Source of the DNA: Synergistaceae bacterium
GTDB taxonomy: Bacteria > Synergistota > Synergistia > Synergistales > Aminobacteriaceae
NCBI GenBank assembly: GCA_017405525.1
Contig: JAFRAH010000041.1
Span: 1 to 33,122 of the forward strand
Reading direction: 5' to 3'
DNA: 33,122 bases
Shown here in pieces: positions 1 through 33,122 of this stretch (positions within the stretch are counted from its first letter, which is position 1; each line of letters begins with the position of its first letter). Position numbers and translations under genes: made by a program. Under the pieces are notes generated by a model, which saw only the letters and a program-made list of their open reading frames with translations, made no database searches and was not told the origin of the DNA.

Positions 1-178
1 AGCCTTGCACAGTGAGGGGAGGGTATAGAAGCGTTTAAGAGTGATGCCAGAGATGTGGGAATTGGACAAAGATATTCACCTGCCAGTCTAAGAATTTTGA
101 TGAGGGAGGGAAGAAAAACCGCTCCCTTTCCTCACTTAACTGGACAGGAAAAAAGACAAGAGAAATGAACAGAACGGC
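1..178. other. Unassigned flank with imperfect hairpin
   Basis: No convincing coding region or RNA gene is seen here. A purine-rich stretch and its near complement at about 102-139 (GAGGGAGGGAA against CTCCCTTTCCTC) can form an imperfect hairpin, but no T-run follows on either strand. It could be the remnant of a terminator for a gene lying left of the window. Confidence 0.3.
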
Positions 179-210
179 AAAAAAAATCCGCCCCTAAGAG
201 CGGATCTGTA
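179..210 (-). terminator. Rho-independent terminator of tRNA-Ala
   Basis: Read on the minus strand, the stem ATCCGC / GCGGAT with a loop of about 8 bases is followed directly by a run of T. It lies about 20 bases downstream of the tRNA 3' end, so it ends a monocistronic tRNA transcript. Confidence 0.8.
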
Positions 211-227
211 TTATTCATCTATGTATT

Positions 228-304
<77 letters not shown>

Positions 305-321
305 AATGTGCAACAGCGAGA

Positions 322-351
322 ATTATACGCAATCCACAGCCAAAATGTCAA
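322..351 (-). promoter_or_regulatory. Consensus promoter of tRNA-Ala
   Basis: The minus strand has TTGACA (346-351) and TATAAT (322-327) with an 18-base spacer, both perfect sigma-70 hexamers. The predicted start is about 10 bases before the tRNA 5' end. Confidence 0.85.
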
Positions 352-372
352 GCTCTCAATCAAGATCACAAT

Positions 373-738
373 ATGAATATTGCCGCTCTCATACTCTCAA
401 TAATTGGTGCAGGGTTGAGCCTCTTTCAGCCTGTCGTAACCATTCCCGTCGTAAATGTGGGCATAAATTTGTTTTCTTTCCTGTCTTGTCCCGGCCTTGA
501 CTTTGGCGATAGACTTTTCGGCTTCTTCGTGCTCATTACCGCTGTCGCAGGCGTGTTATGTGGCGTAAATGTCCTGATGGGAAAGAATACCGAGGCCAGT
601 GCTGGAGGCCTTGTGATATTTAGCATTATATGGGTGGTGCTGTTTTTGCTTTCCCTGTTGTTCACGCCTGTTACTCACTGGGTATACCTTTTCTGGGCAT
701 TATGTTACTTTGCGGCAGCTGCATGTGCCAGCCAATGA
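373..738 (+). CDS. Small multi-pass membrane protein, unknown function
   Basis: This predicted 121-residue protein is very hydrophobic, with about four transmembrane segments (near residues 3-24, 46-66, 75-96 and 100-118) and few charges. I do not recognise the family. The longer open frame begins at 262 inside the tRNA on the other strand, so I place the start at the ATG at 373, where the first membrane segment begins; no good ribosome binding site precedes it. It is transcribed divergently from tRNA-Ala, whose promoter overlaps its upstream region, and ends before a bidirectional terminator. The composition is convincing for a membrane protein, but the start is uncertain. Confidence 0.55.
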   Translation: MNIAALILSIIGAGLSLFQPVVTIPVVNVGINLFSFLSCPGLDFGDRLFGFFVLITAVAGVLCGVNVLMGKNTEASAGGLVIFSIIWVVLFLLSLLFTPVTHWVYLFWALCYFAAAACASQ

Positions 739-780
739 TGACAAACACACCCAAGCACCTCCAATCGGAACAGAAACCAT

Positions 781-817
781 AAAAATCCCCCGGCCATCTC
801 AACCGGGGGACATTTTT
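781..817. terminator. Bidirectional terminator
   Basis: The stem TCCCCCGG/CCGGGGGA with a loop of about 9 bases has an A-run on the left and a T-run on the right. It can end both rplS (minus) and the small membrane protein gene (plus), which converge on it. Confidence 0.85.
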
Positions 818-828
818 TCCCGCTCTTC

Positions 829-1191
829 CTACTGCGCCTCGGTGAACTTCCTGCGCTCCTTGATCCTTGCTGCCTTCCCGCTGAGCTTCCGCAGGTAGTA
901 CAGCTTCGCCCGTCTGACCTTGCCCTTGCGCTGAACTTCAACGTGGTCAATGCTAGGGCAGTGCACCGGGAAAATCCTCTCGACACCAACGCCGTTCGAG
1001 ATCTTCCGCACCGTGAACGTCTCATCAAGCCCGCCGTGCTGTCTGGCTATCACTATACCCTCGAAGACCTGTATACGTTCGCGGGTTCCTTCCTTTATCT
1101 TCACGTGTACCCTCAGAGTGTCGCCAGGCCTGAAGTCAGGCAATGCCTCTGCCCTGTAGTACTTCTTCTGCACTAAGTCTACTGCGTTCAA
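829..1191 (-). CDS. rplS: 50S ribosomal protein L19
   Basis: This 120-residue protein has the usual L19 length and pattern. The N-terminus carries [16 protein letters not shown], followed by VFEGIVIA, then [15 protein letters not shown], and a basic C-terminus with [12 protein letters not shown] and GKAARIKE. L19 sits at the 30S-50S interface of the ribosome. It is the last gene of the ylxM-to-rplS operon, 21 bases after trmD, and is followed by a strong terminator. The ATG at 1191 has a purine-rich CAGGAGGCAATAGG-type sequence upstream. Confidence 0.97.
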
Positions 1192-1212
1192 TTCCCTATT
1201 GCCTCCTGTGAT

Positions 1213-2346
1213 TTAACGCTTCCCTAAAAACCTGTCCAACGCTATACCTATCTTCGCACAAAACGGAACTTCCTCATCATTCCCGAATAGATAGCCTGAT
1301 ATTCCTTCAATGCCTTCAAGCTCATCATCATTCTGTGCGAAAACGAACAATATTCCTCCGTCATGCTCGATACACCTGCGCTTGAGTTCGAGGCTGTGAA
1401 GTGAGTTATTCCTTGCTCCCGTGAATACCCTCACCACAAGGACATCATCACCTTCACGTTCGAGCACCTTCCTGACGCTCCCCAGTATCCTAGCTTCAGA
1501 GCATCTTGCCTTCATGGCCTCCCTGAGCTCGTGAGTACGGGCTACAACATACGGTCTCCCCAAGTCATAGAGCCTGCAGATCTCCGCGACACCTTGAAGG
1601 TTCACGCAGTCATCTGCCGCGATTACTGCAAGGCTCACATCCACGGAAATGTATTCACGTATTGATGCCCTCGCAAGCAGGTCAGGCCGCCGGTTCAACG
1701 TCCGGGATACTGCCTCCCTGCGCCGCCAATGTGTGATTTCGCGCTCATTGCCCCCGGTTAAGACTTCAGGGACTCCGAGACCCTCCCACATGGCCGGACG
1801 GGTGTAATTCGGGTTGTCGAGCATCCCGCGATAGAACGAGTCCTCAACTACTGCCTTGCCCTTGCCCACAACGCCGGGTACTAGCCTCGACATCGCGTCA
1901 ACTATGAGCATTGCCGGAACTTCCCCGCCGGTCAGAACACAGTCGCCTATACTCACCTCAAGGTCTACGTACTTCTGCACAAAACGCTCGTCTATCCCCT
2001 CATAATGCCCGCAGACTATCACGACGTGTTCATGGTTTGCGAGTGTCTCGATTATCTCCTGAGTGATTACTGCACCCTGCGGTGATGGGTATACTACGAA
2101 CGGTTTAACGCCTTCATGACGTGAGGCCGCAAAGTCAAGTGCATCCTTGAGCTGTGGGGCTGCAAAGAGCATTCCACCGGAGCCGTATGCATAATCGTCC
2201 AGCTGGCGGTAGTTCCCTCTGCCGAAATCGCGGAAGTTCACAAGGTTCACGCCGACAAGTTTGCTTGTTACAGCACGACCCGGAATACTGGTACGTAGGA
2301 AGTCCGCGAATAATTCCGGGAATGCCGTTACTATGCTGACGTTAAT
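1213..2346 (-). CDS. trmD: tRNA (guanine37-N1)-methyltransferase fused to TM1570-like SPOUT domain
   Basis: TrmD makes m1G at position 37 of tRNAs using AdoMet, preventing +1 frameshifts. Residues 1-230 are TrmD: TAFPELF near the N-terminus, GHYEGIDER (113-121), SIGDCVLTGGE (132-142) of the trefoil knot, and the THWRRREAVSRTLNRRPDLL helix region. Residues 234-377 resemble the TM1570 family (another SPOUT fold), which is known as a neighbour or fusion of TrmD in some phyla; here it is short and lacks a recognisable glycine-rich knot loop, so it may not be catalytic. Start choice: the first in-frame GTG (2250) would delete 32 residues of the conserved fold. In frame upstream the only plausible initiator before a stop is ATT at 2346, giving MNVSIVTAFPE, with GAGG of the khpA stop region seven bases before it. 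The rimM gene that usually precedes trmD is absent here. Confidence 0.93.
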   Translation of the reverse strand: MNVSIVTAFPELFADFLRTSIPGRAVTSKLVGVNLVNFRDFGRGNYRQLDDYAYGSGGMLFAAPQLKDALDFAASRHEGVKPFVVYPSPQGAVITQEIIETLANHEHVVIVCGHYEGIDERFVQKYVDLEVSIGDCVLTGGEVPAMLIVDAMSRLVPGVVGKGKAVVEDSFYRGMLDNPNYTRPAMWEGLGVPEVLTGGNEREITHWRRREAVSRTLNRRPDLLARASIREYISVDVSLAVIAADDCVNLQGVAEICRLYDLGRPYVVARTHELREAMKARCSEARILGSVRKVLEREGDDVLVVRVFTGARNNSLHSLELKRRCIEHDGGILFVFAQNDDELEGIEGISGYLFGNDEEVPFCAKIGIALDRFLGKR

Positions 2347-2348
2347 TT

Positions 2349-2600
2349 CTAGTCCTCGATGATGTCAACATCAACCCTCTCTCCGGCCTTGACTGCTGCC
2401 GCTTTGGCCAACAGCCGGATAGCGTTGATCGTTGCACCCCTCTTCCCGATTACCCGCCCCACGTCCTCATGGGCAACCCGTATCAGGATTTTGCTTCCGC
2501 CTTTTTCCTCGCCTGCCTCATCGCTCTCTACTTCAACAGTATCAGGCTGAGTAACAAGGTGTTTGACGATAAACTCTACAAGCTCTTTGTAATTGACCAT
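2349..2600 (-). CDS. khpA: KH-domain RNA-binding protein KhpA
   Basis: This 83-residue protein consists of one type II KH domain with the RNA-contacting GxxG loop VIGKRGAT (residues about 49-56). KhpA proteins bind RNA, usually with KhpB/EloR, and are commonly encoded between rpsP and rimM/trmD, as here. The length is typical. A strong AGGAGG-type site precedes the ATG. Its stop codon is two bases before the predicted ATT start of trmD, so translation of the two is probably coupled. Confidence 0.93.
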   Translation of the reverse strand: MVNYKELVEFIVKHLVTQPDTVEVESDEAGEEKGGSKILIRVAHEDVGRVIGKRGATINAIRLLAKAAAVKAGERVDVDIIED

Positions 2601-2686
2601 TAAAGTGGCACCTCCTGTTTTGTTCGCGGTCTACGATGAAATATTTTGTTGGTCTTGCTGCTTCCTGCTTAAAGGATGCGGTGGTT

Positions 2687-2953
2687 CTATGCTTCCTTTG
2701 TCTTGAACTTCTCCCAGATTCCCTGCTTCTTCAAAAGCCCTCTTGCCGTGTCCGAAGGTACTGCTCCGTTCTTCAGCCAGTATAAGGCACGCTCCTCGTT
2801 GATGCTCACAGCCGCCGGATCGGTCATAGGGTTATACGTCCCTATGAGCTCGATGAATTTTCCGTCTCTTGGTGAGCGTTCATCCGCAACTACAAGCCTG
2901 TAAAACGGAGCTTTTTTCCTGCCCTGACGCGACAAACGAATCTTTACCGCCAT
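2687..2953 (-). CDS. rpsP: 30S ribosomal protein S16
   Basis: This 88-residue protein begins [20 protein letters not shown], the S16 signature, followed by [10 protein letters not shown] and the helical C-terminal [16 protein letters not shown] region. S16 is needed for 30S subunit assembly. It lies between ffh (28 bases upstream) and khpA (86 bases downstream) in the usual operon order, with AGGAGG-type sites before both rpsP and khpA. Confidence 0.97.
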
Positions 2954-2981
2954 TCTTGACTCTGCACCTCCTGTTGAAATC

Positions 2982-4316
2982 TTACCTGCCGAAACCGAAT
3001 AATGATTTCAGCCTCCTGCCTCCCCCTGAGCCTGAGAACGACTTAAACATCTTCCTCATCTGCTCGTACTGGGCAAGCAGCTGGTTCACCATCTGGACTG
3101 AAGTACCAGATCCCTGTGCAATCCTCCGCCGTCTTGAGCCTTTGATTATCTTGGGGTTGTGTCTCTCTTGCGGTGTCATTGACTGGATTATTGCCTTGTT
3201 GCGCTTTAGTGCTCCTGCGTCAACGTCTTCAGCCCTGAAATCTTTTATCTTGTCCATTCCCGGAATCATCCCTGCGATTTTCTCGATCGGCCCTAACTTC
3301 TCCAATTGCTCGAACTGAGTTAGTAGCATCTCAAGGTCAAATGACTTAGCGATTTTTCCGGGGGATTTGATTGCGTTTTCTGTTACTCCTGCCGCCCTGA
3401 CCTTCTCGACGAGACCCTGAATGTCGCCCATCCCCATGATTCTGCCCGCCATGCGTTCGGGGCTGAAGGGTTCGAGTGCATCGGTATTCTCGCCAACTCC
3501 CGCGAACTTAACCGGGACTCCTGTTACTGCCCTGATGGACAACGCACTTCCTCCGCGCGCGTCGCCGTCAAGTTTCGTGAGGATTAAGCCCGTCAGGTTC
3601 AGGAGCTCATGGAATGCCTTTGCCGAGTTCACTGCCTCCTGGCCGGTCATTGCGTCAACAACTAGTATCCTCTCATGCGGCGGGAGCACCTCTGCAATGC
3701 TCTTCAGCTCACCCATCAGCTCATCATCAATGTGGAGCCTTCCTGCCGTGTCGAGTATGATGACATCGTTCATGTGGGACTCAGAATACTTCACTGCACC
3801 GCGTACAACCTTCAGAACGTCGGTATCCCCAGCATTCTCCGGGCCGTAGAACGAGACTTTAGCCCCGTCCGCAAGAACCCGTAACTGCTCGACTGCTGCA
3901 GGCCGACGCAAATCACACGCAACTACGAGGGGGTTATGCGAGCCCTTGAGGTGCCGGGCAAGTTTCACGGTTGAGGTGGTCTTTCCTGAGCCCTGGAGTC
4001 CGGCCATGAGTATTACTGTCGGGGGCTTCGGGGAAATAATCAGGGGTGCAGGCTTCCCCATGAGTGAGACGAGCTCATCATAGACGATTGCGGAAATCCT
4101 CTCACTGGGCGTTATTGACTGCAGAACTTCGGCACTTGATGCCCTTTCGCGTATCTTGGCGATGAAATCTTTTGCCGCCCGGAAGTCTACATCAGCCTCA
4201 AGCATTGTACGCCTGAGCTCACGCATGGCCGAGTCTATGTCTTCGGGTGAGAGCCTCCCTTTGCTCCCTAACTTCGATAACAGGGACGATAATTTTTCCT
4301 TCAGTGCGTCAAACAT
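2982..4316 (-). CDS. ffh: Signal recognition particle protein Ffh (SRP54)
   Basis: This 444-residue SRP GTPase binds 4.5S RNA and signal peptides of nascent membrane proteins and hands them to FtsY. The N domain (1-90) is followed by the G domain with P-loop GLQGSGKTT (about 108-116), DTAGRLH (about 190-196) and the [11 protein letters not shown]4 region, then the methionine-rich M domain with [20 protein letters not shown] for 4.5S RNA binding. The glycine/arginine tail [16 protein letters not shown] is typical. It starts two bases after the ylxM stop, so the two are probably coupled. Confidence 0.97.
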
Positions 4317-4318
4317 GA

Positions 4319-4660
4319 TTATTCCTCTCCCTCTTTCTCAGTCAGCTTCTGGCGGAGTTCTTCATTCTCCCGTTCGAGCTCCTTGATCCTGTCCTCAAGA
4401 TGCCGGGTGTTCACCGCAAAACAAAGCTCGCGTTCAATGCCTTCAAGTTTCTCCATGACGTGGCGGGCTAATAGGTATACTGCCTGCCTGCTCACTCCCA
4501 AGACATTAGCGGCCTCCGAAAGCGTCAAGTCCGAAAAGCAAAGTGTCTCGTAAACTTTCCTCTGCCTTGCTGTCAGTAAGGGCGAATAGAAATCGTACAA
4601 AAGGTTGAAGTGTATTCTTCGTTTGAGTATTTCGTTGTCATCATTTCCGCTGTCAATCAT
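4319..4660 (-). CDS. ylxM: YlxM family DNA-binding/SRP-associated protein
   Basis: This 113-residue member of the YlxM (UPF0122) family has LLYDFYSPLLTARQRKVYE followed by a sigma-region-4-like helix-turn-helix (LTLSEAANVLGVSRQAVY, about 48-65) and a C-terminal coiled coil. YlxM genes pair with ffh across many bacteria and are thought to act with SRP. It is the first gene of the operon. The ATG at 4660 sits seven bases after a perfect TATAAT, leaving no room for a ribosome binding site; the next in-frame possible start lies inside the conserved region, so the mRNA is probably leaderless. Confidence 0.9.
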   Translation of the reverse strand: MIDSGNDDNEILKRRIHFNLLYDFYSPLLTARQRKVYETLCFSDLTLSEAANVLGVSRQAVYLLARHVMEKLEGIERELCFAVNTRHLEDRIKELERENEELRQKLTEKEGEE

Positions 4661-4667
4661 GATGCCG

Positions 4668-4696
4668 ATTATAGGGAACGCGTTTTATCCTGTCAA
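4668..4696 (-). promoter_or_regulatory. Consensus promoter of ylxM-ffh-rpsP-khpA-trmD-rplS
   Basis: The minus strand has TTGACA (4691-4696), a 17-base spacer and TATAAT (4668-4673): a perfect sigma-70 promoter. The usual start point, about seven bases after the -10, falls on or next to the first base of the ylxM ATG. Confidence 0.9.
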
Positions 4697-4720
4697 GTGT
4701 TTTTGCTTTACACCGGGAGT

Positions 4721-6130
4721 TTATGGCCTTCCCTTCATCCGCAAGAAGAACAATGACCCGGCCGCTATCCAGATTACGAGGAGGACATACGACGGGAAAT
4801 CAAGCGAGCAGTCAAGTCCCGGAACTGGCACAAGAAGAAGGAACGCAAACATCACCGAGAAGATGAACCCGGCCGCTCCGAGAATAACTATATCCCTCCT
4901 GCCTTCAGAGAACGCGAAACGTACAGCCGCCAATGAGGTATACCCGAAACTTATTGCCCCGCCGATTGATGACATGTCCACCGTCCAGCCCAAGGCGTTG
5001 CGTCCCACGAACGGCGCAAGGAACGAGACAGCCGCACAGAAGATTACTGCCTTGAAGGGGACTCCCTCAGAATTAAGCTCACTGAACCATGACGGAAGCA
5101 TCTTTTCCCGTGCCATCGAGCAGAGAAGTCGGCTCGTTGCCATGTAGAAACCAAGTATCCCAGTCAGCATTGCCATTACTGCTGACACGCTTATGATGAA
5201 CACGCCCGAAGTCCCCAGAATTTTCCGGGCCGCTTGGAATGACGCAATGCCTTCAACGCCTTTCAGTCCCGGAAGCTCGGCAACATAGCTCACCCAGTCA
5301 GGATAACGCTCAGGTATTCCGACAGCCGAAAGGAGATTCAGGACTACATACACGAAGCAGCCGCAAAGAATCGCCGTGTCCATTATGGGCTTTGCGTGCC
5401 TACGTGGAAAATCTGCCTCACCCATGAAGACAGGGACAACGTCAAACCCAACGTATGCCCAAGGTGCAACAACAAGGACTGAGACAACCTGCGACAATGC
5501 CCCGCCGTGCTGTGGGTCTTCAGGCCAGAACATAGGGTGAAGCTCCGCCGAAGATACCTCCGGACTGAAGAGTGCCCCGCCAAGAACCGGAAGTACCCCG
5601 GCAATGAGAACTACAACAAAAACTGACTGAAGCCTCCCGGCAAACCTCCCCCCACGAAAACAGGCAAGAGAAAAAACCGAAAGTGCCGAAAGTGCCAGCA
5701 AGACCTCCCCAGAATAGACATCATAGCCCGCAACTGTATAGTGGAACCCAAACTGGAAGATGCTCCTCTCTGACACCGCCCGGAAGACAAGAGCAAGTGC
5801 CGTGCAGTTCATCGGGATGATCATAATGTAGCAGAGCCCCAGGAACCAAGCGCATATGAAGCCGTGAGTCCTGCCGAATGCTTTTTCTGCGTACACGAAC
5901 TGACCGCCTGAGTCCGGGAATTTCTCTATCATGTATGCATAGCTGTAGGAGATCGTCAGCATTATGAGTGCCGCCAGCTCCATCGCAATCAGAGTTCCCA
6001 TAGTCCCGGCTCTCTTCAGGAAGGTAGTACCAGGCATCATGAACGAACCGAAGCCTATTACTCCACCGAAAGCAAGAGACCAGACACTAAACGCTGTGAG
6101 ACTCCTCTTCAGGGTATGCGTTGTAGGCAT
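4721..6130 (-). CDS. APC-family amino-acid permease (downstream paralogue)
   Basis: This 469-residue integral membrane protein has about 12 hydrophobic segments. The first helix region carries GGVIGFGSFMMPG, the unwound-helix glycine motif of the amino acid-polyamine-organocation superfamily, and a conserved EKFPDSGGQFVYAEKAFG loop follows helix 2. It probably moves amino acids across the inner membrane; the substrate cannot be read from sequence. It is a clear paralogue of the upstream permease (same LKR-LT--WSLAFG-VIG start, same MLTGILGFYMATSRLL region). Its start overlaps the upstream gene's end by 44 bases, and the upstream gene's G10 tract lies 11 bases before its ATG, where it could serve as a ribosome binding site. 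Confidence 0.9.
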   Translation of the reverse strand: MPTTHTLKRSLTAFSVWSLAFGGVIGFGSFMMPGTTFLKRAGTMGTLIAMELAALIMLTISYSYAYMIEKFPDSGGQFVYAEKAFGRTHGFICAWFLGLCYIMIIPMNCTALALVFRAVSERSIFQFGFHYTVAGYDVYSGEVLLALSALSVFSLACFRGGRFAGRLQSVFVVVLIAGVLPVLGGALFSPEVSSAELHPMFWPEDPQHGGALSQVVSVLVVAPWAYVGFDVVPVFMGEADFPRRHAKPIMDTAILCGCFVYVVLNLLSAVGIPERYPDWVSYVAELPGLKGVEGIASFQAARKILGTSGVFIISVSAVMAMLTGILGFYMATSRLLCSMAREKMLPSWFSELNSEGVPFKAVIFCAAVSFLAPFVGRNALGWTVDMSSIGGAISFGYTSLAAVRFAFSEGRRDIVILGAAGFIFSVMFAFLLLVPVPGLDCSLDFPSYVLLVIWIAAGSLFFLRMKGRP

Positions 6131-7568
6131 AATTACTTATACCCCCCCCCCATTTACGCCGAATGTAGTAGAACAAAATACCGAGAACTATCCATGCAAT
6201 AAGGAGTAAATATGCCTCATGACCAAGCGAGACGTTGAGGCCGGGAATTGGCACGAGGATTAGTACGGCAATTCCCAGCGAGAGAATGAAGCCCAGTACC
6301 CCGAAAATCACAATGTCAGTTCTCTTTTCGTTCCATGCGTATTTTGCCGCCGCTATTGACGTGTACGCAAAGCCTATTGCCGCACCGATTGAGGCCATGT
6401 CGAAAACCCAGCCCATAACCGCACGCCCAAGAAGACAGATCAGCGCAGAAACAACCGTGCAGAACAGCCCGGCATTCGAGGGCACTCCGTCATTGTTGAG
6501 GCGTGAGAACCATGAGGGGATCATTCCGTCCCTCGACATCGAGTAGAGCAGCCTGCTTGTCGCCGTGTAGAACCCCAAAATTCCCGTGAGCATGGCCGCA
6601 ATCACTGAGGCAGTAATCACTCCGAGCCCTGCCCTTCCCATCACTATGTGCGCGGCGTTGAGGGTAGCTATTCCGGCAGTACCGTCTTGGTTGGGGAGGT
6701 CGGCAATGTAGGCAGGCCATGAATGATGGTACACATAGGGAACGACAGAACACGCAAGAACCGTCAATGCAATGTACACGAAAGCCCCGCAGATTATGCT
6801 TGTGTCCATGACCACCTTAACGCGGTCAGACGAAAATTTTGACTCCTCCATCAACTGGGGGACTGTGTCGAAACCTACGAATGACTGAGGAGCTGTAACC
6901 AGTACGGCAATTATCTGGGCAGCTATCCCGTTGGTGAAGTCCGGGGTTACCGGGTGGAACATCGGGTGAATGTTCTCCGGGCTCGCTGAGGGGCTCACCA
7001 GTGCCGCACCCATGACTACGAGAATGCCACCCAAAAGTATGAACACAAGGAAGGTCTGAAGGCTCCCGGTTATGTGGACACCCTTCGAGGTTATCATCAT
7101 GAGGACGAACATAGAGCCTATAGCAAGGAGCATCTCCCCAAAATAGACATCATAGCCTGAGACCGTGTAGTGAAACCCGAACTGGAAGGCATCCCCAAAG
7201 ACCGCCCGCATTATGATGTTCAGGGCTGTAGCGTTCAGGGGGATGACCGAAAGATAGGAGAGGCTCAAAAACCACGTACAGACAAATCCATGATGACCCC
7301 CGAAGGCCATCTTGGCATATATGAACTCGCCCCCGGTCAACGGAAATTTCTTTATCATGTAGCTGTAATTATAGGCAATGATGAGCATAATCAACGCGGC
7401 AATCTCCATAGCAATAAGAGTTCCTAGAGGGCCGGCGTTCTTGAGGAATAAAGTTCCGGGCATAACGAACGCACTCCAGCCTATGACACAGCCAAAAGCC
7501 AATGACCATACATTAAGCGGGGTAAGGTTGCGCTTGAGCTGCCTGCCTGTATCTATCATGAATAACAT
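6087..7568 (-). CDS. APC-family amino-acid permease (upstream paralogue)
   Basis: This 493-residue protein has about 12 membrane helices and the APC glycine motif in helix 1 (GCVIGWSAFVMPG), then KKFPLTGGEFIYAKMAFG and a conserved MLTGILGFYTATSRLLYSMSRDGMIP segment in the second half. It probably imports or exchanges amino acids. It is first in a two-gene unit with its paralogue, consistent with duplication and substrate divergence. Its C-terminal 20 or so codons contain a G10 tract, so a one-base slip would replace the tail and change the overlap with the next start. The start at 7568 is preceded by AAAGGA at a slightly long distance; a second ATG (MIDTGR) is four codons in. Confidence 0.9.
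   Translation of the reverse strand: MLFMIDTGRQLKRNLTPLNVWSLAFGCVIGWSAFVMPGTLFLKNAGPLGTLIAMEIAALIMLIIAYNYSYMIKKFPLTGGEFIYAKMAFGGHHGFVCTWFLSLSYLSVIPLNATALNIIMRAVFGDAFQFGFHYTVSGYDVYFGEMLLAIGSMFVLMMITSKGVHITGSLQTFLVFILLGGILVVMGAALVSPSASPENIHPMFHPVTPDFTNGIAAQIIAVLVTAPQSFVGFDTVPQLMEESKFSSDRVKVVMDTSIICGAFVYIALTVLACSVVPYVYHHSWPAYIADLPNQDGTAGIATLNAAHIVMGRAGLGVITASVIAAMLTGILGFYTATSRLLYSMSRDGMIPSWFSRLNNDGVPSNAGLFCTVVSALICLLGRAVMGWVFDMASIGAAIGFAYTSIAAAKYAWNEKRTDIVIFGVLGFILSLGIAVLILVPIPGLNVSLGHEAYLLLIAWIVLGILFYYIRRKWGGGISNYAYNAYPEEESHSV
6142..6151 (-). repeat. Homopolymer tract of ten G in permease 3' end
   Basis: Ten consecutive C on the plus strand, G10 in the coding sense, encode the WGGG part of RRKWGGGISN near the C-terminus of the upstream permease. 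The tract ends 11 bases before the ATG of the next permease. Tracts of this length are prone to slipped-strand length change. Confidence 0.9.
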
Positions 7569-7611
7569 TTTCGGGATCTGTCCTTTGTGATTGGGATATT
7601 ATGCGGCTTGC

Positions 7612-7620
7612 ATTATATCA
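7612..7620 (-). promoter_or_regulatory. Extended -10 promoter of permease pair
   Basis: The minus strand reads TGATATAAT, an extended -10 with a perfect hexamer. No good -35 is seen. It lies about 40 bases before the permease start in the divergent region shared with the histidine kinase. Confidence 0.6.
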
Positions 7621-7639
7621 CGCTGGGTTTTTCACAAGG

Positions 7640-7648
7640 TGTTATACT
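7640..7648 (+). promoter_or_regulatory. Extended -10 promoter of hybrid kinase
   Basis: The plus strand reads TGTTATACT, an extended -10 element. It is back to back with the permease promoter 20 bases away, so the two transcripts diverge from nearly the same point. Confidence 0.5.
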
Positions 7649-7695
7649 ACAGCCATTCACGAGACAATTTACACAAAGGGGCTTTGCTTTTCACT

Positions 7696-9549
7696 ATGAC
7701 GGCTTTGAACAATGTAGGCGAGACTTTCCTTGAGATGACAATGATACCCTTCCTTCTCGTCCTCTCTGTGTTCCTTGGCGGGAGGATGGCCACGAGGTCA
7801 GAGATTAACCGGCGGTTTCTCCTGCTCATAATGTCGACATTGGCGGCGGCATGTTTCGAGACATTCCTTGAGCTCACCACAAACATGAAGACCGTAACGG
7901 TATGGACAAAGGTATTCTACTCAATCATCAACATAAACGCTTACTGTCTTATGTGCTACGTTGCCGCATACACTAACACGATAAGCCGGAGGTTCACTGA
8001 GTTTCAGTTCTTCCTTCTGGCTGTGAGCATCGTTCTTGTCTTCACGTTCAACTCTGATGGAAAGACGTTCATGGTATTTTCGCCGGGGCTCGCAATAATC
8101 TTCGTGGTCGAGGGCTTTATCCTTCAGCTGCTCTATCAGGAGTACTACGGCAACGGTCAGTTCATCGTCATGAATCTTCTCTTCATCCTCCTGATTGACT
8201 CGTTCGTACTGCAATATCTCTTCCGGCAGAATTTGCCCCTCGTCTACACTGTGGCTACTATGATGCTTGTGTTCACGTTCTTCTACCTTGAGGCCCCGAC
8301 ATACAGGCGGCTGATCACGGCGAAGCATGAGACCGAAGAGGCACGGAAGCAGACCGAGTCATCAATGCTCCGGGCAACAGCGGCAAACAAGGCAAAGAGC
8401 AACTTCCTAGCGAGCACCTCCCACGAAATTCGCACACCAATGAATGCGATACTTGGCATTAACGAGATGATATTCAGCGAGGCAAAAGATGCAGAGACAC
8501 GGAAGGCATCCAACGACATAAAGACAGCCGGGGAACATCTCCTTAACATCGTGAACAACATCCTGGACATCTCGAAGATTGAGGCTGGAAAGATGGAGCT
8601 TTACGAGAGCGACTATCACCTTTGGGAGGTACTCAAGGACTGCGAAGGGTACGTTGCGGACATGATAACGGGAAAGCCGGGGCTTAAGTTCAGGCTTGAG
8701 GCAGACAAGGAATTGCCGGAACACCTTCACGGGGACGTGCTGAGATTGCGGCAAGTACTGAACAACCTGCTGAACAACGCCGCGAAATATACACAGTCAG
8801 GGAGCATCACTCTTAGTGTTTCGGGGGAAAAGAAGGAAGGCACTAACTCAGGGATAACGCTGAAATTCACCGTTGAGGATACAGGAATTGGAATGAGGCC
8901 GGAGGACAGTGCAAAGATATTCGAGTCGTTCGAGCGGGCAAACATAGCAGAGACACGACACATTCCGGGGGCTGGTCTTGGTCTTGCGCTGGTGAAGAGG
9001 ACAATCGAGATAATGAGCGGGAAAATCTCACTTGAGAGCGAATACGGGAAGGGCACAAAAATAACGTTCACTATCCCGCAGAGGCTGGCTCACGGCGACA
9101 ACATGACCATTCAGGAATACGAGGAGTTCATGCGGAACACTGCACCCGCTGAGGCTGACCTTGACACCGGGCCCTCGACATGGCCGGACGCTAAGATACT
9201 CATAGTTGACGATACCCCTGTGAATTTGGTTGTGGCCAAAGGAATGCTCAAGGACTCACAGGCATACATAGACACTGCGGAATCAGGGGAGGAAGCACTC
9301 GACAAGATACGGGCTGACCACTACGACATAGTTTTTCTTGACCACAAGATGCCCGGAATGGATGGCCCTACAACTCTCGGCCATGCAAAGAAATATGCAC
9401 CTGATACCTCGTTCATCGCACTGACTGCCAACGCCGGGGGCAATGCCGAAGCTGAGTATATGGCAATGGGATTTGACGGGTATCTTCCCAAGCCGTTCAA
9501 GAGCCTTGAGATGATGAAGATACTGAAGAGATGCCTCAACAAAAAGTAG
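7696..9549 (+). CDS. Membrane hybrid histidine kinase with C-terminal receiver
   Basis: This predicted 617-residue sensor has about seven membrane segments in residues 15-200. A HisKA domain follows with the phospho-acceptor in SHEIRTPMNAILG (H243), then the HATPase domain with RQVLNNLLNNAAKYT (352-366), DTGIGMRPED and GAGLGLALVK. A receiver domain follows with ILIVDD (501-506), phospho-acceptor D549 in FLDHKMPGMDG and the conserved lysine in LPKPFK. All catalytic residues are present. No Hpt domain or DNA-binding regulator is encoded next to it, so its partner is elsewhere. The frame is open back to 7591, but the predicted promoter at 7640-7648 excludes that start; 7696 (ATG) is chosen, with AAAGGGG rather far upstream. 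The ligand is unknown. Confidence 0.92.
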   Translation: MTALNNVGETFLEMTMIPFLLVLSVFLGGRMATRSEINRRFLLLIMSTLAAACFETFLELTTNMKTVTVWTKVFYSIININAYCLMCYVAAYTNTISRRFTEFQFFLLAVSIVLVFTFNSDGKTFMVFSPGLAIIFVVEGFILQLLYQEYYGNGQFIVMNLLFILLIDSFVLQYLFRQNLPLVYTVATMMLVFTFFYLEAPTYRRLITAKHETEEARKQTESSMLRATAANKAKSNFLASTSHEIRTPMNAILGINEMIFSEAKDAETRKASNDIKTAGEHLLNIVNNILDISKIEAGKMELYESDYHLWEVLKDCEGYVADMITGKPGLKFRLEADKELPEHLHGDVLRLRQVLNNLLNNAAKYTQSGSITLSVSGEKKEGTNSGITLKFTVEDTGIGMRPEDSAKIFESFERANIAETRHIPGAGLGLALVKRTIEIMSGKISLESEYGKGTKITFTIPQRLAHGDNMTIQEYEEFMRNTAPAEADLDTGPSTWPDAKILIVDDTPVNLVVAKGMLKDSQAYIDTAESGEEALDKIRADHYDIVFLDHKMPGMDGPTTLGHAKKYAPDTSFIALTANAGGNAEAEYMAMGFDGYLPKPFKSLEMMKILKRCLNKK

Positions 9550-9557
9550 AAGGCCAC

Positions 9558-9606
9558 AAAAAAAAACGGGAGCTCTGTCATTTCGGCAGGACTCCCGAAT
9601 TTTTCT
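9558..9606. terminator. Bidirectional terminator between kinase and PH-domain gene
   Basis: A CGGGAG...CTCCCG stem with extra inner pairs is flanked by nine A on the left and a T-run on the right. It can end both the kinase gene (plus) and the converging PH-domain gene (minus). Confidence 0.85.
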
Positions 9607-9627
9607 GCGTGTAATTTGAGCTTGGTC

Positions 9628-10158
9628 TTATGCTCCGGGCTGTGCGTCAGTGGCTGAACCTCCGGGCATCGTGTACTTCCGGGCGTGTACCTGTATCTCA
9701 TCGCGCACCGCCTGAGGGTCCGGGATATTGTGCGCGTGTATTTCCTCTGAGCCTGTGCCTGATGACGTGATGACTATATCGCCAATGTTCAGGATCGTCT
9801 GCATCATCGTCTGGCCTAACTTGATGTGAATGATGTTCGCTAGCCCTATCTCGATTGACTTGCGGAAATCCGGGCTAAAGGGCTTTATTGGGTTGCACTC
9901 GATAAAGGCTACTTCCTGGTCTTCGGCTTTGCTGGGGTTGTCCCGGAGAATGAGCGACATTGTCCAGCGTTTCACGGCAACGTAGAAGAATATCAGGACC
10001 TCAACGATAATTGCGGCAATCCACATCCATTTGAGCCATGACTCCCCGGCCTTGAAGTAGTTTGCGAGACCTGCAAGAATGAGTATAAGGAGCATGAGGA
10101 ACAGCAGCTTGTAGAAACTCCTCCATGCAGGCTTGTAGGTTTTGTAGAACGGTTCCAT
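9628..10158 (-). CDS. Bacterial PH-domain (YdbS-like) membrane protein
   Basis: This 176-residue protein has two membrane helices (about 17-34 and 43-61) followed by a soluble region with the bacterial PH (bPH2/YdbS) pattern: IGLANIIHIKLGQTMMQTIL, then IGDIVITSSG and a closing QAVRDEI helix. Members of this family are inner-membrane proteins of poorly known role. It is monocistronic, with an extended -10 promoter about 55 bases upstream and a terminator downstream. The short tail rich in G, A and P has no known function. The family call rests on pattern recognition, not a search. Confidence 0.7.
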   Translation of the reverse strand: MEPFYKTYKPAWRSFYKLLFLMLLILILAGLANYFKAGESWLKWMWIAAIIVEVLIFFYVAVKRWTMSLILRDNPSKAEDQEVAFIECNPIKPFSPDFRKSIEIGLANIIHIKLGQTMMQTILNIGDIVITSSGTGSEEIHAHNIPDPQAVRDEIQVHARKYTMPGGSATDAQPGA

Positions 10159-10213
10159 GATGATAATACTTCCTCCCTTGCTGAGACGTAAAAATTTTCA
10201 CTGAGTGTTTCAC

Positions 10214-10222
10214 ATTATAGCA
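10214..10222 (-). promoter_or_regulatory. Extended -10 promoter of PH-domain gene
   Basis: The minus strand reads TGCTATAAT, an extended -10 with a perfect hexamer, at an ordinary distance from the ATG at 10158. No clear -35 is seen. Confidence 0.65.
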
Positions 10223-10268
10223 TTAAAATTTTCTTGCTCCTCATGAAATACATTGAGCCCGTTTAATC

Positions 10269-10274
10269 TATAAT
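10269..10274 (+). promoter_or_regulatory. Possible -10 of MacB-type permease gene
   Basis: A perfect TATAAT lies 35 bases before the ATG, with AGGGAGTG as ribosome binding site between them. There is no TG extension and no convincing -35, so this is tentative. Confidence 0.4.
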
Positions 10275-10309
10275 TACAGGAAATTTTTTCAGGGAGTGAT
10301 TTTTTCGTC

Positions 10310-11530
10310 ATGGAAATCGTAAAGACTGCATTGCGTTCGTTACTTGCCAACAGGACGCGCTCAATCCTAACGATGCTCGGAATAATTATCGGTGTCGGTG
10401 CTGTCATCACAATGGTAGCCATAGGCAACGGGGCATCCCAGCAGGTACAGAGTGCACTTGCCGGGTTCGGGTCTAACCTGCTTATAGTCATGCCTGCACC
10501 ACCCAACTCGACGGGCGCAAGAGGGGCGGCAGGCTCTGGTGAATCACTCACGCTCGATGACTCCTACGCCATGGCCTCAGAGACATTCCACGTTGCATGC
10601 ACTGCCCCGGAGGTCAACACGTCGGCTCAGCTCATCTATGGCAACTCGAACTGGAACACCAGCATAACGGGAAGTACCCCGGACATCTTGCAGGTGAGGA
10701 ACTGGACGATCTCAAGCGGTGCAATGTTCACGGAGCAGGACGTGAGATCAGGGGCTAAGGTCTGTGTTATAGGCCAGACTGTCGCAAAGGAGCTTTTCGG
10801 CTACGCAGACCCGATTGACGCGACAATACGCATAAAGAGCATACCCTTCAGGATTGTGGGAATGACCAGCAAGAAGGGTGCTAACTCATGGGGACAGGAT
10901 CAGGATGATTTTGTGCTCGTCCCTGTAACTACGGCACAGAGGCGGCTCGTCAGGTCAGGAACAAGAGTAGACAGCGTGAGGCGCATAAACGTTCAGGCAA
11001 CGGACAAGGATTCAGTTGCGCTTGCTGAGGAGGAAGTAGTATCGCTCCTGAGACAGAGGCACAGGCTGACCGAAGGAGTCGAGAATGATTTTGACGTTCG
11101 CAACCTCACGGAAATTCAGGAGAGCATGGCTAGCACCGCTAACGTCATGAGCATGTTACTCGGTGCTGTAGCGTCAATCTCCCTTCTGGTCGGCGGAATA
11201 GGTATCATGAACATCATGCTTGTGTCAGTGAGTGAGAGAACGAGGGAAATCGGTATCAGGATGGCAGTCGGTGCAAGGCCGTCAAATGTGAGGATGCAAT
11301 TTTTGACGGAGGCTATAGTGCTGTCGTTGCTGGGCGGGGCTGTAGGCATTGCGATTGGTGTCGGTGTATCGCGCGTAATCTCGTCGCTCTTCAACTGGGC
11401 TACTATGGTATCTACGCAGTCCATTGTAGTTGCTACGGGGTTCTCGGCATTCGTGGGAGTTCTCTTCGGTTTCTGGCCGGCATGGAAGGCATCAAACCTT
11501 GACCCGATCGAGGCACTAAGGACAGAGTAA
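10310..11530 (+). CDS. MacB-type ABC transporter permease
   Basis: This 406-residue protein has the MacB/LolC layout. A first helix sits in an amphipathic N-terminus (ALRSLLANRTRSILTMLGIIIGVGAVI), a large extracytoplasmic domain spans about residues 45-275, and three helices close the protein. The last part carries ERTREIGIRMAVGARPSNV, the coupling-helix signature, and ends PAWKASNLDPIEALRTE. Such permeases act mechanically with an ATPase and often a periplasmic adaptor to move lipoproteins, peptides or drugs. Neither an ATPase nor an adaptor gene is adjacent, so it must work with a subunit encoded elsewhere or be an orphan. It converges on dnaB. Confidence 0.92.
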   Translation: MEIVKTALRSLLANRTRSILTMLGIIIGVGAVITMVAIGNGASQQVQSALAGFGSNLLIVMPAPPNSTGARGAAGSGESLTLDDSYAMASETFHVACTAPEVNTSAQLIYGNSNWNTSITGSTPDILQVRNWTISSGAMFTEQDVRSGAKVCVIGQTVAKELFGYADPIDATIRIKSIPFRIVGMTSKKGANSWGQDQDDFVLVPVTTAQRRLVRSGTRVDSVRRINVQATDKDSVALAEEEVVSLLRQRHRLTEGVENDFDVRNLTEIQESMASTANVMSMLLGAVASISLLVGGIGIMNIMLVSVSERTREIGIRMAVGARPSNVRMQFLTEAIVLSLLGGAVGIAIGVGVSRVISSLFNWATMVSTQSIVVATGFSAFVGVLFGFWPAWKASNLDPIEALRTE

Positions 11531-11533
11531 GGA

Positions 11534-11562
11534 GCAGGGGAGGAAAATTCTCCCTTGCCCCT
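11534..11562. terminator. Weak hairpin between converging genes
   Basis: A GGGGAG/CTCCC-type stem around AAAATT lies between the MacB-type permease stop and the dnaB stop. There is no long T-run, so terminator activity is uncertain. Confidence 0.3.
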
Positions 11563-12907
11563 AAAATCCATCGCCCTTGTTCCTGAAACGTGTATATTCC
11601 CGCTGGAAGACAATGTGAAATACCCCGGTGCTTCCGTTCCTGTTCTTTGCCACACGTATATCTGTGTTGCTGTGTGTGAGGTCGTTGTTCTCTTCCTCGC
11701 TGTAGTAGTCCTTCCTGAACATCAAGAGCACAACATCAGCATCTTGCTCGATTGCCCCGGAGTCCCGGAGGTCTGAGAGCATGGGCTTCTTCTCCGGCCT
11801 CTGCTCAACCGAACGCGACAACTGCGACAACGCTATAACCGGGCAGTTAATCTCCCTTGCGGCGGCCTTCAGCATTCGAGAAATGTCCGCTACTTCCTGT
11901 TGCCTTCCGTCAAATCCCCTGCCGCTTCCTGAGTTCATGAGCTGGAGATAGTCCACAACAACAAGCCCTAAATCAGGGTGGCGGTTCTTGAATCGTCTGC
12001 ACCTCGTCCTGAAATCCATTGCACTCAAGTCGTTGGCATCGTTAATGTAGATATTCCTCCCTGCCAGAACTTTGCAGGCTTCATTCAGGCGTTTATAGTC
12101 GTCAGTGTTGAACGTCCCGGTGTTCAGCATCGAGAGGTTCACTTGTGCTTCAGCAGCCAGCATTCTTAGCACCAACTGTTCAGCGGGCATCTCAACGCTG
12201 AAGATGAGAACAGGAAGATTCTCGCCTTTTTTCCCTCCGAACTGGGCAATGTTCAAGGCAAAGGCTGTCTTTCCCATTGAGGGACGTGCGGCAATTATCG
12301 TGAGGCTTCCGGGCTTAAGCCCCCCTGTGTACGCGTCAAGCTCCGAGAAACCCGTGCGGTAGCCTGAAATTTTCGTCCCTTCCTGTTTGTAGCTCTCCTC
12401 AACTTCAGCGACTACAGGCCCAATAATTTCCCGGACATGCCTGAAGTCTGAGGCACTCCTATTCATCGCCGCCCTGAAGAGTAGCTGCTCTGCCTCCTCA
12501 ATGACGCTTTGAGTGTCCTTTTCGGGCTGAAGTGCAAGCTCCTGTATCTTACTTCCGGCCTCAATGAGCTGCCTCCTCACTGAGTTTTCACGGATTATTG
12601 TGGCATGGTAGCCTGCGTTTGCGGTCGTTGAGAGCCCGGCTGACAGCCCCGTAACGAATGCCTGTCCCCCTAGCCGGTCTAAAATTCCGCGGGCTTTGAG
12701 CTCCTCAGACAACGTGATAATGTCCGCAGGCTTGTCGTCGTGGTACATGTCCGACAATACCTCGAACACTGACTTGTTGGCGGGAGTGTAGAAATCTTCC
12801 GGGGTAAGTATCTCCATGACACTGCCCAGTGCTTCCTTTGAGTACAGGCACGCACCGAGAACACTGCGCTCAGCTTCGGGGCTATTCGGGGGGGCAACTG
12901 GTCTCAT
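11561..12907 (-). CDS. dnaB: Replicative DNA helicase DnaB
   Basis: This 448-residue helicase unwinds DNA at the replication fork as a hexamer. The N-terminal domain starts PPNSPEAERSVLGACL and includes the EDFYTPANKSVFEVLSDM region. The RecA-like domain has Walker A ARPSMGKTAF (about 208-217), Walker B GLVVVDYLQLM, and SQLSRSVEQRPEKKPMLSDL with the arginine finger region. The length is normal and there is no intein. Its ATG overlaps the rplI stop as ATGA, so translation is coupled; rplI-dnaB is a common bacterial pair. Confidence 0.97.
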   Translation of the reverse strand: MRPVAPPNSPEAERSVLGACLYSKEALGSVMEILTPEDFYTPANKSVFEVLSDMYHDDKPADIITLSEELKARGILDRLGGQAFVTGLSAGLSTTANAGYHATIIRENSVRRQLIEAGSKIQELALQPEKDTQSVIEEAEQLLFRAAMNRSASDFRHVREIIGPVVAEVEESYKQEGTKISGYRTGFSELDAYTGGLKPGSLTIIAARPSMGKTAFALNIAQFGGKKGENLPVLIFSVEMPAEQLVLRMLAAEAQVNLSMLNTGTFNTDDYKRLNEACKVLAGRNIYINDANDLSAMDFRTRCRRFKNRHPDLGLVVVDYLQLMNSGSGRGFDGRQQEVADISRMLKAAAREINCPVIALSQLSRSVEQRPEKKPMLSDLRDSGAIEQDADVVLLMFRKDYYSEEENNDLTHSNTDIRVAKNRNGSTGVFHIVFQREYTRFRNKGDGF

Positions 12908-13359
12908 TGCTGCGAGACTTTCACGGTCAGGGTCATATCAGCCTGAACGCCAGGGTATAGCTTCAGGGAGAACGGGAAACTTCCGGGCTGCTTTATGGTC
13001 TCGTCAAGTTTTATGTTCCTCTTGTCGAAATCCTTGAGGCCATGCTGTGCTTCGAGTGCCTCAGAAATTTGGGAGGCTGTTATGCTCCCGAACAGCTTTC
13101 CGTTTTCACCGGCCTTCCCCTCAACTGTTACTGCCTTTCCCTGAAGTCTCTTCTGGAGTTCGAGGGCCTCAGCGTGAAGTTTAGCGTCCTTTGCCTTTAG
13201 CCGGGCTTGCTCGTTCTTCCACTCGTTGAGTTTTCCGGGGGTTGCCTCGATTGCCAGACCTTTGGGGATCAAGAAGTTCCGGGCATGGCCGTCGCTTACG
13301 TCAACCAGTGAGCCAGCCTTTCCTAGCTTGTTTACGTCTGTTTTGAGTATTACCTTCAT
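12904..13359 (-). CDS. rplI: 50S ribosomal protein L9
   Basis: This 151-residue L9 starts MKVILKTDVNKLGKAGSLVDV and has the GHARNFLIPKGLAIEAT signature. A long connecting helix (ARLKAKDAKLHAEALELQKRL) leads to the C-terminal domain with LFGSITASQISEAL. The frame is open 12 codons further upstream (13395), but the family start is MKVIL at 13359. L9 stabilises the L1 stalk region. It overlaps dnaB by four bases, and its promoter faces that of the GTPase operon. Confidence 0.96.
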   Translation of the reverse strand: MKVILKTDVNKLGKAGSLVDVSDGHARNFLIPKGLAIEATPGKLNEWKNEQARLKAKDAKLHAEALELQKRLQGKAVTVEGKAGENGKLFGSITASQISEALEAQHGLKDFDKRNIKLDETIKQPGSFPFSLKLYPGVQADMTLTVKVSQQ

Positions 13360-13398
13360 GGTTAGTGAAATTCTCCCTTCTGCAAAAAATACCAAGCA

Positions 13399-13407
13399 AT
13401 AATATCA
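13399..13407 (-). promoter_or_regulatory. Extended -10 promoter of rplI-dnaB
   Basis: The minus strand reads TGATATTAT, an extended -10 one base off consensus, 39 bases before the L9 start. A TTTACA lies upstream, but its spacing of about 13 bases is too short for a normal -35. Confidence 0.55.
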
Positions 13408-13445
13408 CGGTGCAGCCTGTAAAGTTCAGTCTGTCTTCACTTGGC

Positions 13446-13456
13446 TGTTATATAAT
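13446..13456 (+). promoter_or_regulatory. Probable promoter of the four-gene GTPase operon
   Basis: The sequence TGTTATATAAT contains a perfect TATAAT (13451-13456) and, read one register earlier, TG-T-TATATA. No good -35 is seen. It lies about 46 bases before the TTG start and diverges from the rplI promoter 40 bases away. Confidence 0.55.
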
Positions 13457-13485
13457 GCACCCGTAAAGTTCCACAGAAAAAATCT

Positions 13486-13501
13486 ATATGGAGGTCCATA
13501 T
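13486..13501 (+). promoter_or_regulatory. Inverted repeat enclosing the ribosome binding site
   Basis: ATATGG and CCATAT form a perfect 6-base inverted repeat around the loop AGGT. The ribosome binding site GGAGG (13490-13494) overlaps the left arm and the loop, followed by an 8-base spacer and TTG at 13503. Folded RNA could partly mask the binding site; the DNA palindrome could also be a protein site. It identifies TTG 13503, not ATG 13488, as the start, because that ATG overlaps the binding site itself. Confidence 0.5.
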
Positions 13502-13502
13502 T

Positions 13503-15794
13503 TTGAGCAGGGAGAAAATTAGCAGCATCATCCAGCGCAGAAAGCCCTTCGCAAAAAATATCATTGACGCAAAAAACAGCCTCGATAAAATCCTCGAACA
13601 GTTCATCAGGCTAAAAGGCATTTGCTCCTCTGCCCTCTCTGATGATTCCCTCACGTCCGAACGCGAAACAGTCAGCGAAATTTTCAGGAGGTTCAACGCC
13701 CGCAAGGCTGATGAGCTTCAGGCAGGAATGACGAACATACACCGCCGCCTTTCACGCGACACACTCAACATTGCGGTGATAGGTCTTGCACGTCAGGGGA
13801 AATCCCGGCTCCTCCAGACAATCACGGGACTCAGCCCGGACGTTATCCCCGACAGCAACGGCTTGGTGTGCACCGGTGTACGCTCAGACATCATCAATGA
13901 CCCGGACGCAACAGAAACATTCGCATACGTCAACTTCCTCAGTGAGGAGGAGTTCATCACCAACACAGTGGGAAAATACTTCAGGGAGCTCCAGAAACAC
14001 AAGCCCGGCATAGAACCTCCAGAGAATATAACCGAGTTCCGATACTGCCAACTTCCCGACAAGGAGACCTTCAGGACCGAAAACATAGAGGACGAAACGA
14101 GAATGCGCAACTATATCGGGGAGCTCAGGAAGTTACAGGCTCACCTCTTGGAGTACCAGCCCTACTTAGGCACAGGAAGGAGCGCGAAAATCCCGGAGAG
14201 TGAGATACGCCGCTACGTCATCCAGAATGACCCGGAGACAGGCGAGGAATATCACAGGCACATGGCCGTTGAGAGTGTGGAGATACACTGCAAGTTCCCG
14301 AATCAGGAGGTTGGGGCTCTGAGGCTGATTGACCTTCCGGGACTGGGTGATACACGTTTGGGCGACACTGAACGAATGATTGAGGCTCTTGCGGATCAGG
14401 TAGACCTTGTATTTTTCGTTACCATGCCGAGAAGCACAGGGGAAGATGTATTTTCCGGGGACATAAACCTTTACTCACAGGCAAGGCGCGCACTTGGGAG
14501 AAAACTCCCGATAGAACGCTGGTCATTCTGGGTCATCAACCACAACACAAGCAGTGAGAACATGAAGCAGTGCCAGGATTTTGAGCAGACACTAAAGAGC
14601 AAGGATATTCACGTGGCAAAAACCATCATTGCCGACTGCACGAATGAGGACGAGGTAGCCACAAGACTCATTGACGAGGCACTAAGTTTCCTTGAGGCCA
14701 ACATTGAGCGCAACGACAAGGAATATGCCGCAAGCCTTCAGGAGATGATGAACCAGGTAGTGAAGAACCTCAACGATGTACTTTCTGAGGCTAAGGGTGT
14801 CTTTGCTGATGATAAGAGTTTCGAGAAGGACAGCGAATTGCTCGACAGGTTGTTTGACGCACTGCTTGATGAACTGATTGACGGCCTTGTTGGGAGCGTT
14901 GAGCCTGAGTCATTTCTTGGCCGCCGGAAGAATGAGCCCTGCACCGAACTGCGCGAACAGTTCAACAATACTCTTGAGGGTGAGGAGAAAGCCGCAGATG
15001 ATGGGAAGATAGGGAGCATTACCCCGGAGGTTGTGAGGAAGATGGTACGCCGTGCAGGGTCGCCGGAGTCAGCCTATGCTAACCTGATGCACCAGCTCAG
15101 AACGGAGCTCAGCGGGAAGATGCAGCAGGAACTTGACGAGACACTTGAACGCGTCGTATTGGTACCCATGAAGAGGGAGCTTTGCAAGGTGCTTGCCGAG
15201 AACGGAAAATTAGGGATGTACTTTCACGCCAAAGATGAGGGAATACTCAAGGAGATAATCGCGTTCATTGAGGACGGGAAAAAGGACTTAATGCCCGCAG
15301 TTCTTGACGGCCTGAAGAAACTTGACGAGGCTACAATAAGCTGCCAGAACAGAATACAGCCATTAATCCGTGAAGCCCTCAACCTGTTAGACCCAATGAA
15401 GGAAGAGTCCCGCCAGAGAAGGGCAATACTCACCGATGCCGAAGGGATATATACATCACTGATAGAGATATACCGCGACACACTCGCAACTTTGCGTGAG
15501 AGCCTTGACCGTGAGGAGATATATTCAGAGCCTAACGAGTTCGCTTTTGCCACGGCTGATAATTTCGTCGAGGACCTAGTGAGGCGGGACAGCGGGGCAT
15601 CGTCGCTCAACGTCATAAAGATAGATACACAGTGGCGGGCATTGTACAGGTACATACGCGGGGAAATATGGCCGGAGGAGTTCGGGAACTCACAGGCAAG
15701 AACTGAGGCATTCGCGAAAATTTCCGGGCCCTTGAGCACCGTCCTGACACTGTGCAGTAACATGAACTTCAACTTTTCATCACAGGGGGTTTAA
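13503..15794 (+). CDS. Dynamin-like large GTPase (first gene of GTPase operon)
   Basis: This predicted 763-residue protein has an N-terminal helical segment of about 85 residues, then a GTPase domain. The P-loop is GLARQGKS (about 94-101), the G3 motif is DLPGLGDT (about 277-284), and the G4 position carries VINHNT (about 344-349) instead of the usual NKxD or TKxD. About 175 residues separate P-loop and G3, an unusually long insert. The C-terminal half (about 385-763) is long and charged helical, like the stalk of dynamin-family or dynein-like GTPases. No transmembrane helix is seen. The start is TTG at 13503 with a GGAGG site. The next gene begins four bases after its stop, with AGGGGGT inside the end of this gene. 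I assign the superfamily (P-loop GTPase, dynamin-like by architecture) but not a named family. Confidence 0.75.
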   Translation: MSREKISSIIQRRKPFAKNIIDAKNSLDKILEQFIRLKGICSSALSDDSLTSERETVSEIFRRFNARKADELQAGMTNIHRRLSRDTLNIAVIGLARQGKSRLLQTITGLSPDVIPDSNGLVCTGVRSDIINDPDATETFAYVNFLSEEEFITNTVGKYFRELQKHKPGIEPPENITEFRYCQLPDKETFRTENIEDETRMRNYIGELRKLQAHLLEYQPYLGTGRSAKIPESEIRRYVIQNDPETGEEYHRHMAVESVEIHCKFPNQEVGALRLIDLPGLGDTRLGDTERMIEALADQVDLVFFVTMPRSTGEDVFSGDINLYSQARRALGRKLPIERWSFWVINHNTSSENMKQCQDFEQTLKSKDIHVAKTIIADCTNEDEVATRLIDEALSFLEANIERNDKEYAASLQEMMNQVVKNLNDVLSEAKGVFADDKSFEKDSELLDRLFDALLDELIDGLVGSVEPESFLGRRKNEPCTELREQFNNTLEGEEKAADDGKIGSITPEVVRKMVRRAGSPESAYANLMHQLRTELSGKMQQELDETLERVVLVPMKRELCKVLAENGKLGMYFHAKDEGILKEIIAFIEDGKKDLMPAVLDGLKKLDEATISCQNRIQPLIREALNLLDPMKEESRQRRAILTDAEGIYTSLIEIYRDTLATLRESLDREEIYSEPNEFAFATADNFVEDLVRRDSGASSLNVIKIDTQWRALYRYIRGEIWPEEFGNSQARTEAFAKISGPLSTVLTLCSNMNFNFSSQGV

Positions 15795-15798
15795 CGGG

Positions 15799-17073
15799 AT
15801 GGTCATAAACATATCGGTAACAGGCCGTCCATTCTCTGGGAAGACCTCGCTCATTTCGTCCATCTATAAGGCACTTGATGCATCAATGCCCGGTTACTTC
15901 AGGCTGCCCGAAACAGAAGACTTTGACGCTCTCGGCAAATCATGGGACAACCTCAAAGCATCGGCCTCATCAAGCAGGTCAGAATTTGCGGTGAAGTTCA
16001 CGGGTTCAGACAACAGCGAAATATGGGAGTATGACGTTCTCATGAAGTCTGGAAGGGATGAATTGACGTTCTGCTTTCAGGAAGACCCGGAGGACACACG
16101 GGACACAAAGATATTCGTTGCTGTTATTGATACCCCGCTCCTTATGTCCGGCCATGAAGAGGCATCAGGCGTGAAAGAGGCTGTTGATGTGTTCACCAAG
16201 GCACTGAATGACGGAGGCAGCAGGCTGCTTCTTGTTGTCCCTGTGAAGTGTGAGGCATATACCAGGCGCGACAACCGGGAATTTCTCGCGCGCATCTCTG
16301 AGGCATTCAGTGAGGTGGCTGAACTCTCACGGACGGAATACAGGGGACGTTCAGCGGTTGCAGTGATACCCGTCCATACGATGGGAGGGGCGGCGTTCTC
16401 GGAATTTCTCAGGGATGACGGGAAGATCAGCGGTGAAAAGTTCAAGCGCGACAAGAACGTAAACTTCAGGCCGGAATTTGCGGATCAGGTTATGCGTTTT
16501 GCCGTGAGTTTCCTGATACATGACGGGGCATTCAAGACAGAGGGGAAGGAACTAAACGCCACCGTAATGAAAATCGCCTCAAGTGCCGGGCTCAACGATG
16601 AACGTTTTGCGATTCTCTCAGGCCATGAGCTCCTTGAACCCAATGCGCCGGTGAAGAAGTCCGGGGGCTGGAAGGTCGCTGCCATGATTGCGGGGCTTGT
16701 TGTTCTTGCGGGGGCGGGGTATTACGCGTTCGTGAGGATGGACAGGCAGAAGCAGGCAGTAATCGACGAGAGCACCAGGCAGGCAGAAGAGGCAGCATCC
16801 AGGGCACAACAGGAGATAGAGCTTGCCCGCAGTTCAGAGCAGAGCGCAATAACCGAACGTGATGATGCCATGAAGGAAGCCAGCACCTTACTGCGTGAGA
16901 AGGTACAGGCCGAGAAGAGGGCAGAGCGTGCCGAACAGCTAGCAGGACGCTACAAGTCTCAGAACGAGGCATTGCAGGCGGAAATCAGGAAGTTGAGGGC
17001 TGAACTTGAGAGCGTTAAATCACAGCTTGAAGAGGCCGGGAAGAAACGCAAAAAATTCTTGGGGATATTCTAG
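15799..17073 (+). CDS. Membrane-anchored P-loop GTPase with coiled-coil tail
   Basis: This 424-residue protein has a P-loop at the very N-terminus (GRPFSGKT, 9-16), IDTP at the G3 position (110-113), VVPVKCEAY (146-154) at the G4 position and AVIPVHTMG (188-196) at the G5 position. The GTPase-like part ends near 285. One transmembrane helix follows (about 291-313) and then a continuous coiled coil (about 316-418) ending in a basic KKRKK patch. It is a paralogue of the next gene product: both share VPVKCE, PV-TMG and FRPE--DQ--R-A-SFL. It resembles the double-GTPase families reported in bacterial GTPase-centred conflict systems, but that link is inference. It may tether the complex to the membrane. 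Confidence 0.75.
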   Translation: MVINISVTGRPFSGKTSLISSIYKALDASMPGYFRLPETEDFDALGKSWDNLKASASSSRSEFAVKFTGSDNSEIWEYDVLMKSGRDELTFCFQEDPEDTRDTKIFVAVIDTPLLMSGHEEASGVKEAVDVFTKALNDGGSRLLLVVPVKCEAYTRRDNREFLARISEAFSEVAELSRTEYRGRSAVAVIPVHTMGGAAFSEFLRDDGKISGEKFKRDKNVNFRPEFADQVMRFAVSFLIHDGAFKTEGKELNATVMKIASSAGLNDERFAILSGHELLEPNAPVKKSGGWKVAAMIAGLVVLAGAGYYAFVRMDRQKQAVIDESTRQAEEAASRAQQEIELARSSEQSAITERDDAMKEASTLLREKVQAEKRAERAEQLAGRYKSQNEALQAEIRKLRAELESVKSQLEEAGKKRKKFLGIF

Positions 17074-17088
17074 GGAGGTGAACTAGTC

Positions 17089-18063
17089 ATGAATGAACTG
17101 CACTTTACGGTGCTTGGTCCTTCAGGTTGCGGGAAAACTACACTTCTTGCCTGCATGAACGAGTATTTCGGGCGGGTAATGTCAGGCTCTTTTGAGGCAG
17201 GAGACACGGAGATATTCAAACGTCTCAGTGATGCCTACACTAGGCTCAAGGACAAGGCAGATGACAACGGCCATGAAATCATATTCAGCGGCGGAATTGA
17301 AGGGACTGACGCGGAAAAGCAATACCCTTTCACCCTCAAGGGCAGCAGGAGGAACATAGCCTTGAGATTTTTTGACTTCCCCGGCGGATGGATTGACCCA
17401 AGAGACCCGGAGAAGTCAATACACTTCAAGAGGGTATCAGAGACAGCCCAAAGCTCTAAAGTAATTATAGCGGTGATAAATTCGCCCTACCTCATGCAGT
17501 ACGACGGGAAATACAGGAATTATGCCGGGATTGACGAGACCGAATACATCATAGAGAACAGCCTGACCCCTGACGGCGGGGACAAGCTGATACTTTTAGT
17601 GCCGGTTAAGTGTGAGAAGTACCTGACTAACGGGAAATATGCCGAGCTCTTACGTGGTGCGGTGAAGAAATACTTTACCAGGACTATAAGCCTTGCGGGT
17701 AACCAGTCGCCATATTACGGGAAACTTGCGGTTGCGATTTTGCCGGTCAAGACGATGGGCAACGTACAGCTAAGACGCTTCGAGGTCAGAGACGGGGAGC
17801 CTGTTCTCACCTTCGGGACAACCGGGAGCGTCTTCCGTCCTGAAGACACCGACCAGCCTTTGCGTTATGCCCTGAGCTTTCTTCTTGGGCAGTACATGAA
17901 GAGGCGTTCCGGGTTTACTGCGGCGTTGGACTGGGTATTTGGCGGCGGAAACCTCGACAAGATTATTGCCTCAATACGTGAGGGGATGAGGGAGAATTTC
18001 CGGGGCTCTGAGATTATCGCGGGGCGTGAGCTTTTGGGTTTCCCTCCTCGTGAAGGTGTATGA
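17089..18063 (+). CDS. Soluble P-loop GTPase, paralogue of preceding gene
   Basis: This 324-residue protein has P-loop GPSGCGKT (10-17), G3-like DFPGG (96-100), G4-like LVPVKCEKY (170-178) and VAILPVKTMG (215-224). The domain is close to that of the preceding gene product over its whole length, but has no membrane helix or coiled coil. The conserved SGSFEAGDTEIFKRL segment after the P-loop matches the place of the switch I region. It starts 15 bases after the preceding stop with a strong AGGGAGGTGA site, so it is well translated in the same operon. Two paralogues in one operon suggest a heterodimer of a soluble and a membrane-bound GTPase. The nucleotide is presumed GTP, not proven. Confidence 0.75.
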   Translation: MNELHFTVLGPSGCGKTTLLACMNEYFGRVMSGSFEAGDTEIFKRLSDAYTRLKDKADDNGHEIIFSGGIEGTDAEKQYPFTLKGSRRNIALRFFDFPGGWIDPRDPEKSIHFKRVSETAQSSKVIIAVINSPYLMQYDGKYRNYAGIDETEYIIENSLTPDGGDKLILLVPVKCEKYLTNGKYAELLRGAVKKYFTRTISLAGNQSPYYGKLAVAILPVKTMGNVQLRRFEVRDGEPVLTFGTTGSVFRPEDTDQPLRYALSFLLGQYMKRRSGFTAALDWVFGGGNLDKIIASIREGMRENFRGSEIIAGRELLGFPPREGV

Positions 18064-18064
18064 C

Positions 18065-18982
18065 ATGGCCGGTGATTTTCTTTTCCTGACACGCACGAAG
18101 GGCAGCGATTACACCCTGAGGATGAACAGCGGCGAAAATGCCGGGAGCACTGACGAGGCAGCGTTCAGGGAGATGCTCAGGCTCTCAGGGGTTAAGGGCA
18201 CTGAGTATCCATTTGCCGAGCTCGTGAACATGGGAGGGGATGATTTCTGTCTCATGGCCGGGGGTCTCCAGACAGGAAGGAAGGACAGGGACGGAAGACC
18301 TGTGCGTTTCACGTTCATGATGACGCTGGGGAAGGACGATGCCGCAAGCTCATTCATGCACCTCGTGGACAGATGGGACGATGTGGAGGGGGTAATGCGC
18401 TCGTGCCTCGATGATGAGGCTTACAGGGAGGACAGAATATTTTTCGGCCATGAAGAATTTTCGGGCTACCTGAAGGACTACGTTACTGATGCCGGAGCTC
18501 CTGCCGAAAACTGCGTCATGAAGTGGGAGAAGTCTTCAGGAGAAATTCACACTGACACCCTAACGCCTCCTGAGCCTCCCGGAAAATCCCGGATGAAGTC
18601 GCTCATTGCCGCCCTTGTTGTCATGGCCGCCGCAGTCCTGTTGATGCTCTTGATGTCCGGCGATGATGAGGACGAGCCCATAATTCCCCCGGAAGTCCAC
18701 GCGCTCAGTGAGGACAAGCCAGCAAATGGGTATGATGCCCTGAGCTCGGAGCTTGAGCTTCTGTCGTGGGACATTCACACAAGATACATGGAGGCCGCGA
18801 AAGACTACGAGGATGCCCGCGATGAGATGGCAAGGCAGGCGGCAATAATGGAGGAGGCAGGTTCAAGGCTCGCGAAAATCTCAGGGGACATTGAGGCGTT
18901 GAAGGGTATTTACTCGGAGCTTGGGACAATCTCAGAGGATGAGGCACTGGAAAGAATATTACGCCTTAAGTCAGGGGAGTAA
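18065..18982 (+). CDS. Single-pass membrane protein with coiled coil, GTPase partner
   Basis: This 305-residue protein has a globular N-terminal domain (1-165, with the conserved-looking stretches DFLFLTRTKGSDYTLRM and GRPVRFTFMMTLGKDD), a proline-rich linker, one transmembrane helix (about 178-198), an acidic stretch (GDDEDEP) and a C-terminal coiled coil (about 225-290). I do not recognise the N-terminal domain. It begins one base after the preceding stop with GAAGGTG as binding site. Its plan (globular, helix, coiled coil) mirrors that of the membrane-anchored GTPase, so the two could pair through their coiled coils. A GTPase-associated regulator, such as a remote member of the GAP1-type proteins of conflict systems, is possible but not shown. 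Confidence 0.65.
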   Translation: MAGDFLFLTRTKGSDYTLRMNSGENAGSTDEAAFREMLRLSGVKGTEYPFAELVNMGGDDFCLMAGGLQTGRKDRDGRPVRFTFMMTLGKDDAASSFMHLVDRWDDVEGVMRSCLDDEAYREDRIFFGHEEFSGYLKDYVTDAGAPAENCVMKWEKSSGEIHTDTLTPPEPPGKSRMKSLIAALVVMAAAVLLMLLMSGDDEDEPIIPPEVHALSEDKPANGYDALSSELELLSWDIHTRYMEAAKDYEDARDEMARQAAIMEEAGSRLAKISGDIEALKGIYSELGTISEDEALERILRLKSGE

Positions 18983-19025
18983 TATAATCTTCCTGAACTC
19001 CCGCTGAAAGAAGGAAAATCTGAAA

Positions 19026-20252
19026 ATGTCATTAGCGTCATCCCTCGCCAAATTATGGACTGACACACTAAATGCCTTCAATGGTTCAGGCTATGCTCTC
19101 TTCAGCATTGAGGCTCATCTGTTCTGTGCTGTGGTGCTTGTACTTCTCTTCATGAGGCAACAAAATTCTTCCGGCCAGGAGGAAAGGCTTATATGGCTTC
19201 GTCTGCTCTTCCTTCAGGTTCTCTACTGCCTCGCAAGAATATTCCGTGTCCTTGCTGACGTGGACATAATCCCCCGGACGTTGACGGCTCAATACATGGC
19301 CGCGGCTCTTACGTTCGGGCTCTTCGGGTGCATATGCTGGCAGATGTTCATATACACCGAGACATGCCAGGGCTCAAGGCTGGTTAGTACCCTCTGGAGA
19401 AGGACGCTCTCAGTTCTTCCGTTTGCCTTCAACGCAGCAATGCTCATTGCCTCGCCGTTCACTGGATGGTACATAGACCTTTCGGGCGGTGAAGTCAGTC
19501 TTGGTGTCCTTTGCCCGTTGATGTTCCTCGTGGACATGTCCTATTCTGTGGTGGCATTGGCACTCTGTATCATGAGGCGGCGGAAAATGACCCGTTACGA
19601 GCGCGATACTGCCCCGTTCATGGCTGTCTACCCTGCGTTCCTGATGATCTGCGGACCTCTCCAGCTCATGGCCGGAAAGATGCCGTTCATGTGCTACGTT
19701 ATGGCTGTGGCTGATGTTCTGGTCTATACCGGCTATGCTGACAGCCTCGTATCAGTTGACCCCCTCACGAAAATACCCAACAGGAACGCTTTTACCCGGA
19801 TACTTGCGGAGCGTCTTGGCCGTGAAAATCCCGGAACTGTTCATGTCTTTGCGGTTGACGTTGAGGATCTCGCATCAGTGAACTCGTCTCATGGAAGGCA
19901 GGAGGGCGACAAGGTCCTAGTTACAGTTGCTGGGGCACTCAGGAAGTTCAGGACGGAGGAGCACAGGTGCTATGCTTGCCGCTATCAGGGTGATGAGTTC
20001 ATGATCACGGCGGACATTAAGGACACGGAGGAACGGGAGCTTTTCGCCGAGCACATACGGAACTACGTGAGCAATGCGGCAGTGTCTCAGGGACTGCGCT
20101 ATCACGTGAGGGTTAATATAGGCTGGTCGAAGTATGAACCGTACAGCAGGACGGAGACAATTTCGGGGCTCATTGAGGAGGCTGAAAGGTCAATGAGTGA
20201 GAGCAGGGAGCAGAGAAATTTCCGGGAGATGTGGCAGTCGGCAGGTGAGTGA
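19026..20252 (+). CDS. Membrane GGDEF-like protein with degenerate signature
   Basis: This 408-residue protein has about six or seven membrane helices (residues 24-235) and a C-terminal GGDEF domain. The domain opens with DPLTKIPNRNAF (245-256), typical of diguanylate cyclases, and has the metal-binding FAVDVEDL region. The signature loop reads RYQGDEFM, with Q321 in place of the first glycine, and no RxxD inhibitory site precedes it. Active cyclases make cyclic di-GMP from two GTP; the Q substitution leaves D and E intact, so the domain may be weak, altered or a GTP sensor. It starts 43 bases after the GTPase operon, with AAGGAA as its binding site; a TATAAT at 18983-18988 could give it its own transcript. 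Confidence 0.85.
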   Translation: MSLASSLAKLWTDTLNAFNGSGYALFSIEAHLFCAVVLVLLFMRQQNSSGQEERLIWLRLLFLQVLYCLARIFRVLADVDIIPRTLTAQYMAAALTFGLFGCICWQMFIYTETCQGSRLVSTLWRRTLSVLPFAFNAAMLIASPFTGWYIDLSGGEVSLGVLCPLMFLVDMSYSVVALALCIMRRRKMTRYERDTAPFMAVYPAFLMICGPLQLMAGKMPFMCYVMAVADVLVYTGYADSLVSVDPLTKIPNRNAFTRILAERLGRENPGTVHVFAVDVEDLASVNSSHGRQEGDKVLVTVAGALRKFRTEEHRCYACRYQGDEFMITADIKDTEERELFAEHIRNYVSNAAVSQGLRYHVRVNIGWSKYEPYSRTETISGLIEEAERSMSESREQRNFREMWQSAGE

Positions 20253-20265
20253 GACAATGAAGGAA

Positions 20266-20297
20266 TTTCCCCCGCTGGTTCGGCCATGACGGGGGGA
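20266..20297. terminator. Possible hairpin between converging genes
   Basis: CCCCCG (20269-20274) and CGGGGG (20290-20295) can pair around a 15-base loop between the converging GGDEF and flavin-reductase genes. There is no T-run on either side, so activity is doubtful. Confidence 0.3.
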
Positions 20298-20306
20298 TGA
20301 TTGGTG

Positions 20307-20879
20307 TTAGTCCTTCATGAGGCCGGCCCCGGCGTTCCAGGCTTGGGCGACCTTCTCACCGACCGAGTAATAACCGTTCCTGAACTGGTCGAACATTACG
20401 GCATTGAGCTTTGACGCGTCTACCTTGCCTTTCTCGTCAAGAACTCCCTCATCAGCCGAGACGTTCACGATAGTACCGACTACCCTCATTTCACCGAAGC
20501 ACTCCCTGATTTCCTCAAGCCTGCACTCCATAGTGAGGGGGAACTCCTCAATGATGGGAGCGTCAACGTTGGGGCTCTTCACGGCGTGCAACCCTGAACG
20601 CTCGAACTTGTCGGGCATCTTGTTGCCTGAAGCTATGCCGAAGAAGTCAGCCTCCTTGATGTGTGCAACGTCAGCAAGTGCTACGGTGAATGCCTTGCGT
20701 GCCTTGATGTTGGCGAGTGTCTTCCTGTCGGGTGCGAGGTTGAGGGCTATCTTGTCCATTCCGCAGATGCCACCCCAAGCTACATTCATGACGTTTACTT
20801 TGCCGTCTTCCCCGTAAGTTCCTACCATGAGGACGGGCATGGGAAAACCAGCAGGCAGAGATCCTAAATCTTTGCGCAT
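20307..20879 (-). CDS. Flavin reductase-like (flavoredoxin-type) protein
   Basis: This 190-residue protein fits the FMN-binding flavin reductase-like split-barrel fold: FPMPVLMVGTYGEDGKVNVMNVAW at the N-terminus, ALNLAPDRKTLANIKARKAFTVAL, then GIASGNKMPDKFERSGL and a late LNAVMFDQFRNGYYSVGE segment. Related flavoredoxins carry electrons with FMN in anaerobes; the partner here is unknown. The length is usual. The ATG at 20879 has AAGGAAG about ten bases before it. The gene stands alone, downstream of the PTS terminator. Confidence 0.85.
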   Translation of the reverse strand: MRKDLGSLPAGFPMPVLMVGTYGEDGKVNVMNVAWGGICGMDKIALNLAPDRKTLANIKARKAFTVALADVAHIKEADFFGIASGNKMPDKFERSGLHAVKSPNVDAPIIEEFPLTMECRLEEIRECFGEMRVVGTIVNVSADEGVLDEKGKVDASKLNAVMFDQFRNGYYSVGEKVAQAWNAGAGLMKD

Positions 20880-20946
20880 TGTGAGAAATCTTCCTTTCGT
20901 GTTTGTGATGATTCCATTATGTCAAACGTGTCAAGACATGGCCGCA

Positions 20947-20983
20947 AAAAAAGACCCCCCGGAATTTCACGGGAGGCCCTGAA
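20947..20983 (-). terminator. Terminator of the PTS operon
   Basis: On the minus strand, CCTCCCG pairs with CCGGGGGG around TGAAATT (one G-T pair) and is followed by TCTTTTTTT. It lies about 20 bases after the PTS gene stop. Confidence 0.85.
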
Positions 20984-21003
20984 CGTCTCTACCAGGTTAT
21001 GCG

Positions 21004-22866
21004 TTAAACGTCTGCCCCGAACTTCACGCCCTCGTAGTCGTCGCTGTTCGTGAGGAGGAGGACTACTGTATCAGGATGCCCGGCCTTCTTGATCTTCTCG
21101 CGGTCGAACTTCATGATCTTCTGGCCCTTCTTGACCTTGTCGCCTTCCTTCACGAAATCCTCGAAGCCGTCGCCCTTCATCTCGACAGTGTCGACCCCGA
21201 CGTGAATCAGTACCTCCATGTCATTCTCGCCACTGATGCCTATAGCGTGCTTGCTCTCTGCCACTGAGCTTATCTCGCCGTCAATAGGTGCAAAGACGAA
21301 CTCATCATCAGGAACGATGCCGACACCCTGCCCAAGTGTTCCTGCCGCAAACGTAGGATCAGGAATTTCCGTGTAGGGGATGACTTTGCCGGCTGTGCAC
21401 TGAGCTATCTCACCTGCTGATGACGTGATGACCGTACCGAACTCCATAACCTTCTCAGGCTCTGATGCTTTGGGTGCTGGAGCTGCCTCTGCTTCAGGCT
21501 CGTCCTCGTGCCACATGATCCACGCAAGAACGAACGCAATGCCTCCCGAAATCGCAAGAAGTATCGAGTACTGAACGGGCTGTGCAATCGTCAGGTAGCC
21601 AGGAATACCAGTAACGCCGTAAGCCTTTGCGCCAATCCCTGAGAACGCGCCGTAGAATGCTCCGACAGTTCCGCCGATCATTCCCGCAACGATGGGCTTG
21701 AAGAAACGGAGGTTGATACCGAATATTGCAGGCTCAGTGATTCCGAGTGCCGCCGAAATTGACGAGGGGATAGCGACAACCTTAGTCCTGTTCGCGCGAG
21801 CCTTGAAGCCTACCGCCAAGCAAGCCCCGAACTGTGCGAAGTTTGCCGCCGACGCTATGGGCATCCACGTATTCAGACCGACTTCCGCGAGCATTCCGGC
21901 CTCTATGACGTTGTACATGTGGTGAAGTCCCATGACAACCGTCCAAGGATAGATAGCTCCCATTATTGCCGAGCCGAAGGGGTTCTTCACGAGGATTTTC
22001 GCGCCCGCGAGCACCCAGGTCTCAAGCTGTGAGAATATCGGCCCAATGATCGTGAACGTAAGGAATGTCGTAACGAGCACCGTCGTGAACGGGACAACGA
22101 AAAGGTCAATCATCTCCGGCGTGTGCTTATGCAGCCACTTCTCGATTGAGCACATCATCCACACTGCTATGATGACGGGGATAACGTGGCCCTGATAGCC
22201 GACTTTCTGGACGCTGACCACGAAGTTGAGGATGCTGAAGTTCCACGCAGGGATTGTCTCAAGCGTACCGACTACCCACGCGTTCACGAGGTTGGCGTGA
22301 ATCATGGCAAGACCGATGACCGCACCGAGGAATGTATTTCCGCCAAAGACACGCGCCGCCGAAATTGCGACGATAACGGGCAGGTAAGCAAATGCTGTGT
22401 TGGCCACCATGTCGAGGAAGTCATACCATGAAGTGCTAGCGAACTCAGGATAGACCTTGCCCATCGCCTCGACAAATCCCATCATGAGACCTGACGCAAC
22501 GATAGCCGGGAGAATTGGCACGAATACGTCGCCGATTGCCTTTAGGATTCTCTTCCAGATGGGCTGGCCTGCCGCAGCCGCCGCCTTAACGTCATCCTTT
22601 GTGGCCTCAGTCATCCCCGTAACGCTCAGGAACTCAGCATAGACCTTGTTGACCGTCCCAGTTCCGATGATGAGCTGGAGCTGCCCGTTGTTCTCGAACA
22701 TTCCCTTCACGCCGTCAACGTTTTCGAGAGCCTTCTTGTCGACCTTGCCGTTGTCCTTGATGACGAGACGGAGACGGGTTGCGCAGTGTGCCGCCTGGAC
22801 GATGTTTTCACGCCCGCCGATGTGGGAAACGATTTCTTCCGCACATTTCCTGTAATCCAGTGCCAT
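21004..22866 (-). CDS. PTS permease EIIBCA, sucrose/trehalose type
   Basis: This 620-residue phosphotransferase permease imports a sugar while phosphorylating it. EIIB (1-80) has the phospho-cysteine in AAHCATRLRL (C28). EIIC (about 100-460) has about ten helices and the GITEPAIFG motif seen in the glucose-superfamily, sucrose/trehalose-type permeases. EIIA (about 480-620) has FAPIDGEI and the phospho-histidine in MEVLIHVGVDTVEM (H555). An alanine/proline linker joins C and A. The sugar cannot be told from sequence; sucrose, trehalose or a beta-glucoside are options. It follows the HAD gene by 24 bases, with AGGAGG before its ATG, and ends at a terminator. No hydrolase or antiterminator gene is adjacent. 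Confidence 0.92.
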   Translation of the reverse strand: MALDYRKCAEEIVSHIGGRENIVQAAHCATRLRLVIKDNGKVDKKALENVDGVKGMFENNGQLQLIIGTGTVNKVYAEFLSVTGMTEATKDDVKAAAAAGQPIWKRILKAIGDVFVPILPAIVASGLMMGFVEAMGKVYPEFASTSWYDFLDMVANTAFAYLPVIVAISAARVFGGNTFLGAVIGLAMIHANLVNAWVVGTLETIPAWNFSILNFVVSVQKVGYQGHVIPVIIAVWMMCSIEKWLHKHTPEMIDLFVVPFTTVLVTTFLTFTIIGPIFSQLETWVLAGAKILVKNPFGSAIMGAIYPWTVVMGLHHMYNVIEAGMLAEVGLNTWMPIASAANFAQFGACLAVGFKARANRTKVVAIPSSISAALGITEPAIFGINLRFFKPIVAGMIGGTVGAFYGAFSGIGAKAYGVTGIPGYLTIAQPVQYSILLAISGGIAFVLAWIMWHEDEPEAEAAPAPKASEPEKVMEFGTVITSSAGEIAQCTAGKVIPYTEIPDPTFAAGTLGQGVGIVPDDEFVFAPIDGEISSVAESKHAIGISGENDMEVLIHVGVDTVEMKGDGFEDFVKEGDKVKKGQKIMKFDREKIKKAGHPDTVVLLLTNSDDYEGVKFGADV

Positions 22867-22890
22867 AGTGAATATTACCTCCTGAGAAAA

Positions 22891-23730
22891 TTAGATTAGG
22901 TTTAATTCCGCAAACGCCTTCGCCAAGCCGTCATCACTCACTGACGGGCAGACTTTGTCAGAAAGTGCCTTGAGCTTTTCCGAACCGTTTGCCATACAGA
23001 CGCTATAGCCTACTGTCTGTATCATCTCCAAGTCATTCATGCTGTCCCCAAAGCCTACCGTGTCGCTTATGGGAACGTTGAACCTCCTGCATATCGTCTC
23101 AACTCCGAGCCCCTTGTTGAACTCCTTGTTGATGATCTCACCGTTAATGCAGGTTGAGGATGAGCCCCCTACCTTCACTTCCTGCATGACGAAGTTGAAC
23201 CTGTCGCCTAATGCTGCCTTTGCCTTGTCGAGCTGTTTCATGTCCGTGCACATAATCACGACCTTATAGACCGGGGAGCCGTCATACTGACTCATAGGCT
23301 TGATGCCCAAGTTCCCGGCAAGTGCCTTCCGCCAGCGTTCAATCTCAGAATTTCCCTCGCCCTGTCCGCTGAGGAACTCGCCCAGGTTCTCATCACCCCA
23401 TGAGCCTTTCTCCGCCTCAATCGTGCAGAATACCCCGCTGTCATGAAGTGCCTTCAGGGCAGTATCACGTTCCGAGTCAGTCATCGGGTGGTCATAGAGT
23501 ATCTCGCTGTAGTCCTCGCCAACTGCAACATAGCCTCCAGCACACGAGATGAACCCGTCAAACTGGTAGCGGAGTAACGGCCTGAGCATGTCGGGATTCC
23601 TGCCGGTACAGAGAAATACTTTGTTCCCTTTAGCGCGGGCCTTCTCGATGGCATCAACCGCACTCTTGGGAGGGGTATTCTCGCCCGGAGCTGTCAATGT
23701 TCCGTCAATATCCAGGAATATCAGCTTCAA
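22891..23730 (-). CDS. HAD-superfamily (Cof-type) phosphatase
   Basis: This 279-residue HAD phosphatase begins KLIFLDIDGTLT, with the nucleophile and acid-base aspartates (D7, D9). FLCTGRNP is motif II, and GFGDSMNDLEMI near 230-240 gives the motif III/IV acidic residues. The large cap between is of type IIB. Cof-like enzymes hydrolyse sugar phosphates, FMN or similar. Being the first gene of a unit with the PTS permease, it probably acts on the imported sugar phosphate, which is inference. The start is TTG at 23730, with AGGAGG nine bases before it and no in-frame ATG nearby. Confidence 0.9.
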   Translation of the reverse strand: MKLIFLDIDGTLTAPGENTPPKSAVDAIEKARAKGNKVFLCTGRNPDMLRPLLRYQFDGFISCAGGYVAVGEDYSEILYDHPMTDSERDTALKALHDSGVFCTIEAEKGSWGDENLGEFLSGQGEGNSEIERWRKALAGNLGIKPMSQYDGSPVYKVVIMCTDMKQLDKAKAALGDRFNFVMQEVKVGGSSSTCINGEIINKEFNKGLGVETICRRFNVPISDTVGFGDSMNDLEMIQTVGYSVCMANGSEKLKALSDKVCPSVSDDGLAKAFAELNLI

Positions 23731-23787
23731 GGTATTATGCCTCCTGTGAAATTTTTTGATGTGTGAAATGTTTTCTTGAATGGAAAA

Positions 23788-23816
23788 ATTATAGCCGCAA
23801 ACTTTTTATGAGGCAA
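23788..23816 (-). promoter_or_regulatory. Promoter of HAD-PTS operon
   Basis: The minus strand has TTGCCT (23811-23816), a 17-base spacer and TATAAT (23788-23793). It lies about 57 bases before the TTG start, between dprA and the HAD gene. Confidence 0.55.
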
Positions 23817-23830
23817 CAAAACTTATTCCC

Positions 23831-24919
23831 TCATACTGCAGAATACCTCCCTCCTTCATTCCGTATAAGACCTTCAGCCTCAAGGGTCATCAGTGCAATG
23901 TTCACGTCTACCATTTCAAGGCCACTTTCACAGGCTATGTCATCATCACTTCTTGCCCCCGTTCTCTGAAGGAGTGAGTATATTATCTTCTCGTTGTCGT
24001 CAAGTTCAGGGGCTGAACGTTCATTTTCCCTGCCGTCAAAATCTATGCTGACCTGCCGCTGTCCTTCGGTTATGGCCTTGATGAACTCCCCTATGTCCGC
24101 AAGAGTCTTCACACCGTCATTCATTGCCTTGTTCGAGCCAAGGTTAGCCTCCTCGTTTATCCTTCCGGGTATCGCCCAAGTATCGCGTCCGAGTTCACGG
24201 GCCCGCCTCAGTGTGTGCATTGCCCCGCCGTCCTCCGGGGATTCGGCCACGACAACATGAAGTGCCATCCCGGCTATGAGCCTGTCGCGTTCGGGGAATC
24301 GCCACGTGTTGCCATCTGTCCCGAATGGGTACTCACTGACCCAAGCACCGCGCTCAAGTATCATTGCGAACAAGTCCCGGTTCTCTGTGGGATAAGTCTT
24401 GTCCAGCCCTGTCCCGAAAACTACAACAGTAACCCCGTTCCCTGAGAGTGTCCCGCGATGCCCTGCGCTGTCAATCCCACGTGCCCCGCCGCTGATGGTC
24501 ATAATCCCGGCCTGAGCTAGAGCCCTGCCGAGCTTAGTCGCCTGAGCTGCCGCATAGTCCGAGCATTTCCGCGTCCCTACTATCGCCACTGAAGGAAGAA
24601 GGAGATTGACCCGGCCTTTGACGTACAAGCCTACGGGAGGTTTGGGGAGGTCTAAGAGTCTTGGGGGGTAATCTTTGTTCTTGGAGGTGATGAAATTTGC
24701 GCCGAACTGGTAGGTTCGTTCGTCCTCACGTTCTGCCCAGCCTGACGCGAGAAATTCGGAGAGCCTCTCACGCATTCCTTTGGGTATTTTGAGCTCCTCC
24801 CATAGTGTTTCAGAATGCCACAGCTCCACAGGGTCATAGTCCGAGCAGAGACGCAAGAATATTTTGTTGGGAACTCTTACGGCATTAAGGAGGAGTGCCG
24901 CTTTGGTGATACTGTCCAC
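23831..24919 (-). CDS. dprA: DNA-processing protein DprA
   Basis: This predicted 362-residue DprA binds incoming single-stranded DNA and loads RecA in transformation. The N-terminal helical part is followed by the Rossmann-like domain with KDYPPRL, VAIVGTRKCSDYA, ISGGARGIDSAGHRGTL, WRFPERDRLIAGMA and INEEANLGSNKAMNDG. A C-terminal winged helix (about 290-362) is the DML1-like domain present in many DprAs. The frame is open back to TTG 24970, but that segment contains the -10 region; the GTG at 24919 with GAGG nine bases upstream is the better start. It is divergent from the MATE gene. Confidence 0.93.
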   Translation of the reverse strand: MDSITKAALLLNAVRVPNKIFLRLCSDYDPVELWHSETLWEELKIPKGMRERLSEFLASGWAEREDERTYQFGANFITSKNKDYPPRLLDLPKPPVGLYVKGRVNLLLPSVAIVGTRKCSDYAAAQATKLGRALAQAGIMTISGGARGIDSAGHRGTLSGNGVTVVVFGTGLDKTYPTENRDLFAMILERGAWVSEYPFGTDGNTWRFPERDRLIAGMALHVVVAESPEDGGAMHTLRRARELGRDTWAIPGRINEEANLGSNKAMNDGVKTLADIGEFIKAITEGQRQVSIDFDGRENERSAPELDDNEKIIYSLLQRTGARSDDDIACESGLEMVDVNIALMTLEAEGLIRNEGGRYSAV

Positions 24920-24959
24920 AAGAATTTTCCTCTTTCTTTGTGAGTTTATGGGTGAAGTT

Positions 24960-24965
24960 ATTATA
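24960..24965 (-). promoter_or_regulatory. -10 element of dprA
   Basis: A perfect TATAAT on the minus strand lies 40 bases before the GTG start of dprA, preceded by TGTG but not in the strict TGn register. No clear -35 is seen. Confidence 0.5.
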
Positions 24966-24976
24966 CACAAGCAAGG

Positions 24977-24985
24977 TGCTATAAT
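24977..24985 (+). promoter_or_regulatory. Extended -10 promoter of MATE gene
   Basis: TGCTATAAT is an extended -10 with a perfect hexamer, 37 bases before the ATG at 25023. It is back to back with the dprA -10, twelve bases away. Confidence 0.65.
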
Positions 24986-25022
24986 CCCGTAAACCCAAAA
25001 AATCAGGAGACAATGAAACAGA

Positions 25023-26369
25023 ATGCTTCACTCTCACGGCAATAATATAGACATGCTTCACGGTTCACTGCTCGACAAGATATTGCTCTTCTCCCTACCA
25101 TTGGCGGCCAGTATGATGCTTCAACAGCTCTTCAACTCTGCAGATGTTGCAGTAGTGGGCAGGTTCGACTCACCTCAGGCAATGGCAGCAGTCGGCAGCA
25201 ATGGGGCGGCAATAAACCTCATGGTGAATCTCTTTGTCGGGCTCTCAATCGGTGCGAACGTTGTAGTTGCCCGGTGCATTGGACGGAACGAGACCGGGAA
25301 AATCCACGATGCCATACACACCTCGATAATGCTCGCAATAATCAGCGGGTTCATCCTCTTGGTCTGGGGGCTCTTAATCGCAAAGCCAATATTGACACTC
25401 ATGAACACCCCGGCAGATATTATTGACTTGGCCGTTGTGTACTTTCGGATTTACTTCTTGGGAATGCCCTTCATCATGCTCTACAATTTCGGCTCAGCTA
25501 TACTCAGGAGCAAGGGAGACAGTAAGCGGCCTCTCCTATGTCTCGGAACAGGCGGCATCATCAACGTAATACTTAACCTAATATTCGTTATTGGCTTCAG
25601 GTTAAGCGTTGTGGGTGTAGCACTTGCCACAGTAATATCGAACGTAGTCAGCTCGTTCATGGTCATGTACTACCTTATGACTGAGGAGGAGACATTCAGG
25701 TTCAGGTTCCGGGACCTGGCCATGAAGGGAGAATACTTCACCCAGATCTTGAGGATCGGATTACCGGCGGGGCTTCAGGGAATGCTCTTCTCCGTCTCGA
25801 ACGTAACTATACAGACGGGCATAAACTCATTGGGCTCATATGCGAGTGCAGGGAGTGCGGCGGCGTTGAACTTCGACTTCCTGACGTATTACGTTGTTGC
25901 GGCGTTCACTCAGGCGGCGGTAACGTTCACGTCCCAGAATTTCGGTGCGGGCGACTACGGGCGGTGCAAGCGTGTCTTCAGCCTCACAATGTCGGCGGGG
26001 TTAATTCTCACTGGGCTGGTCTGCCTAGTTTGTGCCGTGTGGAAGACCGAGCTCCTCAGCCTCTACACCGTCAACCCTGAAGTCTTGGGTTATGCTGAAG
26101 TGAGGATGATTCATGCTGTAGCGTTCCTATGGATGACGAACATATACGAGGTCAGCGGCGGATGCCTCCGGGGAATGGGCTGGTCTATGCTGCCGTCAGT
26201 GCTGGTGTTGCTGGGGTGCTGTGTCCTCCGTATCGTGTGGGTGTATACGGTCTTTGCGTGGTACAGTGATTTTGCCGTGCTGATTGATGTTTATCCTGTC
26301 TCGTGGGCAATTACCGGGGTTGCTACGATGATTGCTTACTGGTACGTCAGGCGCAAGCTCTTTGCCTGA
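25023..26369 (+). CDS. MATE-family efflux transporter
   Basis: This 448-residue protein has about 12 helices in two similar halves. The N-terminal LFSLPLAASMMLQQLFNSADVAVVGRF motif and the GLSIGANVVVARCIGRNE loop are typical of the MATE (NorM/DinF) family, which exports drugs or metabolites against Na+ or H+. The substrate is unknown. An AGGAG at 25004-25008 is 14 bases before the ATG at 25023 but only a few bases before another ATG at 25013, which opens a 10-codon frame ending at 25045 that overlaps this start. It ends at a hairpin shared with the converging GltS gene. Confidence 0.93.
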   Translation: MLHSHGNNIDMLHGSLLDKILLFSLPLAASMMLQQLFNSADVAVVGRFDSPQAMAAVGSNGAAINLMVNLFVGLSIGANVVVARCIGRNETGKIHDAIHTSIMLAIISGFILLVWGLLIAKPILTLMNTPADIIDLAVVYFRIYFLGMPFIMLYNFGSAILRSKGDSKRPLLCLGTGGIINVILNLIFVIGFRLSVVGVALATVISNVVSSFMVMYYLMTEEETFRFRFRDLAMKGEYFTQILRIGLPAGLQGMLFSVSNVTIQTGINSLGSYASAGSAAALNFDFLTYYVVAAFTQAAVTFTSQNFGAGDYGRCKRVFSLTMSAGLILTGLVCLVCAVWKTELLSLYTVNPEVLGYAEVRMIHAVAFLWMTNIYEVSGGCLRGMGWSMLPSVLVLLGCCVLRIVWVYTVFAWYSDFAVLIDVYPVSWAITGVATMIAYWYVRRKLFA

Positions 26370-26378
26370 GAACAAACA

Positions 26379-26403
26379 AGGGGGACTAACCACAAGCCCC
26401 CCT
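26379..26403. terminator. Hairpin between MATE and GltS genes
   Basis: AGGGGG and CCCCCT can pair around a loop of about 10 bases between the two converging genes, with short T- and A-rich flanks. It probably serves both. Confidence 0.55.
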
Positions 26404-26413
26404 AAAACTTTCC

Positions 26414-27730
26414 TTACTTCTGCCGGAAAAATATTATTCCTATCACGATTGGGACAACCATAAGGGCAAATCCGAGCCATATCGGGACATAGAGCCCCAT
26501 AGTCATAGCGAACATAGGCACAAGAGCGGGCATACTCCCATAGACCGGGGCCCATATCGAGTTGCCTATAGCCAGAGTGTCAGCGGCATCTGTTTTTCCG
26601 TCGGGGTCAACACAGCGGATTAACGCCAGCCCTGTCGGAACAGTACCCATTGACGCACCGAATGAACCGCAGCATTTCTCGAACCAGTTATCACGATGCC
26701 ACCACTTGCACAGGACTATAGCGAATATTGCGGTGATTATTACCATTGCCGCACTCACTATCAGGATGGGAGCGAATAGGTCAGTTACCATCTTGAGATT
26801 CATTGTAGCCATTGCTGAGACGATTATTATTTCGAGGCCAAGACCTGAGATTGAGTTTATCGTCCGGCGGTCAACGTAACCTTTAAGGCTCGTCCGCTTT
26901 ATGACGTTCCAGACGACTATACCGGCTAATATTCCGTTCATGAGTGCGGGCAGTGGTTTTAGTGCCGGAATTATTCCCTTGAGCCACGACATTACGTTAT
27001 TGCCCAGCAGCATACAGGCCAGAACTATCGAGAGCTGTAACGAAAAATTATCGATGCCTGAGCTTGAGACCCTCGCCATTCCGATTGGTGTCTGCTTGTC
27101 GGCAGGGAGCAATCCACCGAACATTGAGGGATTGGCCTTGTAGTCATTCGTTGCCTGAGTAGCATAGCCGCGACGAACTCCCCAGTTTATGATGACCATC
27201 CCGAAGACCATGCACGAGAGAACGCCGATTGTCGACATGATCATTCCGATGTCGGTAATGCCCTGAATGCCGTACTCATCAGCCCAGACTTTCCCTGCAC
27301 CTGCCGCCGTACCATGACCGCCCCAGAACGAGAAGACCGCCGCAGTTCCCCAACCGAACGGCAGTTCCGGCCATGTCCCGCTGAGGATTGAGCCGAGCCA
27401 CGTACCGACGAACATCTGCATTCCGTAGATTGAGACCATGATGCACAGGTGGGCAAGGTAGGCATTGAGTTTCGACTTCTTCATGTCCACGCCGATAACT
27501 GTACACGTCAAGACGAGGTTGATCATTACCCCGGCCATTGAGCCGAAGGACTTGGGGATTTCAACCCAGCCCAGAACCTGCGGGCCCATGATGAGGGCAA
27601 GAACTCCGCCGATTACTGCCGCGGGAATGTAGAGACGCTGAAGGGGTTTCACGATTTCGCGGACGATGAACCCGGCCAGCAAGAACGAGAACAGAACGAT
27701 CAAATCACCGAACATGCTTGCGAATGTCAA
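26414..27730 (-). CDS. gltS: GltS-type sodium/glutamate symporter
   Basis: This 438-residue protein has about 11-12 membrane segments. The first half has VIGGVLALIMGPQVLGW and FSFWGGHGTAAGAG, and the second half has SFGASMGTVPTGLALIRCVDPD, both characteristic of the ESS (glutamate:Na+) family. It probably takes up glutamate or a related acid with sodium, which fits the amino-acid permeases elsewhere in the window. The start is TTG at 27730, with AGGAG ten bases upstream; a second candidate is ATG five codons later. A TATAAT lies at 27771-27776 on the same strand. Confidence 0.88.
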   Translation of the reverse strand: MTFASMFGDLIVLFSFLLAGFIVREIVKPLQRLYIPAAVIGGVLALIMGPQVLGWVEIPKSFGSMAGVMINLVLTCTVIGVDMKKSKLNAYLAHLCIMVSIYGMQMFVGTWLGSILSGTWPELPFGWGTAAVFSFWGGHGTAAGAGKVWADEYGIQGITDIGMIMSTIGVLSCMVFGMVIINWGVRRGYATQATNDYKANPSMFGGLLPADKQTPIGMARVSSSGIDNFSLQLSIVLACMLLGNNVMSWLKGIIPALKPLPALMNGILAGIVVWNVIKRTSLKGYVDRRTINSISGLGLEIIIVSAMATMNLKMVTDLFAPILIVSAAMVIITAIFAIVLCKWWHRDNWFEKCCGSFGASMGTVPTGLALIRCVDPDGKTDAADTLAIGNSIWAPVYGSMPALVPMFAMTMGLYVPIWLGFALMVVPIVIGIIFFRQK

Positions 27731-27770
27731 AGCAATACATCTCCTGAAAATGAATTTTGGGAACGGGGAT

Positions 27771-27776
27771 ATTATA
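27771..27776 (-). promoter_or_regulatory. Possible -10 of GltS gene
   Basis: A perfect TATAAT on the minus strand lies about 40 bases before the TTG start, just past the end of the toxin-antitoxin run. No -35 of quality is seen. Confidence 0.4.
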
Positions 27777-27799
27777 CGGCATAAACTTTGTTTTACCCG

Positions 27800-28138
27800 T
27801 CATAGCCCGTAGCGTTCTATGCGTTCCTCCGCGACATCGTAGACCTGCTCATCCTCGCGAACGTCAATGATGATTACGAGCATCTCCGTCCTTGTGTGTA
27901 TGAGCTTGTAGATTGCCCGCAAGCCCTCACCCCTCAGCTTTATTTCCAGGCAGCCCGTGAGGTTCACGCCTCCCTTGTTGCCGAGCTCGATACCATAGCC
28001 GCCCTTACTGCGTGGCAGAGGATTCGTCAGCGTCCTGTCGATAGCCTTCACTATGCGCTGTCTCTGGCTTCCGTCAAGCCTGCGAAGATCCTTCCTTGCT
28101 TCCGTGAGAAATTCCAGCTTCCAGTGCAGCCCTTTCAT
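27800..28138 (-). CDS. RelE/ParE-superfamily toxin
   Basis: This 112-residue small basic protein has the RelE/ParE pattern: a helical start (EFLTEARKDLRRLDGSQRQRIVKAIDR), the GCLEIKLRGEGLRAIYKLI strand region and MLVIIIDVREDEQVYDVAEER at the end. Such toxins cut mRNA on ribosomes or poison gyrase; which one cannot be told. It overlaps the preceding antitoxin by four bases (ATGA), the usual antitoxin-first order. It is the last gene of the defence run. Confidence 0.8.
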   Translation of the reverse strand: MKGLHWKLEFLTEARKDLRRLDGSQRQRIVKAIDRTLTNPLPRSKGGYGIELGNKGGVNLTGCLEIKLRGEGLRAIYKLIHTRTEMLVIIIDVREDEQVYDVAEERIERYGL

Positions 28139-28443
28139 TCCAGCTCAACCTCCGGCATAGCGTCAATCATCTCCTGAGTTATCCCGAACTCCTTATAGAC
28201 TTCCTCCGCAGGTATCAGCCTCGAGCGGTCAATGTGGTTAAAGCGGTCTTCAGCGACTCTCATTGCCCCGACATCGTAGAACTCCCCCGACATCCTCACG
28301 TAGTCTTCCGGCCTCATGATTATGCACACAGCCGAGTCATCATCGCCGACAACAAGCCTCGTACCCTCGCGCCTGACTTCCTCGAAAACCTCGCTGGCCT
28401 TCCCTTCCCTGAACGCAGAAACAGGAACGGTAACATTTGTCAT
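28135..28443 (-). CDS. Phd/YefM-type antitoxin
   Basis: This predicted 102-residue antitoxin has the Phd/YefM N-terminal DNA-binding fold: TNVTVPVSAFREGKASEVFEEVR, then RLVVGDDDSAVCIIMRPEDYVRM. An acidic C-terminal tail (residues about 65-102) would wrap the toxin. The start is ATG 28443 with GGAGG eight bases before it; a start three codons earlier lacks this spacing. The stop overlaps the RelE-type toxin start. Confidence 0.8.
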   Translation of the reverse strand: MTNVTVPVSAFREGKASEVFEEVRREGTRLVVGDDDSAVCIIMRPEDYVRMSGEFYDVGAMRVAEDRFNHIDRSRLIPAEEVYKEFGITQEMIDAMPEVELE

Positions 28444-28446
28444 TGT

Positions 28447-28497
28447 TCTCACCTCCCTTCACATCCCGAAAAGATCCGCATGACTCCCAAGCCTCTC
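28447..28497. repeat. Direct repeat, copy 1 (with 29037-29087)
   Basis: This 51-base segment matches 29037-29087 at 48 positions. It covers the last codons of the YafQ-like toxin, its stop and the GGAGGTGAG binding site of the next antitoxin. It marks the tandem duplication and is a likely recombination substrate. Confidence 0.85.
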
Positions 28498-28749
28498 CAG
28501 AATCAGCAAGTCCTCACCCTCAAGCGTATACACAAGCACCAAGTCAGGGCGTATATGGCAGTCCCGCGAACCCTCATACTGGCCATGCAAAGGGTGGTCG
28601 CGGTATCTCGGAGGAAGGGGAATATCATTCGCCAGCATATACTTGACGCGGTCAAATTCCCCTCCCTTCACCAGAAGTTGACGGTAAGGGCTTCTCGCAA
28701 CACGCCTCAAATCGCGCTTGAACTCATTGCGTGGGAAAACCTCCCTCAT
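28459..28749 (-). CDS. YafQ-family toxin, copy 1
   Basis: This 96-residue protein matches the YafQ mRNA interferase, a RelE-fold ribosome-dependent endoribonuclease. The conserved catalytic elements are all here: RDHPLHG (H50-like), CHIRPDLVLVY (H63/D67-like) and GSHADLFGM at the C-terminus (H87/F91-like). The start overlaps the preceding antitoxin stop by four bases (ATGA). Its sequence is close to that of copy 2 (29049-29339), so the pair arose by duplication. Confidence 0.88.
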   Translation of the reverse strand: MREVFPRNEFKRDLRRVARSPYRQLLVKGGEFDRVKYMLANDIPLPPRYRDHPLHGQYEGSRDCHIRPDLVLVYTLEGEDLLILERLGSHADLFGM

Positions 28750-29033
28750 GCAATACCCTCCTCTTCCCTCAGCTCGTCAAGCCACGCATCAAACTCATCC
28801 ATGCTCATCGGCCCGGTTCCTATGTCGTTCCTGTCCTCGTACAACGCCCGGATAGTCGCCTCAGTCGGATTCCCGAACCTGTCCCAAACAGGCTCAAGCT
28901 CCGTCCCCCCGTCGTCATAATCAGGGTCAAGATACTTCGGGTCATAGTCGTAGTTCTCGATAAGCTCCTCGATTTCCGCGTCCGTCAGCTTATGGTCGAA
29001 AACGTAGCTCTGCTTCTTCCTCGCAGCCTCCAT
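28746..29033 (-). CDS. Putative acidic antitoxin of YafQ copy 1
   Basis: This predicted 95-residue strongly acidic protein starts MEAARKKQ, then has DHKLTDAEIEEL, NYDYDPKYLDPDYDD, RFGNPTEATIRALYEDRND and GPMSMDEFDAWLDELREEE. It does not look like DinJ/RelB: no ribbon-helix-helix start is visible. Its place, overlapping the toxin start and translated first, and its relation to the copy 2 gene, make antitoxin the natural role. The start is ATG 29033 with GGAGG eight bases before it. Confidence 0.65.
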   Translation of the reverse strand: MEAARKKQSYVFDHKLTDAEIEELIENYDYDPKYLDPDYDDGGTELEPVWDRFGNPTEATIRALYEDRNDIGTGPMSMDEFDAWLDELREEEGIA

Positions 29034-29036
29034 GTC

Positions 29037-29087
29037 TCTCACCTCCCTTCACATCCCGAACAGTTCAGCATGACTCCCAAGCCTCTC
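29037..29087. repeat. Direct repeat, copy 2 (with 28447-28497)
   Basis: This is the second copy of the 51-base repeat described at 28447-28497, spanning the end of YafQ copy 2 and the binding site of the next antitoxin. Confidence 0.85.
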
Positions 29088-29339
29088 AAGCCACAAAACA
29101 TTATCGCCCTCCAGCGTGTACACAAGAAGCAGGTCAGGCCTAATGTGGTACTCACGAGACCCCTCCCACGCGCCATGAAGCGGATGATCCCGGTATCTTG
29201 CCGGAAGGGGTATGTCATCCGCCAGCATACGCACAACCTCCCAGAATTCCCCGCCCTCAGGCAGAAGACTCCTGTATATTCCCTTGCCTTCACGCTTGAA
29301 ATCACGCCGGAATTTGCTTCGGGGTTCTGGCCGCCTCAT
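29049..29339 (-). CDS. YafQ-family toxin, copy 2
   Basis: This 96-residue YafQ-type mRNA interferase has RDHPLHGAWEGSREYHIRPD, LLLVYTLEG and GSHAELFGM, keeping the histidines, aspartate and phenylalanine needed for catalysis in the family. It begins 38 bases before the stop of the upstream antitoxin, a longer overlap than copy 1, but no later in-frame start keeps the conserved SKFRRDFKREGK helix. It shares the PLPxRYRDHPLHG core and C-terminus with copy 1. Confidence 0.85.
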   Translation of the reverse strand: MRRPEPRSKFRRDFKREGKGIYRSLLPEGGEFWEVVRMLADDIPLPARYRDHPLHGAWEGSREYHIRPDLLLVYTLEGDNVLWLERLGSHAELFGM

Positions 29340-29610
29340 CTCTCATCTCCTCGTCAGCTTCTGCAAGCACTTCGGTCATCCAGTCTCCGAACTCTTCCAG
29401 CGTCATAGGCCCCTCGCTGATATTGTGATCCCTCTCGTACCACGCGCAGAGAGTCCCGTACGTAGGATTTCCGTACCTGTCGTAGAATGCACGGTCATAT
29501 GCCAGATCCCCGGTCTCATAGTCAGGGTCATACGTGAAGCGCGCCCAAAGCTCATCCAGCGTCATCTTGCGGTCAGGTCTTACCCATACCGTTTTGCGTT
29601 CTGCCTCCAT
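29302..29610 (-). CDS. Putative acidic antitoxin of YafQ copy 2
   Basis: This predicted 102-residue acidic protein is related to the copy 1 antitoxin. It has MEAERKTVWVRPD, KMTLDELWARFTYDPDYETGD, RYGNPTYGTLCAWYERDHN and GPMTLEEFGDWMTEV, with a longer tail (AEADEEMRDEAARTPKQIPA) that overlaps the toxin gene. No ribbon-helix-helix is seen. The ATG at 29610, with GAGG eight bases upstream, fits the MEA start of its sister; it lies 10 bases after the restriction-modification gene stop. A function as antitoxin is inferred from position. Confidence 0.65.
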   Translation of the reverse strand: MEAERKTVWVRPDRKMTLDELWARFTYDPDYETGDLAYDRAFYDRYGNPTYGTLCAWYERDHNISEGPMTLEEFGDWMTEVLAEADEEMRDEAARTPKQIPA

Positions 29611-29620
29611 AATTCTCACC

Positions 29621-32299
29621 TCACTTCCCCGTAATCTCATGATACATCCCGAAAAGCCCCCTCACTATCTCCTCCTCCCCAATATCCCCAGGCCAACCAT
29701 ACGCCCGGCACACAGCCTCATCATTTCTCTCATGCGCACGCCTCAGCTCAACAGGCATCACCGTGTCATCATACATGGCCGCGAAAGAGCACCCCTCACT
29801 CTCAGCCCTCGCGTCAAGTATTCCCTGCGCAGCCCCCTCAATCCTCGCGCGACCCTTCACGCCCGGCTCAGGCCACGGGAACGTGTTGTACACCATCTCC
29901 ACCGAGTACCTGTAACTCATCCCAAGCCTCCCGCCCACGCGCCTCATCCACGCCATATGCACACGGCTCGTCAGCACCCCGAAATCGTACAGTGTAGCGT
30001 CAGGAATAATCCGTAAACCCTTGCCCGGTATCACGGAGTCATCAAGCCATCCTAACGGGACATAGTAACGGTTCTCTGATGACACTTCCGGGACTGCTAC
30101 ATAATGCGCGGGGTTCATCTGCTCCCGGAAAAGGTGCGGGGTATCTGCGAGTCTCTTCTGTGAACTCTTGAGCCTAATCTCCCTGCAAGCCTTCACTCTC
30201 TTGTACACCAGCGGCATATCACGAATCTCCTGCGAAGTTGCCCCGACAAGCCACAGGCAGTAACGCGGAATGTTGTTGATGAACTCATAGCCCATCATGA
30301 AGCGTTTGATGTACCTTGCTGCTCTTGGCTCTCTCTTGATGAAGTCGGCGTAATCCTCAGCGTTAATGATGAGATTTCCTTTGTCGGCTGGCATGTTCCC
30401 TGCTGTCATGGCCGGGGCACCGGGGCAGATTGGCCTGCTGGTTCTCTCGGCAATATCCTCGTCCGGGCCTTCAGCTAGGTAGAAGTTTATGTTGTCGACA
30501 AGCCTGCAAGTTCCGTCTGAGGAGTAGAGCCTTCTTTTAGCGGGGGGGCATGTGCTGATGCAGACGACAGCGACGTGAACATGAGCCATTTTCGTGGGGT
30601 CAGGAAGCTCATTCTTCCACACGAAAGGCTGATGAGCGAAGTCAATCTTTATCCCCCACCTGTCGCGGAGGGGCTTGAAGACGTAAGCGACCTGTTCACC
30701 CTGAACGAGTGAGTTTGTTGCGACGAAGGCGGCCTTTGTGCGTTTGTCCTGTACGTACTCCGAGGCTTTCGCGAACCAGCACGAGAGGTAATCTATTTCC
30801 CCGTTGCCGAAAATTTCGCGGACTTCCTCCTTCTGGCGTGATGTCTGTTTTGCGCGACCGATGAACGGGGGGTTGCCCATGATGTATAGCATATCCTCAT
30901 GAGGTATCTTCCAGCCTCCTAACTTCCAGCCTTCATTTGGGAGCTCGTCCATTGCTGAGCCTTCCTTGATGTAGTCGTAATCCTTGAGGGGGAGGGGAGG
31001 TTTCTCGGCGTTGGTGATGGGCTGAGTTTCCTTCCACATTTGGTGGTCAGAGATCCATAGTGCAGTGCGGGCTATGTTGACGGCGAAATCGTGAAGCTCT
31101 ATTCCGTGGAACTGAGTGATTGCTGTTTTTGCTGACGGTCTTTTGCCTTCGGGGATAGCGGCGAGGAGTCTGTTCTCTATTCTTCGTAGTGAGATGAATG
31201 ACTCGGTGAGGAAGTTCCCGGATCCGCAGGCTGGATCAAGGAACCGTAACGCGGCTAATTTTTCCTGGAAGGCGAGGAGCTTTAGAGTTCTTGCGTCTGA
31301 CTGAGGCTCTGCTAGGATTTCGGCTAATGTCTCGTTGAGTTCGTCGAGGAACAGTGGGTCAATGAGCTTGTGAATGCTTGCGGTTGATGTGTAGTGAATG
31401 CCGCCTTCTTTGCGTGTTTCGTCATTGAGTGTAGCCTCGAAGATTGCGCCGAATATTGCGGGTGATATTCCTGACCAGTTGAAGCCCTCGGCCATGTCGT
31501 GAATGATTATGTGAAGCTCATCTGCTGACAGTTGCGGGAAGTCTACGGTTTCCTTGAAGAGTCCTCCGTTGACGTGCGGGAATGCTTTAAGCTCCTGCCC
31601 AAGGAACGGGTCTCTGTCGGGAATGTCGGTATTGAGGACAGCGAACAACTTTGCGAGTGCGTCTCTTGCCATGATAGCGCGGGGCTTGAGGTAGTCGTGG
31701 AACTGTGATTTTGCGAACAGCCCGGAGTCTTCGGCGTAAAGGAGGAAGACAAGCCTGACGCAGAAGACGTTGATGTTCTTGCGTGCTTTCTCGTATTCCG
31801 GGGATTTCCGGGAGCTTTTGGGGAAAACGTCATGAAGTGAGCCGAGCATCGAGTCATAGAGTGATTTAGCGAGTTCGCCTGCCTTGATGGAGATTGCGAC
31901 CTCAAGGGGTAATGTTTCGCCGGGAGTGAGGAGGAACGAGAGGTTATCCCTTGATGCCATATCTGCCGGGATGATTTCGGGGGGTTTTGTGGGGTTCTCC
32001 ATGTCGTGGATGTGCAGCGTGTTGAAGTCGCAGGTGATGATGTATCTTCCGCGCTGGGAGAGTGGCAGCCAGTCGTGATAGTTCTTTGCCTGTGTGAAAG
32101 CGTCATCAAGATTTTTGCCCGGTGATTTCTGCTCTATGATGGTGCCTGTTGATGGGACGTAGGCATCAATGAACTTGACGTGCTCAATCTCGACGCGTTT
32201 CTCGAACTCGATGTAATCCTCCGGGTTAATGACCCCGAACTTGTCGCGTATGAGTGTCAGCCAGAATACTTGTGTGTAACTCTTCTCGTTGATGTCCAT
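29621..32299 (-). CDS. MmeI-like single-chain type IIL restriction-modification enzyme
   Basis: This 892-residue protein has the MmeI layout. The N-terminal PD-(D/E)xK nuclease has D45 and E56-Q-K58 in DAYVPSTGTIIEQKSPGK, close to the D-x9/10-ExK of this family. A helical spacer includes AEDSGLFAKSQF. The gamma-type adenine methyltransferase has motif I LDPACGSGNFL (354-364) and NPPF (476-479), and the target recognition domain lies around 600-850. Such enzymes both methylate one strand of their site and cut nearby; the site cannot be read here. All key residues are present, so it looks active. The start is ATG 32299 with GGAGG seven bases upstream. It heads the toxin-antitoxin run and has its own extended -10 promoter. 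Confidence 0.9.
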   Translation of the reverse strand: MDINEKSYTQVFWLTLIRDKFGVINPEDYIEFEKRVEIEHVKFIDAYVPSTGTIIEQKSPGKNLDDAFTQAKNYHDWLPLSQRGRYIITCDFNTLHIHDMENPTKPPEIIPADMASRDNLSFLLTPGETLPLEVAISIKAGELAKSLYDSMLGSLHDVFPKSSRKSPEYEKARKNINVFCVRLVFLLYAEDSGLFAKSQFHDYLKPRAIMARDALAKLFAVLNTDIPDRDPFLGQELKAFPHVNGGLFKETVDFPQLSADELHIIIHDMAEGFNWSGISPAIFGAIFEATLNDETRKEGGIHYTSTASIHKLIDPLFLDELNETLAEILAEPQSDARTLKLLAFQEKLAALRFLDPACGSGNFLTESFISLRRIENRLLAAIPEGKRPSAKTAITQFHGIELHDFAVNIARTALWISDHQMWKETQPITNAEKPPLPLKDYDYIKEGSAMDELPNEGWKLGGWKIPHEDMLYIMGNPPFIGRAKQTSRQKEEVREIFGNGEIDYLSCWFAKASEYVQDKRTKAAFVATNSLVQGEQVAYVFKPLRDRWGIKIDFAHQPFVWKNELPDPTKMAHVHVAVVCISTCPPAKRRLYSSDGTCRLVDNINFYLAEGPDEDIAERTSRPICPGAPAMTAGNMPADKGNLIINAEDYADFIKREPRAARYIKRFMMGYEFINNIPRYCLWLVGATSQEIRDMPLVYKRVKACREIRLKSSQKRLADTPHLFREQMNPAHYVAVPEVSSENRYYVPLGWLDDSVIPGKGLRIIPDATLYDFGVLTSRVHMAWMRRVGGRLGMSYRYSVEMVYNTFPWPEPGVKGRARIEGAAQGILDARAESEGCSFAAMYDDTVMPVELRRAHERNDEAVCRAYGWPGDIGEEEIVRGLFGMYHEITGK

Positions 32300-32332
32300 G
32301 ATGAGCCTCCGAATTGGGGAATGTGTCAGTAA

Positions 32333-32341
32333 ATTCTAGCA
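32333..32341 (-). promoter_or_regulatory. Extended -10 promoter of type IIL gene
   Basis: The minus strand reads TGCTAGAAT, an extended -10 one base from consensus, about 34 bases before the ATG. It starts just after the terminator of the upstream TIGR04076-like gene, so the restriction-modification and toxin-antitoxin genes form a separate unit. Confidence 0.55.
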
Positions 32342-32345
32342 TTGG

Positions 32346-32393
32346 GCAAAAAAAAGAGCCCCCCTGAAAATCTGAGAAGGACTCCCGCCGTTA
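32346..32393 (-). terminator. Terminator of the TIGR04076-like gene
   Basis: On the minus strand, GAGTCC and GGGCTC pair (one T-G) with a long loop, followed by eight T. It separates the TIGR04076-like gene from the restriction-modification run. Confidence 0.75.
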
Positions 32394-32418
32394 ATGCTGG
32401 TTATGATGTTTCTCTGTT

Positions 32419-32815
32419 TCAGTCCTCGTAGTCGATGCGTTCAATCCTGAAGATGACCGGCCTAGTTCCGTCCGAACAGCAGGCTATCATCTCATTTTCG
32501 CGTGCCATCCATCCCTTCATGATTGAGCCCCCCCTGAAGTCCTGTGTAGATGTAGCGGCTGATAGCGTCCCAGAGTTCCGAGCAGTGTGGCATTTCCGGG
32601 CCTCCTGCAACTGTAGCGGGGTCAGCGTCTGTGTGAATGAGTGTGTTTAGCCCGCAGTGCCAGAAGTCGTCGCGTGTGTCATCCCTGAAGAACTCGAACA
32701 CGTCGCCGATGTTGTAGCAGGGACATTCGCCGGAGTCTTTGTCTGCGCAGTACTGAGCCTGCAATTCGGGGAACAGCTTTTTGCCGATGACTGTTAGCCT
32801 GACTTTGTGCCTCAT
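32419..32815 (-). pseudogene. TIGR04076-like small protein gene, frameshifted at G7
   Basis: Two frames together give one family-like protein of about 130 residues. The first (from ATG 32815) has RHKVRLTVIGKKLFPEL, GECPCYNIGDVFEF and LWDAISRYIYTGLQGG; the second has SIMKGWMARENEMIACCSDG and RPVIFRIERIDYED, which closely fits the C-terminus of the TIGR04076 family (function unknown). The frames switch at a run of seven G (plus-strand C at 32528-32534). Six G would join them without a stop. As written, the first frame runs out at 32492. It has a strong AAGGAGG site and a promoter. It may be a pseudogene, a phase-variable gene or a sequence error. Confidence 0.75.
32528..32534 (-). repeat. Run of seven G at the frameshift
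   Basis: Seven C on the plus strand (G7 in the coding sense) lie exactly where the reading frame of the TIGR04076-like gene breaks. Loss of one base would restore the frame. Confidence 0.85.
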
Positions 32816-32843
32816 GAGTTCTGCCTCCTTTGTGTGAGACTAT

Positions 32844-32849
32844 ATTATA
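32844..32849 (-). promoter_or_regulatory. -10 element of TIGR04076-like gene
   Basis: A perfect TATAAT on the minus strand lies 28 bases before the ATG at 32815, with AAGGAGG between. It is divergent from the rRNA promoter. Confidence 0.55.
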
Positions 32850-32878
32850 GCTGTGGGGAAAAGTTTTTTGCGTGAGTG

Positions 32879-32906
32879 TTGACATTGGGGAAAAGTGGCG
32901 TATAAT
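32879..32906 (+). promoter_or_regulatory. Consensus rRNA operon promoter
   Basis: TTGACA (32879-32884), a 16-base spacer and TATAAT (32901-32906) form a near-perfect sigma-70 promoter about 200 bases before the 16S gene. A GC-rich stretch follows the -10 (TTCGCC), as in stringently controlled promoters. A second TTGACA at 32952 has no good -10. Confidence 0.85.
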
Positions 32907-32913
32907 TTCGCCT

Positions 32914-33104
32914 TGTCGTTGCGAGATAGCGGCGATGAAGCAAAAGGTTAATTGACAAGAGAATACAGCGTGTAATGAATGAGCGATAGTACAAAAAAGC
33001 CAATCAATAAATCTCACAAATTATAACCGAGAGACTGACCTCTGAGAGAGTATAGCTCAAAGAGTTTCCTACCTAAGACGAGAGAAGTGCTCAAGGTGAA
33101 AATT
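32914..33104 (+). other. 16S rRNA leader
   Basis: This is the transcribed leader between the rRNA promoter and the 16S start, with no coding region. It contains purine-rich inverted segments around 33030-33060 and a TGCTCAAGG at 33088, which resembles only the first half of the boxA antitermination element. The matching processing stem would lie beyond 16S, outside the window. Confidence 0.55.
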
Positions 33105-33122
33105 ATTACTGAGAGTTTGATC
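33105..33122 (+). rRNA. 16S ribosomal RNA, 5' end only
   Basis: The window ends with GAGAGTTTGATC, the conserved 5' start of bacterial 16S rRNA. By alignment to the E. coli numbering (GAGTTTGATC is 9-18), the mature 5' end is near 33105. Position, strong promoter and leader all support it; the rest of the gene lies outside. Confidence 0.9.

Follow-up and report, generated by a model that had tools for sequence, protein, structure and literature searches.

A conserved four-gene operon of Synergistaceae predicted to encode a dynamin-family GTPase, a DO-GTPase2-type switch, a degenerate paralogue of the switch and a longin/TagF-like membrane protein

Four genes lie end to end in the genome of a rumen bacterium of the Synergistaceae (2.17 Mb, 43 contigs), three of them encoding P-loop proteins and the fourth a single-pass membrane protein. 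Do they make up one system and, if so, is it a known one? A preliminary description, made from the letters of the window (the whole 33,122-nt stretch of DNA that was analysed), had proposed one machine assembled at the membrane, in which a dynamin-like large GTPase is controlled or fed by a soluble and a membrane-anchored GTPase.

Gene layout and protein families

ORF calls on the window placed genes A, B, C and D co-directionally on the + strand from 13488 or 13503 (according to the start of A) to 18982 (Table 1), and the ORF coordinates confirmed the gaps of 4, 15 and 1 base reported earlier for A/B, B/C and C/D. Two starts were considered for A: the TTG codon has the sequence GGAGGT seven bases upstream and matches where relatives of A start in their alignment, and the ATG codon sits just before GGAGGT. 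A longer GTG-start ORF of D overlaps C. The ribosome-binding sites, all described at first as good, are uneven: the Shine–Dalgarno sequence of C is clear (GGGAGGTGA), B has GGGGG/GGGA and the site of D is weaker. Since relatives keep all four genes, both at the protein level and in their order, the set is not a chance one. Three of the relatives' loci come from Synergistaceae/Synergistales MAGs (goat rumen, sheep and red deer).

Table 1. Positions of features in the window and in the related records named
Feature	Position	Strand	Remarks
Shine–Dalgarno GGAGGT before TTG start of A	13490–13495	+	Read directly off the sequence
Gene A, predicted dynamin-family large GTPase	13503–15794	+	763 aa from TTG 13503
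Gene A, alternative start	13488–15794	+	768 aa from ATG 13488
Gene B, predicted degenerate DO-GTPase2 paralogue of C	15799–17073	+	424 aa
Gene C, predicted soluble DO-GTPase2-family switch	17089–18063	+	324 aa
Gene D, predicted longin/TagF-like head, TM and helical tail	18065–18982	+	305 aa, ATG 18065
Gene E, membrane diguanylate cyclase-like (GGDEF) protein	19026–20252	+	43 bases after D
Two adjacent paralogous amino acid permeases	4721–7568	−	ORFs overlapping by 44 bases
Region of strong negative GC skew	27800–29640		About −0.25 to −0.33
MmeI-like type II restriction enzyme-methyltransferase	29621–32299	−	About 10 kb from the operon
Nostoc sp. ATCC 53789 plasmid pNsp_h, dynamin-like and DO-GTPase-family genes	L114:1299–10514		
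Geminocystis plasmid pGM01, DO-GTPase and D-like genes	L119:5821–11536		
Congener G041, contig C61, fused DO-GTPase domains	L140:6445–9909		
Congener G041, contig C61, D-like protein	L140:9894–12007		

The Pfam model Dynamin_N scored window A at 24.5 bits, 2.5 bits short of the cut-off of 27, and was matched at E ≤ 1e-3 by all 18 relatives of A (best 4e-7). G1 of window A is GLARQGKS and G3 is DLPGLGDT; both are invariant in the 18 relatives, with G1 as G[RLK]ARQGKS, and the elements of a dynamin-type G domain (G1 GxxxxGKS, G3 DLPG) were thus found throughout the family. G4 is non-canonical (NHN in the window; NHD, NRD, NHN or NHK among relatives, rather than [NT]KxD). A long helix-rich region without predicted TM segments follows the G domain. 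An AF2 model of A computed from four near-identical sequences had a pLDDT of 42 and was unusable. The A-family profile also matched plant dynamin-related protein 1A in the PDB (E 1e-4); its interferon matches fall on a generic helical stretch and were disbelieved. By family membership A is assigned to the dynamin-family GTPases, as the preliminary description had held.

Alignment of B with C (34% identity, E 8e-20) shows that the two are paralogues. Against the DO-GTPase2 model (PF19993) both window proteins are subthreshold (C 18.9 bits, cut-off 27); orthologues that are 37–70% identical to window C surpass the cut-off with up to 47.3 bits, and the model was matched by 21 of the 25 family members (best E 4e-12). 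Window C carries GPSGCGKT, DFPG and VPVKCE and has no TM, and most members of the A and C families likewise have none. In 17/17 relatives C keeps G1, DFPG and VP[VI]KCE, so that P-loop and G3 are intact. A conserved glutamate in the Walker B motif is a trait of the DO-GTPase family (PMC7159879); some C orthologues have a candidate for it (DFPGEW), and window C reads DFPGGW. We assign C, on these motifs, as a soluble DO-GTPase2-family switch, which agrees with its earlier reading as a soluble paralogous GTPase.

Window B has the P-loop GRPFSGKT and VPVKCE, without a G3 motif. G3/switch II is missing from all seven members of the B group, in which the P-loop is kept in five and lost in two and KCE/KSE is present in six; the functional G1 plus G3 expected of DO-GTPase2 is therefore lacking in B. 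A single TM (residues 293–311 in the window) precedes a coiled-coil-like tail of 113 residues, and the same layout recurs in 7/7 B proteins with tails of 104–117 residues. Because G3/switch II is lost throughout, B is most likely a membrane-tethered pseudo-GTPase, a degenerate paralogue of C. It had been described as a membrane-anchored GTPase with a coiled-coil tail; anchor, tail and paralogy to C stand, and activity as a GTPase is improbable (G3 in 0/7).

D had been taken for a single-pass coiled-coil protein, which is right for its single TM (residues 179–197) and its helical tail of 108 residues but overlooks a conserved globular N-terminal domain (about residues 1–166, motif TGRKDRDGRPVRFTF). 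In 17 relatives this head shares F.F.TRT..DYR and a stretch around G...G.KD..GR.I.FSF, with Asp D74 invariant and Arg R78 nearly so. One TM is present in 16 of the 17; the tail is variable and not conserved. None of the 17 members matched a Pfam family in the profile search, and a PDB sequence search with D gave no convincing match.

The AF2 model of the D head (pLDDT mostly 70–91) has strands (E) and helices (H) in the order E6–10, E16–20, H28–41, E50–55, E60–73, E79–89, H90–102 and H104–114. This predicted order, b-b-a-b-b-b-a-a, is the canonical longin order. The top Foldseek match was TagF of type VI secretion (prob 0.97–0.99, E about 1e-3), followed by the longin domain of Lst4, FLCN/FNIP and an Asgard Roadblock-Longin protein. 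VIA-align superposed the head on a longin (8yqg) with Z 6.0 over 127 residues, on TagF (6iz8) with Z 5.6 over 135 and on Lst4 with Z 5.2 over 125; values of Z under 8 can reflect a common arrangement, and those of D are 5–6, with all three alignments covering the same domain. These fold scores are weak to moderate and mutually consistent, and they agree with the predicted secondary-structure order. The D head is thus described here as a conserved unnamed domain with a modelled fold that resembles TagF and longin. Longin and roadblock domains are GTPase regulators and scaffolds.

Linkage in the genus and relatives in other phyla

In a survey of 43 congeners of the window's Synergistaceae genus, A was present as more than a remnant in 16. 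D is also present in 15 of these 16 and C at least partly in all; the sole A-bearing genome without D (G008) has its locus cut by contig ends. Three gene orders were observed: type I, A-B-C-D (seven genomes); type II, A-(C2)-C-D (loci L042, L043, L044, L045 and L052); and type III, A-D-C (L046, L047, L048 and L050, broken in L053). C occurs in all three. The second slot of type II holds an intact C-like GTPase in L042 (with three hydrophobic segments), L043 and L045, and is empty in L044 and in the type III operons. With its slot replaced or absent in types II and III, B is therefore optional.

Pairwise distances of A, C and D correlate with r 0.84–0.88 (5000 permutations, p 2e-4), a correlation that includes shared ancestry and is no proof of contact. 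An apparent A–D cluster linkage in the neighbour clustering was discarded as an artefact, the broken L053 ORF running from A into D. The preliminary description had asked whether the genes co-occur, and would have been contradicted if they were unlinked in relatives or were each part of a known, unrelated pathway; joint presence of A, C and D was seen in 15 of the 16 A-bearing genomes, and neither contrary situation was encountered in the relatives. Linkage in relatives, together with joint variation, therefore supports the view that A, B, C and D form one system.

Two copies each are carried by G010 and G041, and broken copies were found in G024, G040, G042 and G016, those of G040 and G042 being remnants; G024 has an intact type I operon and a broken type III operon. 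Because presence is patchy and copies are broken, reduced to remnants or duplicated, the operon is accessory and has been repeatedly lost in the genus. A was found in none of 62 other genera of the phylum.

Other phyla were sampled through plasmid records only. In these, tblastn detected relatives of A (27–32% identity, coverage up to 97%, E to 1e-82) in Nostoc, Aulosira, Pseudanabaena, Stanieria, Calothrix, Anabaena, Nonomuraea and Streptomyces. In Nostoc carneum, Aulosira, Nonomuraea and Streptomyces a C homologue directly follows A (profile E 3e-21 to 3e-54), with PxKCExY and PxxTxG in common, and a third gene then encodes a protein with a C-terminal TM. When the ORFs were ranked by single-sequence hhalign with the D-head profile, the third gene of Streptomyces came first of 184 (E 0.0012), that of Nonomuraea came sixth and that of Nostoc was not above background; for this reason homology to D is claimed, tentatively, for Streptomyces alone.

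The relatives of A in Stanieria and Nostoc sp. ATCC 53789 adjoin other DO-GTPases. On plasmid pNsp_h of the latter a dynamin-like gene is divergent from three tandem DO-GTPase-family genes, which are followed by genes for proteins of 812 and 387 aa, both unknown, and a vWA protein. Two Calothrix plasmids carry A without an annotated DO-GTPase nearby, so A can stand without C. The converse was also seen. Plasmid pGM01 of Geminocystis lacks A but has three genes for DO-GTPases and two for D-like TM proteins (alike in motif and layout only), near an annotated anti-phage dCTP deaminase, a dGTPase and fragments of a UvrD-helicase, and this region is possibly a defence cluster. On contig C61 of G041 two DO-GTPase domains are fused in one protein together with a TM and a long C-terminal part; next come a D-like protein, which has a TM and the motif DLYGR, and then a probable secreted protein. 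This locus is a dynamin-free relative of the system. From the pairs without A in Geminocystis and G041 it follows that the core is likely a DO-GTPase with a longin-like TM protein, and A a partner or effector.

The same exceptions, A without a recognised C in Calothrix and C-like with D-like genes lacking A in Geminocystis and G041, are what one would expect if A, C and D were co-inherited neighbours with separate roles and formed no single machine. That is very improbable in our judgement, given the tight spacing, the retention of A, C and D in three orders, their correlated divergence and the recurrence of the arrangement in three phyla.

Genomic setting and comparison with known systems

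Neighbours of the operon in the genus are housekeeping genes (rplI/dnaB, PTS, flavin reductase, MATE, DprA), and its GC content is in line with the surroundings. Type I sits upstream of the GGDEF gene E, a same-strand neighbour in 7/7 type I loci that is possibly co-transcribed. In L046, which lacks type I at this place, E and the next gene (cl8) are 129 bases apart; in L040 the ABCD block occupies the space between them. Type III lies between MATE and HAD genes (cl6/cl4), a pair separated in L040 by about 160 bases. E was rejected as a member, since in L046 and L047 it occurs by itself beside the PTS genes. Its signature is QGDEF rather than GGDEF. Co-transcription of E, if true, would tie c-di-GMP signalling to the operon.

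Few defence genes were recognised among 79 neighbour proteins (one type IIG R-M enzyme and single DrmMI, mads and PDC matches), and placement in a defence island, which the preliminary description had wanted checked, was not clearly borne out in the genus. Searches with PADLOC for a catalogued anti-phage system gave only LeoBC, ZorA and mads matches, weak and chance-like (E 3e-5 or worse). A phage or viral origin was also discarded, the system being absent from the phage records and viral contigs searched. Elsewhere in the window there are two permease genes, an MmeI-like gene, homologues of which adjoin the same MATE gene region in L047 and L054, and a GC-skewed region in which both strands carry many overlapping ORFs and tandem repeats are lacking (Table 1).

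These surroundings, the composition of the operon and the conservation of A (56% mean column identity) fit a housekeeping or envelope-repair role, in which a dynamin resembling DynA would patch or fuse a damaged inner membrane and the switches would position it, with no part in conflict; bacterial dynamins are reported to act in membrane surveillance (PMC8844932). We regard this as unlikely, since presence in 16/43 congeners, repeated breakage, duplication and carriage on plasmids elsewhere are unusual for a housekeeping function.

DO-GTPases have been proposed as switches of conflict systems (Kaur, Burroughs, Iyer & Aravind, 2020; PMC7159879). Their systems combine a DO-GTPase with GAP1 and, besides these two, have GASH (type 1) or FNIII-repeat (type 2) components and variable effectors; two paralogues occur in 38% and a TM component in 67%, and dynamin, longin and TagF are unmentioned (PMC7159879). 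The present operon resembles them in its DO-GTPase2-type switch, often with two paralogues, its membrane-associated partners, a constant core with variable parts and its patchy spread. It differs in that GAP1, GASH, FNIII, tubulin, HSP70 and zinc ribbon were not detected in it, in the additional dynamin-family GTPase and longin/TagF-like TM protein, and in the loss of G3 from B.

A variant of the DO-GTPase–GAP1 conflict systems, with D a reduced and diverged GAP1 and A a variable effector, is the closest competitor to be weighed. C orthologues are DO-GTPase2 by Pfam, paralogous GTPase pairs and TM components are typical of those systems (PMC7159879), the DO-GTPase/D-like pairs of Geminocystis lie near annotated anti-phage genes, and in G041 the fused DO-GTPase pair is followed by a D-like protein. 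The profile check proposed in the preliminary description nevertheless returned DO-GTPase2 for the C/B family and Dynamin_N for the A family, and GAP1 nowhere: GAP1 models matched neither D nor any of its 17-member family, GAP1-N2 was absent at profile level from the genome and five plasmid records, and no GASH or FNIII match was obtained among the four operon proteins. An identification of D as GAP1 by sequence was therefore rejected. D is also much shorter than the three-domain GAP1, and the defining survey names no dynamin (PMC7159879). Such a variant origin is doubtful, if quite conceivable. The operon would work like a DO-GTPase system, yet it is not classed as a DO-GTPase–GAP1 system: GAP1 and GASH/FNIII are absent at profile level, and dynamin and longin-like parts are added.

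With bacterial dynamin-like proteins (DynA; LeoABC of PADLOC) A shares large size, dynamin-type G1 and G3 and a long helical part, and from this likeness it is likely to be a membrane remodeller; its scores are, in contrast, borderline (Dynamin_N as given above, LeoBC 21 bits). LeoABC-type systems have multiple dynamins and are not known to include a DO-GTPase or a longin-like partner. DynA of Bacillus is reported to protect against phage (PMC8844932). The Rag–Ragulator/FLCN and MglA–MglB modules likewise place a longin/roadblock-type domain, sometimes membrane-anchored, beside a GTPase or a pair of them; C, however, is DO-GTPase2 and not Ras-family, and the D head is similar by predicted fold only (Z 5–6). 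TagF is the best fold match of the head, but D adds a TM and a helical tail and a significant sequence match is absent; among the neighbours examined, none was recognised as a type VI secretion gene. The conservons of Actinomycetota (cvnABCD) are also operons of four genes that combine a GTPase with a roadblock-type regulator and a sensor protein; their GTPase is Ras-like, however, their sensor resembles a sensor kinase, and they have no dynamin (PMC13343842).

A search of open-licence papers yielded no description of this gene set, in keeping with the initial remark that no named system has exactly these components; the system is apparently undescribed so far.

Proposed mechanism and significance

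At the level of sequence this is a real, conserved multi-gene system with a switch of the DO-GTPase kind, and its architecture is well supported. The reading that we put forward, and hold about as probable as not, is one membrane-associated GTPase machine with a role in conflict or envelope damage, in which membrane-anchored D (with B) sets C and C triggers A. C would be the nucleotide-dependent switch. D would anchor the machine, its cytoplasmic longin/TagF-like domain binding and regulating C by analogy with the way in which Rag, MglA and Rab GTPases are bound by longin and roadblock domains. B would be a fixed, membrane-tethered second G domain and form an asymmetric pair with C.

Positive-inside counts gave five N-in, no N-out and two equal cases for B, and a mixed result for D (11 N-in and six N-out among those with a difference); the residue counts favour N-in for B and, less clearly, for D. 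If the B G domain and the D head face the cytoplasm, the tails are on the outer side of the inner membrane, where they may sense the envelope. Being probably across the membrane from the G domains, the tails of B and D are an unlikely meeting place of the GTPases. The D tail would instead report on the envelope; on a trigger at the sensing side the C/B/D complex would change state and recruit or license A, which would assemble on the inner membrane and remodel it, either sealing damage or killing an infected cell. That these complexes form, in what order they act, what triggers them and that they serve in conflict or envelope stress are all inferences of ours. A conflict role is consistent with the accessory distribution, the duplicates, the broken copies and plasmid carriage elsewhere. 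Of the single membrane machine first proposed, linkage, co-variation and the single-pass nature of two of the four proteins speak in its favour; B as an active GTPase does not survive.

Small switch GTPases that steer dynamin-type remodelling through membrane-anchored longin regulators are a hallmark of eukaryotic endomembranes. It is a speculative and rather unlikely idea that the operon is a bacterial counterpart in logic of Rag–Ragulator/FLCN controlling a dynamin, with a longin-like anchor, a pair of active C and dead membrane-bound B and an envelope or phage trigger, and that it represents a widespread, undescribed class in at least Synergistota, Cyanobacteriota and Actinomycetota. Were the same set of parts encoded in one compact bacterial operon, this eukaryote-like logic could be tested in four genes. 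It would also extend DO-GTPase systems to a membrane-remodelling effector and would name four protein families that are annotated mostly as hypothetical. Should it prove to act in defence, the restraint on its dynamin would come from a switch and from the dead paralogue of this switch.
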